Shown here: one piece after another, positions 1-64,000 of the stretch | Layout of the letters: each line of letters begins with the position of its first letter | Numbering within the stretch: the first letter of the stretch is position 1 | Assembly (NCBI RefSeq): GCF_000160455.2 | Contig: NZ_ACJX03000001.1 | Location: 1,250,001-1,314,000, forward strand | Reading direction: 5' to 3' | Origin: Acetomicrobium hydrogeniformans ATCC BAA-1850 | GTDB taxonomy: Bacteria > Synergistota > Synergistia > Synergistales > Acetomicrobiaceae | Length of the DNA stretch: 64,000 nt | Program-made: the position numbers and the translations under genes | The notes under the pieces: generated by a model | What the model was told of the DNA's origin: nothing | Database searches by the model: none | Seen by the model: only the letters and a program-made list of their open reading frames with translations

Positions 1-1
1 C

Positions 2-415
2 TGTCTTATACTTGGAGTTGGCGGTGGTATCCTTTTGGGTAATAAATTCTTCGGAAAACCGCAACCCCTTGATGGGAGCTATAAGGAAATTGCGAAGCCG
101 GGAGCCATGTTGCAACTTGGTGACTTTACGGTAAATTTGGCAGATAAAGATCCTCATATAGTGCGTTTTAATTTGGTATTGGAATTATCAGATCCGGCTT
201 TCCTTACTACGATTTCGGAGCAGGGTTGGATAAGCAGGATAAAAAACGAAATCATATTGACCTGTAAAAATAGATATTACGACGACCTTCGTACCGCTGA
301 TGGTGTTTTAGCATTAGCTCAGGATATATCCAAACGCCTAAATACAATTTTGCCCCCTGTGAAGGACAAGCTGCCTGTAAGAAATGTGCTTTTTCAAGAA
401 TTTATAATCCAGTAG
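2..415 (+). CDS. fliL: Flagellar basal body-associated protein FliL (5' partial)
   Basis: FliL is a single-span inner-membrane protein around the stator that supports motor torque. The reading frame is open from the left edge, so the start and N-terminal cytoplasmic part lie outside the window; 137 residues are visible. They begin with the end of a hydrophobic Gly/Ile/Leu-rich membrane helix, followed by a periplasmic domain of the FliL type (a V-N-L-A-D stretch, then a hydrophobic strand ending in L-E-L). A TTG at 35 is not a credible start because the membrane helix precedes it. It lies 14 bases before fliM, as in many flagellar operons. Identification rests on domain look plus position. 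Confidence 0.88.
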   Translation, partial: CLILGVGGGILLGNKFFGKPQPLDGSYKEIAKPGAMLQLGDFTVNLADKDPHIVRFNLVLELSDPAFLTTISEQGWISRIKNEIILTCKNRYYDDLRTADGVLALAQDISKRLNTILPPVKDKLPVRNVLFQEFIIQ

Positions 416-429
416 TTGGTGGTGAAATT

Positions 430-1458
430 ATGGGACCAGAGGTTCTTTCGCAGAGCGAGATAGATGCCTTGTTAAAAGCTCTTTCAAGCGGTACTGTCGA
501 TATTGCTGCTTTAACTAGCGAAGAAAAAGAGAGAGCAATAAAAGTTTATGATTTCAAGCGCCCCGATAAGTTCAATAAAGATCAGTTGCGAGCTATTCAG
601 ATGATACATGAGTTTTTTTCTCGCCAATTGACAACGGCATTTTCCTCTTTTGTGAGAACCATGGTTTCCGTGGAGGTTGCCTCAGTAGAACAGCTTTCAT
701 ATGACGAATTTATAAAATCGCTAGTTCAACCTACTGTAATAGTCGTTATGGAAATGTATCCCTTAAGCAGCAATGCACTGTTGGAGATAAACCCCCGACT
801 CGTCTTTGCCATTATAGACAGAATGTTGGGAGGAGTCGGCAAAACTACCTATAAAGCAAGGGAACTTACGGATATAGAAAGGACCGTAACGGAGCGGGTC
901 GTTATGAGAATGTTGGAACTTCTCGAGGAAAGCTGGGCCACGATCGTCGATCTCAGGTTTAGGATACAAAACATGGAAAGCAACCCCTATTTCGCTCAAA
1001 TTTGTCCTGCGTCAGATGTTGTTGTGGTCATTACGCTTCAAGTGAAAATTGGTGATGTTGATGGCTTCATAAACATCTGTATACCCTATTTTGCTATAGA
1101 ACCAGTTATAGATCAACTTAGCTCTCAGCGATGGTTTGTTTCTACGGGCAGTCGAGAAGATGATGCTTCTCAAGAGCGAATCATAGAGAGATTGTCCAAA
1201 GTAAAAGTGCCAGTAACTGTAGAAATAGGACATGTTGATGTAACGCTAAAAGATATTTTGAAACTTCGTGTTGGTGATGTTATTAAGCTTGAAGAAACTT
1301 ATTCGGAACCGGTAAAGGTCAGAGTGGGGGAAAGGGTCAAATTTTTGGGCCATGCTGGAATTTATAATAAAAAATACTCGGTTCAGATAATCAAAACCTT
1401 CATTTCGGAGAAGGGTAATGTCGAGCTGCAGCCCGAGGAGGAATTAATTTATGGCTGA
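430..1458 (+). CDS. fliM: Flagellar motor switch protein FliM
   Basis: FliM is the C-ring protein that binds phospho-CheY and transmits the switch signal to FliG. The 342-residue product has the N-terminal CheY-binding peptide (L-S-Q-S-E-I-D-A-L-L, residues 6-15), a middle CheC-like domain with the FliM G-G-x-G region (about 130-140), and a C-terminal SpoA/FliN-type domain (about 255-330). The length is normal for the family. The stop overlaps the start of the next gene by 8 bases, which suggests translational coupling. The neighbours on both sides are flagellar. Confidence 0.97.
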   Translation: MGPEVLSQSEIDALLKALSSGTVDIAALTSEEKERAIKVYDFKRPDKFNKDQLRAIQMIHEFFSRQLTTAFSSFVRTMVSVEVASVEQLSYDEFIKSLVQPTVIVVMEMYPLSSNALLEINPRLVFAIIDRMLGGVGKTTYKARELTDIERTVTERVVMRMLELLEESWATIVDLRFRIQNMESNPYFAQICPASDVVVVITLQVKIGDVDGFINICIPYFAIEPVIDQLSSQRWFVSTGSREDDASQERIIERLSKVKVPVTVEIGHVDVTLKDILKLRVGDVIKLEETYSEPVKVRVGERVKFLGHAGIYNKKYSVQIIKTFISEKGNVELQPEEELIYG

Positions 1459-2551
1459 TGACCTGTTAAGCCAAGAAGAGATCGAAGCTCTTCTCAAAGG
1501 AATAGGAGGAGCCTCGAAGCAGGACGAGGATGAAGAGCTTAAGGAAATTGCCTCGTTATATGCGCAGGCCTTTTCAAATGTATTACAACTGCTTTCCGGC
1601 GGAGAAGTAAAGATAGATGTAAAGGAAAGCCGAGTTTGCGGACAAGCGGCTTTTGTAGAGGAACTTGAAAAATCAAGCTATCTGCTTTACGTAGTGGATT
1701 ATGACGCCTTTGAAGGTTGGTCTCACGCCTTTGTGATGAGCGAAAGAACAGCCCTGCTTTTAGCCGACATTATGATGGGTGGCGACGGAGCCGAATTGCC
1801 CGACTCGATGAACGATTTGTATCTGAGTGCAGCTCAGGAGGGGTTGAGCCAGATTACTGGTGCTGCCATATCTGAGATGGTCAATTTGTTGGGCGGTAGG
1901 AGGATTGGGATTAAAAATACCTCCTGTTCTTTAAAAGTCGAAGGATGGCTTCCCTTTGAACTTCTTCCTTCGAGCGAGAATGTATGGGTTTTTAGCTTGA
2001 ATGCGGAAATTAAAGATGTCGGCAATTTGAAACTGTGGAGTTTAATGCCCCAAAAGATTGTCCAGGTTTTATCGGATGAAATTAAAAAAAGAGTGGGGTC
2101 TCGAGAACAGCCACAAAAAAGATCGGAACAGGGTCCAAAAGAAACGGGATTGCCTGTATCTGCAAAGGTTTCTCAAGTGGCAAGAGAAACGTCGGGGCGT
2201 GTCGTTGGCGAAGAAGTGTCTGGAGCTGTCGAGGTGCGGCCTGCGGAATTTGTCCCCTTGGATAAACAAATTGTAGATCAGGATATGGACGGTCATAATT
2301 TTGACCTAATAGTGGATGTACCCGTGAGGATAACCGTGAGGTTGGGCCAAGCCGCGAAAACTATCGGTGAAATATTGAATTTAACGCCCGGTTCTGTGAT
2401 AGAATTGGATAAAATGGCCGGCGACCCCGTAGACATTTTGGTCAACGGTAAGCTGATAGCTCGAGGCGAAGTTGTAGTTATCGATGAAAATTTCGGAGTT
2501 CGTATTACTGAGATAGTTAACCGCAGCGACAGGATTAAGTCATTATGGTGA
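1451..2551 (+). CDS. fliY: Flagellar motor switch protein FliY (CheC-like plus FliN domain)
   Basis: This is the 366-residue FliY form of FliN found in Firmicutes-type systems. The N-terminus repeats a CheY-binding motif like that of FliM (L-L-S-Q-E-E-I-E-A-L-L, residues 5-15). A CheC-like middle region follows, then a charged linker (about 218-265) and a C-terminal FliN/SpoA domain (about 285-360) with the usual V-x-V-x-L-G and G-x-V-I-E-L elements. In Bacillus FliY the CheC-like part dephosphorylates CheY-P through E-x-x-N motifs. Here the expected second motif reads E130-G-L-S133, so the Asn is missing and catalytic activity is doubtful. It overlaps fliM by 8 bases. Confidence 0.95.
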   Translation: MADDLLSQEEIEALLKGIGGASKQDEDEELKEIASLYAQAFSNVLQLLSGGEVKIDVKESRVCGQAAFVEELEKSSYLLYVVDYDAFEGWSHAFVMSERTALLLADIMMGGDGAELPDSMNDLYLSAAQEGLSQITGAAISEMVNLLGGRRIGIKNTSCSLKVEGWLPFELLPSSENVWVFSLNAEIKDVGNLKLWSLMPQKIVQVLSDEIKKRVGSREQPQKRSEQGPKETGLPVSAKVSQVARETSGRVVGEEVSGAVEVRPAEFVPLDKQIVDQDMDGHNFDLIVDVPVRITVRLGQAAKTIGEILNLTPGSVIELDKMAGDPVDILVNGKLIARGEVVVIDENFGVRITEIVNRSDRIKSLW

Positions 2552-2570
2552 AGATAAAGGGGGATTTTTC

Positions 2571-2933
2571 GTGCCAAAGGTACTCATAGTTGATGATGCT
2601 GCTTTTATGCGCATGATGCTCAAAGACATTTTAATGAAAAACGGGTATGAAATTGCAGGAGAAGTTTCAAATGGCGTTGAGGCGATAGCTGCTTATAAGG
2701 AAATGACACCCGATATTGTTACTATGGACATAACCATGCCCGAGATGGATGGAATAACTGCGGTGAAGGAAATAAAGAAGATCGATCCGAACGCCAAGAT
2801 CGTGATGGTTAGCGCCATGGGGCAACAGGCGTTGGTGATAGAGGCCATAAAGGCCGGGGCTTTGGATTTCATCGTGAAACCCTTTCAACCGGACAGAGTG
2901 CTTGATGCTTTGAGCAAAGCTTTATCTCAATAA
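2571..2933 (+). CDS. cheY: Chemotaxis response regulator CheY
   Basis: A single receiver domain of 120 residues that carries the phosphoryl signal from CheA to the FliM/FliY switch. All key residues are visible: acidic pair D8-D9, phospho-acceptor D53 (in T-M-D-I-T-M-P), S81 at the Thr/Ser switch position and K103 (K-P-F). The start is GTG with an A-G-G-G-G-G ribosome site about 8 bases upstream. It has no output domain. Its position between fliY and fliO is the arrangement seen in Bacillus- and Thermotoga-type flagellar operons. Confidence 0.96.
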   Translation: MPKVLIVDDAAFMRMMLKDILMKNGYEIAGEVSNGVEAIAAYKEMTPDIVTMDITMPEMDGITAVKEIKKIDPNAKIVMVSAMGQQALVIEAIKAGALDFIVKPFQPDRVLDALSKALSQ

Positions 2934-2959
2934 TAAAATCTTTTGAGGAGAGGGTATCG

Positions 2960-3337
2960 TTGACTTTGACTTTTTTAAATAAGCGAGGTGTTGTCATATG
3001 CCTCGCTTTCTTGTTATGGACAGCTTGCGAAAAAGCATTTGCTTTCCAGAACGACAACCAATTTTCGTTTATTGCTTATTCAGTTAAAATAGTCTTGGCT
3101 TTAGCGTTACTCGCTGTAGCAGCGCTGTTATTTTACCGTTATGCTTCAAGGAGAGGATTGTTGAAAAGGTCCGATGAGCTTCAGCTGATAGCGTTTCTGC
3201 CCTTGGGAAACGATAAGGTATATCTAATTCGTTGCAAGGATCACGTAGTGGGACTTTTTGTTGGCAAGTCCGGAACAGCTCTTCTGGGAAAATGGAGTAT
3301 CGAAGAGTGGGACCGACATAAATCACAACCCAGGTGA
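2960..3337 (+). CDS. fliO: Flagellar biosynthetic protein FliO
   Basis: A 125-residue protein with a signal-like hydrophobic N-terminus (about 10-28), a second membrane helix (about 42-60) and a short cytoplasmic domain with the FliO pattern (L-x-L-I-A-F-L-P-L-G, then a strand ending V-G-L-F-V-G). FliO helps FliP assemble into the export gate. The family is poorly conserved, so the call leans on topology, size and its place directly before fliP. The start is TTG at 2960 behind a G-A-G-G-A-G-A-G-G ribosome site. Confidence 0.87.
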   Translation: MTLTFLNKRGVVICLAFLLWTACEKAFAFQNDNQFSFIAYSVKIVLALALLAVAALLFYRYASRRGLLKRSDELQLIAFLPLGNDKVYLIRCKDHVVGLFVGKSGTALLGKWSIEEWDRHKSQPR

Positions 3338-3343
3338 ACCGCC

Positions 3344-4102
3344 GTGAGATCGAGGATTGCTTTGTTTTTTGTGTTTTTTTTTATTTTACTTTTGGCAAAG
3401 GGAGCTTTGGCTCAACCTGCCGATATACCATTCCCGACGCTGGACATTAACGTGAGGCCGGGGGACTCGCCTTCCGATGTTGCTCTTACGTTACAAATCA
3501 TTGCCCTGATAACCATACTAAGCTTGGCTCCGGCTATTGTTTTAATGGTTACTAGTTTCACTAGAATTATAGTGGTATTGGGTTTCGTTCGCCAATCCAT
3601 AGGTCTTCAGCAGTTGCCTCCAAACCAGGTGCTGGTTACTCTGGCTTTGTTTTTGACATTTTTTACCATGTCGCCCGTATGGCAAAAAATATATTCCGAA
3701 TCAATAAATCCATATATGGCCGGCGAAATAGCAACACAAGAAGCATATGCAAAAGCCATAGGGCCCATAAGAGATTTCATGTTCTCCCAGGTAAAGGATG
3801 AGGAGCTTTCCCTGATGGTCTCTCTTTCTGATCTGCCCCAGCCGCAAAATCACGACGACGTTCCTACTAGGGTATTGATACCGGCTTTTATGATTGGAGA
3901 GCTTAAAAAAGCATTTCAGATGGGAATCCTTATCTTTATACCTTTTATAGTTGTCGATATGATTGTAGCAAGCGTTTTGCTAAGCATGGGCATGATCATG
4001 CTTCCGCCCATGTTGATATCTCTCCCATTTAAAGTCCTGCTTTTCGTAGTTGCCGACGGTTGGGACCTTGTGATATACAGCGTTGTCAGCAGTTTCAAGT
4101 GA
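3344..4102 (+). CDS. fliP: Flagellar type III export gate protein FliP
   Basis: FliP is the main subunit of the export-gate pore. The 252-residue product has a cleavable signal peptide (about 1-24, ending A-L-A) and four further hydrophobic segments. It has the family hallmarks T-S-F-T-R-I-I-V-V-L (about 67-76) and L-P-P-N-Q-V-L-V, and a conserved C-terminal G-M-x-M-L-P-P block. The start is GTG at 3344, 6 bases after fliO. It belongs to the fliO-P-Q-R-flhB-flhA run. Confidence 0.97.
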   Translation: MRSRIALFFVFFFILLLAKGALAQPADIPFPTLDINVRPGDSPSDVALTLQIIALITILSLAPAIVLMVTSFTRIIVVLGFVRQSIGLQQLPPNQVLVTLALFLTFFTMSPVWQKIYSESINPYMAGEIATQEAYAKAIGPIRDFMFSQVKDEELSLMVSLSDLPQPQNHDDVPTRVLIPAFMIGELKKAFQMGILIFIPFIVVDMIVASVLLSMGMIMLPPMLISLPFKVLLFVVADGWDLVIYSVVSSFK

Positions 4103-4115
4103 AGGGTGAGTTAAA

Positions 4116-4376
4116 TTGTCCGTAAGCGATGTTTTCCAACAAGCAATCTGGATTATTTTGATATCCAGCATGCCTGTTTTATTGGTAGCGATGGTTGTTG
4201 GGTTGGTCATAGGAATTTTACAGACCGCCACATCTATTCAGGAGCAGACCTTAGTATTTATACCTAAAATATTAGCGGTGTTTTTATTGTTATTTTTATT
4301 GGGACCCTGGATGTTTGGACATGTCGGGGAGTTTGCCAAGTATTTGTTTGGCAATCTGGCTAGCTTGGTGCCATGA
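4116..4376 (+). CDS. fliQ: Flagellar export gate protein FliQ
   Basis: A small two-helix membrane protein of 86 residues, the usual FliQ length. It contains the family pattern G-x-x-Q-x-x-T-x-I-Q-E-Q-T-L-x-F-x-P-K (about 47-65) between its membrane segments. FliQ packs around FliP and FliR in the export pore. The start is TTG. The last bases overlap the ATG of fliR (ATGA overlap), so the two are translationally coupled. Confidence 0.96.
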   Translation: MSVSDVFQQAIWIILISSMPVLLVAMVVGLVIGILQTATSIQEQTLVFIPKILAVFLLLFLLGPWMFGHVGEFAKYLFGNLASLVP

Positions 4377-5152
4377 CATTTGAAAATAGCTTTGTTCAAT
4401 ATTTTACATTGATATTGCTTGTTTCCCTGAGGTTTCTGGGCATGACTATTGCTGCACCTTCCTTTGCACCGCCATCTTATCCGGTCCCAGTCAAGTTTAT
4501 GTTCGCTCTTGTGCTTGCCTTGGCCCTTTCCCCCCTTTTGGAATATCCTCAGGGGTTGTTTCAGGGAAGCTTTATTGCTTTGATACTTGTCGGGCTTAGG
4601 GAGTTTTGTATAGGGCTAGGTATAGGTTTTTTTGCCTCTCTGCCCTTGTATGCCTTTCAACTGGCAGGAGGATTTTCGGGCATCAATATGGGTTTTGGAA
4701 TGGTCAATATATTGGATCCCTTTTCCGAAACCCAGATTTCCCTGCTTGGTCAACTTAAGTTCATGTTGGCACTGTGGTTTTACTTTAAATGGAACGGTCA
4801 TATTTTGCTTTTTAGGTGTCTCGTTCATAGTTTTAAGTTGCTTCCCTTTGGCATATGGGGTTGGTCATGGAGCAACGGTTCAATAACGGGCGAATGGCTG
4901 GTTGAACTTTTTTATCTTGCAATAAAAATTTCTCTGCCTTTTTTAGGAGCTATGTTGCTTGCCGACATCGGGCTTGGTTTTGTTGCAAGGACGGTGCCAC
5001 AGATGAACGTGTTTGTTTTGGGCTTTTCGATAAAAATACTCCTCGGAATGTTGGTTTTGATGTTCATGGTACCATTGTTGGTGGATATTTTAAAAGTTGA
5101 AATCGAAAAAGCAATTGTGTTGGCCTTGGAAGGCGTGTACCTATGGCGATGA
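4373..5152 (+). CDS. fliR: Flagellar export gate protein FliR
   Basis: A 259-residue polytopic membrane protein with about six hydrophobic segments. It carries the FliR pattern of a conserved G-E-x-x-x-G-like loop (here R-E-F-C-I-G-L-G-I-G-F), a G-G-F-S-G-I-N-M-G-F-G segment (about 98-109) and D-P-F-S-E-T-Q. FliR is the single-copy subunit that closes the FliP5-FliQ4 export pore. It overlaps fliQ by 4 bases and flhB by 10 bases. Confidence 0.96.
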   Translation: MTFENSFVQYFTLILLVSLRFLGMTIAAPSFAPPSYPVPVKFMFALVLALALSPLLEYPQGLFQGSFIALILVGLREFCIGLGIGFFASLPLYAFQLAGGFSGINMGFGMVNILDPFSETQISLLGQLKFMLALWFYFKWNGHILLFRCLVHSFKLLPFGIWGWSWSNGSITGEWLVELFYLAIKISLPFLGAMLLADIGLGFVARTVPQMNVFVLGFSIKILLGMLVLMFMVPLLVDILKVEIEKAIVLALEGVYLWR

Positions 5153-6246
5153 TGGAATATCTCAAGTTTGATCTTCAGTTGTTTGCTGAAGAAAAGACGG
5201 AACCGGCGACTCCGAGAAGGAGAAGAAAGGCCCGAGAAGAAGGTCAAGTTGCCAAAAGCATGGATTTGGTGTCATCGGTAGCTATTTTAACAGGTGTCTT
5301 GCTGCTTTTTGCTATGGGTTTTTTTCTTTTTTCGACGCTGAAGCAATTCTTTGTTTGGGAGCTTTCCCATCTTTCCGATGACGTCAATTTCAGAGGCCAG
5401 TGGATATGGAGGGCAAGCGCCAGAGGTCTTGCCGTTTATCTGAAGACGTGGTTTCCCTTGGCAATCCTGTCCGCTTTGGGTGTAGTTTTAATCAGTTTTG
5501 CTCAGGTAGGTTTTTTGATAACTCCTAAGCCGCTGGTACCGAAATTGAACAGGTTAAATCCGGTCTCGGGTTTAAAAAAGGTCCTTTCTTTAAGGTCATT
5601 GGTCGAATTGATCAAGGGGTTGCTCAAGGCCACCCTTCTGGCAAGCGTTCTTTATTTTGGACTAAAGAAGAGTTTGGAGACCCTTCTTTTAACGATGCAA
5701 ATGCCCCTTTCTGGCGGTTTGGGCATATTATCGAAGACTATTTTAAACTTATCCCTTAAAATGGCAATAGCTCTTTTTGCAATTGCGATATTTGACTATG
5801 CCTATCAAAAGTGGGAGTTTGAGAGATCCATAAAGATGAGCAGACAGGAGATCAAGGAGGAATTTAAACAGCTTGAGGGGGATCCCCAGTTGAAACGCAG
5901 AATTCGTCAAAGGCAGCGGGAGCTTGCCAGGCGCAGGATGATGGCAGAAGTTAAAAAAGCGGACGTCGTTATCACGAACCCCACCAGGATAGCTGTTGCG
6001 ATCCTTTACGATAAAAAGATAATGGATGCGCCCGTTGTGATCGCTAAGGGGCTGGGGGTAGTAGCAGGCAAAATAAGAGAAGAGGCCATTAAATACGACA
6101 TACCGTTGGTTCAAAGGCCGCCTTTGGCTTGGACGCTTTACAATAATGTCGAAATAGGCGAAAAGATACCTGAAGAACTGTACAAGGCAGTTGCCGAGAT
6201 CCTTGTTTTCGTTTATAGGTTGAAGCATAAGATTGCAAACGTGTAA
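5143..6246 (+). CDS. flhB: Flagellar export switch protein FlhB, with NPTR in place of NPTH
   Basis: FlhB recruits export substrates and changes specificity from rod/hook to filament after it cleaves itself between N and P of a conserved NPTH motif. The 367-residue product has the K-T-E-x-A-T-P-R-R-R N-terminus (about 17-27), four membrane helices, the charged cytoplasmic linker and the C-terminal domain. The cleavage motif here is N279-P-T-R282: the scissile Asn-Pro is kept but His is replaced by Arg. Whether it still self-cleaves cannot be read from sequence. It overlaps the end of fliR by 10 bases. Confidence 0.96.
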   Translation: MAMMEYLKFDLQLFAEEKTEPATPRRRRKAREEGQVAKSMDLVSSVAILTGVLLLFAMGFFLFSTLKQFFVWELSHLSDDVNFRGQWIWRASARGLAVYLKTWFPLAILSALGVVLISFAQVGFLITPKPLVPKLNRLNPVSGLKKVLSLRSLVELIKGLLKATLLASVLYFGLKKSLETLLLTMQMPLSGGLGILSKTILNLSLKMAIALFAIAIFDYAYQKWEFERSIKMSRQEIKEEFKQLEGDPQLKRRIRQRQRELARRRMMAEVKKADVVITNPTRIAVAILYDKKIMDAPVVIAKGLGVVAGKIREEAIKYDIPLVQRPPLAWTLYNNVEIGEKIPEELYKAVAEILVFVYRLKHKIANV

Positions 6247-6261
6247 TAGCAGGAGGATAGC

Positions 6262-8334
6262 ATGGGAGCCGTAAGGGAAAGGACTTCGAAGGAGAGAGGA
6301 ATATTTCGTTTTGCCGACATAACCATGGCTATTCTAGTAGTCATGATAATAGGTATGATGATAATTCCCATGCCTACAAAGCTTTTGGACGTCCTTTTGT
6401 CTTTGAATATAACCTTTGCCGTTGTCACTCTCCTTTCTACCTTTTACGTCAAGGAGGCTCTGGAAATAGCGGCTTTTCCCACTATATTACTGTTAGCCAC
6501 CCTGTACCGGTTGGCTTTAAACGTTTCTACGACCCGACTTATACTTTTAAAGGGGTACGCAGGCGAAGTTATAACGGCCTTCGGCAACTTCGTCGTGGGG
6601 GGAAATTACGTTGTCGGCGCCGTGGTGTTCTTGATATTGGTAGTCATACAGTTCATAGTTATAACCAAAGGAGCGGAAAGGGTTGCGGAAGTTGCCGCAA
6701 GGTTTACCTTGGACGCAATGCCGGGGAAGCAGATGGCTATAGATGCCGATTTGAATTCCGGCCTGATAGATGAGAGCGAAGCCAGGCTAAGAAGGACTCG
6801 CATTCAGCGGGAAGCCGACTTTTACGGAGCCATGGATGGAGCGTCCAAATTTGTCAAAGGCGATGCCATAGCGGGGCTGATCATAACTGTTATTAATATC
6901 ATTGGCGGTCTTACTATAGGCGTGTTTCAAAGAGGCTTAACGGCGGGACAGGCTTTGCAGGTTTATGCTCTGCTCACAGTGGGAGACGGATTGGTGGCCC
7001 AAATACCTGCTCTTGTTTTCTCTACCGCTACAGGTGTGATAGTAACGAGAGCAGCCAGCGAAACAAGTCTGGGAATAGATGTGATAAATTCGTTGACGTC
7101 CAATCACAGGCCTTTGTTGATCGGTGCGGGGCTTCTTTTTATGTTGGCTATTGTTCCCGGGCTTCCCTTTCTGCCCTTTGCAGTCATAGGTTCCCTATTG
7201 GGCTTCCTTGGGTATCGCATGATCAGAGAAAAGAAAATTGCAGCCGAAATGCCCAAAGAGGAAGCCCGGCGGGAGGCCAGGCCTCAGCAGGCTGGACCGG
7301 AAAACGTCTTGCCGCTCATGACGGTCGAACCGATGGAATTGGAAATAGGCTATGCCTTAATTCCTCTTGTCGATCCCTCTCAAGGCGGAGACATGCTTGA
7401 GAGGATAAGCACCATAAGAAGGCAAATGGCCCTGGAATCCGGCCTCATTGTCCCCCCTATAAGGATCAGGGACAACATCCAGCTTAAGCCCACAGAATAC
7501 GTGATTAAGGTAAGGGGGGTCGAGGTATCTCGAGGGGAACTTATACCGGACCATTATCTTGCCATCAATACATCAGGAGTTGAAGAAGCTCTCGTAGGAA
7601 TTCCCACCACTGATCCGGCTTTCGGACTTAAAGCCTTCTGGATATCACCTGAAATTAGGGATAAGGCCGAGGAAATGGGTTTTACCGTTGTCGATGCTCC
7701 CTCTGTCTTGGCAACCCATCTTTCCGAAATAATTAAGAAATATGGTGCCGATCTGCTATCGAGACAGGACGTTCAAAAATTAATCGATACTGTCAAGGAA
7801 GGCCATCCTGCTGCTGTCGAAGAGCTTTTGTCAGTGCTGTCTTTGGGGGATATTCAGAAGGTACTTCAAAACCTGCTTCGGGAGTCAATTCCCATAAGGG
7901 ATTTGGTGACGATATTTGAGGCATTGGCGGATAACGGCCGTATTTCCAGGAGCGTTGATTTTTTGACTGAAAGGGTGAGGGAAGCTTTGTCGCGGCATAT
8001 AACGCACAGGTTTAAAGGAGAGGACGGTCAAATTACCGCCATGACCCTTTCTCCGATCTGGGAGCAGAAGATAAGAGAAGCCCTGAAGGGTGATTTATCG
8101 CAGGGATGGCAGCTGCAGATGGACCCGAAGAGTTTAAATTCTCTCCTTTCCCAAGTCTCAAGGGCTATGGAAAAGATGGCCATGGAGGGCAGGATGCCCG
8201 TATTGCTAGTTCATCCGGATGTAAGGTTTATAGTTCGAAAGATCATCGAAGGCAAGCTCACAAACGTCCACGTGCTTGCCTATAGCGAGATAGAACCCGG
8301 CACAAAGGTGCGATCTTTGGGGACGGTGGAATGA
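6262..8334 (+). CDS. flhA: Flagellar export gate protein FlhA
   Basis: FlhA forms the nonameric ring under the export pore, docks chaperone-substrate complexes and couples the proton motive force. The 690-residue product has about eight N-terminal membrane helices and the FHIPEP family loop (A-R-F-T-L-D-A-M-P-G-K-Q-M-A-I-D-A-D-L, about 146-164). It also has the I-x-x-x-E-A-R-x-R-R-x-x-x-x-x-E-A-D-F-Y-G-A-M-D-G-A-S-K-F block, then a large cytoplasmic domain from about 350. An A-G-G-A-G-G ribosome site sits 5 bases before the ATG. The stop overlaps the flhF start by 4 bases. Confidence 0.98.
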   Translation: MGAVRERTSKERGIFRFADITMAILVVMIIGMMIIPMPTKLLDVLLSLNITFAVVTLLSTFYVKEALEIAAFPTILLLATLYRLALNVSTTRLILLKGYAGEVITAFGNFVVGGNYVVGAVVFLILVVIQFIVITKGAERVAEVAARFTLDAMPGKQMAIDADLNSGLIDESEARLRRTRIQREADFYGAMDGASKFVKGDAIAGLIITVINIIGGLTIGVFQRGLTAGQALQVYALLTVGDGLVAQIPALVFSTATGVIVTRAASETSLGIDVINSLTSNHRPLLIGAGLLFMLAIVPGLPFLPFAVIGSLLGFLGYRMIREKKIAAEMPKEEARREARPQQAGPENVLPLMTVEPMELEIGYALIPLVDPSQGGDMLERISTIRRQMALESGLIVPPIRIRDNIQLKPTEYVIKVRGVEVSRGELIPDHYLAINTSGVEEALVGIPTTDPAFGLKAFWISPEIRDKAEEMGFTVVDAPSVLATHLSEIIKKYGADLLSRQDVQKLIDTVKEGHPAAVEELLSVLSLGDIQKVLQNLLRESIPIRDLVTIFEALADNGRISRSVDFLTERVREALSRHITHRFKGEDGQITAMTLSPIWEQKIREALKGDLSQGWQLQMDPKSLNSLLSQVSRAMEKMAMEGRMPVLLVHPDVRFIVRKIIEGKLTNVHVLAYSEIEPGTKVRSLGTVE

Positions 8335-9518
8335 CGATGCGGGTTGTGAAACAAATTATTTATGAGGTCGATACAGAACAGGAGGCCTTTGAAAAGGCCA
8401 GGAAAAAACTCGGTCCGGAAGCAGTCGTTTTGTCTAGCGTGCCTATCAGGCGTGGTGGCTTTTTAGGGTTGTTCAAGAAGAAAAAATATATAGTTACAGC
8501 GGGAATTTTGGAAGAGGAAGAAAACATCCAAAGGCATGAAAGAGATGAACACGAACGCTTGATTGCTTTTCAAAAATTGCTCAGCGAGTTTTCAGGCGAT
8601 GACAAAGACGTTGCTCCTGCAGCAAAAGAAAATACCGATGTGCTTGAGATATCGAATGAGGCATTAAACCTTTCACTTGAAGGGCATAAAGGAAAGGAAG
8701 TTAATTCATCTTTTCAAGAAAATATCATATTAAGCGCTCCAAATGAAATCGGAGAAAGACAAATATGCGAAACTCTTTTGCAAGTAGGATTCGATCCCCT
8801 TATGGCAATGGAAATAGCCTCTGAGTATTTGCGAAAGGGGAGAAACAAGAAACTAGATGATTTTTTAGCAGAATCCATCTCGGTCACGGGGAGCGATTTT
8901 ATCTCAGCCCTTGGCGGCAAAAGGGCCATGTTTGTAGGTCCGACTGGTGTAGGCAAGACCACTACAATAGCGAAGCTGGCGGCAATCTTTGCCCTGTGGC
9001 ATCAAAAAAAGGTATTGCTGCTCGGAGCAGATACTTATCGCATAGCGGCGGTGGAACAACTTCGTACCTATGCTAGTATCCTTGAAGTTCCCATGGAGGT
9101 AGTTTCAAACAAGGAGGAAATAGAGAAAGCGCTGGGGAAACATGATGCAGAAATTGTTTTGACAGACCTTCCGGGCAGGAACCAGAAAGATTTTGCAAGA
9201 TTGCAAGAATATAGTAAAGTATACGAAGCTTTACGTCCCGATTGCGTTCATTTGCTTATCGCGGCAAATTCCTCTTACGAAACTATGGTTGATGTTGTGG
9301 AAAAACTCAAGATAGTGCCCTATAACGCAGTCATTTTTACGAAAGTTGACGAAACTACGTTCCTCAGCAATATCTTTAAGTTGATGAAAACCTATAATAT
9401 TCCCCTCTCCTATATTACCACAGGCCAGGACGTTCCTAGCGATATAGAGATCGCCTCTCCTGCCCGTCTGGCAAGACTTGCTTTGCGTTTAGAGTCTATT
9501 GAAACGACCGAGGTTTAA
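8331..9518 (+). CDS. flhF: Flagellar GTPase FlhF (SRP-type)
   Basis: FlhF is an SRP-family GTPase that sets flagellar position and number. The 395-residue product has a variable, charged B-domain (about 1-130) and an N-domain. Its G-domain has G1 G-P-T-G-V-G-K-T-T-T-I-A-K, a D-T-Y-R-x-A-A-x-E-Q-L motif (the SRP activation region), a D-L-P-G-R element at the G3 position and T-K-V-D-E at G4. ATG at 8331 overlaps flhA by 4 bases; ATG at 8337 is an alternative. It is followed by its partner flhG. Confidence 0.95.
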   Translation: MTMRVVKQIIYEVDTEQEAFEKARKKLGPEAVVLSSVPIRRGGFLGLFKKKKYIVTAGILEEEENIQRHERDEHERLIAFQKLLSEFSGDDKDVAPAAKENTDVLEISNEALNLSLEGHKGKEVNSSFQENIILSAPNEIGERQICETLLQVGFDPLMAMEIASEYLRKGRNKKLDDFLAESISVTGSDFISALGGKRAMFVGPTGVGKTTTIAKLAAIFALWHQKKVLLLGADTYRIAAVEQLRTYASILEVPMEVVSNKEEIEKALGKHDAEIVLTDLPGRNQKDFARLQEYSKVYEALRPDCVHLLIAANSSYETMVDVVEKLKIVPYNAVIFTKVDETTFLSNIFKLMKTYNIPLSYITTGQDVPSDIEIASPARLARLALRLESIETTEV

Positions 9519-9523
9519 GTGGC

Positions 9524-10408
9524 ATGGGGAAAAAAGATCAGGCCTATCAGTTAAGGAGTTTAAAAAAGAGAATAGCCGGAGGCATAAAGACATATACAAT
9601 AGCCAGCGGCAAGGGCGGTGTCGGCAAGACCAGCTTATCCGTAAATCTAGCTTTGACATTGGGTAAAATGGGTATCAGAACCATTATACTCGATGGCGAT
9701 TTAGGTCTTGCTAACGTCGATGTGATGTTCGGCCTTTATCCCAAATATCACTTGGGATATGTCATAAAGGGAGATAAGAAACTTTCCGATATTTTGGTTT
9801 CAGTGCAGGAAAATGTATATATGTTGCCTGGCGGGACGGGCTTACAGGAAATGGCGGATCTGGATGCCAAGAGGCAGCTGAAACTAATAGAAGAATTGGC
9901 TTCTTTGGAAGAATACTGCGATGTTTTGTTGATAGATACTGGGGCAGGTGTGCATCGCTCAGTAGTAGTCTTTGCCATTGCTTCAGACTCATTGCTATTA
10001 GTGACATCCCCTGATCCGACCGCCATCAGGGATTGTTATGGATTACTTAAAGCAGTGTTAGGGAAATCTTCCACTCCTTCGGAACTGCACTTGGTGATCA
10101 ATATGGTAAAATCTGATAAAGAGGCCAAGGAAGTTGCTTCAAGATTACAGCTTACTGCTAAAGATTTTTTGGGGATAGATATCAATATGGCGGGGTATAT
10201 ATTAAAAGATTTTCATGTAGAAGAAGCGATAAAGATGGGCATGCCCTTTGTTATCTCTCATCCCGATTGCGAGGCGTCCAAATGCGTTGCTTGGATTGCT
10301 AAAAATATCTTCAATCCCGAAGGAGTCGATAGCGTTTTGAATGCTCCCAGCGGAAGGGGGATAAAGGCTTTTTGCATGAGGCTGTTGAAGCAGTTTCAAT
10401 TGAGGTGA
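9524..10408 (+). CDS. flhG: FlhG/MinD-type ATPase controlling flagellar number
   Basis: A 294-residue MinD-like ATPase (FlhG, also YlxH or FleN). It has the deviant Walker A K-G-G-V-G-K-T-S (about 28-35), the L-D-G-D-L-G-L-A-N-V-D motif and a switch-II-type I-D-T-G-A-G. The N-terminus carries D-Q-A-Y-Q-L-R (residues 5-11), the D-Q-A-x-x-L-R activator helix through which FlhG stimulates the GTPase of FlhF. Its place right after flhF separates it from cell-division MinD, which lacks that helix. Confidence 0.95.
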   Translation: MGKKDQAYQLRSLKKRIAGGIKTYTIASGKGGVGKTSLSVNLALTLGKMGIRTIILDGDLGLANVDVMFGLYPKYHLGYVIKGDKKLSDILVSVQENVYMLPGGTGLQEMADLDAKRQLKLIEELASLEEYCDVLLIDTGAGVHRSVVVFAIASDSLLLVTSPDPTAIRDCYGLLKAVLGKSSTPSELHLVINMVKSDKEAKEVASRLQLTAKDFLGIDINMAGYILKDFHVEEAIKMGMPFVISHPDCEASKCVAWIAKNIFNPEGVDSVLNAPSGRGIKAFCMRLLKQFQLR

Positions 10409-10414
10409 GATATT

Positions 10415-11098
10415 GTGGACGAGAGGTCGTGGGCTGAGTTTTTCGAAAAAGTTATCAATACAAAAGTGGTAATCAAGGTCAAGTATGGTTTATACAAAGG
10501 CAGCTACCCATCTCGGATTGAGGACGTAAGAGATGGTGCAGTGGCAGTTTCGCATCCTTTTTTAAAAAACGGTCTTGTCCCATTGTATAAAGACACGATA
10601 TTAGATCTGATCACATTTGAAAAACAGCCTCCGATGATCATTCAAATGAAAGTGTTGCGCAGAAGCATAAGTAACGGCATCCCTCTATTATGGCTTTTCC
10701 CTTCAGGTGAACCTGTGAAGATACAAAGGCGCAGATATGCCAGAGTAAGTTGTTACATGGAAATTGCTTTCTTTTCTCTCTCCCGAGAAAAGAAAGCCCC
10801 CTTTTCTGCCAGCTGGGAAGAGGCTCGCGGGTTGGATATAAGCTTGGGTGGCATTAGAATGAGAAGCAAGGTTAGGGAAGAGTCTCTCGAGGAAGGCGAC
10901 AGGCTGTATTTGAGGTTTAATATGGATCCAAATGAGGAAATATATATGATATCGAATGTTGTGCGTGTCATAAGAGAAGGCGAATTTTTGGAATCGGGCT
11001 TACAGTTTGAGGGTTATCCAAGATTTACAGAAAGAAGGCTCATACAATTCATAAGAAGCAAGGAGCTCAGAAATGCAAAGGATGTCTTTCACGACTAG
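10415..11098 (+). CDS. PilZ-domain c-di-GMP receptor, YcgR-like flagellar brake
   Basis: A 227-residue protein with an N-terminal YcgR-type beta domain (about 1-98) and a C-terminal PilZ domain. The c-di-GMP signature is intact: R106-x-x-x-R110 (within R-R-R-Y-A-R) and D141-x-S143-x-x-G146. Such proteins slow or brake the flagellar motor when c-di-GMP is high. GTG start at 10415. The gene overlaps cheB by 26 bases. A perfect 13-base-pair inverted repeat lies inside the coding region (10766-10797). Confidence 0.9.
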   Translation: MDERSWAEFFEKVINTKVVIKVKYGLYKGSYPSRIEDVRDGAVAVSHPFLKNGLVPLYKDTILDLITFEKQPPMIIQMKVLRRSISNGIPLLWLFPSGEPVKIQRRRYARVSCYMEIAFFSLSREKKAPFSASWEEARGLDISLGGIRMRSKVREESLEEGDRLYLRFNMDPNEEIYMISNVVRVIREGEFLESGLQFEGYPRFTERRLIQFIRSKELRNAKDVFHD

Positions 11099-12140
11099 GC
11101 AAGTAAAAGTTTTAGTGGTGGATGGTTCTGCCTTTATGCGTAAAATTATTTCAGATATATTGGAAGAAGATCCAAAAATTAAAGTAATAGACCGAGCGCG
11201 TGACGGCAAAGAGGCTGTCGAGAAGATCCTCAAGTTGGATCCTGACGTGATCACTCTTGATGTAGAGATGCCCGGTATGGATGGCCTTGCGGCCTTAAAG
11301 GAGATAATGCGACTTAAACCAACACCGGTAGTAATGGTCAGCAGTCTCACTCGCAAGGGTGCCGATACGACCATGAAGGCCCTGGCTTTAGGGGCTGTCG
11401 ATTTTGTGGCCAAGCCCTCGGGAGCCATATCTTTAGATATGAAAGATGTGGCACAGGAACTCAGGGAAAAAGTGTTAATAGCGGCATCTGCTTCTGTTGA
11501 AAAACTAATCGGGATTGCTCTGCCCACTAAGGAGCCCGTAAGGCCAATACAGATAAAAAGAAAAAACATTGAAGTGGTCGCAATTGCTGCTTCTACCGGG
11601 GGCCCTCGGGCCATTCAAGATATACTTGGAAACGTAAAAACGACCTCCATTGCACCTATTGTTATTGTACAACATATGCCAGCAGGATTTACCAAAAGTT
11701 TCGCCGAAAGGTTGAACGAAATTTCAATTTTGGAGGTATTGGAAGGATATGATAATTTGCAGCTTAAGCCCGGCATGGTCGTAATAGCTCCCGGAGGGAG
11801 TCATCTTATAGTAGAATATGATAGAGCAAAACAACTGATATGCCGACTTTCCGATATGCCCCCTTTACATTCCGTAAAACCGGCAGCTGATTTGTTGTTT
11901 TTAAGCGTGGCTGATATTGTTGGCGATACTTCGCTAGGGATTATTTTAACAGGAATGGGTCGAGATGGTGCTGAGGGTGCTAAGGCCATCAGACAAAGAG
12001 GGGGTTACGTAATTGCCGAGTCGAGCGATACCTGTGTAATATATGGTATGCCTAAGGTTGCAGTAGAGCAAGGAGCCGTAGATGAGGTTCTTCCTCTTCA
12101 TGCCATTTCAATTCGTATTGAAGAGTTGGCAGCGAGGTAA
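11073..12140 (+). CDS. cheB: Chemotaxis protein-glutamate methylesterase/deamidase CheB
   Basis: CheB removes methyl groups from receptor glutamates during adaptation. The 355-residue product has a receiver domain (about 12-128, phospho-acceptor D63) and a methylesterase domain. The catalytic triad is clear: S174 in A-A-S-T-G-G-P, H201 in Q-H-M-P-A-G-F and D298 in G-M-G-R-D-G-A. The receiver is odd: the acidic pair reads D17-G18 instead of D-D, so one Mg-binding residue is lost. The start is ATG 11073 (ATG 11082 possible), inside the pilZ gene. Confidence 0.96.
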   Translation: MQRMSFTTRQVKVLVVDGSAFMRKIISDILEEDPKIKVIDRARDGKEAVEKILKLDPDVITLDVEMPGMDGLAALKEIMRLKPTPVVMVSSLTRKGADTTMKALALGAVDFVAKPSGAISLDMKDVAQELREKVLIAASASVEKLIGIALPTKEPVRPIQIKRKNIEVVAIAASTGGPRAIQDILGNVKTTSIAPIVIVQHMPAGFTKSFAERLNEISILEVLEGYDNLQLKPGMVVIAPGGSHLIVEYDRAKQLICRLSDMPPLHSVKPAADLLFLSVADIVGDTSLGIILTGMGRDGAEGAKAIRQRGGYVIAESSDTCVIYGMPKVAVEQGAVDEVLPLHAISIRIEELAAR

Positions 12141-12195
12141 TAGATTTGCATTGATATGATATCCAAAGATAAGTCAAAGAACGGAGCTGAGGGCC

Positions 12196-14217
12196 ATGGA
12201 TATGAGCGAATATTTGAGTGCTTTTTTAGATGAATCAAGTGATCAGTTAGAGCAATTGAACGATTTGATTTTGCTTTTGGAGAAGGATCCTCAATCTAGG
12301 GATACGGTAAACGAGATATTCCGCATAGCCCATACGCTTAAAGGCATGGCGGCTGCCATGGGATATGAAGGGATCGCAAATTTGACCCATGCCCTAGAAG
12401 ACATGTTAGACATGGTCAGGAACGGTGAATATCAGTTGAGGGTAGAGGATATCGATTTGATATTTAAATGCCTGGATTTGCTTTCTGCTGCGGTTGGGGA
12501 AATTCGCGAAAAAGGTAATGAGGGAGAGATGGGAAGACAGCTTAGCGAGATGGCGAAGAGGATTAAATCTAAGCTTGCTCATGGATCCGCAATCCAAAAA
12601 AAAGAGGAGTCTGCTGAGATCGATGCCTGGGACGCCTTGGAACATGGGTGGTTTGACAAGGCTCGCGAGCAGGGGCTGGATGTATATAAAATTACGATTA
12701 AAATTGCCTCCGACTGCGCTTTAAAATCTGCAAGGGCTTTCTTGGTTCTCACGCGTCTTGAAGAAGCGGGAGAGGTAATAAAAACTCAACCGTCTGTCGA
12801 AGATCTTGAAAGAGAAAATTTTGGCGATGGTTTCGTTCTATACTTTATTACTAAGGAACCAAAGGAAGAGATAGAAAAGATTTTGTCCTCTATATCTGAT
12901 ATTAGCCTCTTTTGCGTTGAGTTAATAGACGCCGATGAAGATTCCTCGAAATCGAAGCCTAATGAGCAAAATCAAGAAGAGTTCGAGGTTAAACCGCAGA
13001 TTAAAGATAATGTGAAGATGAATAGAATTAATGAAAGTTTGAATTCCATAAAACAGCAACAGACTACGACCGTCAGGGTTGATATAGGCAGACTGGATAA
13101 ACTTATGAATTTAGTAGGCGAATTAGTCATTGGAAGGGCACGTATCGAGCGGTTGGCTGCAGAAGCAGGACTGAGCGAGTTCGAGGAACCCTTATTACAG
13201 CTTGGTAGGATATCGACGGAAATTCAGGAAATAGTTACGAAGTTGAGGATGGTCCCGGTTGCCTACGTATTCGACAGATTTCCCCGGATGGTTCGCGATC
13301 TGTGCAGAAACTTGGGAAAGGAAGCGGAGCTGTTCATAGAAGGCAGCGAAACGGAACTCGACAGGACGGTAATAGATGAGATAGGAGATCCCATGATCCA
13401 TCTTCTGCGAAATGCTTTGGATCACGGTATAGAGACGCCACAGGAAAGAATCTCCAAAGGAAAACCACGCAAGGGTTCCATCACGATAGCGGCATTTCAA
13501 GAGGGCAATAGTGTGCTAATAGAAGTGATGGACGACGGTCGGGGTATTGACCCTGGGGAAATAAAAAAGAAAGCCGTGGAGAAAGGGGTTATAACGAAAG
13601 AGGAAGCTGAATTTATGCCGGAAGACGAGGCGCTGGCGCTTGTGTGTCTTCCCGGGTTCAGTACCTCCGAAAAGGTAACGGATCTTTCCGGACGGGGAGT
13701 CGGAATGGACGTGGTTAAGAATAAAGTGGAGTCCCTTGGAGGGCAATTCCATATCACTTCAAAAGTAGATGAAGGCACTAAAGTGACGATCAAACTTCCT
13801 CTGACCCTCGCCATTGTCCTTGCCCTTTTGATTCGAATAGGAGATGAAACTTACGCCATATCCTTAGAGAATGTCGAAGAGACATTATTGGTCGATAAAA
13901 GCGATACAAAGTACGTTCACGGTTCTTTGGTAACTACCGTAAGGGGGGAGATATTGTCCCTTCATAATTTAAAGACGTTATTAAATTACCCCGGAGAATT
14001 AGATGACAAGGAAGAGTTCCCTGTGGTCGTTGTCCGCGTTGGGGCTAGCGGTAAACGCCGCGGTCTTATTGTGGATGAATTAATAGGACAGCAGGATATA
14101 GTTATAAAACCACTGGGAAAGTTGCTCTCAAAGGTGCGCGGTATGGCCGGGGCTACTATTTTGGGAGATGGCAAGGTGGCGTTGATATTGGACGTTGCCG
14201 GTGTCGGAAATTGGTAG
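12196..14217 (+). CDS. cheA: Chemotaxis histidine kinase CheA
   Basis: CheA phosphorylates itself under receptor control and passes the phosphate to CheY and CheB. The 673-residue product shows, in order: an Hpt domain with phospho-His H46 (I-A-H-T-L-K-G), a P2 response-regulator-binding domain (about 155-250), a linker, a dimerisation domain (about 290-350), an HATPase domain with the N-box H-L-L-R-N-A-L-D-H-G-I-E, G1 D-D-G-R-G-I-D and G2 G-R-G-V-G-M-D-V-V (about 395-535), and a C-terminal CheW-like domain. No cheW gene is in the window. ATG start with a G-G-A-G ribosome site. Confidence 0.98.
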   Translation: MDMSEYLSAFLDESSDQLEQLNDLILLLEKDPQSRDTVNEIFRIAHTLKGMAAAMGYEGIANLTHALEDMLDMVRNGEYQLRVEDIDLIFKCLDLLSAAVGEIREKGNEGEMGRQLSEMAKRIKSKLAHGSAIQKKEESAEIDAWDALEHGWFDKAREQGLDVYKITIKIASDCALKSARAFLVLTRLEEAGEVIKTQPSVEDLERENFGDGFVLYFITKEPKEEIEKILSSISDISLFCVELIDADEDSSKSKPNEQNQEEFEVKPQIKDNVKMNRINESLNSIKQQQTTTVRVDIGRLDKLMNLVGELVIGRARIERLAAEAGLSEFEEPLLQLGRISTEIQEIVTKLRMVPVAYVFDRFPRMVRDLCRNLGKEAELFIEGSETELDRTVIDEIGDPMIHLLRNALDHGIETPQERISKGKPRKGSITIAAFQEGNSVLIEVMDDGRGIDPGEIKKKAVEKGVITKEEAEFMPEDEALALVCLPGFSTSEKVTDLSGRGVGMDVVKNKVESLGGQFHITSKVDEGTKVTIKLPLTLAIVLALLIRIGDETYAISLENVEETLLVDKSDTKYVHGSLVTTVRGEILSLHNLKTLLNYPGELDDKEEFPVVVVRVGASGKRRGLIVDELIGQQDIVIKPLGKLLSKVRGMAGATILGDGKVALILDVAGVGNW

Positions 14218-14239
14218 CGGATAAGCGGGAGATGCTGGG

Positions 14240-14872
14240 ATGGAGTACAATGAACTGGAAGGTCTGAGCTCTTTTCATCTTGACGTTATAAGAGAAACGG
14301 TCAATATCGGAGCGGGTAATGCAGCCACTGCTTTGTCACAGCTTTTAGGGTCTGTTGTTACCATGGATGTTCCTAAGGCTGAATTGGTATCGATATACGA
14401 TATTTCCGACAGATACGCATCTCCTACGGAATTGGTTTGCGCCGTTTACCTTCGGTTCGAGGGAGAGATATCGGGCAACATGCTGTGGATCATGAACGAA
14501 GAAGTGTCCGGTCAACTTGTGAAGGTGTTGGCTAAAAAGAATTTGGGAAATATATCGGTTGAACAGTTGAACGAAGTTACAGACAGTTTATTGGTGGAAG
14601 TAGGAAATATTGTTTTAAGTTCCTTTTTAAATGCCATCAGCTCTATGATTAATTCTTCATTGCCCGTCACCGTCCCGGCCATTGCTCACGATATGTTGGG
14701 GGCCATACTCGACCTGTTGGCTGCTTACTATGGCATGGTAGGGGATGTTGCTATAGTCTCGGAGGCGAATCTTAGAATCATGGATTATGAAACTCCTATG
14801 AATGGCCATGTGATGCTTTTGCCGGATCCTCAGAGTTTGTCCATGCTTCTTTCCAAGCTGGGGGTGCTTTAA
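14240..14872 (+). CDS. cheC: CheY-P phosphatase CheC
   Basis: CheC removes phosphate from CheY-P and is stimulated by CheD. The 210-residue product keeps both active-site helices: E-x-x-N at the start (R-E-T-V-N-I-G-A-G-N-A-A-T-A-L, with a Pro about 22 residues later in D-V-P-K) and again in the second half (V-E-V-G-N-I-V-L). Because the CheC-like part of FliY has lost such an Asn, CheC is probably the main phosphatase here. It lies 5 bases before cheD, matching the functional pair. Confidence 0.95.
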   Translation: MEYNELEGLSSFHLDVIRETVNIGAGNAATALSQLLGSVVTMDVPKAELVSIYDISDRYASPTELVCAVYLRFEGEISGNMLWIMNEEVSGQLVKVLAKKNLGNISVEQLNEVTDSLLVEVGNIVLSSFLNAISSMINSSLPVTVPAIAHDMLGAILDLLAAYYGMVGDVAIVSEANLRIMDYETPMNGHVMLLPDPQSLSMLLSKLGVL

Positions 14873-14876
14873 AAAC

Positions 14877-15368
14877 ATGGCTGGAGTTTATCACGTAGGA
14901 ATGGGAGAAATTGTCGTTGCAAAGCACCCTGTTATATTGACTTCCCTGGGTTTGGGGTCCTGCCTTGGGCTTGTAATATATGATGAAATTGCGAAGGTCG
15001 CAGGAATGAGTCATATAATGTTGCCCGAGAATCATGAGGGAAGGGAAGTTAAAAAATTTGGCAAGTACGCCGATACGGCCATTCCCAAATTAATCGAGGA
15101 ATTGATCGCCCTGGGGGCCTTGAGGTCCAGGCTAAAGGCTAAAATGGCCGGAGGTGCTCAGATGTTTTCAATCCCAGGAAAGAATTCAGGTTCCTTTTTG
15201 GCTATTGGCGAGCGCAACATCGAGGCGACCAAGAAGATGCTTAGTAATTTCGGCATATCATTGGTCGCTTATGACGTTGGCGGAAATAAAGGGCGTAGCG
15301 TCGAGTTTTATACAGATAACTGGATCATGGTAGTAAAGGTGATAGGGTCTGAAGTAAAAAGAATTTAA
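14877..15368 (+). CDS. cheD: Chemoreceptor glutamine deamidase CheD
   Basis: CheD deamidates receptor glutamines and binds CheC. The 163-residue product has the family catalytic elements: Cys in L-G-S-C-L-G-L, His in M-S-H-I-M-L-P, and a Thr just before the Cys block. The G-A-Q-M-F segment and the G-E-R-N-I-x-A-T-x-x-x-L pattern are also typical. It is the normal length and follows cheC directly, so the CheC-CheD adaptation module of Bacillus and Thermotoga is present. Confidence 0.96.
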   Translation: MAGVYHVGMGEIVVAKHPVILTSLGLGSCLGLVIYDEIAKVAGMSHIMLPENHEGREVKKFGKYADTAIPKLIEELIALGALRSRLKAKMAGGAQMFSIPGKNSGSFLAIGERNIEATKKMLSNFGISLVAYDVGGNKGRSVEFYTDNWIMVVKVIGSEVKRI

Positions 15369-15392
15369 CGAGTTGGGAGGAGCTGGTAAGTA

Positions 15393-16433
15393 GTGGGCGA
15401 TCCAGAAAAAAGCCAAAAAATAGAAGCAATAGAAGAAAATGAAAAGCAACCTAACGAAACTTTGATCCAGCTTCTTTCAAATCAAACAGGAGTTTCCGCA
15501 GAAGAAATCAAATCAATATTTGTTCAAAGCGAAGGCAATATACAAAAGGTTATCGAAATTATCAAAGAAGTGGCACCTTCTTATGTAGCAATTAAAGGAA
15601 AACTTCAACCTCGAAGGAAGGGAGAGTTAAACGGCGTTTTTTGCTTGGTGGCAAGAGGTGTGACTGGAGAGATGTTAGCCTACGAAAGCTGGATTGGTCC
15701 CAAGGATTTGCCTGAGGATTTTGATGTTAAAGCAACATGGGAATCAGTTCATTCATATATTATATCAAATAAAGATGTTCATGATAATTACGCCAAGCGG
15801 CAATTTGACAAAATAATAGACAGACTCTTTCCTCATACTACTTTGAATAAGCTCTTTATGTCACACATCAATGTGGAACAGCTCCAAAGAAACATCACGA
15901 GGGAGACAGGAGATATTCTAAGATTCGATACGGTTGTCGAAATCGATGTTGAAAAATTTAATGAAATAAGATATAGGTTATCTCCTCTTGGGAAAAAAAC
16001 TGAAGAAAAGCCAGATTTAGAAGAGAAACAACAGGAAGAATCGAACGTTGGATTCCAAAGTATATCGTTGGCATGCCTGCCAAGATTAGACGCAGTGAAC
16101 GGGAAGCCCGTAGCAGATTTACAAAAGGGCGATATGGTTGAAGTAGCAATAACATCTAACAATCCCTTAGGAAAGTTTATGAACAGATTGTTTGCGAAAA
16201 ACGATGTTAACCCTAAGTTTAAGGTGAAATCTCTTCAGCAGCTTCCAAGCGGAGAGTATTTGGTGCGTCTTCATATTTCCGACGATATAGAAGGGATTTT
16301 TAAAGGTTCCGGCGAGCTTAAGGTAAGTGTTATTGCCGACGAGAAAGAGCTACCGAAAAGGGCAACCTATTACGTTTTTGTGTCTATTATTCTTTTTGTT
16401 ATATTGTTTTTATACCTGGTTTTTAGGAGGTAG
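15393..16433 (+). CDS. Unknown tail-anchored protein with UBA-like N-terminus
   Basis: Not recognised as a named family. The 346-residue product has no signal peptide. It has a short three-helix region (about 22-60) with the spacing of a UBA/TS-N-like fold (T-G-V-S-A-E-E-I then E-G-N-I-Q-K-V-I), a middle domain (about 65-205), a Glu/Lys linker and a beta-rich domain (about 225-320). One C-terminal membrane helix (about 325-343) ends in R-R, so it should be tail-anchored with the bulk in the cytoplasm. GTG start. It sits between cheD and fliA in the same operon, so a flagellar or chemotaxis role is likely but unproven. The codons look more A/T-rich than those of its neighbours by eye. Confidence 0.85.
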   Translation: MGDPEKSQKIEAIEENEKQPNETLIQLLSNQTGVSAEEIKSIFVQSEGNIQKVIEIIKEVAPSYVAIKGKLQPRRKGELNGVFCLVARGVTGEMLAYESWIGPKDLPEDFDVKATWESVHSYIISNKDVHDNYAKRQFDKIIDRLFPHTTLNKLFMSHINVEQLQRNITRETGDILRFDTVVEIDVEKFNEIRYRLSPLGKKTEEKPDLEEKQQEESNVGFQSISLACLPRLDAVNGKPVADLQKGDMVEVAITSNNPLGKFMNRLFAKNDVNPKFKVKSLQQLPSGEYLVRLHISDDIEGIFKGSGELKVSVIADEKELPKRATYYVFVSIILFVILFLYLVFRR

Positions 16434-16438
16434 CAGTT

Positions 16439-17194
16439 TTGGGCAAGAAGCCTACAAAGGACGTTTTGGACGAGATATGGCGAAAATATGTCGATACTCG
16501 GTCGGAAGCCATCAAAGAGGAGATAGTTGGGTTATTTCTTCCTTTAGTTCGCTATGTTGTGGGAAGGATGTCGATTGTCATTCCCCCGGGCTTAAGTCAG
16601 GACGATCTTTTGAGTTTTGGTGCGATGGGATTGCTCGATGCCATAGACAGGTACGATCCTTCTCGTGGAGTATCATTTAACACTTTTGCCTTTTCTCGCA
16701 TCAGAGGAGCTATTTTAGATGAACTCAGGAGGTATGATTGGCTGTCCAGAGGGGCTAGAGACAAAATACAACGTTTGGAAAAAGCTATAGCGGAGATGAA
16801 CGAACAAGGTCTTAAGGCAAACGATGAGATGCTAATGGAAAAGCTCCAGATGGACGAAAAAGAATTAAGATGGCTTTATGAGTTGATGAGTCGAAGCTAC
16901 GTGGTTTCCCTCGACGAGGTGATCTCTTTAGATGAGGGTGATGTAGAAAGGAGCGCCCTCGTTCCCGACACATCGCCAAACCCGGAGGAGTATATGGAGG
17001 CGATGGAGGATTGCGACACATTAAAAGGGGCACTGGAAAAGCTGGAAGAAAGGGAACAGCTGGTTTTGTCGCTATATTACTATGAAGGGCTTACCTTTAA
17101 AGAAATAGGAGAGGTCTTGGGTGTTACCGAATCCAGGGTATCTCAGATTCACGGAAAAGCTTTGGCCATGCTTAAAACCTTGTTGGGGAAATAA
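16439..17194 (+). CDS. fliA: Flagellar sigma factor FliA/SigD (sigma-28)
   Basis: A 251-residue sigma-70 family factor of the FliA/WhiG class that directs late flagellar and chemotaxis transcription. Region 2 (about 30-95) contains the F-G-A-M-G-L-L-D-A-I-D-R-Y-D-P core and F-N-T-F-A-F-S-R-I-R-G-A-I-L-D. Region 3 follows, and region 4 (about 195-248) has the helix-turn-helix T-F-K-E-I-G-E-V-L-G-V-T-E-S-R-V-S-Q-I-H. TTG start at 16439 with an A-G-G-A-G-G-T ribosome site 8 bases upstream. No flgM anti-sigma gene is next to it. Confidence 0.96.
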   Translation: MGKKPTKDVLDEIWRKYVDTRSEAIKEEIVGLFLPLVRYVVGRMSIVIPPGLSQDDLLSFGAMGLLDAIDRYDPSRGVSFNTFAFSRIRGAILDELRRYDWLSRGARDKIQRLEKAIAEMNEQGLKANDEMLMEKLQMDEKELRWLYELMSRSYVVSLDEVISLDEGDVERSALVPDTSPNPEEYMEAMEDCDTLKGALEKLEEREQLVLSLYYYEGLTFKEIGEVLGVTESRVSQIHGKALAMLKTLLGK

Positions 17195-17221
17195 ATACGG
17201 AAGATACGCGGGGTGAATCAT

Positions 17222-18814
17222 GTGAGCTCTCGTCCTTTTTCCATATATGTGCGGGAAGACGGAGTGTATCTCGAGGTAGAACCGGAAACTGAGGTTAGCT
17301 TTATAGAGATAATGAGCCTTCTTAAGCGCAGAGGTATTGAAGTCGACGAAAAATTGATTGATGAAATAATTAAAGAACATAGGGGCGAGGTTCTAAAAAT
17401 CTCTGACGAAGTGCCCGTTAGCGCCAAAGAGGCTACCATAGAGGTTGAAATTTCGGAAGACGGCCTTGCCGCCTCGGTTCACATTATTCCACCCCTTGAC
17501 GAGTCGGCATGGCCCTCTCCTCAGGATATCGAGGAAGAATTGAGAAAGAGAGGCATAACCTTTGGCTTAAAAAAAGATATCATCGAAAAAATCTGCGCCG
17601 AGAAAATAGCGCATCAGAGAATAGTCGTTGCGGAAGGAATTGAGCCGATTGATGGCGAGGATGCAGAAATAAAGGTTAAGGTAGATATTGAAAGGTTGAA
17701 ACCAAAGATCGAAGACCCCAGCGTCTCGAGGGTGGATTTGCGCGAGCTTGGTGCCGTCATAAATGTATTTAAGGGTCAGGAACTGGCCGAGAAAATACCT
17801 CTCAAACAGGGGCGGGATGGCATAAGCGTTTTGGGAAAACCCATAAAGGCCCGGCAGGCTAAGGATAGGAATTTACCAAAGGGCAATAATACCGAAATCA
17901 CGGAAGACGGGCTGAAGTTAATAGCGACCATTGATGGTAATTTAGTCGTAAGAGACGGAAAGTTACACGTCTTGCCTGTGTATGAGGTTGATGGCGACGT
18001 AGACTACAGCGTGGGCAATATAAATTTCATTGGCAGTGTCATCGTTAAGGGTTCGGTGCGGGACGGCTTTACCGTAGTTGCTGGTTCGGATATACAGGTC
18101 GGAGGGGTGGTCGAAGCCGCTACATTGCGGGCCGGAGGCAAAATATTGATACGAGGCGGCATAAGGGGTATGGGAAAGGCTTACGTCGAAGGGGAATCCG
18201 ACGTCATGGCTTTATTCATTGATCAGACTAACGTTAGGAGCAACAGCAACGTAATAGTCGAAAGGTCCATAATGCACAGTACCGTGATGGCTACCGAGAA
18301 AATCTCTGTCATGGGCGGCAGAAAAGGCATGATTGTCGGTGGCAGCTGCTCGGCCGGTTTTGAGGTATCCTGCATCACTCTTGGAAACGATATAGGAACC
18401 AAGACGGAGATCCAGGTAGGGGTGTCGCCTACGGTTCAGCAGGAGCTCAAAAATGTGACCGGAACCCTCGAGGATTTGGAGGGAAAGCTCAACAGCATCG
18501 AGAACAATTTGAACTATATCAAAAGGTTGGAGATGCAAGGCAGGATAGACCAATCAAAAAAAGCGCTCATGTTGCAGCTATCCAAGGCAAAGCTGCAACT
18601 TCAGTCAAATATAGAATTTTACAGAACAGAAAAACAGAAATTGGAGCAAGAGATGGCCAAGACAACAGAGGCATGTAGGGTAAAGGTTAAAGGTTCCTGC
18701 TATCCTGGCGTTATCATCAATATGAGAGGTATTAGCTACATTGTTAGAGAAAAGATGGACTACGTGATATTTTACTTTGATAAGGGAGAGATAAAGTTCA
18801 CTTCCTATTCATAA
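17222..18814 (+). CDS. fapA: FapA family polymerisation protein (DUF342)
   Basis: A FapA/DUF342 protein of 530 residues. The N-terminal part (about 1-200) is the FapA domain. A glycine-rich right-handed beta-helix follows (about 230-395, repeating V-x-G-S-V and A-G-G-x-I patterns), then a coiled coil (about 410-475) and a short C-terminal domain. Members near fliA are linked to flagellar number and placement in several bacteria. I chose GTG 17222 because the G-G-G-G-T-G-A ribosome site at 17210-17216 would lie inside the longer frame from GTG 17213. Confidence 0.88.
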   Translation: MSSRPFSIYVREDGVYLEVEPETEVSFIEIMSLLKRRGIEVDEKLIDEIIKEHRGEVLKISDEVPVSAKEATIEVEISEDGLAASVHIIPPLDESAWPSPQDIEEELRKRGITFGLKKDIIEKICAEKIAHQRIVVAEGIEPIDGEDAEIKVKVDIERLKPKIEDPSVSRVDLRELGAVINVFKGQELAEKIPLKQGRDGISVLGKPIKARQAKDRNLPKGNNTEITEDGLKLIATIDGNLVVRDGKLHVLPVYEVDGDVDYSVGNINFIGSVIVKGSVRDGFTVVAGSDIQVGGVVEAATLRAGGKILIRGGIRGMGKAYVEGESDVMALFIDQTNVRSNSNVIVERSIMHSTVMATEKISVMGGRKGMIVGGSCSAGFEVSCITLGNDIGTKTEIQVGVSPTVQQELKNVTGTLEDLEGKLNSIENNLNYIKRLEMQGRIDQSKKALMLQLSKAKLQLQSNIEFYRTEKQKLEQEMAKTTEACRVKVKGSCYPGVIINMRGISYIVREKMDYVIFYFDKGEIKFTSYS

Positions 18815-18828
18815 TGTGGTGATGGGTC

Positions 18829-19146
18829 ATGTTGCGACCGATTCAGTGGCAAATAGCTATGTTAAGGACGGGGCAGGAAACGCATTTGTCAAAAGATGCG
18901 GCCTCTTCGGCATCTCAGTTTGCAATGAGACAGGAGGCGGTAGAAGAATCTGTGCGGGAACAGGAGCAGGTGAAGCGCAAAGAAAATACATCCGGTGCGA
19001 ATAAATTAGGGGTCAATAACAGGAGGTCCGAAGAAGATGGCGGCCGGCGCCGTAAAAGCAAGGAGAACAAAGAAAAAGGGGCACCAAATGATGAGGATGC
19101 AGAGGCAATAGAGGACGAATACGAGGGATTGGACATATATGCCTAA
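18829..19146 (+). CDS. Small charged protein of the flagellar operon, unknown
   Basis: A 105-residue protein with no membrane segment. It has a short conserved-looking N-terminus (R-P-I-Q-W-Q-I-A), then an Ala/Glu/Gln-rich helix (about 25-50), a very basic low-complexity stretch (about 60-85, Arg/Lys/Glu/Asn) and an acidic tail ending L-D-I-Y-A. The layout resembles small proteins I recall beside fapA in clostridial flagellar operons, but I cannot name a family. It lies 14 bases after fapA and overlaps the next gene by 8 bases, which supports it as real and cotranscribed. Confidence 0.7.
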   Translation: MLRPIQWQIAMLRTGQETHLSKDAASSASQFAMRQEAVEESVREQEQVKRKENTSGANKLGVNNRRSEEDGGRRRKSKENKEKGAPNDEDAEAIEDEYEGLDIYA

Positions 19147-19726
19147 GGCGCAGGCGGAATCGAAGAAGGACCTTTTACTGGGGTATTTATATATTTTGCT
19201 TTTAAGTGACAAAGACTTATATTCTGGCGCCGTTATGATTACCGATATTAGAGGTATACCGGTTGATTTCAAATACGTTGACCCAATAAAGTTTACAAGG
19301 CTTGAAAAAGTGTTGTACGGCGATGCTCTTGATGCATATTTGAAAGAAGAGTTGATACTGCATAATTTGCTCAAATCACTCGAAAAAAAGCCGCATGTTC
19401 TCATATGCCAAGATCCGTCGCTGGTAAAGCTCTCTAGATCTTTGCTTAAATCTCCTGTTTTGCACCTCGAGCCTCATTCGGGGACACCCTTAGAAAGCGC
19501 AGGAATGTTCGAAAAGTTGTCCGAGGGGGATTGCTATCTCCTTCAGGTGGAAGAGGTTGGACCTCCTTTAAGGGCCTACTTTGGTGTCGTTCCTGAGGAA
19601 TCGGAGGTAAAGGGTCTTTCTTTTATGCTTACAGAGGCTTCTCGTTACATGGACTTGCTCGAGCCATTTCAGCGAATAGCAAAAGCGCTGGATGTGATTA
19701 TAGAGGAAAGCCATGGGAAGCCATAG
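19139..19726 (+). CDS. Unknown protein of the flagellar operon
   Basis: A 195-residue soluble protein without a recognisable motif. It looks like a mixed alpha/beta fold: a helix at 8-22, a strand region around 30-45 (G-A-V-M-I-T-D-I-R-G-I-P-V-D-F), two helices (about 55-80) and a C-terminal helix. It starts 8 bases inside the preceding small gene and its stop lies 14 bases inside the next one, so all three unknown genes are translationally linked. Coding quality is good. A role in flagellar assembly is inferred only from position. Confidence 0.72.
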   Translation: MPKAQAESKKDLLLGYLYILLLSDKDLYSGAVMITDIRGIPVDFKYVDPIKFTRLEKVLYGDALDAYLKEELILHNLLKSLEKKPHVLICQDPSLVKLSRSLLKSPVLHLEPHSGTPLESAGMFEKLSEGDCYLLQVEEVGPPLRAYFGVVPEESEVKGLSFMLTEASRYMDLLEPFQRIAKALDVIIEESHGKP

Positions 19727-20348
19727 CCAGAAGGGTAGTTTGAAACAAGACCTTTTTCGACTGTTGTTCGGTAAAGTTAAGGTATGTTCACATCGTTTTG
19801 ACCACAAATCTTTTGAGGTTGTAAATGCTTCGCTTATAGCCGAGGTGATATCCCTAAATCCGGATATTGAAGCTGAATGCAAAAGTTGGGTTCTTTCCCG
19901 GTCTGCTGAGGCAAAACCACAAAAATTTTCCTTGAATATCGATTTAATAAAAGTAAAAAGGGTCACCCTTTCGTCTCTTGATGTAACGATTAAGAAATTA
20001 AAGAGATTAAGAGATGTTTCTATCTGTTCAAACTTGATTTTTTGTTCCCTGTTGCCTCAAGTGAGAAAAAATAGGATAATTTCCTTCAGAAGTGGAGGTT
20101 TTTGGGGGAAGGGGACTATTCCCATTGCCCTGTTTTACCCTATAATAAAAGATAAGGTATTGAAATTAGTTTTAAGCAAAAAGGAAGGCATGCTTTTGGT
20201 GTGGTATTCTAAGGAATCGGAAAAAGGTGAGCCCTATTGTTTGTTTTTGTGTCGTAAGATTGACAAAGGGGCGGAGCAAAGCGATATCCTTTGGCAATGG
20301 GTTCCACTAAAGGATAAATGTAGCGGAGGTGGTCGGCTCACGCTTTAG
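19713..20348 (+). CDS. Unknown basic protein at the end of the flagellar operon
   Basis: A 211-residue Lys-rich protein with no named motif. The first half has predicted helices and Cys/His residues that do not form a clear metal motif. The second half holds several short beta strands (for example K-N-R-I-I-S-F-R-S-G-G-F-W-G, and L-V-L-S-K-K-E-G-M-L-L-V-W-Y). ATG start at 19713, 14 bases inside the preceding gene. It is the last gene of the run that begins left of the window; a 93-base gap follows. Confidence 0.68.
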   Translation: MGSHSQKGSLKQDLFRLLFGKVKVCSHRFDHKSFEVVNASLIAEVISLNPDIEAECKSWVLSRSAEAKPQKFSLNIDLIKVKRVTLSSLDVTIKKLKRLRDVSICSNLIFCSLLPQVRKNRIISFRSGGFWGKGTIPIALFYPIIKDKVLKLVLSKKEGMLLVWYSKESEKGEPYCLFLCRKIDKGAEQSDILWQWVPLKDKCSGGGRLTL

Positions 20349-20441
20349 GGATATAGGGTAAAAGGATACAGCAAGTCGGGATTATCGAGATATAAGTTGT
20401 GAAAAATGTTAATTACTAAAAATGGAGGTATAGTTTATCAG

Positions 20442-20873
20442 ATGAGCAACGAGCAAGAGGTAATCACCTCGGCAAAGGTCAACGAAGTTGTCAAGTGCGT
20501 GGTGGAGAGGATAACTCCCTATGGGGCTTTCGTTAAGATCCAGAACGGGCAGAGGGGAATGATCCATATTTCGGAGATATCTCAAGGCTACGTGAAAAAA
20601 GTGGAAGATGTACTTTCCTTGGGCCAGGAAGTCGAAGCCAAGGTGATAAAGATAGACGAAAGAGGTCGCATAGACCTTTCTCTGAAAGCTCTTGGTTCCG
20701 CCGGGGAACGGGCTGAACTTCAGGCTAAAACTTCCCATCAGCACAACGAGGATGATTTCGAGAAAAAGCTGACGAAGTTCATGAAGCTGAGCGACGAAAA
20801 GATCTCCGATCTCTATCAAAAAATTGGAGACGGTAAAAAAAGTGGCAGGCGCAAGGCCGGAAGCAAAAGGTAA
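20442..20873 (+). CDS. S1 RNA-binding domain protein
   Basis: A 143-residue protein with one S1 domain near the N-terminus (about 10-85: V-V-E-R-I-T-P-Y-G-A-F-V-K-I, G-M-I-H-I-S-E-I, G-Q-E-V-E-A-K-V-I-K-I-D-E-R-G-R-I-D-L-S). A charged helix and a Lys/Arg-rich tail follow. It resembles the YugI/general-stress-protein-13 type of small ribosome- or RNA-associated S1 proteins. I chose ATG 20442, behind G-G-A-G-G-T (20424-20429), over ATG 20406. A hairpin terminator follows at 20901. Confidence 0.88.
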   Translation: MSNEQEVITSAKVNEVVKCVVERITPYGAFVKIQNGQRGMIHISEISQGYVKKVEDVLSLGQEVEAKVIKIDERGRIDLSLKALGSAGERAELQAKTSHQHNEDDFEKKLTKFMKLSDEKISDLYQKIGDGKKSGRRKAGSKR

Positions 20874-20900
20874 GACACTTCAAAACAACCTTTCAAAAAT

Positions 20901-20925
20901 AAAGGGGCTTTTACAGCCCCTTTTG
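20901..20925 (+). terminator. Rho-independent terminator after the S1-domain gene
   Basis: A 9-base-pair stem (20901-20909 with 20915-20923) and 5-base loop. The stem is AAAGGGGCT paired with AGCCCCTTT and runs into a short T tract. It lies 27 bases after the S1 gene stop. It also covers the region where the next gene would begin, so read-through or an internal promoter is needed to express the DUF501 gene. Confidence 0.75.
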
Positions 20926-21474
20926 TATATTCAGCAAATCTTTCCCGGGGACGAAAGGGTTATTTTGCGCCAAATGAGGGGCAGAAATTTCAATTCCTCC
21001 ATCGCCGTTGGAATTGTAAAGCGTTGCAGATTGGGCAAGCCTCAAGTTTTACTCTGCGCCCCCTTATTCGAATTAAAGCCCTTTCCCACCACCTTTTGGC
21101 TGTCCTGTCCCTATCTGGTAAGTATGTGCGGTAAAGAGGAGGCTGCAGGGGGAGTAAAGCAGCTCGAAAGTTACGCCAAAAATTATATCGATTCGGAAAG
21201 ATGGATTAATTTTAATGTAAAACACGGCGTCATTAGGCTTTTTTTGTTGTCGGAAGGAGAAAAGTTATTTCTTTCTAAAGTAGGCAAAAACATATTTGAC
21301 AGGCTCCGCCTCTCTGGCATCGGGGGTATGGGTTGTCCTGTTGAAATGAGAATGAAATGCCTGCACCTTCAGGTTGCCTCATGGCTCGCCCTTGGAGAAC
21401 ATCCTGCGGAAGGTTGGCTTAAGGGTCGCTTCACAGAGCTTGAGTGCGATAATCCCGATAGATATTGCACTTAA
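20923..21474 (+). CDS. DUF501 family protein
   Basis: A protein of up to 183 residues that matches the DUF501 pattern: a first strand A-V-G-I-V-K-R-C-x-x-G-x-P-Q-V, then F-P-T-T-F-W-L-S-C-P-Y-L-V and E-A-A-G-G-V-K-Q-L-E. The function is unknown. In actinobacteria such genes lie directly before a Ppx/GppA phosphatase, as here (recalled synteny). The start is unclear: the frame is open from 20824, but TTG 20923 or TTG 20965 (with G-A-A-A-G-G-G 5 bases upstream) is more likely because the terminator lies before them. Its stop overlaps the next gene region. Confidence 0.8.
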   Translation: MYIQQIFPGDERVILRQMRGRNFNSSIAVGIVKRCRLGKPQVLLCAPLFELKPFPTTFWLSCPYLVSMCGKEEAAGGVKQLESYAKNYIDSERWINFNVKHGVIRLFLLSEGEKLFLSKVGKNIFDRLRLSGIGGMGCPVEMRMKCLHLQVASWLALGEHPAEGWLKGRFTELECDNPDRYCT

Positions 21475-21485
21475 TTGGTTTGGAG

Positions 21486-22433
21486 ATGAACATTTTGTCT
21501 CGTTACGCTACTATAGATATAGGGTCTAATTCCTTGAGATTTCTGGCTGTGGAAAGTTGTGCTGACAGTTTGTATTATCTTGATTCCGGGATCTGGACGG
21601 TTCGTTTGGCCGAAGGAATGGGAAAGGGCAAGTACGAAATTAAGGAAAAGGCTTTAGAAAGGACTATGGCTGCTTTGGAAGAGGTTTGTCATCGGCTGGA
21701 CCGATTGTCCGTATCTTTAAAAAGGAGGCTTTTGTTTACCACCGAGTCCTTGAGATCCTCTCTAAACGTTTCGGATGCAATGGGTTTTATTGAGGAACGA
21801 GCGGGTTTGAAGGTCAGAATTTTAGAGGGTTGGGAAGAGGCTTTTTACAGCTTTAAGGGGGCTCTGCTGGGGACAGGGCTGAGCGATCCTCTCGTTTTCG
21901 ACTTGGGAGGAGGCAGTTTGGAGATTTCGGACGGGAAGGAAGGCTTTTCTTTACCTATGGGTGCTTTAAGGGTTAAAAACCTCTTTGGCGAAGACGAAGA
22001 GGCGATAAAGGGTTACGTCAGGTCCGGCTTAAAAGGTCTATTCGAAAAACCTTCAAGGAGAGAAAGCGCAAAATCATTCATTGGGGTGGGGGGAACTTCC
22101 TCTGCAGCCGTAATGATCTTGAAAAAAATAGCCGTCAATTCCTATCATCCCTCGAAGGTCCACGGAAGCATGGTGAAGGTCGATGATATAAGGGATTTGA
22201 TCCTAGCTTTGAAGAATATGAAGCCGGAAGAGAGAAAATCCGTAGCGGGCTTAGAGCCTAGCAGATCGGATATCATAGTGAGTGGACTTTGCGTCATAGA
22301 GGCACTTCTTGAATTTTTCGGGGCAAGTTGTTATTTTCATAGCGAGTGCGACCTTCTTTGGGGATTGGCGGCAGAGATGGTCGAAAGCCGTGAGGCGAAA
22401 AAGCTATACGATGTAGTTTGGAGGTGTGAGTGA
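21486..22433 (+). CDS. Exopolyphosphatase / pppGpp phosphatase family (Ppx/GppA)
   Basis: A 315-residue ASKHA-fold phosphatase that hydrolyses polyphosphate or pppGpp. The first phosphate loop is A-T-I-D-I-G-S-N-S-L-R-F, the adenosine/second phosphate loop is V-F-D-L-G-G-G-S-L-E, and a G-V-G-G-T-S-S segment follows. It has only the short N-terminal two-domain form, lacking the HD-like extension of E. coli Ppx. The start could be ATG 21486 or TTG 21495; the G-G-A-G at 21482-21485 is better spaced for the TTG. It overlaps the argH start. Confidence 0.92.
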   Translation: MNILSRYATIDIGSNSLRFLAVESCADSLYYLDSGIWTVRLAEGMGKGKYEIKEKALERTMAALEEVCHRLDRLSVSLKRRLLFTTESLRSSLNVSDAMGFIEERAGLKVRILEGWEEAFYSFKGALLGTGLSDPLVFDLGGGSLEISDGKEGFSLPMGALRVKNLFGEDEEAIKGYVRSGLKGLFEKPSRRESAKSFIGVGGTSSAAVMILKKIAVNSYHPSKVHGSMVKVDDIRDLILALKNMKPEERKSVAGLEPSRSDIIVSGLCVIEALLEFFGASCYFHSECDLLWGLAAEMVESREAKKLYDVVWRCE

Positions 22434-23839
22434 GGTTGTGGAAAGGTCGGTTTAGCGAAGATATGGCAGATGTGGTGGTGAATTTCACCCAATCTCTGGA
22501 CATGGATTGGGATCTTGTAGAAGCCGATATAGAGGGAAGCAAAGCTCACGTAAGGGTTTTGGCATCGGCCGACCTGATAACGGAAGAAGAGAAAATGGCC
22601 CTATTGAAGGGTTTGGATCAGGTGTTGAGCGAGATAAAAAACGGGACCTTTAAGCCTTTGATGGAGCTTGAGGACGTTCATATGAATATAGAGGCCCGCC
22701 TTACAGAGATTTTGGGCGAAAGGGGTAAAAAGCTTCATACCGGAAGAAGCCGCAACGATCAAATAGCCACGACGTTGCGAATTTTTTTGAGGGGGCAGCT
22801 CGTCGGAATAGGAAGTAAAATGAGAAATCTCCTCGAGTCTTTGTTGGATAACGCCGAAAGGCATATCGATTTCGTAGTGCCGGGATATACCCACTTGCAA
22901 AGAGCTCAACCGATAAGCATGGGGCATTATTGGATGTCCCATTTTTGGGCTTTTCACCGAGATTCCTCGCGTCTCATGGCAGCGCTTGAAGCACTGGATG
23001 AGTGCCCCTTGGGCTCTGCGGCTCTGGCGGGATCCACTATTCCTTTGAATAGGCACTTATCGGCGGAGTTGCTCAAATTTTCTAAGCCCACAGAAAACAG
23101 CATCGATTCAATAGCAAGCCGCGACTATTTAGCGGACTTTCACCACTTTGCGTCGATGTTCTCAATTCACTGCAGCAGATTGGCGGAGGATCTGATAATA
23201 TACAACACCGATGAATTTGGCATAGTTAAATTGCCCGATTCCTTTTGTACAGGTTCCAGCATAATGCCGCAGAAGAAAAATCCTGACGTTCTTGAACTGA
23301 TTCGCGGTAAGGCCGGACAGATTCTGGCCGGCTACGTCGATCTTCTGGTTGTGTTGAAAGGCCTTCCTCTGGCGTACAACAGGGATTTGCAGGAAGACAA
23401 GAGGAGCTTAATGAGGAGCCTGCGAACCCTGCACGGCATTTTAGATGTCTTGCCCCAACTTATTTCAAGAATAGAAGTTGACCTCACGGCAGCGTCGAGG
23501 GCCCTTGAAGATGGCTACATCCTGGCCACGGATATAGCGGAATTTCTTGTTTTGAAGGGCGTACCCTTCAGAAGCGCCCACGAATTGGTGGGAAAGGCCG
23601 TGAAGTGGTGTTTAAAAGAAGGCAAAAGCCTTTCTTCTCTCTCAATGGAGGAGTGGCGAAACCTTATACCTCAATTTGACGAGAATATCTTCGGATGCTT
23701 AAACCCCAAATCATCTGTGGAAAGGCGCAAGACCTACGGGGGGACTGCCTTTTCTGAAGTGAAGCGACAGGTGGAGAAAGGGAAGACTTTGTTGGGGGAA
23801 ATGGAAAAAAATTTGGCGACCTGGGGCGAAAGATGTTGA
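22430..23839 (+). CDS. argH: Argininosuccinate lyase
   Basis: ArgH cleaves argininosuccinate to arginine and fumarate, the last step of arginine synthesis. The 469-residue product has the N-terminal L-W-K-G-R-F, the H-x-G-R-S-R-N-D-Q motif (T-G-R-S-R-N-D-Q-I-A) and the fumarase/aspartase signature G-S-S-I-M-P-Q-K-K-N-P-D (about 279-290). It is the usual length. GTG start at 22430 with G-G-A-G-G 5 bases upstream, overlapping the Ppx/GppA stop. No other arginine genes are in view. Confidence 0.97.
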   Translation: MRLWKGRFSEDMADVVVNFTQSLDMDWDLVEADIEGSKAHVRVLASADLITEEEKMALLKGLDQVLSEIKNGTFKPLMELEDVHMNIEARLTEILGERGKKLHTGRSRNDQIATTLRIFLRGQLVGIGSKMRNLLESLLDNAERHIDFVVPGYTHLQRAQPISMGHYWMSHFWAFHRDSSRLMAALEALDECPLGSAALAGSTIPLNRHLSAELLKFSKPTENSIDSIASRDYLADFHHFASMFSIHCSRLAEDLIIYNTDEFGIVKLPDSFCTGSSIMPQKKNPDVLELIRGKAGQILAGYVDLLVVLKGLPLAYNRDLQEDKRSLMRSLRTLHGILDVLPQLISRIEVDLTAASRALEDGYILATDIAEFLVLKGVPFRSAHELVGKAVKWCLKEGKSLSSLSMEEWRNLIPQFDENIFGCLNPKSSVERRKTYGGTAFSEVKRQVEKGKTLLGEMEKNLATWGERC

Positions 23840-23862
23840 CTATTTCTTCGACCTGTGATAAT
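23836..23862 (+). promoter_or_regulatory. Possible promoter of the tRNA cluster
   Basis: A TTGACT box (23836-23841) overlapping the argH stop and a GATAAT box (23857-23862) preceded by TGT (extended -10). The spacer is 15 bases, shorter than ideal. The position, about 45 bases before tRNA-Lys, fits. Confidence 0.45.
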
Positions 23863-23906
23863 TTCCTATTGCTCGCTCGGAGCAGTATGAGGTAATTTGA
23901 ATGAGG

Positions 23907-23982
23907 GGGCCGTTAGCTCAGGTGGCAGAGCACCGGACTTTTAATCCGGGTGTCGCAGGTTCGAATCCTGCACGGCTCACCA
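23907..23982 (+). tRNA. tRNA-Lys (anticodon TTT)
   Basis: A complete cloverleaf: 7-base-pair acceptor stem (23907-23913 with 23972-23978, one G-U), D arm with AGCTCAGGTGGCAGAGC, anticodon loop CTTTTAA giving TTT, and a T arm with GGTTCGAATCC. The 3' CCA is encoded. It is the first of three tRNAs in the same direction. Confidence 0.97.
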
Positions 23983-24010
23983 TTACAAAATTTAAGCAGT
24001 TCATTGAAGC

Positions 24011-24086
24011 GGTCCCATCGTCTAGAGGCCTAGGACACCGCCCTTTCAAGGCGGCGGCACGGGTTCGAATCCCGTTGGGACCGCCA
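24011..24086 (+). tRNA. tRNA-Glu (anticodon TTC)
   Basis: A complete cloverleaf with acceptor stem GGTCCCA/TGGGACC, anticodon loop CTTTCAA (TTC), T arm GGGTTCGAATCCC and encoded CCA. Only 28 bases separate it from tRNA-Lys. Confidence 0.97.
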
Positions 24087-24100
24087 TTGTATAGTTGTAG

Positions 24101-24176
24101 GCCGGTGTAGCTCAACAGGCAGAGCAGCGCACTCGTAATGCGCAGGTTGGCGGTTCAAGTCCGCCCGCCGGCTCCA
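24101..24176 (+). tRNA. tRNA-Thr (anticodon CGT)
   Basis: A complete cloverleaf with acceptor stem GCCGGTG/CGCCGGC (one U-G pair), anticodon loop CTCGTAA (CGT), T arm GCGGTTCAAGTCCGC and encoded CCA. It ends 39 bases before the fliW start, with no terminator between, so the tRNAs and fliW-csrA may share a transcript. Confidence 0.97.
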
Positions 24177-24215
24177 GTTTTTATGTTCAATATGCCAAAA
24201 CCGGAGGCATTTCTT

Positions 24216-24713
24216 ATGACAAAGCTTCAAACCCCGAGGTTCGGGCTCCTCGAGTTTCAAGAAGGAGATGTTATCTTTTTTCCAAAAGGCATTCCCGGCT
24301 TCGAAGATCACAGGAAGTGGATATTGGTGGGGGATGATGAAAACCCTATAAAATGGCTTCAAAGCCTAGACGATGAAGACGTTGCCCTTCCCGTTTTACC
24401 CCCAAGTCTGGTCAGTTCCGATTACGATCCCCAACTATTAGAAGCTGACGTGAGAGAATTGAAAGCGACTGCGAAGGATTTACACCTCTTCGTGGTGGTG
24501 TCCGTACCGGAGGATGCACCTTGGGATGCCACGGTGAATCTGAGGGCTCCGATAATCATCAATTCCAATGAACGCTTGGGAAAGCAGGTTATAAGTCAGA
24601 GGGAAGATTATAAGATAAAGCATCACCTTTTTGACGAAATCATAAGAGATAGGATGAAAAGTGCCTTCCTTGAGGCCGGAAGCCAAACTCCGACCGAGGG
24701 AGGTGCCTCTTAG
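24216..24713 (+). CDS. fliW: Flagellar assembly factor FliW (CsrA antagonist)
   Basis: FliW binds flagellin and, when free, binds CsrA to relieve its block on flagellin translation. The 165-residue product shows the family pattern F-G-x-L-E-F near the start, I-x-F-P-x-G-I-P-G-F-E-D-H (about 18-30) and a V-N-L-R-A-P-I-I-I-N segment. I chose ATG 24216 because G-G-A-G-G lies 8 bases upstream; the open frame extends back into tRNA-Thr and is not coding there. csrA follows with no gap. Confidence 0.95.
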   Translation: MTKLQTPRFGLLEFQEGDVIFFPKGIPGFEDHRKWILVGDDENPIKWLQSLDDEDVALPVLPPSLVSSDYDPQLLEADVRELKATAKDLHLFVVVSVPEDAPWDATVNLRAPIIINSNERLGKQVISQREDYKIKHHLFDEIIRDRMKSAFLEAGSQTPTEGGAS

Positions 24714-24956
24714 ATGCTAGTTCTTTCGAGAAAAGAGGGCGAATCCCTGATGCTTAACGATACAATTGAAGTGATGGTCGTGGAGATAGGGAAGGGGCAA
24801 GTTCGTTTGGGCATCAGGGCGCCAAAGGATGTCTTGATTCTGCGCAAGGAGCTTACCGAGGAGGTAGCCCTTTCAAATAAACTTTCGGCTAAAACTAAAG
24901 ATCTTCACGTTTTGGGATCTTTGATGAAAAAGTCCAACCCGAATAATGATAGTTGA
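24714..24956 (+). CDS. csrA: Carbon storage regulator CsrA
   Basis: An 80-residue RNA-binding translational regulator that blocks ribosome sites, typically that of flagellin mRNA in FliW-bearing bacteria. It begins M-L-V-L-S-R-K-E-G-E-S and has the core V-x-V-x-E-I-G-x-G-Q-V-R-L-G-I-x-A-P-K-D-V-x-I-L-R-K-E-L. The start ATG directly follows the fliW stop, and the tail is longer than in E. coli (61 residues), as in FliW-dependent CsrA proteins. Confidence 0.97.
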   Translation: MLVLSRKEGESLMLNDTIEVMVVEIGKGQVRLGIRAPKDVLILRKELTEEVALSNKLSAKTKDLHVLGSLMKKSNPNNDS

Positions 24957-24979
24957 AGCCTTTTTGTAAAAGAAGTATA

Positions 24980-25013
24980 AAAACAGGCCTCCCGATATCG
25001 GGAGGCCTGTTTT
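24980..25013 (+). terminator. Strong terminator after csrA
   Basis: A perfect 34-base palindrome (17-base arms centred at 24996/24997) with an A-rich left foot and a TTTT right foot. It lies 24 bases after the csrA stop and ends the tRNA/fliW/csrA unit. The sequence is symmetrical, so it could stop transcription in both directions. Confidence 0.9.
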
Positions 25014-25052
25014 CTTGGATGAATTTACGAAGACTTTTGACGTAAAAATCTT

Positions 25053-25058
25053 TATAAT
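25053..25058 (+). promoter_or_regulatory. Candidate -10 box before the histidine phosphatase gene
   Basis: A perfect TATAAT 24 bases before the start of the next gene and downstream of the csrA terminator, where a new promoter is expected. No good -35 box is at the right spacing (a TTGACG lies only 10 bases upstream), so this is tentative. Confidence 0.4.
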
Positions 25059-25081
25059 AACAAGCAATGAGGTGATACATC

Positions 25082-25729
25082 GTGAGGCGTCTCATATTTT
25101 TGCGCCATGGCAAGACAGAGTGGAACGGGCAATTTCGATATCAGGGCAAAACCGATGTTCCTCTTAACGACGAAGGTCGCATGCAGGCCGACCGGACGGC
25201 ATTGAGATTGAATTCCCTAAAGGTTGACGTCATATATGCAAGCGTGCTTTCCCGTGCAAGAGAAACTGCCGAAAGAGTATCAAGGCATTTAGGCACACCT
25301 TTGGGCGGTTTGCTGGAAGAACTGGTGGAAATGGATTTTGGCAATTGGGAAGGGATGCAGGTAGCAGAAGTAGAAAATGCCTACAAAGAAGTTTACGCTC
25401 AGTGGAGAAAATTCCCCGAAAAGGTCAAAATCCCCGGCGGGGAAAGCTTCGTTGAAGTTGTGGAGCGCGTTAATCGGGGAATGAAGAAAATTTTGGACGA
25501 CGGAGGCGAAAACGTCTTGATCGTTGCCCACGGAGGTTCCATAAGGGCTGCCCTAACAGGATTTTTTGCGATGGATGCCTCTGCGGCCTGGAGGACAAGG
25601 ATCGACAACTGCAGTTTGACCTCCCTTGAGCTCTGGAGGGATCGGGTAATGTTGAGCTTTACAAATGACACACTTCACCTTCTCGTCGAAGACCCCGATT
25701 TCGTTCGCAATCTTCCCGTTTTGATTTAA
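25082..25729 (+). CDS. Histidine phosphatase family protein (phosphoglycerate mutase-like)
   Basis: A 215-residue member of the branch-1 histidine phosphatase family. The catalytic R-H-G is at residues 8-10 (F-L-R-H-G-K-T-E-W-N), with the second His in V-A-H-G-G-S-I-R and a typical L-x-E-x-x-x-G-x-W-E-G acid loop. Such proteins include cofactor-dependent phosphoglycerate mutases, CobC-type alpha-ribazole phosphatases and broad phosphatases; the substrate cannot be told from sequence. GTG start with a G-A-G-G-T-G ribosome site. A paralogue is at 57611-58264. Confidence 0.9.
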   Translation: MRRLIFLRHGKTEWNGQFRYQGKTDVPLNDEGRMQADRTALRLNSLKVDVIYASVLSRARETAERVSRHLGTPLGGLLEELVEMDFGNWEGMQVAEVENAYKEVYAQWRKFPEKVKIPGGESFVEVVERVNRGMKKILDDGGENVLIVAHGGSIRAALTGFFAMDASAAWRTRIDNCSLTSLELWRDRVMLSFTNDTLHLLVEDPDFVRNLPVLI

Positions 25730-25751
25730 CCTTCAAGAGGGGGATTTTACG

Positions 25752-26321
25752 ATGGATGGTTACGAGCCAATTTATCCCGAAGGTGATACAACCTCCGAAG
25801 AAAATTTGTGGCAAAGGATAAAATTCGGTGACGAAAAAGCCAGGGAAGAAGTGATAATTTCTTATAGACCTATGGTTTTTTGGCTTGCTAAGAAGTTTCA
25901 CGTACCCTCCGATTCCTATCAGGATTTGATACAGGAGGGAATGGTGGCACTAATCGAGGCAGTGGATAGGTACGATGCCAAAAGAGGTACTAAGTTCATC
26001 ACCTACGCCTATTATCGTATTAAGGGACGTATGGTGAATTTTCTCGAAAGATCGGAAGCAAGAGCGCCCGAGCCCGTCGATATCGACGACCATCTCTACG
26101 AAAGCAATATGGCCAGCTTCGACGATGAGGGCTGGTTGATCGATCTTGAGGCGGCTATTCGATCTTTGAGCGAAAGAGAAGCTGAGATAGTAAAAGCCGT
26201 AGACTTAAACGGGTTATCCGTTAAGGAAGTTGCCCGGAAAAAGGGTGTCGATATAAGCTACATCTATAGGTTGAGGAGAAGGGCCATAGCGAAGCTAAAA
26301 AAGGTTTTGGGAGCAACTTAA
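25752..26321 (+). CDS. Small RNA polymerase sigma-70 family factor
   Basis: A 189-residue sigma factor with region 2 (about 30-100: D-L-I-Q-E-G-M-V-A-L-I-E-A-V-D-R-Y-D, then F-I-T-Y-A-Y-Y-R-I-K-G-R-M) and region 4 (about 132-186: L-S-x-R-E-A-E-I-V, helix-turn-helix S-V-K-E-V-A-R-K-K-G-V-D-I-S-Y-I-Y-R-L). Region 3 is absent or very short, so it is an alternative factor, not RpoD or FliA. A membrane protein gene and bamA follow in the same direction, suggesting control of envelope functions; that is inference. Confidence 0.9.
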   Translation: MDGYEPIYPEGDTTSEENLWQRIKFGDEKAREEVIISYRPMVFWLAKKFHVPSDSYQDLIQEGMVALIEAVDRYDAKRGTKFITYAYYRIKGRMVNFLERSEARAPEPVDIDDHLYESNMASFDDEGWLIDLEAAIRSLSEREAEIVKAVDLNGLSVKEVARKKGVDISYIYRLRRRAIAKLKKVLGAT

Positions 26322-26353
26322 GCGGTTTTTATTTTTATTTGGGGGGACTTACC

Positions 26354-27004
26354 GTGGAGAGACGTCTTTTGAGGATAAGACGTTGGATCGACAGAAGTAT
26401 AGAGGCCTGCAGGCGAGGCAGGCCAAGGGATGTGGTCGTCGAACTTGAATGTGCCGAGGCGGAGATGCGAATCGCCAGGGAAGAAATTCTGACCCTCATA
26501 TCAGGTTCAAAAAGCCATCGCATCTTTTTGCCGTTGAAGCAGGCCTTCGTGTCTATACTAGTGGCAGCTGTCTTTTTAGTAGCGCTGGCTTTGCCGACCT
26601 CTATGGAGGTGATCGAAGACAGCGGCAAAAGAGCGCAGGCTTCAAGGCCGAGAGATGTCGAATCCCTTCGTTTGAGTCTGATAACCGATGAAGAGGAAAG
26701 GCTTATCATGGCTTTGCGAAAAAGTTTAAGCGACACAAACCTGGGGCGCTTCTACGATCCGGGAGAAGCTTCCGTGGCTGAGGCGAAGCCCGAGGAAAAG
26801 GAAACCTTAAAGGGCAAAAAGGACGACCTTGGCAGGAAAGATTTTGCGAAAAACGGAAAAAATGAGTCAAAGGACTTACCCGAAGAGAAAAAGAGTGGTG
26901 TATCATTTGAGGAAGCCATGTTGGAGGATTTCTTGAGGTTGGTTCGCCTTGGAGAGAAAGCCCTCAAGGGTCAAGAAGAGGCTGCCGTAGAGTTTTCAAA
27001 TTGA
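26354..27004 (+). CDS. Single-span membrane protein, unknown, paired with a sigma factor
   Basis: Not recognised. The 216-residue product has a basic, helical N-terminal cytoplasmic part (about 1-55), one membrane helix (about 62-82) and a charged exterior part with a long Lys/Glu low-complexity stretch (about 135-180) and a final acidic helix. The topology is that of a membrane anti-sigma factor, but the zinc motif H-x-x-x-C-x-x-C is absent. GTG 26354 was chosen for the G-G-G-G-G-G-A at 26341-26347. It lies 32 bases after the sigma gene and 16 bases before bamA. Confidence 0.78.
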   Translation: MERRLLRIRRWIDRSIEACRRGRPRDVVVELECAEAEMRIAREEILTLISGSKSHRIFLPLKQAFVSILVAAVFLVALALPTSMEVIEDSGKRAQASRPRDVESLRLSLITDEEERLIMALRKSLSDTNLGRFYDPGEASVAEAKPEEKETLKGKKDDLGRKDFAKNGKNESKDLPEEKKSGVSFEEAMLEDFLRLVRLGEKALKGQEEAAVEFSN

Positions 27005-27020
27005 AGGAGTGATCTCGGGG

Positions 27021-28895
27021 ATGAAATTTTTCACTAGAATCGTGATATTTAGCTTAGTTTTCATGCTTGTAAATTCACCCCTTGCTTTTGCCCAGACGAT
27101 GCCCAACGTCGTGGCCGTAGAGGTAGAGGGCAATCGGCAGGTGGACACCAACTACATACTGTCAATAGTCGGCACAAAAGCAGGCCAACCAGCAGATCGG
27201 GAACAGATCGATAAGGATGTAGAGGCCATATATAATTTGGGCTTTTTCTCCTATGTCGACGTCAGAGTCGAGCCTGTAGCGGATGGCATCAAGGTAGTTT
27301 ACGTGGTACAGGAAAACCCTGTCGTAAAGGAAATAAGGTTTGAAGGAAACGAAGTATATAGCGAGGATGAACTTAAAGAGCTTGTCTTTACGAAGCCGGG
27401 CAACATCTTCAACTCCGTCTTCTTCAGGCACGACCTCGAGAGAATCAGAAACAAATACCAGGATGACGGCTATGCGATGATGCGAGTGCGTGATGTGCAA
27501 ATTGAAGAAGGCGTCATTACGGTAAAGATACTTGAACCCAAAGTCGGAGAAATTGCCGTGCAGGGAAACGAAAAAACCCAGACTTACGTTATAGAGCGGG
27601 AGATAAAGCTAAAACCGGGAGATCATTTCAACGCCAAGGTATTGAGACACTCCCTCAACAAGCTTCAGAGGATGGGGTACTTCGAGACGGTGAACGTCGG
27701 TTTCGAGCCCACTCAGGACCCCGCCTTCGTAAACATCATAGTCTCAGTGGAGGAGCAGAGAACCGGAAGGATTGGCCTTACCATAGGTCACGGCTCAAGC
27801 AGCGGATGGAGCGGCGGCTTGTCTTACGAGGACACCAACTGGAAGGGGTTGGGCCATACCGCGTCTGTCGGATTTGAGACGGGTAAACGGGACCAATATT
27901 GGATCACCTATGAAGAGCCCTTTATGGATGTCGATTATTACTCTTGGAGAGTAAACCTCTATAGGTGGGAGTGGGACGACATAGAAAACTACATAGGTGG
28001 GGAATCGGTCTTCGAGTACGAAGAAACCAGGACCGGCATATCCGTGGGAGCGGGCAAGAAGTTCAAACGCGATCCCAGGTTTAGCTGGTATGCAACGCTT
28101 GATTGGCACGATTCGGATATACCCTACGATGATATACGTTGGTACAGTGATTTCCTCATAGCGGCGGAGGAAGTTCGAAAGACTGATACCACCGGGAAAT
28201 ATAAAGACAAGACTGTGGAAGAAATTAAAAGGATATACTTCGACGAACACATGCAATCGGGAAAGACCTTCTCCATCACGGGCAGGCTGCAACGTTCTAC
28301 TTTGGACGAGTATTTGAGCTATCCAAAGGGAGATGTCGTCAGCTTAAACGTAGAACAGGCGCTGGATTTCCTGGGCAGCGACTGGGACTTCACCAAATAT
28401 TGGCTCGAAGCCAGATATTACACGCCCGTAACCAGAATAGGGGAGATCTTCGATATCGACCTTGGGACGGAAGACACGCCCGTGATTTTCGCCGCCCGCG
28501 TGAGGGCAGGCTTTTCAAGCGGCGAAATTCCATTCATGGATCATTATTTCTTGGGTGGAGACAGAGACCTTCGCGGTTACGAAGAGGACGAGTTTTACGG
28601 TACGGAGATGTTTTTGGCCAATTTCGAGTTGAGGATACCCATCGAGCAGGCCTTTGGGCTGGTATTCTTCTACGACGCCGGAAACGCCTGGGGGGATAGC
28701 GATCCTTTGATAGATCAACTTTATAGAACCGTAGGCCGTGGCGAAAGGCGGTCTTCCAGCTTCGACCTGTCGGATCTGCATGATTCTTACGGCATTGGAG
28801 TTCGCGTGAGAACACCCCTCGGCAACTTGCGCATAGATCTGGCCGAAGGAGAATACGAAACCTACACGCACTTCGGGTTCGGCGAGCTCTTCTAA
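27021..28895 (+). CDS. bamA: Outer membrane protein assembly factor BamA
   Basis: BamA inserts beta-barrel proteins into the outer membrane. The 624-residue product has a signal peptide (about 1-24, ending A-F-A-Q) and three POTRA domains (about 27-95, 96-170, 172-245) instead of the five of proteobacteria. A C-terminal 16-strand barrel follows, with the conserved L6 motif D-R-D-L-R-G-Y and a terminal Phe. I chose ATG 27021, which gives a clean signal peptide, over GTG 27009. It opens a long run of lipid A genes and proves a diderm envelope. Confidence 0.95.
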   Translation: MKFFTRIVIFSLVFMLVNSPLAFAQTMPNVVAVEVEGNRQVDTNYILSIVGTKAGQPADREQIDKDVEAIYNLGFFSYVDVRVEPVADGIKVVYVVQENPVVKEIRFEGNEVYSEDELKELVFTKPGNIFNSVFFRHDLERIRNKYQDDGYAMMRVRDVQIEEGVITVKILEPKVGEIAVQGNEKTQTYVIEREIKLKPGDHFNAKVLRHSLNKLQRMGYFETVNVGFEPTQDPAFVNIIVSVEEQRTGRIGLTIGHGSSSGWSGGLSYEDTNWKGLGHTASVGFETGKRDQYWITYEEPFMDVDYYSWRVNLYRWEWDDIENYIGGESVFEYEETRTGISVGAGKKFKRDPRFSWYATLDWHDSDIPYDDIRWYSDFLIAAEEVRKTDTTGKYKDKTVEEIKRIYFDEHMQSGKTFSITGRLQRSTLDEYLSYPKGDVVSLNVEQALDFLGSDWDFTKYWLEARYYTPVTRIGEIFDIDLGTEDTPVIFAARVRAGFSSGEIPFMDHYFLGGDRDLRGYEEDEFYGTEMFLANFELRIPIEQAFGLVFFYDAGNAWGDSDPLIDQLYRTVGRGERRSSSFDLSDLHDSYGIGVRVRTPLGNLRIDLAEGEYETYTHFGFGELF

Positions 28896-28904
28896 AGATG
28901 GGTC

Positions 28905-30152
28905 ATGAGGCAGCTTAGGGGGGCGACAAAAGGGATCTTTTTTCTCCTTCTTTGGGCGAGCTTTTTCTGCGGGGCCGCTCATGGGGATGTGAAAGTCTCT
29001 TTGACGGGACCTCCCGAATGGCTTGCTGTGGCAATGAGAGAAAGCGTCATTGCCGTCATGAATGAGATGCCCGACTACGAAGTGAGCCGACAGGAAAGAC
29101 TTCTTCGCATGGTATCGGAGAGGATCTTCGAGGGATATGAAATAAAGCGTGTGAACATAACGGGAGAAAGAGAGGTATTTATGGACTTTGTGCCAAAGGC
29201 AAAGCCCAAATGGAAGGTCGCCATCTCCGCTCCCAGACTGAGACAACCCTGTGACGGCTGGTTTTTAAAGGATATTTCTGGGGTTGATGAAAAATTACAA
29301 AATATGCTGAAAGGCGTTCCCGTAGAGGCTTTAAAATGGGCTGATGAGGTGTTTTTGAGGGAAGTTAAAGGGATCGTCTCCTCCCGCCTTCCCGGTTGGG
29401 AGCCTCACGTTTTGGTGAGCCGAGAGGGCGATTTTCACGTTGTTAACATATCCTTCACGGCGACTCAGGATCTGATATTGGCCTTCGATGCCCACATTTT
29501 TTCCAGGTCCCTGCCCTCCTTTTGGCAGTATGACATGCGCGAGAAGATGGCTGAAAGCCTATCTCCCTTCGTCGGGATTCCCGTTAGCTGGGCTGCCAAG
29601 CACGAGAGGGATATAGAGCTTATTGTCGAGGAAAAATTGAAAGATATGTCATTTGCCGATACAGCAAAGATAGAAGTAGACACCGAATTTATGCCCTCGA
29701 GGATTGCAAGGGTCGAAACGAACGTAGAAAGCAAAAGATATGCATTCTACGTTTGGGGGGCAGCTTACGGCGGAACGGAGGACAAATCCACTGAACTGGG
29801 GTTGCACTTCGGACGTAAGGCACAACCTTTTCCATCTTGGGATGTGGAACTTTACGGAGAGGCCATCCTTTTTTTAGATGACGGAGACAGCGAAGAGAGG
29901 TTGGGGTTGAGGTGGTCTCCCTACAGAGATATTTGGTTGGGCACCGAGAGAGAACTTGAGGAAGATAAGACTTGGTATAGACTGTGGATAGAAGGCGGCA
30001 TCAAGGCCTTTTACGCTTGGTGGCGCTATTCCGAGGATAGCGAAAACAATGCTGCATTGGGCTACCGCTTTACGGAACATCTTTCCTTGGAGATCTACCT
30101 GGATGAGCGAGACGATGACGAGGTCAGCGTGCGAGCGGTAGGCAATTTTTGA
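28905..30152 (+). CDS. Predicted outer-membrane beta-barrel protein, unknown family
   Basis: Not recognised as a named family. The 415-residue product has a signal peptide (about 1-27, ending A-A-H-G), a soluble region (about 28-270) that may hold POTRA-like alpha/beta units, and a C-terminal part (about 275-415). That part shows alternating strands rich in Tyr/Trp/Phe (Y-A-F-Y-V-W-G-A-A-Y, W-D-V-E-L-Y-G-E-A-I-L-F, H-L-S-L-E-I-Y-L) and ends in a terminal Phe, the mark of BamA substrates. It is too short for a 16-strand barrel; about 8 strands are likely. It follows bamA by 9 bases and precedes lpxD, so a role in outer-membrane or LPS assembly is plausible. Confidence 0.8.
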   Translation: MRQLRGATKGIFFLLLWASFFCGAAHGDVKVSLTGPPEWLAVAMRESVIAVMNEMPDYEVSRQERLLRMVSERIFEGYEIKRVNITGEREVFMDFVPKAKPKWKVAISAPRLRQPCDGWFLKDISGVDEKLQNMLKGVPVEALKWADEVFLREVKGIVSSRLPGWEPHVLVSREGDFHVVNISFTATQDLILAFDAHIFSRSLPSFWQYDMREKMAESLSPFVGIPVSWAAKHERDIELIVEEKLKDMSFADTAKIEVDTEFMPSRIARVETNVESKRYAFYVWGAAYGGTEDKSTELGLHFGRKAQPFPSWDVELYGEAILFLDDGDSEERLGLRWSPYRDIWLGTERELEEDKTWYRLWIEGGIKAFYAWWRYSEDSENNAALGYRFTEHLSLEIYLDERDDDEVSVRAVGNF

Positions 30153-30174
30153 GGTTTTTGAAAGGAAGAGAGCT

Positions 30175-31242
30175 ATGAAGAATTTCGACAGGGCCTGGAG
30201 TCTTTCCAAAGTTGCGACTTATTTGGAGGGCAGGTTGGCGGGAGATCCGGAAGAAGTCGTTTTGGGGATTGCTTCCCCCGAGGAGGCCGCCCCAAATTAT
30301 CTATGCGTCGTGTGGGAGAAGAAGTGGCTTCAGAAGCTGGGGGAGAAGGTTTTTGTGATAGCTCCCGTAAATTGGTTGAGTCCCGGCCAAAGCGGAGTGG
30401 AGATCGAAGATCCGAAGAAGGCTTTGATTAAGTTGCTTTCCCTTTTCGAAAGACCGCGTTCCTCGCAAGGAGGCGTTCATCCTTCAGCCGTTGTACACGA
30501 AAGAGCTTCAGTGGATCCTTCCGCATATGTCGGTCCTTTGTGTGTAGTGGATGAGGGAGCCGTGATATCTGCTAACGCCATCCTTGAGGCACACGTTTAT
30601 GTCGGAAAAAACGTCTTTATTGGCGAAGGTACTGTAATTGAACCAAATGTGAGTATATACCACGATGTAACCTTGAAAAAAAGGTGTCTCATCCATGCAG
30701 GCGCTTCCCTTGGTTGCGAAGGGTTCGGATTTTACAACGACAAAAAGGGCCTTATAAAGATTCCTCAAGTTGGAGGTTTGTTGGTGGAAGACGACGTCGA
30801 GATCGGTGCCCTGACGAGCATAGACAGGGGAACAGTCGGGGATACCCATATAGGTTCAGGCACCAAGATAGGAGACAGCGTCCATATAGGTCATAACGCA
30901 AAAATAGGCTCAAACTGCATAATAGTAGCCATGACCGGAATCGCCGGAAGCGCGGTAATAGAAGATAACGTGATTATGGCCGCCCAAAGCGGTGTCAAGG
31001 ATCACGTAAAGGTAGGGAGAGGGACGATAGTGGCGGCCAAATCGGGGGTGACCAAGGACATTCCTCCGGGAATGATGGTCTCCGGTTTTCCGGCGAGAGA
31101 CCACAGGGAAGAATTAAAGATTCAGGCGTTAATGCAGAAGTTGCCCGAAATATACGAAAGGCTCGTACACCTGGAACAAAAATTAGGAGCGAAAGATTGC
31201 GATGGCAAAAAGAACGACCCTTCGAAGAACAATAGAAGTTAA
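30175..31242 (+). CDS. lpxD: UDP-3-O-acyl-glucosamine N-acyltransferase LpxD
   Basis: LpxD adds the second (N-linked) acyl chain in lipid A synthesis. The 355-residue product has an N-terminal uridine-binding domain (about 1-100) and a left-handed beta-helix of hexapeptide repeats (about 105-320). The active-site region is G-D-S-V-H-I-G-H-N-A-K-I-G, and the G-F-G-F-Y substrate loop is present. A C-terminal helix follows. Its 3' end overlaps lpxC by 41 bases. Confidence 0.96.
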   Translation: MKNFDRAWSLSKVATYLEGRLAGDPEEVVLGIASPEEAAPNYLCVVWEKKWLQKLGEKVFVIAPVNWLSPGQSGVEIEDPKKALIKLLSLFERPRSSQGGVHPSAVVHERASVDPSAYVGPLCVVDEGAVISANAILEAHVYVGKNVFIGEGTVIEPNVSIYHDVTLKKRCLIHAGASLGCEGFGFYNDKKGLIKIPQVGGLLVEDDVEIGALTSIDRGTVGDTHIGSGTKIGDSVHIGHNAKIGSNCIIVAMTGIAGSAVIEDNVIMAAQSGVKDHVKVGRGTIVAAKSGVTKDIPPGMMVSGFPARDHREELKIQALMQKLPEIYERLVHLEQKLGAKDCDGKKNDPSKNNRS

Positions 31243-32053
31243 GGGCAAGGGGCTTCACAGCGGAAGGGAGAGCGCTATTACCTTGATTCCCTCCTATCGG
31301 GAAAGTGGTATAATGATCTGCGCTTCGAAGGGGAAAAATCTTTATCCCATCGGAGATTGTGAGCTTTTCTCGCCCGGCAGGTCTACCTGTCTTGTTTTGC
31401 CCGATGGCGAGATAATTTATACCGTGGAACATCTTCTGGCATCCCTTTATGGTATGGGTGTTGATGATGCAGTTGTAGTCGTAGAGGGAGGAGAAGTCCC
31501 CATATTTGACGGCAGCGCTTTGCCATGGGCGGAGCGCATAAAAGATGCCGGTCTGGCGGAGAAGGATGACGGCGAAGAAGAGCCCATAAACTTGTCATCT
31601 CCCCTGCTTGTGGAAGACGACGAGGCTGGGGCGTGGGTTGCTTGTTTTCCCTCCGATGTTCTAAAAGTGAGCTATATAATATCCTTTGATAACGACTTCA
31701 TAGGGACGCAGGTCTTTTCTTCAGTCGTAACGGAGGAGACTTTCCTTAAAGATTTTGCTCCTGCCAGGACTTTCGTCAGGCTTGAAGATGTGGATGAGCT
31801 AAAAAAGCAGGGTTTGGCCTTAGGCGGTAGCCTGGACAATGCATTGGTGTTTGATGATAAGGGATTGGTAAACGATACTTTCTTGCGCTTTGAAAACGAA
31901 TGCGTCAGGCACAAGGCGGTGGATCTGCTGGGGGATCTGTCTTTAGTGGGCAAGTTACTTTGCGCTCACGTCGTCGGGTTTAAGGCTGGCCACAGGCTGC
32001 ATTTGCGGATGGTGGAACGTTTAAAACGGTTGTGCAGAGGTGATATGAGTTGA
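31202..32053 (+). CDS. lpxC: UDP-3-O-acyl-N-acetylglucosamine deacetylase LpxC
   Basis: LpxC is the zinc-dependent, committed step of lipid A synthesis. The 283-residue product keeps the zinc ligands H77 (V-E-H-L-L-A), H237 and D241 (R-H-K-A-V-D), and the catalytic H264 (A-G-H-R-L-H). ATG 31202 lies 41 bases inside lpxD, with T-A-G-G-A-G about 11 bases upstream, so translation is probably coupled. The order lpxD-lpxC-fabZ-lpxA is found in several diderms outside proteobacteria. Confidence 0.97.
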   Translation: MAKRTTLRRTIEVKGKGLHSGRESAITLIPSYRESGIMICASKGKNLYPIGDCELFSPGRSTCLVLPDGEIIYTVEHLLASLYGMGVDDAVVVVEGGEVPIFDGSALPWAERIKDAGLAEKDDGEEEPINLSSPLLVEDDEAGAWVACFPSDVLKVSYIISFDNDFIGTQVFSSVVTEETFLKDFAPARTFVRLEDVDELKKQGLALGGSLDNALVFDDKGLVNDTFLRFENECVRHKAVDLLGDLSLVGKLLCAHVVGFKAGHRLHLRMVERLKRLCRGDMS

Positions 32054-32517
32054 CGATTGACGAGGATAAAATTGTTGATATTGATATCCATAAAATAATG
32101 AAGTGCCTTCCCCATCGCTATCCCTTTTTGCTTGTAGACAGGATTTTGGAGCTCGGCGAAGGGAAAATAGTAGGGCTAAAAAATGTCACCATCAACGAGC
32201 CCTTCTTTCAGGGACATTTCCCCGATGAGCCTGTCATGCCGGGCGTGCTTGTCTTGGAGGCCATGGGTCAGGTCGCTGCCATGATGATAGTGCTCCGTCC
32301 GGACATGCAGGGGATGGTCACCTATTTGACGGGAGTGGATAAGGCCAGGTTCCGCAGGCCCGTATGTCCTGGCGATCAGTTGATCACGGAAGCGCTGGTG
32401 TGTAAGTTAAGAGGGCGCGTTGGACAGGTTAAGGCCACAGCCAGGGTTAATGACGAAATGGCAGCCGAGGCGACGTTTAGCTTCGTGGTGGCCAAGAATT
32501 TATTACAGAAGGGGTAA
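32050..32517 (+). CDS. fabZ: 3-hydroxyacyl-ACP dehydratase FabZ
   Basis: FabZ dehydrates 3-hydroxyacyl-ACP in fatty acid synthesis and competes with LpxA/LpxD for the same substrates. The 155-residue hotdog-fold product has L-P-H-R-Y-P-F-L-L-V-D-R-I, the catalytic His in Q-G-H-F-P, and Glu in P-G-V-L-V-L-E-A-M-G-Q. TTG start at 32050 overlaps the lpxC stop by 4 bases. Placement next to lpxC and lpxA keeps the balance between phospholipid and LPS synthesis in one transcript. Confidence 0.97.
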   Translation: MTIDEDKIVDIDIHKIMKCLPHRYPFLLVDRILELGEGKIVGLKNVTINEPFFQGHFPDEPVMPGVLVLEAMGQVAAMMIVLRPDMQGMVTYLTGVDKARFRRPVCPGDQLITEALVCKLRGRVGQVKATARVNDEMAAEATFSFVVAKNLLQKG

Positions 32518-32519
32518 CT

Positions 32520-33341
32520 ATGACGGTGACAATACATCCGACGGCAATAGTCTCTTCCGAAGCGGAGTTGGGGGAAGGGGTGGTGATTGGGCCCTATAGC
32601 ATTATAGAGCCCAATGTTCGTATAGGGAGAAATACATACATTGGATCCTATGTCAGGATTCTAAGCAACGTCGAAATAGGTAGCGACTGCAGGATATACG
32701 AAAACACCATACTTGGCGGCGAACCTCAGGATCACTCCTTCAAAGGCGAGATGACTAAGGTCATCATCGGCGATCGAACGATTATAAGAGAAAACGTTAC
32801 CGTGCATCGTGCCACGGGAAAGAACAATGTGACGCGAATAGGTGACGACGTATTTTTGATGGAAGGCGTCCATGTCGGGCATAACGTTAAAATAGGAAAC
32901 CAAGTTACGGTGGCAAATAAAAGCGGACTTGCAGGGCATTGCGAAGTCGAAGATAACGCCAATTTGGGCGGAATGGTAGGTGTTCATCAGTTCGTAAAGA
33001 TTGGTAAGTTGTGCATGGTTGGAGGCTTGTCAAAGGTCGTGAAGGATATTCCTCCCTTTACCATGGCAGACGGACGCCCGGCGAGGCTTTATGGGATAAA
33101 CAGGATTGGCTTGCAGAGGGCCGGTTTCAATTCGACCCAGAGGGATCACGTAAAGAAAATATATAAAAGGCTTTACCATAACGGTCTTCCCTTACGGCAG
33201 GCGCTGGATTTGATTCGCAACGAAGACGTCGAAGACCCTATAGTGAGGGAAATCGTGAGCTTCTTAGAGAAATCGCGCAGAGGATTGGCGCCCTGGCCGA
33301 GAGTACGTCCTACGTGGGAGATGTCGAATGATGAAGATTAA
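32520..33341 (+). CDS. lpxA: UDP-N-acetylglucosamine acyltransferase LpxA
   Basis: LpxA performs the first acylation of lipid A synthesis. The 273-residue product is a left-handed beta-helix of hexapeptide repeats (about 5-185). It carries the signature G-G-E-P-Q-D, the R-E-N-V-T-V-H-R-A-T segment, the catalytic His in V-H-V-G-H-N and a C-terminal helical domain. The start is ATG 32520, 2 bases after the fabZ stop. It overlaps kdsC by 14 bases. Confidence 0.97.
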   Translation: MTVTIHPTAIVSSEAELGEGVVIGPYSIIEPNVRIGRNTYIGSYVRILSNVEIGSDCRIYENTILGGEPQDHSFKGEMTKVIIGDRTIIRENVTVHRATGKNNVTRIGDDVFLMEGVHVGHNVKIGNQVTVANKSGLAGHCEVEDNANLGGMVGVHQFVKIGKLCMVGGLSKVVKDIPPFTMADGRPARLYGINRIGLQRAGFNSTQRDHVKKIYKRLYHNGLPLRQALDLIRNEDVEDPIVREIVSFLEKSRRGLAPWPRVRPTWEMSNDED

Positions 33342-33798
33342 GCTTTTGGCCATGGACGTGGATGGTACCTTGACCGATGGATCGGTATATATGGATGGAG
33401 AAGGACACGAATTCAAGCGCTTCGATATCCAGGATGGGATGGGTATTGCTCTCTTAAGGCGCGAGGGCATAGAAATAGCTTTAATAAGCGGCCGTTTTTC
33501 AGCGTCGACGGATCAGCGGGCCAAGGATCTAGGGATTTCTTTGGTCTTTAACGGCGTAAGGGATAAATTAGGCACCTTGAAGTCCTTAACCGAAAAATTG
33601 GGCTTGAGAGATGAGGAGGTAGCCTATATAGGCGACGACGTAAACGACATAGACTGTATCAAGTGGGCAGGCCTTGGCATTGCCGTTGCTAACGCGAGGC
33701 CTGAAGTCCTGGAAGCGGCCGGCTATATTACCAGGTCTTCTGGCGGCATGGGAGCTGTGAGGGAAGTGGCCGATTTATTGCTGAAAGAAGGAGTGTAG
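33328..33798 (+). CDS. kdsC: 3-deoxy-D-manno-octulosonate 8-phosphate phosphatase KdsC
   Basis: KdsC hydrolyses Kdo-8-phosphate to Kdo. The 156-residue product is a C0-type HAD phosphatase with D-V-D-G-T-L-T-D-G (about 9-17), the I-S-G-R motif II, a conserved Lys in V-R-D-K and the acid motif G-D-D-V-N-D. It has no cap insertion, as expected for KdsC, which works as a tetramer. It lies away from kdsA/kdsB/kdsD, which are 10 kb downstream in the same strand. Confidence 0.93.
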   Translation: MMKIKLLAMDVDGTLTDGSVYMDGEGHEFKRFDIQDGMGIALLRREGIEIALISGRFSASTDQRAKDLGISLVFNGVRDKLGTLKSLTEKLGLRDEEVAYIGDDVNDIDCIKWAGLGIAVANARPEVLEAAGYITRSSGGMGAVREVADLLLKEGV

Positions 33799-33807
33799 TT
33801 AGAGGTT

Positions 33808-34917
33808 ATGGCTGAATTTCGCCTGAAATTTAGGTTATTGGATAAATTCATAATAACCGAATTTTATCCTACTTTCGTTTTTGGAGTAATGGTCTTTACC
33901 GTGCTTTTGGTTGCCGGCGACTTGCTTTTTGATATCGCCGATTTGCTCATCCAAAGCAGGGTTCCCTTCAGCATAGTAATCAGGCTTTTCGTATACCGCC
34001 TGCCCGGCGTGATAGTTCTCACCTTGCCTATGGCGGCTTTGCTTGCCACGATACTGAGCTTCGGAAAGCTGGCAACGCAATCGGAGCTCACAGCCCTCAG
34101 GGCTTCGGGGATTAGTTTTTATCGCATACTGCGCCCTGTATTCCTTGCAAGTATTTTAATTGGCGGCTTTGCCCTCCTTCTCAACGAAACCTTGGTGCCT
34201 TTGGCCGATAGGGCTGCCGATAATATAATGCGATACGAAGTTGCCAGGCAGAAACCATCCCTGCTCAAGGAGCAGATGTTTTTAAAGGAGGAGAGGGATG
34301 GCGCTCTGTCGAGAGTGATCTATATAGGCAAGCTGTTTCCCCAGGAGGGCAACATGGATGACGTCCTCATCCAGGAGTTTGAGTCGGGAGAAATTACCCG
34401 CATCTTGACGGCCAAAAACGGAGACTGGAAGGAGGGCCAATGGTGGCTTTACAACGGTCAGGTTTTTAATGTCACCAAGGAAGGATTCGTAGAGCCGCTT
34501 TTCAGTTTTGAAAAACAACAGCTGTCTCTGCCCCTGTCGCCTTCTCAAGTTGTAACGAGTTCGCAGGATCCGAAAAAAATGAGCGCCTTTGAACTGTATA
34601 ACTATATAAAACTCATGAATGTACAGGGTTCTGACGTGAATTCGCTGTGGGTGCTGTTACACCTTAGGTTGGCTGTGCCCTGGGCAAGCGTGGTGCTGGC
34701 TTTGGTGGGAGCGTCCGTAGGAGCCGGAACAAGGAGGTCGGGCTCAGGAATGGGCATAGGGGTTTCTATCTTATTGGTTTTTGCCTACTATGTGTTCATG
34801 TCTTTCTGCCGTTCTCTGGGTCAGGGCGGTTATATTCCTCCCTTGTTGGCTGCCTGGATGCCCAACTTGATTTTCCTTGTGTGTGGCGCCTTTATGGTTA
34901 AAGGGGCTAACAGGTGA
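33808..34917 (+). CDS. LPS export permease of the LptF/LptG (YjgP/YjgQ) family
   Basis: A 369-residue permease with three N-terminal membrane helices, a periplasmic beta-jellyroll domain (about 150-270) and three C-terminal helices. The start has the family pattern L-D-K-F-I-I-T-E-F. Such proteins work with LptB2 to extract LPS from the inner membrane. Only one copy is in the window, so whether it acts as LptF, LptG or a homodimer is open. lptA, lptB and lptC are not here. It overlaps the following gene's ribosome site. Confidence 0.92.
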   Translation: MAEFRLKFRLLDKFIITEFYPTFVFGVMVFTVLLVAGDLLFDIADLLIQSRVPFSIVIRLFVYRLPGVIVLTLPMAALLATILSFGKLATQSELTALRASGISFYRILRPVFLASILIGGFALLLNETLVPLADRAADNIMRYEVARQKPSLLKEQMFLKEERDGALSRVIYIGKLFPQEGNMDDVLIQEFESGEITRILTAKNGDWKEGQWWLYNGQVFNVTKEGFVEPLFSFEKQQLSLPLSPSQVVTSSQDPKKMSAFELYNYIKLMNVQGSDVNSLWVLLHLRLAVPWASVVLALVGASVGAGTRRSGSGMGIGVSILLVFAYYVFMSFCRSLGQGGYIPPLLAAWMPNLIFLVCGAFMVKGANR

Positions 34918-34922
34918 AGACG

Positions 34923-35729
34923 ATGGACTGTAAAACTATAGCTCTTATAGCTGGAGACGGACAACTGCCATTGGAGATTGCCCGCCGCCTTACCTGCAAA
35001 GGCTGCCCCCCTGTCGTATATTCTTTTGGGGAACATGCGGGGCGTCTTTCCAAGTATGCCTTGGAGTTGGTGAGGTTATCGGGGTTAAGCCTCGGCTTTT
35101 TGTTCGACGATATGAGATCTAGGGGTATTAAAGAAATAATAATGGCCGGGGTCGTTCCCAAAACGCTGATGTACCATCAGGGGCTACAGGATTCGAAGCT
35201 AAGGCAGCTGCTTAAAAAATTGCATTCCAGAGACGATCACAATCTTTTGGCCAATATCGTCTCCGCCTTCGAGGTCAGCGGTTTTCTCGTCGTCGGGTAT
35301 AGGGATCTCATATCTGACTGGTTGGCGACGGAAGGGCACATAGCAGGCAGATATGTTACGGAGGAGGAGTTGGATGACGTAAATTACGGCAGGAAAGTCG
35401 CAAAAGTGCTTCTTCCCCTGTCGTTCGGCCAAACCCTGGTGATCCACAAAAGAGCTGTTGTTGCCGTAGAGGCCATGGAAGGGACGGACGCCATGCTGCT
35501 TCGAGCCGGCAGTTTGACAAGGGGCGGAATAGTTCTTAAAATGATGCGTCCCGATCAGGACGAACGTTACGATTTGCCCACCGTGGGCATAAAAACCTTG
35601 CAGAACATGTCGAATGCAGGGCTCAAGTGTTTGGCAATCGAAGCGGACAGGACGATTATCATCGAACCCGATGAGTTCAAACGTTACGCAGAAAGCTTCG
35701 ATATCGCGGTTTTGGGGGTTAGGCATTGA
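34923..35729 (+). CDS. lpxI: UDP-2,3-diacylglucosamine pyrophosphatase LpxI
   Basis: LpxI (DUF1009) makes lipid X from UDP-diacylglucosamine, replacing the LpxH of E. coli. The 268-residue product has the N-terminal I-A-G-D-G-Q-L-P-L-E-I-A, the central V-A-V-E-A-M-E-G-T-D-A-M-L-L-R-A-G block and a C-terminal P-T-V-G segment. ATG 34923, with A-G-G-T-G-A 5 bases upstream, is preferred over GTG 34914. It directly precedes lpxB, which uses its product. Confidence 0.95.
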   Translation: MDCKTIALIAGDGQLPLEIARRLTCKGCPPVVYSFGEHAGRLSKYALELVRLSGLSLGFLFDDMRSRGIKEIIMAGVVPKTLMYHQGLQDSKLRQLLKKLHSRDDHNLLANIVSAFEVSGFLVVGYRDLISDWLATEGHIAGRYVTEEELDDVNYGRKVAKVLLPLSFGQTLVIHKRAVVAVEAMEGTDAMLLRAGSLTRGGIVLKMMRPDQDERYDLPTVGIKTLQNMSNAGLKCLAIEADRTIIIEPDEFKRYAESFDIAVLGVRH

Positions 35730-36829
35730 GTCTTTTTTTAAGTTGCGGCGAAGCCTCCGGAGACCATTATGCCGGGAGGCTTATAGAGGCCGTTAAAAGC
35801 AAAGTTGCCCCTGTCTGGGGTATGTTTGGCCCCGAAGGAACGATGGCTGGAGGCCATGCCCTGTGGGGTCTGGAGGAACTCCAGGTAATGGGCATCTCGG
35901 AAGCCTTTAAGGAGATTCCTAGGCTCATGCGTTTAAAAAACGCAATGGTCGATAGGGTCTTGAGTGAAATGCCTTCATGCGTGGTAGTTATAGATAGCCC
36001 TGATTATCATATCCCCCTGATTAAGGCCTTGAGGAAGAGGGGGTACGCTAAGCCCGTATTTTATGTCTCGCCTCCCACTGCCTGGGCCTGGCGAAGGGGC
36101 AGAGCCTCTGCGTTGAGGGATTTAAAGGTCATTTGTCTTCCCCTCTTCGAGATGGAACACCTTTTTTATAAACAAAGGGGCGTGGAAAGTCATTGGACAG
36201 GCCATCCCCTCCTCGACGACCTGTCGGGCTACGTTCCAGAGGAAAGGGTGTTGAAAAATACTGACGCTTCGCCCATAGCGGCACTTTTGCCGGGAAGCAG
36301 GTCAAGCGAAACGAGGCGTCTTGCTCCTGTTTTAAAGGATGCCGGTTTAATGCTTCAAGAGACGGGATATCATCCGGTGATTTCCATAGCGAAAAACCTA
36401 TCCGCTAGAGACAGGGAAATGATAAAAAGCATATGCCATCCCCTGACTTTCTTTGAGGGCAAAGGGGTGGATTTAATTTTCCAATCCCAACTTGTTGTCG
36501 GAGCTTGCGGCACTGCTGCGGTAGAAGCGATGATGTTCGATAAGTTCATGGTGGTCCTATATAAGGCGTCGCTTTTGAGTTATATAGTTTTTAAGGTCAT
36601 GGTTAAGACAAAGTGGGTATCCATGCCAAACGTTTTGCTCCGGCGGGAGGTATATCCGGAATTGTTGCAGGGCAAAGCAAATGTAGGTGCGATAAAAAGG
36701 GCGATATGCATGTACCTGGAAAATTCCGCAAAAATACATAAGGATTTGCTAGAAGCGAAAAATAAAATGGGAAGAAGGGGAGCTTATCGGCTCTGGGCCG
36801 ATGTCATTCTCGAAAGGGTAGGAAGATGA
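35726..36829 (+). CDS. lpxB: Lipid-A-disaccharide synthase LpxB
   Basis: LpxB joins lipid X and UDP-diacylglucosamine to form the lipid A disaccharide. The 367-residue GT-B-fold product begins with the family motif S-C-G-E-A-S-G-D. It also has D-S-P-D-Y-H-I-P, the P-P-T-A-W-A-W-R-R-G-R block, L-P-G-S-R-S-S-E and C-G-T-A-A-V-E. TTG start at 35726 overlaps the lpxI stop by 4 bases. A paralogue follows immediately. Confidence 0.96.
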   Translation: MSLFLSCGEASGDHYAGRLIEAVKSKVAPVWGMFGPEGTMAGGHALWGLEELQVMGISEAFKEIPRLMRLKNAMVDRVLSEMPSCVVVIDSPDYHIPLIKALRKRGYAKPVFYVSPPTAWAWRRGRASALRDLKVICLPLFEMEHLFYKQRGVESHWTGHPLLDDLSGYVPEERVLKNTDASPIAALLPGSRSSETRRLAPVLKDAGLMLQETGYHPVISIAKNLSARDREMIKSICHPLTFFEGKGVDLIFQSQLVVGACGTAAVEAMMFDKFMVVLYKASLLSYIVFKVMVKTKWVSMPNVLLRREVYPELLQGKANVGAIKRAICMYLENSAKIHKDLLEAKNKMGRRGAYRLWADVILERVGR

Positions 36830-37932
36830 AGTACGTATATATACTCAGCAACGGACCTGGAGAGCTGTGGGATTGGGCCAGACCTGTGGCATATGAATTG
36901 GTAAAAAACGAAATTAAGCCCCTTCTTTGGTTGTTGCCCTGTCAGTACGCTTCGGGTATGGAGCGCGCTTGCGCCGAGTTAATTCCCTTTCATGACGTTA
37001 TAGGTCCCTACAATTGGGCGAAGACCTTTGCCGAGATGAGGAAGGCGAAGGACGTGGGCCTGGTAATGCAGTTAGGCGGTGACCTAATATTTGGAAGGTT
37101 TTTGTCTAAGACCTCAGGGGCCAAGCTTTTTTGTTATACCTACGGTAAGAAAAGAGGTTTGCCAAAATGTTCTAAGGTGTTCACCGCCTACGAGGTAATG
37201 GCAAGGAGCATCAAGGGCGATGGAGTATGCCCCCATGTCATCGGAGACTTGGTCGCCGATTCTTTGAAGTTAAATTCCGTGCCGTTTGGCGGGGATGAAT
37301 TGTCGCCCAAGGGATCGTCATCCTCAAGAAGGGTGGCCTTTTTCCCCGGAAGCAGATTCTCCATAAGAAGGAAAGCGTTGCCTTTCCTGCATGAGGTTTA
37401 CTTGTACCTTAAGTCCGTCATGGACGTGGAAGTAGTGACGTTGCTTTCGCCCTTTTCATTGAACGATGAAGTGTATGCTTGGAAGGAAGCGGGGTTAAAC
37501 CCAAGAAGACAGCCCGCATCTACAGTATTGAAAGGCGTAGATTTGGCATTGACGCAACCGGGCACTAATACTCTGGAGCTTCTTTATTTGAAAGTCCCCA
37601 CATTGGTGGCCGTTCCGTACGCATTTTTGAGCGATATACCCTTTAGCGGTTTTAAGGGGGCACTGCTTCGCTTGCCTTGGATCAAAGGCAGGGTTTTTGA
37701 TCTTTTATCGAGAAAGAGAGGCATGCTTTCCTGGCCCAACAAGATACTGGGAAGAGAATTAATGCCCGAGCTGGTCGGAGATTTTACGCCAAAGCAGATT
37801 GCAGAGGCCATGGCTCGTTTTTTAAAGGACGACACCTGGCTTAAAGAAACTTCTGCATATATGGACAGATTTTCGCCCGCGAAGGGGGCTTCTAAAAAAA
37901 TGGTCGAGGAGATAAAACAATGTCTCGTTTGA
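36826..37932 (+). CDS. LpxB-like glycosyltransferase, tandem paralogue
   Basis: A 368-residue protein with the GT-B fold landmarks of LpxB in diverged form. The N-terminus S-N-G-P-G-E-L-W-D-W replaces S-C-G-E-A-S-G-D, and the middle has F-F-P-G-S-R-F-S. Near the C-terminus Q-P-G-T-N-T-L-E-L-L sits where LpxB has the G-T-A-T-L-E-A element. It lacks the P-P-x-x-W-A-W block, so it is probably not a second disaccharide synthase. It overlaps lpxB by 4 bases and msbA by 13 bases. The substrate is unknown; a sugar nucleotide and a lipid A or core acceptor are likely. Confidence 0.82.
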   Translation: MKYVYILSNGPGELWDWARPVAYELVKNEIKPLLWLLPCQYASGMERACAELIPFHDVIGPYNWAKTFAEMRKAKDVGLVMQLGGDLIFGRFLSKTSGAKLFCYTYGKKRGLPKCSKVFTAYEVMARSIKGDGVCPHVIGDLVADSLKLNSVPFGGDELSPKGSSSSRRVAFFPGSRFSIRRKALPFLHEVYLYLKSVMDVEVVTLLSPFSLNDEVYAWKEAGLNPRRQPASTVLKGVDLALTQPGTNTLELLYLKVPTLVAVPYAFLSDIPFSGFKGALLRLPWIKGRVFDLLSRKRGMLSWPNKILGRELMPELVGDFTPKQIAEAMARFLKDDTWLKETSAYMDRFSPAKGASKKMVEEIKQCLV

Positions 37933-39692
37933 AGGATAAATTTTTGAACGTTGCTTCTGGAAATACCTATATGCGCTTGGTGCGATACTTAAGGCCATAC
38001 CTTGGGAGACTGTTTGCTGCCATAGCGTGCATGACCTTATCTTCCGTTATGGCTGTGCTGCCTCCTTGGCTGTTGAAGAACATCGTCGATGACGTCTTGA
38101 TACAAAAAGACCTCTTTATGCTAAACTTTCTTGCCTTGGGGATAGTATTAATCTACCTTTGCAAGGCAGTCTTTTCTTACGGGCAGACCTATCTGATGAA
38201 CTGGGTAGGGCAGAAGGTGATAATGGATATTAGGGTCCAACTTTACGACCACATGCAGAAGATGTCCTTTCGCTATCTCTACAAGTCGCGGATCGGCGAT
38301 TTGATTTCCAGGATTACCAATGACGTTATGATACTCCAAAATTTGGTAACTAACGTTATTATCGATTTGGTCGTTCAGAGCATAACCTTCGTTGCCGTGA
38401 TAATATTTTTACTCATTTTGAATTGGCGACTTGCAGTGATTACCTTTGTAGTCCTGCCCATCACGGCCTATGTTTTAAACGTGGCCTCGAAGAAGTTGCG
38501 CCTGGTAGGTTACGAGATACAGGAAGAGCTGGGTAGAGTGGTTGCCATAGCCCAGGAAGCGCTCTCTGCGATAAGGATAGTCAGATCCTTCGCCACTGAA
38601 GACGAGGAGCTGGATAAGTTTAAGGGGCAAAATAAATCGAACTTCAGGGCGCTCATGCATGGCATGCAAATACATGCCTTTTTGGAAGGAGCTGTCGAGG
38701 TCATATTGATAGGAGCCCTTGCCCTGATTTTATGGATCGGCGGAAGGGACGTAGTGGCGGGAAGGGCCACGCCGGGTGAGCTGATTGCCTTCATCGGTTA
38801 TCTTGGCCTGTTAGTGCAGCCCGTCAGAGTGTTGAGCAAAGTGGTCTCGGGAGTGCAGAGGGGTCTGGCGGCCGCCGACAGGATATTTGAAGTCCTAAAT
38901 GTTTCGACGGAGGTACGCCCCCCCAGGTCGCCTATCGTATTAAAGGATGTCAAGGGCATGATCGATTTTGAGGATATCTATTTTGCCTACGAGGATAAAA
39001 ATTGGATTTTAAGGGGCATAAATCTTCACATCTGCCCGGGGGAGAAAGTGGCGATCGTGGGTCATACGGGGGCCGGGAAGTCCACCTTGGTCGACCTGAT
39101 ACCCAGGTTTTACGATCCAAATCAGGGATGCGTCAGGATAGATGGTCATGATGTAAGACAGCTTGATTTGAAGACCCTTAGAAGGCACATTGGAATAGTA
39201 CCGCAAGATCCCGTTCTACTTAAAGGTTCCATAGCCTACAACATTGCTTACGGATGCCCCTGGGCCTCCCGCGAAGACATCGTGGAGGCGGCGGACAGGG
39301 CAGGTATACTCGACTTCGTCAAGAGCTTGCCAAGGGGCTTCGATACCGAGGTTGGAGAGCGGGGGGTCACTTTAAGTGGCGGGCAACGTCAGCGCATCGC
39401 TATTGCGAGGGCCATCGTGAGAAATCCCAGAATACTCATAATGGATGAAGCGACATCTTCTTTGGATGCCGCTATGGAACAGCATATTCATGAATCCATG
39501 CAAAGGGCTATGGAGGGGAGGACTTCTCTGATCATTGCACACAGGCTCTCTACGGTCAGAAACGCAGATCGCATCATAGTGTTGGAGAAAGGCGAAATCG
39601 TCGAAGAAGGCGACCACGGTACCCTGCTCAAACGGGAAGGAGTGTACGCAAATCTCTACTCTCTCCAAATGGGTGAAAAATCCAGAGCTTAA
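37920..39692 (+). CDS. msbA: Lipid A export ABC transporter MsbA
   Basis: MsbA flips core-lipid A across the inner membrane. The 590-residue half-transporter has six membrane helices (about 20-320) and an ABC domain with Walker A G-H-T-G-A-G-K-S-T, signature L-S-G-G-Q-R-Q-R, Walker B I-L-I-M-D-E-A-T-S-S-L-D and an H-loop I-A-H-R-L-S. Multidrug half-transporters look alike, so MsbA is chosen from context: it ends the lpx operon. It converges with the transporter gene at 39700 with only 7 bases between. Confidence 0.9.
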   Translation: MSRLKDKFLNVASGNTYMRLVRYLRPYLGRLFAAIACMTLSSVMAVLPPWLLKNIVDDVLIQKDLFMLNFLALGIVLIYLCKAVFSYGQTYLMNWVGQKVIMDIRVQLYDHMQKMSFRYLYKSRIGDLISRITNDVMILQNLVTNVIIDLVVQSITFVAVIIFLLILNWRLAVITFVVLPITAYVLNVASKKLRLVGYEIQEELGRVVAIAQEALSAIRIVRSFATEDEELDKFKGQNKSNFRALMHGMQIHAFLEGAVEVILIGALALILWIGGRDVVAGRATPGELIAFIGYLGLLVQPVRVLSKVVSGVQRGLAAADRIFEVLNVSTEVRPPRSPIVLKDVKGMIDFEDIYFAYEDKNWILRGINLHICPGEKVAIVGHTGAGKSTLVDLIPRFYDPNQGCVRIDGHDVRQLDLKTLRRHIGIVPQDPVLLKGSIAYNIAYGCPWASREDIVEAADRAGILDFVKSLPRGFDTEVGERGVTLSGGQRQRIAIARAIVRNPRILIMDEATSSLDAAMEQHIHESMQRAMEGRTSLIIAHRLSTVRNADRIIVLEKGEIVEEGDHGTLLKREGVYANLYSLQMGEKSRA

Positions 39693-39699
39693 TTGATCC

Positions 39700-41298
39700 T
39701 CAGGAAGCCATTATTTCTCCTGCAATGTTAACCGCATGGTCTCCTATTCTCTCCAGGTGGCTTAGCATGTCAAGAAATACGACGCCCGAGGCGGGATAGC
39801 ATATTCCTTGGTTTAATCTCTTTATGTGTCTTGCTCGGAGCGTTCGTTCCAAATCATCGAGTATGTCGTCCATGGCAATGATGCTGGCTGCCTTTTGTTT
39901 GTCGTCCTTCTCGAGGGCTTCGACCACTGTTTTCACGGATTCGACAGCTTTGTTCATCATCTCGTCCAGCTCTTCTACCGCCTGTTGCGAAAAGGGGAGG
40001 TTGTGTTTCTCGCGATAGTCGGCGAGCTCTGCTATGGCTGTGGCGTGATCGCCGATCCGTTCCAGGTCGGCGGATATGCTTATTGCAGAAGTTAGAATTT
40101 TTGCTTGCGCACTGTTAACATCCTGTTGAAATATCTTCGCGACGTAGTAACTTATGGCCTCTTCGATCTCATCGATTACCTCCTCGATGTTGTTGAAGCG
40201 CTTTCTATCTGCTTTGGGATCTCCTCTAAATATGGCGATGGCCGTTTCCAGGTTATCGAGGCACAGGTTTGCCATTCTCGCGACTTCTTTTTGGGTCTGT
40301 ACGACAGCCATGAAGGGAACGGAGACCAGCTTCGCATCCAGGTATTTTGGCCCGTGCTCTATAGTCATCTCCGATCCCTTGATGAGCTTGCATACTAAGT
40401 TGATAAATCGAGGGGCAAAGGGGAGCAATACAAGAGTGGTCGTAACGTTAAATATGGTGTGAGCGTTGGCTATTTGCCTTGCAGCATCGAACCCGGAGCG
40501 CGCAACCGCACTTTCCAGAGGCTTCAGAAAGGGCAGGAAAATCAGCACCCCAATGACGTTGAAGAGCAGGTGGGCGTAGGCCGTCCTTCTTGCGGCTAAG
40601 GAAGTATTGATGGATGCCAGCAGGGCAGTTGAAGTAGTGCCGATGTTGGCGCCAAGTACCATGGGCAGTGCAGCGCTTATGTCTACGACGTTTCTTGCGG
40701 CCAATGCTACCAAAAGGCCGGTCATCGCAGAGGAAGACTGTAATAGTGTTGTCAAAGCCGCTCCGGCAATTATGCCGATTAGGGGGTGAGTTTGTCCGAT
40801 GCACAGAAAATTGACGAAGGGCGCGTAGGACTGGAGGGACGACATGGCATCGCCGGCGATGGAGAGGCCCAAAAATAATAGGCCGAATCCGAGAAAACAA
40901 TCGGCCCATCCTTCTTTTATGCTCTTTCTCTTTCCCAAAAGCATCAGAGCCATTCCAAGAGCTATTGCAGGCAGGGCAGTTCTTTCGAGCTTAAAGGCTA
41001 CCATTTGTGCTGTTACGGTGGTACCTATGTTGGCGCCCATTATAACTCCAATCGCCTGTTCGAGCCTCATTATTCCTGCGTTTACAAAACTTACACACAT
41101 GACCGAAGTGGCGCTGGAGGATTGAATTATAGCGGTAACTATTATACCTACGATCACGCCCGAGAATCGATTCGATGTAAGCTTCTCGAGAAACCTCCTC
41201 AAGCGATCCCCCGCTATCTTTTGCAGTCCTTCCCCCATTTTTGACATTCCGTATAAAAACAGAGCTATACCGCCTAAAGCAACAAGTGCCGTTTCCAA
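39700..41298 (-). CDS. Na/Pi cotransporter family protein with PhoU-like domain
   Basis: A 532-residue NptA/YjbB-type transporter. It has about eight membrane helices with two inverted Q-S-S-S-A-T / Q-S-S-S-A-M motifs (the Na/Pi cotransporter hallmark), each followed by G-A-N-I-G-T-T. A C-terminal helical PhoU-like domain (about 340-530) contains the repeated E-R-I-G-D-H-A motif. It imports or exports phosphate with sodium. TTG start at 41298 behind G-G-G-G-G-A. It is the only minus-strand gene in the envelope island and splits it into two transcripts. Confidence 0.93.
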   Translation of the reverse strand: METALVALGGIALFLYGMSKMGEGLQKIAGDRLRRFLEKLTSNRFSGVIVGIIVTAIIQSSSATSVMCVSFVNAGIMRLEQAIGVIMGANIGTTVTAQMVAFKLERTALPAIALGMALMLLGKRKSIKEGWADCFLGFGLLFLGLSIAGDAMSSLQSYAPFVNFLCIGQTHPLIGIIAGAALTTLLQSSSAMTGLLVALAARNVVDISAALPMVLGANIGTTSTALLASINTSLAARRTAYAHLLFNVIGVLIFLPFLKPLESAVARSGFDAARQIANAHTIFNVTTTLVLLPFAPRFINLVCKLIKGSEMTIEHGPKYLDAKLVSVPFMAVVQTQKEVARMANLCLDNLETAIAIFRGDPKADRKRFNNIEEVIDEIEEAISYYVAKIFQQDVNSAQAKILTSAISISADLERIGDHATAIAELADYREKHNLPFSQQAVEELDEMMNKAVESVKTVVEALEKDDKQKAASIIAMDDILDDLERTLRARHIKRLNQGICYPASGVVFLDMLSHLERIGDHAVNIAGEIMAS

Positions 41299-41362
41299 AT
41301 CAAAATCCCCCGCTTTTGAGATTTTGTTCCCTTATGTTATAGCATAATTTTGGCCTCTTGGG

Positions 41363-41371
41363 TGATATAAT
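41363..41371 (+). promoter_or_regulatory. Extended -10 promoter for the lpxK-fusion/kds operon
   Basis: TGATATAAT at 41363-41371: a perfect TATAAT with the TGn extension, about 70 bases before the lpxK-fusion start and in the divergent gap of 144 bases after the transporter gene. No clear -35 box, which extended -10 promoters do not always need. Confidence 0.55.
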
Positions 41372-41442
41372 GAACGATACCTTCCGCGTTTGGCCGAGGG
41401 TTTCATGAAAAGAAAAATTTCCTATTGCACATGGTGATTAAA

Positions 41443-43743
41443 ATGAAAGGATTTCTCAATAAATATTTGGAGTATACGAGGGGGAGGGCCAAAAACTTCC
41501 TCTTCGGCCTTATTTTTACCCCCTTGGGATACATATACAGCCTTGGGGTGGTCTTTCGCAATTTCTCCTTTGATCATGGATTCAGAAGCTCACATGAGCC
41601 CCCCCTGCCGGTTATAAGCGTCGGTAATATAACTATGGGAGGTACCAATAAGACCCCCTTCGTGGAGATGCTTGCAAGAAAATTCATGGGATTGGGGTTA
41701 CGTCCAGGGATCATTACCAGAGGTTATGGCGGAAAACAAAAAGGCAAAGCTCCTGTCCTCATAATGAACGGCAAAGGGGATCGTAACGAAGTGGGCGACG
41801 AATCCCTGCTTCTTTCTTCCAGGTTGCCCGGCGTTCCCGTGTCAGTTTCGTTGGACAGGCTTGCCGCCCTGGAAAAGCTGTCATCTGAGGGTAACGTCGA
41901 CATAGTTATATCCGACGATACCTTTCAACACAGGCGAATGGTACGAGATGCGGACGTTGTTTTAGTCGATGCAACCTGTCCTTTTGGCAACGGGAAGCTC
42001 TTTCCTGCCGGTATTTTGAGGGAATCGCCGGAAAACCTAAAAAGAGCCCACATTTTAGTAATAACTAAGGCCGATCAGGTTAAGGCTGAAAAGCTGGATG
42101 CCTTGATAGAAGAGGTACGTAAATATGTCCCGGACAAGCCGATTTTTACATCTAGACTGGCACTTGAAAAGTGGAAACGATGGGATGGAAGCAGGCTGAT
42201 CGATGCAGAACCCTTGACTTCAGGGACTCCTGTAGTAATATTTTCTGCCATCGGAAACCCGCCAAGCTTTCGCAGCTTTGTCGAAAAGATGGGGTTGGAT
42301 GTCAGGGGAGAATTGCGTTTCAGAGATCATCACCTATACTCCGGGAAAGATCTAATCGACATAAAGAACTATTGTGGCGCTTTGGGAGCTAAAGCTGCCA
42401 TATGCACCGAAAAGGACGTCTATAACCTTCCAGGAGGTTTTGATATGGGCTTTCCGATCCTCATTCCAAGCGTGGTGACTGCCATGGGCGAGGAGAGAAG
42501 TTTCTTTGAAAGCCTTGTCGAGACGTTAAGACCTAAGATAGTGGTATCTTCTAACGGACATGGCGAAGATTCCATGGCCTGCATGTTGATCGAGCGGATC
42601 AAAAAGGACCTGCCTGAAGCGAAAATATATGCTTTTCCTCTGGTAGGCAAAGGCAAGCCTTTTCAGGATTCCGGCATAGAGATCTATCCCCCACCGCTTG
42701 ATACTCCAAGCGGTGGGGTCATCAAATACAGCTTCCTCGAGCTCTTGAGGGACATAAGAGCAGGATTGCTCGGCCACGTCAAAAGACAGCTGGATGCCTG
42801 GGGCAGGCTGAGGGGAAAGATCAGGACCCCCCTCTGCGTTGGTGATGTATATCTTTTACTGCACGCTTTGTATGGCCAGGGAATTCCGCCCATGCTTTTG
42901 GCGACGGCCAAGACCGTCTATTTAAGAGGTCATTTCTTTATAGAGAAGTTGATCTTAAAAAAGAAGTCCAGGATAGTTTGGACGAGGGACGAGCATACGG
43001 CCCGCGAACTGAAAAAAAGCTCCGTCAATGCCGTTTACTCGGGAAATCCAATAATGGATCTGGCAAGTGATAATAATAATTGGACCTTGGAAGATCCTTG
43101 GCCTAAGGCCGAGGGATACCGGGTGCTTCTTTTGCCCGGAAGCAGACAGAACGCCTATAGAGATGTAAGGTTGTTATTAAATGCTGCAGAGTTGATAAGG
43201 GAACAAGTAAGAGCAAATTTTTTAATGGTTATAGCTCCAAGCATCGAGTGGGACAGGATGGCGTCGAGTCTTGACGGTTATTCATTGGAAAATGGATTTG
43301 TAAAAAAGGGGGAAATGGAAGTCCTCGTATCCTTTTGTCCCGTTCCGGCTGCTGCCAGAAGAGCTGACATACTGCTCGGTTTGGGTGGCACGGCCAATCA
43401 GGTGTGTGCGGGATTGGGCGTTCCCGTCGTTTCCGTCGATGACAAGGGGAAAAGGGTCCAAAAAAGGCTCTTGGGAGAGGCGGAAGTCCTCCTTAAAAGG
43501 GACCCCAAAACCCTTGCCTACGAAACAATATCGATTCTTAGGGATAGCGAAAGATACGAAGCTATGTCTTCGGCAGGAAAGTTGAGAATGGGCAAACCGG
43601 GTGCGATAGAGGAAATATCGAGATACGTCCTATTCGAGCTAGGATGGAAACATAGGCATGACCTATACTGCGCCCTGCGAAGCAGATTTCACGGTTATCA
43701 CGAAACGCTAGAAAAGAAGGAGGTTAAATCAGGCGTTGAATAA
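41443..43743 (+). CDS. lpxK: Fusion of tetraacyldisaccharide 4'-kinase LpxK with an LpxB-related glycosyltransferase domain
   Basis: One uninterrupted 766-residue frame. Residues about 1-355 are LpxK, which phosphorylates the 4' position of the lipid A precursor: I-S-V-G-N-I-T-M-G-G-T-N-K-T-P (a Walker A with Asn where most LpxK have Gly), T-R-G-Y-G-G, and the F-R-D-H-H-x-Y motif. Residues about 364-750 form a second GT-B-like domain starting V-S-S-N-G-H-G-E-D, with L-P-G-S-R and a C-terminal L-G-L-G-G-T-A-N-Q element. It resembles the lipid-A-disaccharide-synthase-related family (TIGR03492, recalled). ATG 41443 was chosen for G-G-T-G-A 5 bases upstream. The function of the second domain is unknown. 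Confidence 0.93.
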   Translation: MKGFLNKYLEYTRGRAKNFLFGLIFTPLGYIYSLGVVFRNFSFDHGFRSSHEPPLPVISVGNITMGGTNKTPFVEMLARKFMGLGLRPGIITRGYGGKQKGKAPVLIMNGKGDRNEVGDESLLLSSRLPGVPVSVSLDRLAALEKLSSEGNVDIVISDDTFQHRRMVRDADVVLVDATCPFGNGKLFPAGILRESPENLKRAHILVITKADQVKAEKLDALIEEVRKYVPDKPIFTSRLALEKWKRWDGSRLIDAEPLTSGTPVVIFSAIGNPPSFRSFVEKMGLDVRGELRFRDHHLYSGKDLIDIKNYCGALGAKAAICTEKDVYNLPGGFDMGFPILIPSVVTAMGEERSFFESLVETLRPKIVVSSNGHGEDSMACMLIERIKKDLPEAKIYAFPLVGKGKPFQDSGIEIYPPPLDTPSGGVIKYSFLELLRDIRAGLLGHVKRQLDAWGRLRGKIRTPLCVGDVYLLLHALYGQGIPPMLLATAKTVYLRGHFFIEKLILKKKSRIVWTRDEHTARELKKSSVNAVYSGNPIMDLASDNNNWTLEDPWPKAEGYRVLLLPGSRQNAYRDVRLLLNAAELIREQVRANFLMVIAPSIEWDRMASSLDGYSLENGFVKKGEMEVLVSFCPVPAAARRADILLGLGGTANQVCAGLGVPVVSVDDKGKRVQKRLLGEAEVLLKRDPKTLAYETISILRDSERYEAMSSAGKLRMGKPGAIEEISRYVLFELGWKHRHDLYCALRSRFHGYHETLEKKEVKSGVE

Positions 43744-44488
43744 AGATGTTTTAGCGGTAGTTCCAGCAAGATACGGAAGCACTCGATTGTCATGCAAGCC
43801 CCTCGTAAATATTTGCGGCAAACCTTTACTTTTCTGGGTGTTAAAGGGACTGTCGGCATGTAATGTAGACGAGATAGTAGTTGCTACAGATCATAAGGAG
43901 ATTGCCGATTACGCCATAGAAGAAGGCTATGAGGCGGTGATGACCCCCTCGGATCTGCCCTCAGGAAGCAACAGGACAGCCTGTGTTGCGAGAGAAAGAG
44001 ATGCCGATATAGTTTTAAATGTGCAAGTAGATGACCCTATGGTAGGTCCTGATATGATCGACCCCTTGATAGCGGTACTCGGTAAATGGGAAGAAATAGA
44101 TGTTGCCCTTCTAGTGAAACGGATTGAGAAGGAAGAGGAAATTCCAAACCCCAATATCGTCAAGGTGGTATTCGACCAAAGGTGGCGTGCCCTTTACTTT
44201 AGTAGATCTCCCATTCCTTACGAGAGGAACAAGGGAGCGACGTATTATAAACATATTGGCCCTTATTGTTACAGGAAAAGTTTTCTGCTTGAATTCGATT
44301 CGTGGCCCCAGACTCCCCTGGAGAGGGTCGAGAGTTTGGAGATGTTGCGCATTTTGGAGAGGGGCTACGATATTTTGTGCCTTGAGACCGAAAGAGACAC
44401 CATAGAGATAGATACACCCGATGATGTTTCAGCCTTCGAGAGATATTTAAGAGAACATGGAGATGATTTGCCTTGGTTAAGAAAATAA
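43736..44488 (+). CDS. kdsB: CMP-Kdo (possibly CMP-8-amino-Kdo) synthetase KdsB
   Basis: KdsB activates Kdo with CTP. The 250-residue nucleotidyltransferase has A-V-V-P-A-R-Y-G-S-T-R-L, I-V-V-A-T-D-H, L-Y-F-S-R-S-P-I-P and I-D-T-P-D-D. Two motifs differ from the E. coli enzyme: S-G-S-N-R for S-G-T-E-R, and N-V-Q-V-D-D-P for N-V-Q-G-D-E-P. These lie around the sugar site. With kdnB/kdnA downstream, the real substrate may be 8-amino-Kdo, as shown for the Shewanella enzyme; that is inference. TTG start at 43736 overlaps the lpxK fusion by 8 bases. Confidence 0.92.
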   Translation: MNKDVLAVVPARYGSTRLSCKPLVNICGKPLLFWVLKGLSACNVDEIVVATDHKEIADYAIEEGYEAVMTPSDLPSGSNRTACVARERDADIVLNVQVDDPMVGPDMIDPLIAVLGKWEEIDVALLVKRIEKEEEIPNPNIVKVVFDQRWRALYFSRSPIPYERNKGATYYKHIGPYCYRKSFLLEFDSWPQTPLERVESLEMLRILERGYDILCLETERDTIEIDTPDDVSAFERYLREHGDDLPWLRK

Positions 44489-45321
44489 CAATTGACGGCA
44501 TGACAATAGGGGAGGGGCGGTTTGTTTTGGTTGCCGGCCCTTGCGTGCTGGAGAGCTTGGAGCTGGCTCTTGAAGTCGCCTGCGAAGTGAAGAAAATATG
44601 TGACGGTTTGGGCCTGGGTTATATATTCAAATCTTCTTTCGATAAGGCGAATCGCACTTCTATATATTCCTTTCGCGGTCCCGGGCTGGAGGTGGGTCTG
44701 CGGTGGTTGGAAGAGGTCAAAACTAAAGTGGGGGTTCCCGTCCTCACCGACATTCACGAGCCTAAGCAGGCCGATCTGGTTTCAAGCGTCGTTGACATCA
44801 TTCAGATCCCCGCCTTTCTCTGCAGGCAGACCGACCTGATAATGTCGGCTGCCAAAACGGGCAAACCCCTGAACATCAAAAAGGCACAATTTTTGAGCCC
44901 CTATGATATGCGTTTTGTTCTGGAAAAGGCGAAGGAATCGGGCAACGATCAGGTTATTTTGTGCGAAAGAGGCACCACCTTCGGATATAAGCAGCTGGTA
45001 GTGGATTTTCGTTCTCTCTCCATAATGCGTTCTTTCGGTTGCCCCGTGATGTTCGATGCTACCCACAGCGTTCAGATGCCAGGCGGTCAGGGAGCCTCCA
45101 GCGGCGGGAAGAGACAGTTCGTCTTGCCTCTTTCGCGTGCCGCGGTATCGGTGGGCATAGATGCTCTTTTCATGGAGGTCCATCCCGACCCCGACAACGC
45201 TAAAAGCGATGGCCCGAACATGGTGGCTCTTTCGAATTTGAGGGGGCTTCTCGAGGAATTGATTGCCCTTGATGACTTGGTCAAAAACAAGCTGGGTTGT
45301 GTCGAGATCGAGGAGGCGTAA
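44473..45321 (+). CDS. kdsA: 3-deoxy-8-phosphooctulonate synthase KdsA
   Basis: KdsA condenses arabinose-5-phosphate with phosphoenolpyruvate to Kdo-8-phosphate. The 282-residue TIM-barrel product has A-G-P-C-V-L-E-S near the start, F-K-S-S-F-D-K-A-N-R-T-S, the F-L-C-R-Q-T-D block and D-A-T-H-S-V-Q. The metal-ligand Cys is present in A-G-P-C, suggesting the metal-dependent class. TTG start at 44473, 16 bases inside kdsB. Confidence 0.96.
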   Translation: MVKKITIDGMTIGEGRFVLVAGPCVLESLELALEVACEVKKICDGLGLGYIFKSSFDKANRTSIYSFRGPGLEVGLRWLEEVKTKVGVPVLTDIHEPKQADLVSSVVDIIQIPAFLCRQTDLIMSAAKTGKPLNIKKAQFLSPYDMRFVLEKAKESGNDQVILCERGTTFGYKQLVVDFRSLSIMRSFGCPVMFDATHSVQMPGGQGASSGGKRQFVLPLSRAAVSVGIDALFMEVHPDPDNAKSDGPNMVALSNLRGLLEELIALDDLVKNKLGCVEIEEA

Positions 45322-45326
45322 CCGAT

Positions 45327-46346
45327 ATGGAAAAGGCGATATATAAAGACAACAGAGAGCTTACCTTGTCTCGAGAGGACGAAGAGTTGCTCGAGGTCGG
45401 CAGAAGGGTATTAAAGCAGGAAGCGAAGGAATTGGCCAATGCGTCATCGCGTCTCGGGAGGGAAATCATAGAGGCGGCGAAGTTGATATTTGATTGCAAG
45501 GGTCGCGTTGTGGTATGCGGCCTGGGAAAGTCGGGCATCATAGCCAAAAAGATTGCCGCCACCTTTGCATCTTTAGGTACGCCCTCTATCTTCCTTCATG
45601 CCACGGAAGGGGTGCACGGAGATCTGGGAATGGTATGCCGCGGCGATGTGGGGATTTTTTTGAGCAACAGCGGGCAAACCAACGAGGTGCTGGAAGTGGT
45701 TCCCTATTTTAAGCGATTCGGTATTCCCATAATAGCGATAACCGGCAACGTTTCATCTAGGCTGGGAAAAGAGGCGGATCTCGTTATTGATGCGAGTGTG
45801 GAAAGGGAGGCCGATCCCCTGGGATTGGCTCCTACCAGCAGCGCCGTGGTTCAGCTTGCCATTGGAGATGCTCTTGCAGTTATGGTCGCGGACTTGAGAA
45901 AGCTGAAAAGAGAGGATTTTGCGCTTTTTCATCCGGGAGGTTCCCTGGGAAAAAAACTCCTTTTAAAGGTAAGAGATGTCATGGGCAGTGAGGATAAGCT
46001 TCCCTCAGTATCCCATAGGGCCACGGTGAGAGAGGCTCTCTTCGAGATAACAAGCAAAGGATATGGGGCTACGGTTGTCGTGGACGACGAGGGCAAGCTG
46101 AAGGGGATATTTACAGATGGCGACCTGCGCAGATTAATAGAGGATCGAGGAGAGGTTGGCGTCCTTTCTCTTCCCATTGCAGAGGTGATGACGAAAAATC
46201 CTAAGACCATAGACGCTGACGAGCTTGCCGCCAAAGGCGTCCTTCTAATGGAAAAACATGAAGTTAGCGTCTTGGTAGTGGAAAAAGATGGATTGCCCAT
46301 AGGCATGGTGCATCTACACGATATGCTCAAGGCGGGGGTGGCCTAA
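45327..46346 (+). CDS. kdsD: D-arabinose-5-phosphate isomerase KdsD/KpsF
   Basis: KdsD converts ribulose-5-phosphate to arabinose-5-phosphate, the sugar precursor of Kdo. The 339-residue product has an SIS domain (about 40-180: V-V-V-C-G-L-G-K-S-G-I-I, then L-S-N-S-G-Q-T-N-E, and H-P-G-G-S-L-G) and two CBS domains (about 205-335). ATG 45327 with G-G-A-G-G 11 bases upstream is preferred over the longer frame from TTG 45297. It sits between kdsA and waaA in the Kdo operon. Confidence 0.95.
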   Translation: MEKAIYKDNRELTLSREDEELLEVGRRVLKQEAKELANASSRLGREIIEAAKLIFDCKGRVVVCGLGKSGIIAKKIAATFASLGTPSIFLHATEGVHGDLGMVCRGDVGIFLSNSGQTNEVLEVVPYFKRFGIPIIAITGNVSSRLGKEADLVIDASVEREADPLGLAPTSSAVVQLAIGDALAVMVADLRKLKREDFALFHPGGSLGKKLLLKVRDVMGSEDKLPSVSHRATVREALFEITSKGYGATVVVDDEGKLKGIFTDGDLRRLIEDRGEVGVLSLPIAEVMTKNPKTIDADELAAKGVLLMEKHEVSVLVVEKDGLPIGMVHLHDMLKAGVA

Positions 46347-46367
46347 CTGAACCTGAAGTCCTATTCT

Positions 46368-47603
46368 TTGTTGATCAGCCTTGCCTATCTGGGGCTTTTC
46401 CCCTATTTGAGAATACGTTATAGAGAGGGGTTTCATCAGAGAATAGGCAAGCTTGCAAAAGGGCAATTTAATAATACAAAGGACAGCCCAATTTGGGTTC
46501 ACGGCGTTTCCGTAGGGGAAGTTCAGGCCGCCTTCCCTCTCATATATGAGGCCCGAAAAGGCGGCTGCTCATTTCCCATATTCTTATCAACCGTTACTTG
46601 TACGGGAAAAAAGATGGCCGAAAAGCTGCTTTCGGAGCTCGTAGACGGGCATTTTTATTTCCCCTGGGATGTGCCTTGGATTATAAGGCGTTTTCTCGAT
46701 GAACTCACTCCCAGGATTTATGTGGGGCTGGAGACGGAGATATGGCCCTGTCTGCTTCATGAGTTAAAAAAAAGGGAGATACCCTCTTTTTTGGTAAACG
46801 GCAGGTTTTCGGAGCGGTCCTTCAAGAAGGCCTGCAGATCCCGCGAGTTTTGGAAAGAGACCCTCGAGTGTTTTTCCAGGATATTGGTCCGTTCCTCCGA
46901 TGACGCCGATAAACTCTACTATTTGGGTGTTAGTCCGGATAAAATAAAGATCATCGGCGATGTTAAAATTGATGCCTTGCTTTTGAGGCGTGATAGGGTC
47001 GACTCCGGTGCTTTAAGGGATAAATTGCATATAAGTGAGGAAGAACAATGTCTGATAGCCGGTAGCACCCATAATGGGGAAGAAGCCGTTGTCCTCGAGG
47101 CTTTTGATTTGGTGAAGAAACAATTTCCAAAAGCCAAGCTGATATTGGTGCCCAGGCACCCTGAGAGAGCTCGTGACGTGTGCGCTTTGATCGGCGAAAA
47201 ATTCGGAGTATCATTATATTCCGAATTGAAGGAAAGATGGGACATTTTGGTGATCGACGAAGTCGGTCTTTTGTTCGAGCTCTATTCTTTGGCCGATGCG
47301 GCCTTCGTCGGCGGGAGTTTGGTTCCTAAAGGAGGTCAAAACGTGCTCGAGCCGGCCTGTTTTGGTGTGCCCATAGCCTTTGGCCCCCACATGGAGGATT
47401 TTTCGATGCACGCCTCTGAGCTCGGCAAGATCGGTATTGCTCAAGTGGTGGAAGACAGCACAAGTTTGGCTCGCTTATGGCTGAGTTCCCTGAAAATGAA
47501 GATCGAAAGCAGGAAAAGAGCCGTTGAATATGCGGAGAGCTTGGGCGGAGCAGCCGGACTTGCCGTAAGAGAGATACTGGATTGTTTGAAAGGTAGAATT
47601 TAA
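46368..47603 (+). CDS. waaA: Kdo transferase WaaA (KdtA)
   Basis: WaaA transfers Kdo, or 8-amino-Kdo, from the CMP sugar to lipid A. The 411-residue GT-B product has an N-terminal membrane anchor and E-R-I/Q-R-I-G-type start. It has W-V-H-G-V-S-V-G-E-V-Q-A, the L-E-T-E-I-W-P block, G-S-T-H-N-G-E-E and a C-terminal G-G-Q-N-V-L-E-P-A. The start is unsettled: TTG 46368 lacks a good ribosome site, whereas a CTG at 46347 follows G-G-G-G-G-T-G-G by 7-9 bases and would add seven residues. It follows kdsD and precedes kdnB. Confidence 0.95.
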   Translation: MLISLAYLGLFPYLRIRYREGFHQRIGKLAKGQFNNTKDSPIWVHGVSVGEVQAAFPLIYEARKGGCSFPIFLSTVTCTGKKMAEKLLSELVDGHFYFPWDVPWIIRRFLDELTPRIYVGLETEIWPCLLHELKKREIPSFLVNGRFSERSFKKACRSREFWKETLECFSRILVRSSDDADKLYYLGVSPDKIKIIGDVKIDALLLRRDRVDSGALRDKLHISEEEQCLIAGSTHNGEEAVVLEAFDLVKKQFPKAKLILVPRHPERARDVCALIGEKFGVSLYSELKERWDILVIDEVGLLFELYSLADAAFVGGSLVPKGGQNVLEPACFGVPIAFGPHMEDFSMHASELGKIGIAQVVEDSTSLARLWLSSLKMKIESRKRAVEYAESLGGAAGLAVREILDCLKGRI

Positions 47604-47625
47604 CGCATTAACAGGAGGGGTTGCT

Positions 47626-48789
47626 TTGTCTTTTGAGATGTTCGTTCCGGGAAAGGCGTTTTTTGGAATCGGCAGTGTTTCTAAGGTAGGGGATTTGATG
47701 GGGGATGGCATGAAAAAGGCCATTATAGTCACGGATAAGAATTTGGCGAAGCACGGTACGGCGAAAAAGGTCGAGCAAATTCTCACAGCTAGGGGGGTAG
47801 ATACGGTAATTTTCGATTCGGTGGAACCTGAGCCGTCTGTCGAAACTACCGACGAAGCTGCTTCCTTGGCCAAAAAATTTGGCGCCCAGGCTGTGGTGGG
47901 TTTGGGGGGAGGAAGCTGTTTGGACGTGGCAAAGGCCGTAAGCGTCCTTTTAACGAATGAGGGGTCGGCTGCCAATTACCAGGGCTTGGGACTTGTCAAA
48001 AAGCCCGGTGTTTTAAAGGTAATGATACCTACCACGGCCGGTACCGGTTCGGAAGTGACTTTCACCGCCGTTTTGATCAGAAGAAGCGATGGTTTCAAAG
48101 GCGGCATCAACGACGAAAAATTGTTTGCCGATTACGCTATATTGGACCCCGAGCTCACGGTGACGGTACCTCCAAAAGTTACAGCCTCCTCTGGGATGGA
48201 CGCCCTCATACATGCTTTGGAAGCCTATACCAGCAGGTATGCAACTTGGTTCAGCGACATGTTCGCCGAAGAAGCCCTAAGAAGAATAGGAAAATGGATC
48301 AGGGTGGCCACCTGGAATGGCAGAAACCTGGAGGCTAGAAGCCAGATGCAATACGCAGCCTATATGGCGGGATTGGCCTTAGTTCATGCGGGGGTGGGGG
48401 CCTGCCATTCCCTTTCGTATCCCTTGGGGGGGATGTTTGGAGTCGGGCATGGAGTGGCAAACGCCCTGTTAATCCCCCATGTGGTACGGGCCAATGCCTT
48501 ATGCTGTCCCGAGCGTTACACTGACGTTCTGAGATGGTTGGGATATATTGACGAAGAAGCCAAAATTAATCCAAGAGATGGTGCCTTGCTTTGTGCGGAG
48601 GCCCTGGAGGAACTGCTCGAGGATTTAGAGCTGCCTACAACTTTAGAGTCTCTCGGCGTGGGCATCACAGAAAAACATTTTCCTGAGATGGCAGAAAAAG
48701 CTTTAGCAGTCAGCAGGCCAATGGAGAATAATCCAAGAGTTTTCGACAAGGATCTTTGTATCAAAATTTATGAGGAGGCGATGAAGTAA
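47626..48789 (+). CDS. kdnB: Iron-type alcohol dehydrogenase, predicted Kdo 8-oxidase KdnB
   Basis: A 387-residue group III (iron-containing) alcohol dehydrogenase. It has the nucleotide motif G-L-G-G-G-S-C-L-D, P-T-T-A-G-T-G-S-E, and metal ligands D192, H196 (G-M-D-A-L-I-H), H261 and H275 (G-H-G-V-A-N). The His that normally lies four residues after the third ligand is Tyr265. It lies between waaA and a DegT-type aminotransferase in a Kdo operon, which matches Shewanella KdnB: that enzyme oxidises C8 of Kdo before transamination. The specific role is inferred from context. TTG start behind A-G-G-A-G-G-G-G. Confidence 0.82.
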   Translation: MSFEMFVPGKAFFGIGSVSKVGDLMGDGMKKAIIVTDKNLAKHGTAKKVEQILTARGVDTVIFDSVEPEPSVETTDEAASLAKKFGAQAVVGLGGGSCLDVAKAVSVLLTNEGSAANYQGLGLVKKPGVLKVMIPTTAGTGSEVTFTAVLIRRSDGFKGGINDEKLFADYAILDPELTVTVPPKVTASSGMDALIHALEAYTSRYATWFSDMFAEEALRRIGKWIRVATWNGRNLEARSQMQYAAYMAGLALVHAGVGACHSLSYPLGGMFGVGHGVANALLIPHVVRANALCCPERYTDVLRWLGYIDEEAKINPRDGALLCAEALEELLEDLELPTTLESLGVGITEKHFPEMAEKALAVSRPMENNPRVFDKDLCIKIYEEAMK

Positions 48790-49994
48790 TGCCGGGTTTT
48801 GAGCTGTTCGATCAGAAGGAAATAGACGCTCTGGCTGACGTAATTAAAAGAAAAGTGGTCCATAGGTATTCCTTTCAAGGTGTCAGAGAAGGGATTTACA
48901 GGGTGGCCGAATTTGAGGATGCCTTTGCTAAACGCGTTGGAGCTAAATACGCTTTGGGAGTAAGTAGCGGTTCAGCAGCTTTATACGTGGGGCTTAAGGC
49001 ATTGGGGATAGGGCCGGGTGATGAAATAATAACCAGTGCCTTTACGTTCATAGCCAGCATCGAAGCCATTTTGGAGTGCGGCGCCGTCCCTGTTTTGGGC
49101 GATATAGATGAGAGCCTGAACTTGGATCCCACATCCGTGGAAAGCCTGATCACCGATAGGACTAAGGCCATAATGCCCGTACACATGTTCGGTGCTGCTG
49201 CCGATATGGATGCCTTCAGGGAAATTTGCGATCTTCACGGTCTTTACCTGATAGAAGATGCCTGTCAGGCAGTGGGGGCTACGTATAAAGGAAAAGCCTG
49301 CGGAGGTTTGGGGATGTGGGGTGCATTCAGCTTTGATCCCTATAAGGTGATTACCGTAGGCGAAGGCGGAATGATCTTCACCGACGACGAAGAGCTTTAC
49401 AAGAAGATGGAGTATTATCATGACCATGGCCACATTCATAATGCAAGCATAGAAAGGGGAGCCGAGGGGAAGGCCTGTCTCGGGTTCAACTTCAGGATGA
49501 GCGAGCTCCAGGGGGCCTTGGGATTGGTTCAGCTTTCGAAGCTCGATCTCGCCATCGAATCCCAGAAAAAGAATAAGAGAAAGATATTGGAAGCCATTGG
49601 CGACGTCGAAGGGGTTTCTTTGCGGGATCTTCCCGATCGTGACGGCGAGATCGCTTCCCATCTGGTGCTGATTTTGCCCGACGGCGATGCTGCTAAGCGG
49701 TTCAAAAAAGCCTGCATTGATGCAGGAGCGGGCTGTTCTATTTTGTCCGACAACACATGGCATTACGCCAAACATTGGGTTACTCTCAGAGAGGGCAAAT
49801 ATTATTCCAGGACGCGATGTCCTTTCGATTGTCCCTATGCCGAGGACATGCCTCTGTATCGTCCTATCGAGTGGACTCAAACCGACGAAATTTTGACTCG
49901 GTCGGTTATGTTCCCCATCGATGTTGTCGTGGACGATGCCAGGATCGAAAGGCTTGTATCGGCCATTAACGCAGGAATAAAGGCGGCACTATAG
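48789..49994 (+). CDS. kdnA: DegT-type aminotransferase, predicted 8-amino-Kdo transaminase KdnA
   Basis: A 401-residue PLP-dependent sugar aminotransferase of the DegT/DnrJ/EryC1 family. It has S-S-G-S-A-A-L near residue 60, E-D-A-C-Q-A-V-G (D157) and the PLP lysine K186 in S-F-D-P-Y-K-V-I-T-V-G-E-G-G. It starts one base inside kdnB's stop codon, so the pair is coupled. In Shewanella KdnA aminates the 8-aldehyde made by KdnB to give 8-amino-3,8-dideoxy-octulosonate. Other DegT enzymes make different amino sugars; the Kdo-operon location favours KdnA. Confidence 0.84.
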   Translation: MPGFELFDQKEIDALADVIKRKVVHRYSFQGVREGIYRVAEFEDAFAKRVGAKYALGVSSGSAALYVGLKALGIGPGDEIITSAFTFIASIEAILECGAVPVLGDIDESLNLDPTSVESLITDRTKAIMPVHMFGAAADMDAFREICDLHGLYLIEDACQAVGATYKGKACGGLGMWGAFSFDPYKVITVGEGGMIFTDDEELYKKMEYYHDHGHIHNASIERGAEGKACLGFNFRMSELQGALGLVQLSKLDLAIESQKKNKRKILEAIGDVEGVSLRDLPDRDGEIASHLVLILPDGDAAKRFKKACIDAGAGCSILSDNTWHYAKHWVTLREGKYYSRTRCPFDCPYAEDMPLYRPIEWTQTDEILTRSVMFPIDVVVDDARIERLVSAINAGIKAAL

Positions 49995-50012
49995 GATTTT
50001 CTGTGGTTTGCT

Positions 50013-50048
50013 TAGGCGATCCGACCGTAAAAGGTCGGATCGCCTTTT
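50013..50048 (+). terminator. Terminator after kdnA
   Basis: A perfect 12-base-pair stem (50015-50026 with 50033-50044), 6-base loop and a TTTT tail, 20 bases after the kdnA stop. It ends the lpxK-kds-kdn operon and lies just before the converging rimI gene. Confidence 0.9.
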
Positions 50049-50053
50049 CGCAT

Positions 50054-50539
50054 TTATGCATCGACACTTTCTTCTGCTTTGACTCCTGGAAACGGAAGAG
50101 GTGAAGTCATTAGATAGGCATCCTCTCCGTCTTCGTAATAACGGGAGAGGACGCGCAATTTCTTGAATCCAAATTGCTCGTAAAGCGTTATGGCCGGACG
50201 GTTGGTAACCCTTACCTCCAGAAGTACCTTTCTGCAGGCAAGCTCTAACCCTACTTCGCCCATGGCAAGTAGTAGCTGAGAGGCCACCTTGTGGCGCCTG
50301 AACTCGGGGAGGACTGCCAGGTTCATTATTTTGAGAGCCCTCCCCTCCTGGCGGCATACGCCAAAACCGCACAGTTTTCCCCTCCATCGTGCCCCAAGGT
50401 AAAAGATGCTACTGCTTCTATATTTCAAATCGGTTTCGAAGACATCGTAGGGCCAGGGGTTGATGTGTGCCTCCTTTTCTATCGAATAAATATCGTTCAA
50501 ATCATGAAAATCGCAAAACTCAATATCGACTAACAACAT
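50054..50539 (-). CDS. rimI: Ribosomal protein S18-alanine N-acetyltransferase RimI
   Basis: A 161-residue GNAT acetyltransferase that modifies the N-terminus of ribosomal protein S18, and possibly other proteins. It has the RimI pattern E-K-E-A-H-I-N-P-W-P (about 21-30), the acetyl-CoA loop V-L-P-E-F-R-R-H-K-V-A-S (where R-R-x-G-x-G/A is usual, so the loop is diverged), E-V-R-V-T-N-R-P-A-I-x-L-Y and F-G-F-K. Some bacteria place it by tsaB/tsaD; here it stands alone. Confidence 0.88.
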   Translation of the reverse strand: MLLVDIEFCDFHDLNDIYSIEKEAHINPWPYDVFETDLKYRSSSIFYLGARWRGKLCGFGVCRQEGRALKIMNLAVLPEFRRHKVASQLLLAMGEVGLELACRKVLLEVRVTNRPAITLYEQFGFKKLRVLSRYYEDGEDAYLMTSPLPFPGVKAEESVDA

Positions 50540-50638
50540 CTCAGAAGGACTCCAATCGTTATTCTCGAAGTTTACCTCTGTTTTTAATTATAAGCGAATT
50601 GGCAAACCTTTAAATATTACGATAGATTGTCGAAGGGG

Positions 50639-50667
50639 TGGAGAATAGATGACCTTGCTTATATAAT
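50639..50667 (+). promoter_or_regulatory. Candidate promoter for the 50744 gene and cstA
   Basis: TGGAGA (50639-50644) and a perfect TATAAT (50662-50667) with a 17-base spacer, 76 bases before the next start. It lies in the 204-base gap between the divergent rimI and this gene; nothing else was seen there. Confidence 0.5.
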
Positions 50668-50743
50668 CTAGGTGTAGAATATATAAAAATTTATAATTGA
50701 CGCCTTCGCTACCTTTCAGCGAGTTGGCAAGAGGTGTTCGGCT

Positions 50744-51277
50744 TTGGATAAAGTATCTTATTTAGCCATGTTGGAGCAAAGGCACAGGCATTATTTCGAT
50801 GTCTTCAAAGATTATAAAATTGAAAAAATGACCTTTGATCTATATGCGGAGTGCCATGTAAAGACGGAACGCACTGTCTTGGGTTTTCCTCTCGATTCCT
50901 ATGAGAGTCACGATTACAGGATGGTTAAATGTTACGACAGGCCTCTTTTAAGGGAGATAGAAGGGCTGTGCAGTTGGGTTACATCGCACTGTGATATTTG
51001 GGTTAATCCAAGGGACGATCATATGTGCACTTTTCTCACCTTAGTGGTAATATTAAGCGAAAAGCCTACTAGCGATGTCATCAGCTTTTCAAAAAAAGTA
51101 AAACATAATCGTTATTTCAGATTCGGCCTCAGGGGTTGGTGCGAATTGAGGTTTTTACTGGTGGATTTGACGAGCGGCAGGATTTGGTGTAACGGCAGCG
51201 GCAAAGGAGTGAAAGAAGACTTTGAGGTTAAACCGGCATCGAGCGGTTTCCTTGAAAAAATACTGTTTTGGAGGTGA
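50744..51277 (+). CDS. Unknown conserved-looking protein
   Basis: A 177-residue soluble protein. It starts with a helix (Y-L-A-M-L-E-Q-R-H-R-H-Y-F-D-V), followed by L-Y-A-E-C-H-V and several strands with aromatic and Cys/His residues. The opening pattern recalls an uncharacterised family in clostridia, but I cannot name it. No membrane segment or signal is present. TTG start at 50744 behind A-A-G-A-G-G. It precedes cstA by 6 bases, so they are probably cotranscribed. Confidence 0.75.
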   Translation: MDKVSYLAMLEQRHRHYFDVFKDYKIEKMTFDLYAECHVKTERTVLGFPLDSYESHDYRMVKCYDRPLLREIEGLCSWVTSHCDIWVNPRDDHMCTFLTLVVILSEKPTSDVISFSKKVKHNRYFRFGLRGWCELRFLLVDLTSGRIWCNGSGKGVKEDFEVKPASSGFLEKILFWR

Positions 51278-51283
51278 AGTAAT

Positions 51284-52924
51284 ATGAGTGGTGTTTTATT
51301 GCTTTTGGTTACCTTTTTGCTTTTTATTTTGGCTTACATATTTTACGGAGGGTGGCTAGCGAAGCAGTGGGGTTTGAACCCTCAAGGGAAGACCCCTGCC
51401 CATGAGCTTTACGACGGAGTTGATTATGTTCCCGCAAAGGCACCGGTGCTGCTGGGTCACCATTTTGCTTCGATAGCCGGAGCAGGTCCCATCAACGGTC
51501 CCGTTTTGGCTGCCGTCTTTGGATGGTTGCCGGTCACGCTTTGGATAGTCATCGGCAATATATTTATGGGAGCCGTTCACGATTTTGGGTCTTTAATGGC
51601 TTCCATCAGGCATAAGGGGCTGTCCATTGGCGGTATCATCGATGCAAACGTTGGTAAAGGGGCCAAAAGGCTCTTTTTGCTCTTCTCCTGGCTTACCCTG
51701 GTCCTCATCATTGCCGCCTTTGCTAATATCGTGGCAGATACCTTTGTGGCCACACCGCAGACTGCCACGGCGTCGCTTTTGTTCATACCGCTAGCCATGG
51801 TATTTGGATTTTCCATATACAGGAGAAACGCGCCCCTGCTGGTGAGCACTTTTGTTGGGCTTGCAGTGTTGGTCCTTTGCATATGGCTTGGGCTTAGTTT
51901 TCCGATCAAGCTCTCTAAAACGGCATGGTTGGTTTTGATATCCTTCTATATCATAGGTGCTTCGGTCATGCCCGTGTGGATATTGCTTCAGCCAAGGGAT
52001 TACCTCAATTCCTTCCTGCTCTATGCCATGATATTGGGAGGTTTTATAGGAGTGATTTTGTATCATCCGACCATTGCCATGCCGGCAGTAACGACCTTGA
52101 AACATCCGACTCAGGGGTATCTTTTTCCTATGCTTTTTATAACGATAGCCTGTGGAGCCATCTCGGGGTTCCATTCGCTGGTGGCCTCAGGTACCACGGC
52201 AAAACAGCTGGATAAAGAGGGGGATGCAAAGGTTATAGGTTACGGCGGGATGCTCATCGAGGGAGCATTGGCGATTTTGGCGACACTTTCGGCCGTCTAC
52301 CTCACGACGGATGGTTATGCTACGCTGTTGAAGGGCGGTCCCGTAAACGTATTTTCAACGGGCCTGGCTACTTTCATGACCAGTTTCGGCATTGAGGCTA
52401 CGGCAGGAAAAACCTTCGTGGCATTGGCCGTGTCGGCCTTTGCCCTGACCACCCTGGATACCGCTGCCCGCCTTGGCAGGTTTGCTTTCCAGGAGTTTTT
52501 CCAGGAGACTACAACGGCCGAAGCCGGCAGTAGCAGCAGTTCTTCTTCCTCAATGTCCTTTTTGGCGAACAGATACGTAGCTTCCGTTATAACCATAGGC
52601 ATCTCGATTTATCTTGCCTTCACAAGTTGGAGAGTTATTTGGCCCATGTTCGGATCGGCAAACCAGCTTTTAGCTGCTGTAGCCTTGCTGGCAGTAGCTA
52701 CATGGCTGGCGAACAAGGGTATGAATAATAAGATGTTGATCGCCCCAATGATCTTTATGTTTATCGTTACCCTGACGGCCCTGGTCTTTTTAATCCAATC
52801 CAACATTGCAAAGGGTAATTTCATATTAGTATTCTTTGCTGGGTTGCTTTTCGTCCTGGCAATCCTTCTGATCGTATTGAGCTATAACGTGCTTTCGAGG
52901 AAGAGAAAAAGACAGGAAGCGTAG
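51284..52924 (+). CDS. Carbon starvation protein CstA family transporter
   Basis: A 546-residue polytopic membrane protein of the CstA family, whose members import pyruvate or peptides. The family start P-A-K-A-P-V-L-L-G-H-H-F-A-S-I-A-G-A-G-P-I is intact. G-A-V-H-D-F-G and A-L-T-T-L-D-T-A-A-R-L-G-R follow. It is the short form of the family (E. coli CstA is about 700). A run of eight serines with mixed codons (about 416-423) lies in a loop. It is followed by a weak hairpin. Confidence 0.93.
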   Translation: MSGVLLLLVTFLLFILAYIFYGGWLAKQWGLNPQGKTPAHELYDGVDYVPAKAPVLLGHHFASIAGAGPINGPVLAAVFGWLPVTLWIVIGNIFMGAVHDFGSLMASIRHKGLSIGGIIDANVGKGAKRLFLLFSWLTLVLIIAAFANIVADTFVATPQTATASLLFIPLAMVFGFSIYRRNAPLLVSTFVGLAVLVLCIWLGLSFPIKLSKTAWLVLISFYIIGASVMPVWILLQPRDYLNSFLLYAMILGGFIGVILYHPTIAMPAVTTLKHPTQGYLFPMLFITIACGAISGFHSLVASGTTAKQLDKEGDAKVIGYGGMLIEGALAILATLSAVYLTTDGYATLLKGGPVNVFSTGLATFMTSFGIEATAGKTFVALAVSAFALTTLDTAARLGRFAFQEFFQETTTAEAGSSSSSSSSMSFLANRYVASVITIGISIYLAFTSWRVIWPMFGSANQLLAAVALLAVATWLANKGMNNKMLIAPMIFMFIVTLTALVFLIQSNIAKGNFILVFFAGLLFVLAILLIVLSYNVLSRKRKRQEA

Positions 52925-52936
52925 AAAATAAAAGGC

Positions 52937-52989
52937 AAATGGAGGGGTCGAAGGGATGGCTTCGAGGTCTTCCTTCGGCCCCTTCATTT
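52937..52989 (+). terminator. Possible terminator after cstA
   Basis: An imperfect hairpin (52937-52954 with 52972-52989; one mismatch and one G-U) between cstA and the small gene at 53022. The following bases are not T-rich, so termination may be weak or it may only be a stable 3' end. Confidence 0.4.
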
Positions 52990-53021
52990 ATCGGCCCGGT
53001 TCTTAAGGGAGGTGAAAGGTG

Positions 53022-53297
53022 ATGTTCGAAAAAGCCTCGGCGTTTTTGAAGGATTTCTTTGCCACTTTGTTGCGGCCCATCGACAGAACTCACCCTATGG
53101 TCATGAAAGAGGCATATGCAGCTAATGATGCCTTCATGCTACTTCTATTCGGAGATCTCCTGGGTATACCCAACCCTGCATCCTATTACACCCTAGAATT
53201 ATTGCCCTATTTGGCTGACGAAATAGAGGGCTGGCAACAGCGGATGGCGATCAAGGGAACGGTGCTCGAGGAGAAGGCCGCTCAATTCGATTTCTGA
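53022..53297 (+). CDS. Small cory-CC-star-like protein without the terminal Cys pair
   Basis: A 91-residue protein. Its core F-M-L-L-L-F-G-D-L-L-G-I-P-N-P-A-S-Y-Y-T-L matches what I recall of the cory-CC-star family, small proteins of unknown function found beside ArsA-type ATPases and often ending in C-C. Here the end is Q-F-D-F, with no cysteine anywhere. The ATG 53022 start, behind G-G-G-A-G-G-T-G-A, is preferred over GTG 53019. It lies 66 bases before the ArsA-type gene, as expected for the family. Confidence 0.75.
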   Translation: MFEKASAFLKDFFATLLRPIDRTHPMVMKEAYAANDAFMLLLFGDLLGIPNPASYYTLELLPYLADEIEGWQQRMAIKGTVLEEKAAQFDF

Positions 53298-53363
53298 TGT
53301 TAATCGTTCGCTCCGTGTGAGCGATATGGATTATACCAAGCAACTGGAAGGGTGTGAATTTTA

Positions 53364-54290
53364 TTGAATATGGCTGCCTTATTCGACAAAAAATATGTTT
53401 TCTTTGGCGGCAAGGGCGGCACCGGTAAGACTACCTGTGCCGCTGCCTTTTCTCTTAAAGCCTCGGAGATGAAAAAAAAGGTTTTGCTCGTTTCGACAGA
53501 CCCGGCCCATTCCTTGTCGGACATCTACGACACATCCATCGGTCCTAAGGGAGCACAACTTTCGGATAACCTGTTTGCCATCGAAATCGACCCGGAAGTA
53601 GAGGCTAAAAAGTACATAGAAGGCATAAAACGACAACTTTCTGGCGTCGTAAGCAATGTTGTCATAGAGGCACTTCAAAAACAAATTGATGCTGCATACA
53701 TGTCCCCAGGCTCCGAGGAGGCTGCGATTTTCGATAAATTCATTGAGATAATGGAAAGTTCGGAGAAAAAATTTGACCTGGTGGTCTTCGATACCGCGCC
53801 GACAGGACATACTCTAAGGCTTTTGTCTTTGCCCAAGCTTTTAGGGCTATGGATCAATAGCCTGATCGAAAAGAGGAAAAATGCCGTAAAGCTTTTGGAA
53901 AAAGCCTCGGGGGTTAAAAACGATGATCCTGTTTTGCGAATACTTCAAAATAGGAAGAACATGTTTGAAAAGGCTTGGAATATTTTAAGCGATTTCCGGC
54001 AGACGGCTTTTGTGTTCGTATTGACGCCGGAGAGGTTGCCCATCTTCGAGACGGAAAGGGCCATGCAGTATCTGGAGCATTCGGGCATAAAAGTCGCAGG
54101 TGTTGTCGTAAATGGCGTTATACCCCAAGCGGCGGAGGGCGCCTTTATGAATAAGCGCAGGGAGGTCCAAAACAGGTATATAAGGGAAATCCACGGGAAA
54201 TTTAAAGAAAAGGTATTGGCGGAAATCGATTTGCTCGATGAAGACATCTGGGGAATCGACAATCTAAGACGAATTGCCGAAATGTTGTGA
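53364..54290 (+). CDS. ArsA/Get3-type ATPase
   Basis: A 308-residue single-domain ATPase of the ArsA/Get3 family. It has the deviant Walker A G-G-K-G-G-T-G-K-T-T (about 12-21), S-T-D-P-A-H-S-L-S-D and switch-II D-T-A-P-T-G-H-T-L-R-L-L. The arsenite-binding cysteines of ArsA and the CxxC of eukaryotic Get3 are missing, and there is no arsB nearby, so arsenite export is unlikely. A partner role for the small gene before it, or handling of tail-anchored proteins, is possible. TTG start behind G-G-A-A-G-G-G-T-G. Confidence 0.88.
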   Translation: MNMAALFDKKYVFFGGKGGTGKTTCAAAFSLKASEMKKKVLLVSTDPAHSLSDIYDTSIGPKGAQLSDNLFAIEIDPEVEAKKYIEGIKRQLSGVVSNVVIEALQKQIDAAYMSPGSEEAAIFDKFIEIMESSEKKFDLVVFDTAPTGHTLRLLSLPKLLGLWINSLIEKRKNAVKLLEKASGVKNDDPVLRILQNRKNMFEKAWNILSDFRQTAFVFVLTPERLPIFETERAMQYLEHSGIKVAGVVVNGVIPQAAEGAFMNKRREVQNRYIREIHGKFKEKVLAEIDLLDEDIWGIDNLRRIAEML

Positions 54291-54340
54291 TAACATAAAA
54301 GCAGTAGGGGTATTCTAATACCCCTACTGCTTTTATGTTA
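54291..54340. terminator. Bidirectional terminator between convergent genes
   Basis: A perfect 24-base inverted repeat (54291-54314 with 54317-54340) with a 2-base centre. Both feet carry A/T runs (ATAAAA and TTTTAT). It follows the ArsA-type gene directly and lies 24 bases before the stop of the minus-strand zinc-ribbon gene, so it can end both transcripts. Confidence 0.88.
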
Positions 54341-54364
54341 AAACCGAATTCACTTGAAAGGGCT

Positions 54365-54526
54365 CTAACGTACGCTGAAGGTCTTACTGCTCCAAGGCTT
54401 GCCTTTAAGCGGTTCCCCTTCTACCAATTCCACAAAGCGAGAGTAACATTTCGGACACTTCATTACTGGGGGGACGTCTTCTGTCTCAAATTCATGTTTA
54501 CAAACGAGGCAACGAAATTTTCTCAT
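54365..54526 (-). CDS. Small zinc-ribbon (rubredoxin-like) protein
   Basis: A 53-residue protein with two cysteine knuckles, C6-x-x-C9 and C24-P-x-C27, the pattern of a rubredoxin-like or FmdB-like zinc ribbon. The tail has a Gly/Lys/Ser-rich end. The start ATG 54526 has G-G-G-A-G-G-T-G close upstream on the minus strand; a longer frame to 54565 is unlikely. It could bind zinc or iron. The function is unknown. Confidence 0.82.
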   Translation of the reverse strand: MRKFRCLVCKHEFETEDVPPVMKCPKCYSRFVELVEGEPLKGKPWSSKTFSVR

Positions 54527-54584
54527 GATGACACCTCCCATCTTACCTTTGCCTATATTATACATGACTTCGAGAATTTATGTT

Positions 54585-55301
54585 TTACAAAAAAAGAGAA
54601 AATATCACCACTAAGAGCAGGGAAGGTATCATATTAAATACCTTGAAGTGTTTTAAATGAAGCAGGGAAAAACCTAACCCCAAAAGCAGCACTCCACCTA
54701 CTGCCGTTATTTCGTCTATCAAAGCGTTGGATATGAAGCTGTTGAGATAAAAGGCGCCAAGCGTTAAACCTCCCTGATATAACAGTAGTGGTATGGCAGA
54801 AAAGAGGACTCCAATCCCTAAAGTAGATGCCAACGCTATGGAGGACACCAAGTCCATCATGGATTTTACCAAGAGCAGGTTGGGCGGTTTCCCCACGCCC
54901 TCTTCAAAGGCTCCCAAGATTGCCATCGATCCCATGCAGAAGAGCAGGAAGGCCGTTAAAAAACCTTCCACCAGATGATCTCCTCCGAATTGCCAACCCC
55001 TTTCTATCATCCTGGTCCTAAGACCCTTCAGCCCGTTTTGTAACCTATCCTCCAATTCCAAAGCCTCTCCCAGTATTGCTCCAAGAAGCAGGCTCAATAT
55101 CATTATTAGGACATTTTTGCTCTGCAAAGTCATCTGTATCCCCAGGGCCAATACAGAGAGCCCGATGACTTGAAATGCTACCATTGTGATGCGCTCGGGC
55201 AACCTTTTTTTGATAATTAATCCTATTAAGCTGCCCGCAATAACAGCCAAGGCGTTTATGACAGAACCAGCCGCAGGAATGGCGCTGATGAAGTCGAACA
55301 T
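54585..55301 (-). CDS. DUF554 family membrane protein
   Basis: A 238-residue membrane protein with about seven helices and the DUF554 pattern: G-S-V-I-N-A-L-A-V-I-A-G-S-L-I-G near the start, L-G-x-x-M-x-L, and D-x-L-x-x-x-F-L-T-A-F-L-L-F-C-M-G-S-M-A-I-L-G in the middle. The family (YdfK and relatives) is a putative transporter of unknown substrate. An A-G-A-G-G-A-G-G ribosome site lies before ATG 55301. It stands alone on the minus strand. Confidence 0.92.
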   Translation of the reverse strand: MFDFISAIPAAGSVINALAVIAGSLIGLIIKKRLPERITMVAFQVIGLSVLALGIQMTLQSKNVLIMILSLLLGAILGEALELEDRLQNGLKGLRTRMIERGWQFGGDHLVEGFLTAFLLFCMGSMAILGAFEEGVGKPPNLLLVKSMMDLVSSIALASTLGIGVLFSAIPLLLYQGGLTLGAFYLNSFISNALIDEITAVGGVLLLGLGFSLLHLKHFKVFNMIPSLLLVVIFSLFL

Positions 55302-55430
55302 TTAAAAGCCTCCTCTTGTTCGAAAGATACATGCAAAAAATTTTACATGGAAGACGTAATTTATTCTATACTCAACAATAATCCCCAGAAAATCCCCTAT
55401 TCAGCGATGGCAAAGACCGTATCATGAAGC

Positions 55431-55462
55431 GATTGAGCTTTGGTGATCACAAAAGCTCAATC
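55431..55462. repeat. Inverted repeat in the gap before DUF554
   Basis: An 11-base-pair perfect stem (55431-55441 with 55452-55462) and 10-base loop in the 209-base gap 55302-55510. Neither side has a T run, so it is not a clear terminator. It lies 3' of the minus-strand gene at 55511. Confidence 0.6.
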
Positions 55463-55510
55463 CTTCGATCGCAGAGGCAGAAATAGGGCTCGAAGTTTTT
55501 GAAGTTATGT

Positions 55511-56218
55511 TTACCACGTGATTTTGAAGTCCTTCTTCAGGCTTAAAGTTTTTGCTATATTATCGGCGTTCTCGCCTTGGGCGAGCTGTGTAAATATTCC
55601 GATCGTCCTTTGAACCTTCTCCTGTTCGAATATGCCCTTTGATTGAGCGAACGTTATGGCCAAAGGAATGATCTGTTCGTAAACTTTAGGCATAGGTGCG
55701 AAGGATAATCCCTTTTGCGATAGGATAATAGTGAAAACGCATGGCAATGCTTGTTCCTCTGCTAAGGGGTCGTAGGAGGGAAAAAGAAAGACGCCCTCGG
55801 GCAAAGGGAGCTTAGAGACGATCCTGGTCCAGTCGTTATTTATCGTTTTGCCGCTTGCTACCTCTATTATTCGCTCATTGGGAAGATAGGCTATCCATAG
55901 CTGCATCGTTTCATTGGAGCAGTCTCCTTTAACGAAGTGCAGCCTCCACAAATATCTTGGAGATTCCCCCTTATTTTTCAAGGTGAAAATCTCATGGCGA
56001 GATAAGAGATAGCCCTCTATAGTTTTAATTGGGTAGGAACCGGCCGGTGTGCCAAGATGAGCTTGAGCGATTACGCCGTTTTTAACGTCAGCAACTAAAT
56101 AAAGAGGACACTTTTTTGCGGTCGTAACGGTAAGTGCCCAAGCACCAGTTTCGGCCAAAGGCATGAACAGGAAGTAAAAGACAACGAAAATAGAAAGAAG
56201 TGTTTTTTTCACCGGCAA
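55511..56218 (-). CDS. Secreted protein, unknown
   Basis: A 235-residue protein with a signal peptide (about 1-28: K-K-T-L-L-S-I-F-V-V-F, ending G-A-W-A) and a mature part without a named motif. It has mixed strands (P-L-Y-L-V-A-D-V, G-V-I-A-Q-A-H-L-G), three lone cysteines, and a helical C-terminus. It is placed 14 bases after folK in the same direction, but no folate role is implied. It may act in the periplasm. Confidence 0.78.
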   Translation of the reverse strand: MPVKKTLLSIFVVFYFLFMPLAETGAWALTVTTAKKCPLYLVADVKNGVIAQAHLGTPAGSYPIKTIEGYLLSRHEIFTLKNKGESPRYLWRLHFVKGDCSNETMQLWIAYLPNERIIEVASGKTINNDWTRIVSKLPLPEGVFLFPSYDPLAEEQALPCVFTIILSQKGLSFAPMPKVYEQIIPLAITFAQSKGIFEQEKVQRTIGIFTQLAQGENADNIAKTLSLKKDFKITW

Positions 56219-56232
56219 AATCTCCCTTCGTA

Positions 56233-56724
56233 TTAGAGGTTCGTTATTTTAACGATCTCGGATATATTTATGTTTCTATAAAGATCTTCTACGGTAACCC
56301 CCAGCAAAGGATGCTTCCATTTGGGACATATTTGAAATAACGGTACTATTATGAAAGGTCTTTCTTGGAGACGCGGATGGGGTATCGCCAATTCGTCGTC
56401 TCTATAGATCAAATTGTCCATAAATAAAATATCAAGATCTATTTCCCTTGGCCCCCATCGCATCCGTCGCTTCCTTCCCATCTTTAACTCTATGCTTTTA
56501 AGAAGTCGTAGAATTTTCTTCGGCTCCATGTCGCTTTCAGCCAGAAGGCATGCATTTAAAAAATATGGTTGCTCCTTTACGCCAAAAGGGGGCGTTTCGA
56601 AGACATCGCTTTGTTTTTTTACTATAAAACCAGCGTTTTTAAGCAGCTGTACCGCCGTTCGCAGGTTGTTCAAACGATCTCCCATGTTGCTGCCAAGGCC
56701 GATTCCTACCACTTCCATGTCCAT
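56233..56724 (-). CDS. folK: 6-hydroxymethyl-7,8-dihydropterin pyrophosphokinase FolK
   Basis: FolK activates hydroxymethyl-dihydropterin with ATP for folate synthesis. The 163-residue product begins I-G-L-G-S-N-M-G-D and has F-E-T-P-P-F-G, Q-P-Y-F-L-N-A and the signature R-W-G-P-R-E-I-D-L-D-I-L (about 90-101). The last base of folP is the first base of its start, so the two are coupled. Confidence 0.96.
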   Translation of the reverse strand: MDMEVVGIGLGSNMGDRLNNLRTAVQLLKNAGFIVKKQSDVFETPPFGVKEQPYFLNACLLAESDMEPKKILRLLKSIELKMGRKRRMRWGPREIDLDILFMDNLIYRDDELAIPHPRLQERPFIIVPLFQICPKWKHPLLGVTVEDLYRNINISEIVKITNL

Positions 56725-57572
56725 CAGGCCCTTTGAATGGCGCTTATCATGGTAACGACTTGTTTGTTTTCCAGCACATCGTGAACTCTAAGAATCTCTA
56801 CGCCATTTAAAGCACAATATGCTGAAATAGCCAAAGTGCCGTAGAGCGCCTCCTCCGGCCCCTTGCATCCCAATACTTTACTAATGGTTCCCTTTCTCGA
56901 ATGCCCTATTAAAATTGGTCTTCCCAGAGACCTGAACTCCCTGATGTTTTTCAATATGCATAGATTATCCTCGTTTCTTTTACCGAACCCCAACCCGGGA
57001 TCCAGGACGATCTGTTCTCTTTTTATCCCAGATTTTGCAGCCAATGCCATCTTATCCTCAAGAAATTCCTTTATTTCTCCTATTACGTCGTCATATCTCG
57101 GGTCTTTTTGCATGTCCTTCGGCGTGCCCTTTATGTGCATTATTATTACGGGAACCCCAAGACGGGCAATTGTATCCGCCATGTTGGAATCAAAGGATAG
57201 TCCCGATATGTCATTTATTATATCAGCTCCTGCCTCGACGGCGGCCTCGGCTACTGCAGCTTTATAGGTGTCGACGGATATCACTGCCTCGGGAAAGTTT
57301 TTTCTTAAGGATTCTACGCCGGGGATCAACCTTCTCATTTCCTCTTCGAGGGACAGAGGTTCGGCTCCAGGGCGGGTCGATTCTGCTCCGATGTCTAAAA
57401 TGTCTGCTCCGTCTTCTATCATTTTCTCCGCCCTTTGAAGTAGGGTCTCTTTATCGTCTCCTATCCTGCTTTGGGGGTAAAAAGAATCGAAAGTCAAATT
57501 TAAGATGCCCATAATCATGGGTCTTTCCCCCAGGTTCAACTTGCGGTTTCCCGGTAGCATTAAAGTTTCCAC
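56724..57572 (-). CDS. folP: Dihydropteroate synthase FolP
   Basis: FolP joins p-aminobenzoate to hydroxymethyl-dihydropterin pyrophosphate; it is the sulfonamide target. The 282-residue TIM-barrel product has M-G-I-L-N-L-T-F-D-S-F (where N-V-T-P-D-S-F is usual, so Pro is replaced by Phe in loop 1), D-I-G-A-E-S-T-R-P-G-A, I-N-D-I-S-G, D-P-G-L-G-F-G-K and G-H-S-R-K-G. ATG at 57572. It is first of a folP-folK pair. Confidence 0.95.
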   Translation of the reverse strand: METLMLPGNRKLNLGERPMIMGILNLTFDSFYPQSRIGDDKETLLQRAEKMIEDGADILDIGAESTRPGAEPLSLEEEMRRLIPGVESLRKNFPEAVISVDTYKAAVAEAAVEAGADIINDISGLSFDSNMADTIARLGVPVIIMHIKGTPKDMQKDPRYDDVIGEIKEFLEDKMALAAKSGIKREQIVLDPGLGFGKRNEDNLCILKNIREFRSLGRPILIGHSRKGTISKVLGCKGPEEALYGTLAISAYCALNGVEILRVHDVLENKQVVTMISAIQRA

Positions 57573-57610
57573 GATTTTGACCTCCCTGCTGTGTATTTTT
57601 TATAGAAGGT

Positions 57611-58264
57611 TTACACCCATTCGCTCGTAAAGTTTTCTAAATGTTTCGTTTGATTGAGCAGGGTTAGGCAATAGCCTCTAGCTTCGTCGTGTACGATTAT
57701 ACTGTATGAAGCTGTATCGACGTGTATCCGCCAAAAATAGGGATCGGATATTTGAATGCATGCTGCTATCAAAGGTTTAAGTACGGCACGATGGCTGACG
57801 ATTAATAAAGTCTTTTCTCTGTGCTTTTGTACCAAAAATTCCAAAGTGGAGAAAGCTCTCTTTTGTACGTCCGAAATGCTTTCGGCATTCGGAAGTTTGA
57901 GGCGTTCCGGAGATTTTATCCACAGGCTCCATTCTTCTGGGTATTCCTGCATTATCTCCTTCTTTTTTCTCCCTTCCCAGGGGCCAAGAGATATATTGGT
58001 AAAGCCCTGCAGTGCCGTCACGGGGATATTGCCCATTCTTTGGGAAATTATTTGAGCGGTTTCTGCGGATCTTTTCAGGGGGCTTGTGAATATGAAGTCC
58101 ACCCTTTCCAAATTTGCGATCTCCTCTGCCAAAGATTGGGCTTGTCTGACTCCATTTTTGTTTAAAGGAAAGTCGCTTCGCCCTCTGAATAAACCCTCTA
58201 CATTTCCTTCACATTCTCCGTGTCGGACGAGTATAATTTTGGTTGTTTCAGCCGGATCTGCCAT
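57611..58264 (-). CDS. Histidine phosphatase family protein
   Basis: A 217-residue branch-1 histidine phosphatase. It has the catalytic motif L-V-R-H-G-E-C-E-G-N (R-H-G at about 14-16), the T-S-P-L-K-R-S-A-E-T-A block, L-G-P-W-E-G-R and the second His in V-S-H-R-A-V-L. The Gly after the His in the usual H-G-G is Arg-Ala here. The substrate is unknown; it is a distant paralogue of the gene at 25082. G-G-A-G-G lies 8 bases before the ATG. Confidence 0.9.
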   Translation of the reverse strand: MADPAETTKIILVRHGECEGNVEGLFRGRSDFPLNKNGVRQAQSLAEEIANLERVDFIFTSPLKRSAETAQIISQRMGNIPVTALQGFTNISLGPWEGRKKKEIMQEYPEEWSLWIKSPERLKLPNAESISDVQKRAFSTLEFLVQKHREKTLLIVSHRAVLKPLIAACIQISDPYFWRIHVDTASYSIIVHDEARGYCLTLLNQTKHLENFTSEWV

Positions 58265-58388
58265 TCTATCATCCTCCAGGGTACGGGTCTTCGTTTAGAT
58301 AATTTTACACCTAAATTCAGCCAAAACGCAGGTTAGGGATGTCGTAAAACTTGCGCAATTCATCGGGGCTGCCCAAAGAGAGCTTTAT

Positions 58389-58417
58389 TTGACCTGTCTT
58401 GACAATTGGCATATAAA
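58389..58417 (+). promoter_or_regulatory. Promoter of the hrcA-dnaK operon
   Basis: TTGACC (58389-58394) and TATAAA (58412-58417) with the ideal 17-base spacer, both 5/6 to consensus. The start of transcription would be near 58424, putting the CIRCE operator in the leader. A second TTGACA at 58399 lacks a well-placed -10 box. Confidence 0.75.
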
Positions 58418-58441
58418 GTTGCTAATCTATCTTGCGGACAA

Positions 58442-58468
58442 TTAGCACTTAAAGGGTGTAAGTGCTAA
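58442..58468 (+). promoter_or_regulatory. CIRCE operator (HrcA binding site)
   Basis: TTAGCACTT, a 9-base spacer, and AAGTGCTAA: the inverted repeat bound by HrcA. It differs from the textbook form only in the last arm base (T/A instead of C/G), symmetrically. It lies 29 bases before the hrcA start, so the heat-shock operon is autoregulated. Confidence 0.95.
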
Positions 58469-58497
58469 TTCGGTTCCCGGCTCCGGGGGGTGATAAG

Positions 58498-59505
58498 ATG
58501 TTGACGGAGCGACAGTTGGAAATATTGTATTCTGTAGTTCACGAATATATACGGACAGGAGAGCCCGTAGGCTCGAGGACTATATCTAAAAAATACCTTA
58601 CCAATAGAAGCGCTGCGACAATCCGCAACGAAATGGCAGATTTGGAGGAAGCGGGATTTTTACACCAGCCTTATACATCGGCGGGACGTGTGCCGACGTC
58701 TAAGGCCTATAGGGTATATGTGGACATGATACTTCAAAGAGATTCGCTTCAGGTTCCCGTAACTGCCCGAGAGAAACTCAGGTCTTTAAAGGAAGAGAAA
58801 AGAAGCATAGAGAACATGCTATCCTATCTGACTCAATTATTGGGCAGCATTACCCATTATATATCGCTTGCAGGCATAACTGTGCTGAACGATGCAACTT
58901 TACGCAGATTGGATCTGGTCAAAGTGGACAGTCATCACGTGCTCCTCGTTATAATACTCGAAGGCGGGCTCGTGCATCACGACATAATCAGGACGGAGCG
59001 CGATGTCTCACAGGAAGAACTAAATGACTTGACTTCCTATCTCAATGGGGTTATAGCTGGGCGTACATGGCTTGAAGCGCGGGATCTTATTAGAGAGAGG
59101 GTTTTCCGTGAGCTGGTTCATTATGCTGAAATATGTATGCAGACCCTGGATGAGGTAGATTATGTGTTAAAAAAGTCCCGTTACAGATTTTTTACTGGTG
59201 GAACCAGCAACATACTGTTGTTGCCCGACTTCAGGGATACGGAGAAGCTGCGCTCCCTGCTAGTCCTCCTTGAAAATGAGGAGGAATTTGCAAAGATCGT
59301 CGATGCCTGTGCTACCGATGAACCTATTTCCGTTATAATTGGGGACGAAAATCCCGTCAATGCTATGAAAGATTGCTCTCTGGTCCTGGCCAGTGCCGAA
59401 AGCGGAGTTAAAAGGACGATTATAGGAGTTATAGGGCCGGTCAGGATGGACTACGAGGGGACGATTGGAGTGCTGGAGCTTCTCTGTGAACAGCTTTTAA
59501 ACTAA
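58498..59505 (+). CDS. hrcA: Heat-inducible transcription repressor HrcA
   Basis: HrcA represses the dnaK operon by binding CIRCE, with GroEL as its folding sensor in other bacteria. The 335-residue product has an N-terminal winged helix (about 1-80: V-G-S-R-T-I-S-K-K-Y, A-A-T-I-R-N-E-M-A-D-L-E-E-A-G) followed by Q-P-Y-T-S-A-G-R-V-P-T-S-K-A-Y-R, and a GAF-like dimer region. ATG 58498 with G-G-G-G-G-G-T-G-A-T upstream is chosen; the longer frame from 58462 would cover the CIRCE edge. Confidence 0.97.
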   Translation: MLTERQLEILYSVVHEYIRTGEPVGSRTISKKYLTNRSAATIRNEMADLEEAGFLHQPYTSAGRVPTSKAYRVYVDMILQRDSLQVPVTAREKLRSLKEEKRSIENMLSYLTQLLGSITHYISLAGITVLNDATLRRLDLVKVDSHHVLLVIILEGGLVHHDIIRTERDVSQEELNDLTSYLNGVIAGRTWLEARDLIRERVFRELVHYAEICMQTLDEVDYVLKKSRYRFFTGGTSNILLLPDFRDTEKLRSLLVLLENEEEFAKIVDACATDEPISVIIGDENPVNAMKDCSLVLASAESGVKRTIIGVIGPVRMDYEGTIGVLELLCEQLLN

Positions 59506-59530
59506 GATTGCAAGAAGGGGGAATTGCGAG

Positions 59531-60172
59531 TTGTGCCGTGAAAATTCGAAGACAAAGCCCTGCGAAGAGGTTTCGCAGGAAGAGCTTTGCTGTAAAGATC
59601 AACACGATGAAATCGAAGATATCATCGATATGGCCTATGAAGGCGACTATAATGCAGAAGAGCTTATGAAGGAAAAGGCTGCCCTGGAAGGTGAGCTGGC
59701 CGATTTAAAGAGACAATACGAGGCCCTGTACAGCGAAGCGGCTAGAATAAAAGCCGACTTTTACAATTATAAAAGAAGGACGGAGTCCAATGTCGAAAGG
59801 CTAAGGAATTCGGCTCTAACCGAGATTATACTTGAGCTATTGCCCGTAGTCGATAATTTCGAACGGGCATTAAACTCTGAGGAGGACAAGGACACGCCCC
59901 TTTATAAAGGCGTTTCCTTGATCTATCGACAGCTTTTGAGCGTTATTGAAAAATTTGATATGGCTCCAATTAAAAGCATCGGGGAGGCCTTTGATCCATC
60001 TTTGCACGAAGCCGTCGCCGTAGAGGAGATATCTGATACAGAACTGGACGGAAAGATCGTCAAAGAGATTCAGCGAGGATATGTCTTAAAGGGAGAAGTC
60101 ATCAGACCGGCAAAGGTTATAGTTGGCAAATTGACCGATGAAACAGAAGAAGAGGTGGGTAAGGATGAGTAA
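59531..60172 (+). CDS. grpE: Nucleotide exchange factor GrpE
   Basis: GrpE releases ADP from DnaK. The 213-residue product has an acidic, Cys-containing N-terminus, a long coiled coil (about 50-95: [12 protein letters not shown]) and the C-terminal beta domain with the signature V-G-K-L ending after [17 protein letters not shown] start at 59531 behind A-A-G-G-G-G-G. The 3' end overlaps the dnaK start by 8 bases. Confidence 0.96.
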
Positions 60173-62000
60173 AGTCGTAGGAATTGACCTGGGAACGACT
60201 AACAGCGTAGTTGCGGTTAAAGAAGGAGATAATATAACAGTTATTCCAAGTGCCGAGGGAAGCAGGCTAACGCCTTCGGTGGTAGCTTTTACCAAGGACG
60301 GAGAGCGCCTTGTTGGTCAGTTGGCCAAAAGACAGGCGGTTATAAATCCGGAACGTACTGTTATGTCGATAAAAAGGAAAATGGGTAGCGATTATAAAGT
60401 CAAAATTGACGACAAAGAATACACTCCACAAGAGATCTCGGCCATGATCCTGCAGAAGATGAAAAAGGACGCCGAGGATTATTTGGGCGAGGAGGTGACA
60501 AAGGCAGTCATAACGGTTCCGGCTTATTTTACCGATGCCCAAAGACAGGCAACGAAGGACGCAGGCAAGATCGCCGGTCTGGAGGTTCTTCGAATAATTA
60601 ACGAACCCACGGCAGCCTGTTTGGCCTACGGTATGGATAGGGGCGGAGAGTTCAAGGTGCTAGTCTTCGACCTGGGCGGAGGTACCTTTGACGTCTCCAT
60701 CCTGGACGTAGGAGAGGGAGTTTATGAGGTCATGGCCACCAGCGGCGACAACCATTTGGGTGGAGATGACTGGGATCAGCGGCTGGTGGAATGGATGATC
60801 GCCGAGTTTAAGCGTAAAGAGGGTGTCGACTTAAGCAAGGACAAGATGGCCCTTCAGAGGCTTCGTGAGGCGGCGGAAAAGGCAAAGATAGAGTTGTCTT
60901 CCATGTCGGAGACGACAATATCGCTTCCTTACATCACTGCCGATCAGAATGGACCCAAACACCTGGAGCTTGAAATAACCAGGGCTAAATTCGAGGAAAT
61001 GACGGCAGACTTGCTGGAAAGGGTTGTCGGTCCGGTACAAAAGGCCCTATCCGACGCTGGCCTTACTCCGGATCAGGTGGACAAAATATTGTTGGTCGGA
61101 GGTTCCACGCGCATGCCTATGGTGCAACGCAAGATAAAGGAACTTCTGGGCAAGGAGCCGACGAAGGGGATAAATCCCGACGAATGCGTGGCCATAGGCG
61201 CGGCCATTCAAGGTGCCATATTGGCGGGCGAACATAAAGACATCGTTTTAGTGGATGTAACTCCTCTGTCCTTGGGTGTCGAAACCTTGGGAGGTGTCTT
61301 TACGAAGATCATCGAAAGAAATACGGCTATTCCCGTGTCGAAGAGTCAAATATTTACTACTGCCGTGGATAACCAGACGCAGGTAGAGATACACGTTTTG
61401 CAGGGAGAAAGGCCGATGGCAGCGGATAACGTTTCTTTGGGCAGGTTCTTCCTTGACGGCATACCTCCTGCACCTCGCGGAGTGCCTCAGATAGAGGTAA
61501 CATTTAACATAGACGTCAACGGCATCCTAAATGTTACGGCCAAAGATCTCGCCACAGGAAAGGCGCAGCACATTACCATTCAGTCATCCAGGCTGTCGGA
61601 GGACGAGATAGAGCGCATGCGAAGGGAAGCGGAGGCCAACGAAGAGGCCGACAGAAGAAAAAGAGAACTTGCCGATGCGAGAAACGAAGCCGATAGTGCA
61701 GTCTATAACGCCGAAAAACTGCTCAAAGAGCTGGGAGATAAAGTAACCCAAGAAGAAAAGGACAAGGTGGGGTCCAAGATAGAAGCCGTCAGACAGGCCT
61801 TAAGCAAGGATGACGTATTAGCGATCAAGTCCGCCTGCGAGGAGCTGACGAAAGATCTCAACGAGTTGGCTGTTAGGCTCTATTCCCAGGCTTCGCAGGG
61901 AAAAGCAGGAGTTGGAACAGCCGAAGAAGGCTCACAGCAGAGCGGTTCCGGTGATGGTTCGACTGTAGATGCTCAATATAAAGACCATGGGCAGGCTTAA
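60165..62000 (+). CDS. dnaK: Chaperone DnaK (Hsp70)
   Basis: An ATP-dependent folding chaperone of 611 residues. It has the G-I-D-L-G-T-T-N-S start, V-I-T-V-P-A-Y-F, the [14 protein letters not shown] segment, [11 protein letters not shown], the linker V-D-V-T-P-L-S-L-G, a substrate domain and a Gln/Gly/Ser-rich tail. ATG 60165, with A-G-A-G-G-T-G-G upstream, is the true start; the frame open from 60138 adds residues not found in DnaK. Confidence 0.98.
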
Positions 62001-62013
62001 GAGGTGACCAAAA

Positions 62014-63147
62014 TTGGCAGGTCCCTCTAAGGGGAAGGATTATTATGAAATATTAGGCGTAGGACGGGATGCATCGCAAGAGGAGATAAAGAGGGCGTAC
62101 AGAAAGCTGGTGCGTCAATACCATCCTGACGCCAATCCCGGAAATAAAGAGGCGGAGGAAAGGTTCAAGCTCATTAACGAAGCTTATGAGGTTTTGAGCG
62201 ATCCGCAAAAAAAGGCCCAATATGATCAATTTGGCTTTGTGGGCGACGTGCCGCCTCAGGGCGGCGAGGGCCCCTGGGATTTTGGCGGATTTGAAGACCT
62301 TTTCGGGGACCTCTTTGGTGATTTTTTTGGAGGATTCGGGTCAAGGAGAGACGCCAGATCACCGCAAAGGGGCATGGATCTGGAGATGCCCCTTACCGTT
62401 ACGTTGAGGGAGGCGGCTTTTGGTGCGTCTAAAGTGGTGTATATCCCCAGATGGGAGAACTGCAGGACCTGTGGCGGCAGTGGAGCGGCTCCCGGAACTT
62501 CTCCGGAACGTTGTCCCCACTGCGGTGGAAAGGGGCAGGTGGAGTCCAGGTCTAGGAGTCCCTTTGGAGAGTTTGTAACCGTAAGGACCTGTCCCCATTG
62601 CGGTGGTTCGGGGAAAGTCATCAAAAACCCTTGCAAGGAATGTGGTGGCCGGGGCAAGACAAGGGTCAGACATAAAGTGGAAGTTAACATTCCCCCTGGC
62701 ATCGATACTGGCATGCGCCTCAGGATAAGGGGAGAGGGCGAGGAAGGCAGAAACGGCGGACCGCCGGGAGACCTCTATTTGGTGATAGAAGTGGAGGAGG
62801 ATCCCGTCTTCAAGAGGCAGGGAGACGATCTCCATGTGAGGGTGGAGGTCCCCTTTCCCATAGCGGCCTTAGGAGGCAAGATATCCGTTCCCACTCTTGA
62901 AGGAGAAGAGGAGATAGAGATAAATCCAGGCACGCAGTCGGGCTCCATTAAAAGGTTGAAGGGTCTGGGCATGCCTCGACAGAGGGGCAGCGGGAGAGGT
63001 GATCTGATAGCTCACATAAACATTGCCGTTCCCCGTAATCTCACCGACAAACAAAGGGCATTAATTGAGGCCTTGGCCATGGAGATGGACGTACCAATAA
63101 AGGCCTCAGGGTTGTTCGATAAGATTAAGGGCCTTTTTGCCCAGTAA
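62014..63147 (+). CDS. dnaJ: Chaperone DnaJ (Hsp40)
   Basis: The DnaK co-chaperone of 377 residues. It has a J domain (about 8-75) with H-P-D at Y-H-P-D-A-N-P-G, and a Gly/Phe-rich linker (about 80-115). Four zinc-binding C-x-x-C-x-G-x-G repeats ([32 protein letters not shown]) and C-terminal substrate domains follow. TTG start at 62014 behind A-G-A-G-G-T-G. It ends the heat-shock operon at a terminator. Confidence 0.98.
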
Positions 63148-63183
63148 CTTCTTCAAAGTGGACGATAGATTCCGTTAAAATCG

Positions 63184-63216
63184 ACTCAAGGGGAGCGAAT
63201 GCTCCCCTTGAGTTTT
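63184..63216 (+). terminator. Terminator after dnaJ
   Basis: A perfect 13-base-pair stem (63184-63196 with 63201-63213), a GAAT loop and a TTTT tail, 36 bases after dnaJ. It separates the heat-shock operon from prmA, or acts as a partial stop if prmA is read from the same promoter. Confidence 0.92.
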
Positions 63217-63253
63217 CGGAAAATGCACATTGATGACTACGGAGATGATATTT

Positions 63254-64000
63254 ATGGGTAATGAATCCTTCTGGTGGTATATTATTTTACGATCTAAATC
63301 TGATTGCGAGGAACTCTTTTACTACATCGCCCAAATATCGGATAGCATGGGGGCCGAAGTTTACGAAAAACAAAATTGTATCGAGGCTAAGATATATTAT
63401 CGATCCGATATAAGCATTGAAGATTGTGTTAGAAAAGTATCGTCGTTGCTGGAAGGATTTGAAGGGGTAGATATCATTGAAGTGGGTGAAGCAAGATGGC
63501 ACCCCTGGCTTAAGAAGCACTTGGAGGCCTTCCCTCCACTTCCCATCGGGAAGGGTTTGGTCGTATTGGCGCCGTGGCACAAAGAAGATGCCCCACAGGG
63601 CAGAGTTCACATTTATATAGAACCTGGAACTGCCTTTGGAACGGGTTATCACGCAAGCACCCAAATTGCTCTGGAGCTTCTTGAGAGAAACTTGAAGTCG
63701 GGATGGAAAGTTTTGGATGTGGGAACAGGTTCGGGCATACTTGCCTTAGCTGCGCTCAAACTTGGGGCCTCTGAGGTCGTGGCAAGGGATGTTGATCCGG
63801 CCGTTAGGGAGGAAGTCGAAAAGAACATGATTTTAAATGACATAACCTCTGGGCTTAAGCTTGATATTGGGGATGGAGTCAAGGGATTGAAGGAGAAAGT
63901 TGATCTTATAACGGCAAATATACTATACGAGCCCTTGGTTTCTATGTTAACTTCGTTTAGTAGGTTGATCTGCGACCATGGCCTTATAATACTATCGGGC
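63254..64000 (+). CDS. prmA: Ribosomal protein L11 methyltransferase PrmA (3' partial)
   Basis: PrmA methylates ribosomal protein L11. The visible 249 residues run off the right edge without a stop. They show the PrmA substrate loop E-P-G-T-A-F-G-T-G-Y-H-A-S-T (usually G-T-G-x-H-x-T-T), then the S-adenosylmethionine motif L-D-V-G-T-G-S-G-I-L-A-L-A-A and the T-A-N-I-L-Y-E-P-L segment. ATG 63254 has G-G-A-G 9 bases upstream. prmA following dnaJ is common in Firmicutes-type operons. Confidence 0.95.
   Translation, partial: MGNESFWWYIILRSKSDCEELFYYIAQISDSMGAEVYEKQNCIEAKIYYRSDISIEDCVRKVSSLLEGFEGVDIIEVGEARWHPWLKKHLEAFPPLPIGKGLVVLAPWHKEDAPQGRVHIYIEPGTAFGTGYHASTQIALELLERNLKSGWKVLDVGTGSGILALAALKLGASEVVARDVDPAVREEVEKNMILNDITSGLKLDIGDGVKGLKEKVDLITANILYEPLVSMLTSFSRLICDHGLIILSG

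Follow-up and report, generated by a model that had tools for sequence, protein, structure and literature searches.

A predicted outer-membrane protein with POTRA-like domains encoded beside bamA in Synergistota and its repeated loss together with a neighbouring sigma factor

The gene which we call X (28905..30152, ATG start, 415 aa) was analysed within a 64,000-nucleotide stretch of DNA from Acetomicrobium hydrogeniformans ATCC BAA-1850, here termed the window; all coordinates are positions within this window and all features listed are on the + strand. X is predicted to be an outer-membrane protein in which a signal peptide is followed by three POTRA-like domains and then a barrel of ~138 residues. 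The sequence searches support a family which occurs throughout Synergistota and is so far known only there, the scan of GTDB contigs reaching close relatives only. The nearest genomes are MAGs of Acetomicrobium. The strongest hint to function is that X, a sigma factor and a protein with one transmembrane (TM) segment, ORF221, appear to form a single unit, a reading based on the co-loss of the three genes and on the decay of an ORF221 motif in two genomes (G081 and G084) where only X was lost; the tip of ORF221 would need X to stay conserved.

The low dN/dS of X against two congeners (~0.29 and ~0.14, purifying selection) and the presence of phylum-wide relatives (28%–100% identical) at a single fixed locus indicated that X is a real gene and did not arise by chance. 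No Pfam or NCBIfam family was recognised in X or 37 relatives, the best Pfam matches of the family being weak and scattered among barrel families (OMP_b-brl, DUF2490 and DUF7840), and no description of X was found in the open-licence papers searched. As the initial annotation had proposed, the N-terminus is typical of a signal peptide (residues 1-27, 28905..28985), with K/R followed by IFFLLLWASFF and then AHG, a hydropathy peak at residues 11-29 and no lipobox. The aromatic-rich C-terminal part described there was also observed, W/F/Y residues making up 18% of the C-terminal third compared with 9% of residues 29-277. The terminal Phe to which it had drawn attention is a feature of this genus only (4 of 52 alignment rows), while the remaining 48 rows end in Leu.

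The first POTRA-like domain (residues 28-98, 28986..29198) was modelled by AF2 as residues 27-100 using four sequences, which gave the order b-a-a-b-b at a mean pLDDT of 89. The 22 best PDB neighbours of this model, each with E > 0.05, were almost all POTRA domains, among them those of Toc75, FtsQ (probability 0.96, TM 0.68 by query), BamA/YaeT, TamA and cyanobacterial Omp85. Profile comparison with hhalign revealed domain 2 (~residues 103-187, 29211..29465) as a repeat of domain 1 (E 2e-4, 61 columns) and domain 3 (~residues 190-277, 29472..29735) as a repeat of domain 2 (E 0.003-0.006, 61-62 columns), in register in both cases. The 38 control fragments scored below these domain pairs, with a modest margin in the reverse P2-P1 run (18.0 compared with a control maximum of 16.9). 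Domains 1-3 are therefore predicted, from the model and the profile comparisons, to be tandem POTRA-like repeats, so that what had been described as a soluble N-terminal half is more properly three tandem domains, and the POTRA-like parts looked for there do have a predicted POTRA fold in domain 1. There was no sequence-level match to the POTRA family of Pfam in X or 37 members, and profile comparison of X with the BamA POTRAs or barrel gave no convincing similarity.

The last 138 residues of X (residues 278-415, 29736..30149) contained ~10 stretches in which polar and hydrophobic columns alternate (z 3.2 against shuffles), with invariant E, R, G and Y residues predicted to face inward, including E297, E315, Y317, E319, R332, G334, G346, E348, G386 and E396. 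We infer from this column pattern, rather than from a three-dimensional model, that the region forms a small membrane barrel of ~10 strands. A full-length AF2 model built with four close sequences was poor (pLDDT 40) and contained no confident barrel; TamA and BamA were among its top PDB matches, which were not significant. The original description of X as an outer-membrane barrel protein agrees with both the signal peptide and the alternation, closure of the barrel being presumed from the latter, and the eight strands given in that description are probably wrong since the strand pattern suggests ~10. Tandem POTRA-type domains ahead of a C-terminal barrel would liken X to the Omp85 superfamily (BamA, TamA), but the barrel of X has room for only ~10 strands in 138 residues compared with 16 in Omp85. 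PF01103 (Omp85 barrel) matched none of the 37 X members at E up to 1, and the RG[FY] motif of loop 6 is not among the invariant or nearly invariant columns of the X alignment, whereas BamA of the window has LRGY.

A profile search identified X in 108 of 122 Synergistota genomes (completeness at least 90%), three of which belong to a deep sister lineage (G061-G063), and gave no match in plasmid or phage records. In every locus read, bamA (27009..28895; three POTRAs and an Omp85 barrel) was located 5' of X in the same orientation, with lpxD (30175..31242) 3' of X wherever the contig continued, the contig of locus L037 stopping right after X. The gap between the bamA stop and the X start was re-measured as 9 bases, as first reported, and X ends 22 bases before lpxD. 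Conservation of X beside bamA, which the initial annotation had regarded as informative, is thus that of a fixed locus and not of a scattered context. The same annotation had X taking the position held by skp (the E. coli order is rseP-bamA-skp-lpxD). Although X fills the bamA-lpxD interval in the manner of Skp (OmpH), the two are unrelated, PF03938 (Skp/OmpH) matching neither X nor 37 relatives. Since the order in the sister lineage (loci L083, L084 and L085) is sigma-ORF-bamA-X-skp-lpxD, with X and skp as neighbours, X does not stand in place of skp, and a role as skp substitute was rejected; in the Synergistales examined skp is found elsewhere in the genome (e.g., G000:C1:1531646-1531978). 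One copy of X (G076:C37:2018-3242) appears as two overlapping fragments that lie in different frames, and one TAA was flagged; this may be a fresh pseudogene or an assembly error.

Directly upstream of bamA, and conserved there across Synergistota, are genes for a factor of the sigma-70 family, containing regions 2 and 4 (25752..26321), and for ORF221 (26339..27004), whose connection with X the initial annotation had overlooked. ORF221 has a single TM segment with positive charge on its N-terminal side (N-in by charge), so the linker and the conserved tail which follow should be periplasmic. This tail carries a motif of the LxxLxxxGxxALR type (26915..26974) followed by a short hydrophobic stretch. 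ORF221 had no match to any anti-sigma family, including FecR; it is possible that the two proteins are a sigma/anti-sigma pair for outer-membrane biogenesis. In eight genomes (G007, G008, G023, G056, G058, G081, G084 and G097) bamA was followed directly by lpxD, with gaps of 4-148 bases, and profile search showed X to be absent genome-wide. When placed on a BamA+LpxD tree these correspond to at least six losses. In five of the six, orthologues of both the sigma factor and ORF221 were also missing from the whole genome (the sigma orthologue gave E 1e-54 or better where present and otherwise no better than 1e-21). In the sixth, shared by the sister genomes G081 and G084, both genes were kept and the C-terminal motif of ORF221 had become degenerate, differently in each. 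No X-bearing locus was without the sigma factor or ORF221 among those with enough upstream sequence, a few loci being cut by contig ends.

Repeated loss of X from an otherwise unchanged LPS operon, independent of flagellin and of weak TamB matches, is what might be seen if X were an ordinary outer-membrane protein (a tether, a small channel or a protein for lipid handling) located by chance in the BAM/LPS operon and using its POTRA-like domains with some other partner in the periplasm. The near-universal fixed locus, the co-loss with sigma and ORF221 and the BamA-specific rate change described below argue against this, and we regard it as improbable. A flagellar link was rejected, flagellin being present in some X-less genomes and missing from some X-bearing ones, as was a TamA-like partnership of X with TamB, for which matches were weak and found with and without X. 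A strong TamB match (G071:C22:10787-12073, E 2.5e-45, in a 1444-aa frame) was observed in a single genome, other Synergistota giving weak ones, and may reflect transfer or contamination.

The evolutionary rate of BamA was compared with that of the Lpx proteins on branches with and without X. Using a fixed topology, the terminal branch ratio of BamA POTRA to LpxD had a median of 0.68 in seven X-less tips compared with 0.40, and by regression X-less tips had a POTRA rate 2.0-fold higher relative to LpxD (p 0.00025 by label permutation, 1.75-2.1 on leave-one-out); the seven tips represent six events with some shared ancestry, the topology was built from BamA and LpxD, and the X-less branches include time before the loss. 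The rise was also observed against LpxC (p 0.0012) and LpxA (p 0.0014), and was weaker for the BamA barrel (p 0.05-0.07). When the tips were compared with sister taxa in triplets the picture was less even, two of the seven showing no excess over LpxD. Because sigma, ORF221 and X were lost together, the shift cannot be put down to the loss of X by itself. A gain of an additional BamA POTRA upon loss of X was rejected, as BamA domain lengths were unchanged. The X-less genome G008 contains, besides bamA, two extra partial Omp85-like matches (C8:63503-64027 and 148467-148703).

The initial annotation had also offered a role for X in LPS insertion. The constant presence of lpxD, or skp-lpxD, 3' of X would suit a function alongside the downstream Lpx genes, but lpxD persists without X, lpxC and lpxA are retained in X-less G007, G008, G023, G056, G058, G081 and G097, and LpxC, LpxD and LpxA showed no rate shift among themselves on X-less tips (p 0.6-0.98), all of which makes such a role highly improbable. 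Its other suggestion, a lineage-specific partner of BamA, is partly supported by the fixed adjacency and by the rate shift, which at the level of sequence point to evolutionary coupling.

A rather unlikely form of such a partnership is that X is a purely structural accessory of BAM which, in this lineage, replaces BamB-E or makes up for POTRAs that BamA lacks, sigma and ORF221 being tied to it only through shared regulation of the operon. X always adjoins bamA, the rate shift is strongest in the BamA POTRAs, BamA has three of these domains, 16 of the 17 genomes searched have no other clear Omp85, and BamD was not found above cut-off in any of the 17, all of which would be consistent with this; however, loss of X tracks sigma and ORF221 and not BamA, and decay of the ORF221 motif where only X has been lost is unexpected from shared regulation. 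Like BamB, BamC, BamD and BamE, X is linked to BamA and would work at its periplasmic domains, but it lacks a lipobox, contains POTRA-like domains and would, by prediction, cross the membrane. BamB-E proteins are poorly conserved outside Proteobacteria (PMC5007114).

The layout of sigma factor, one-TM protein and outer-membrane protein, taken with the BamA rate shift, leads us to favour, tentatively, a reading in which X serves BAM as a sensor or accessory in the outer membrane and is coupled to both BamA and sigma/ORF221. The small barrel of X would anchor the three POTRA-like domains on the periplasmic side next to BamA, which carries three POTRAs and no more; a recognisable BamD is missing from most of these bacteria. 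The domains of X may touch the BamA POTRAs. The C-terminal tail of ORF221, as an inner-membrane protein, could then read X, perhaps by adding a beta-strand to the edge of a POTRA domain, and thereby control the adjacent sigma factor, X both assisting the outer-membrane assembly machine and reporting on its state. The closed barrel, these contacts, the direction of signalling and the anti-sigma role of ORF221 are all suppositions of the model. The dispensability of X in at least six lineages counts against it, as do the poor full-length structure prediction, the individually weak PDB matches of domain 1, the joint loss of the three genes behind the rate shift and the failure of ORF221 to match an anti-sigma family.

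FecA-FecR-FecI is a cell-surface signalling system in which a sigma factor works with a one-TM protein and with an outer-membrane protein that has domains in the periplasm. By analogy, the genes considered here comprise a sigma gene followed by a one-TM gene, plus X, all three having gone together in five of the six losses. X has predicted POTRA-like domains where FecA has STN and plug, its predicted barrel is small compared with one of 22 strands (no Pfam match to STN, plug or the 22-strand barrel of FecA was found in X, and its size rules out the last), and its signal would be assembly state and not a siderophore. A bolder and somewhat doubtful proposal is that the genes around bamA encode dedicated trans-envelope surveillance of outer-membrane assembly, with a POTRA-plus-small-barrel sensor, an inner-membrane tether that resembles TonB and whose tip is conserved, and the sigma factor. 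If true, Synergistota would have solved independently, with the sensor at BamA itself, the problem handled in E. coli by sigma-E/RseA. The outer-membrane assembly machine is poorly known outside Proteobacteria, and X provides a concrete candidate BamA partner and sensor for a whole phylum, with a likely domain build; as X has been lost at least six times, its coupling to BamA and to the sigma factor is directly testable.

Further along the window (36826-37932), a 368-aa ORF between lpxB and an ABC transporter gene resembles, by eye, a second glycosyltransferase of the lipid-A-disaccharide-synthase type.
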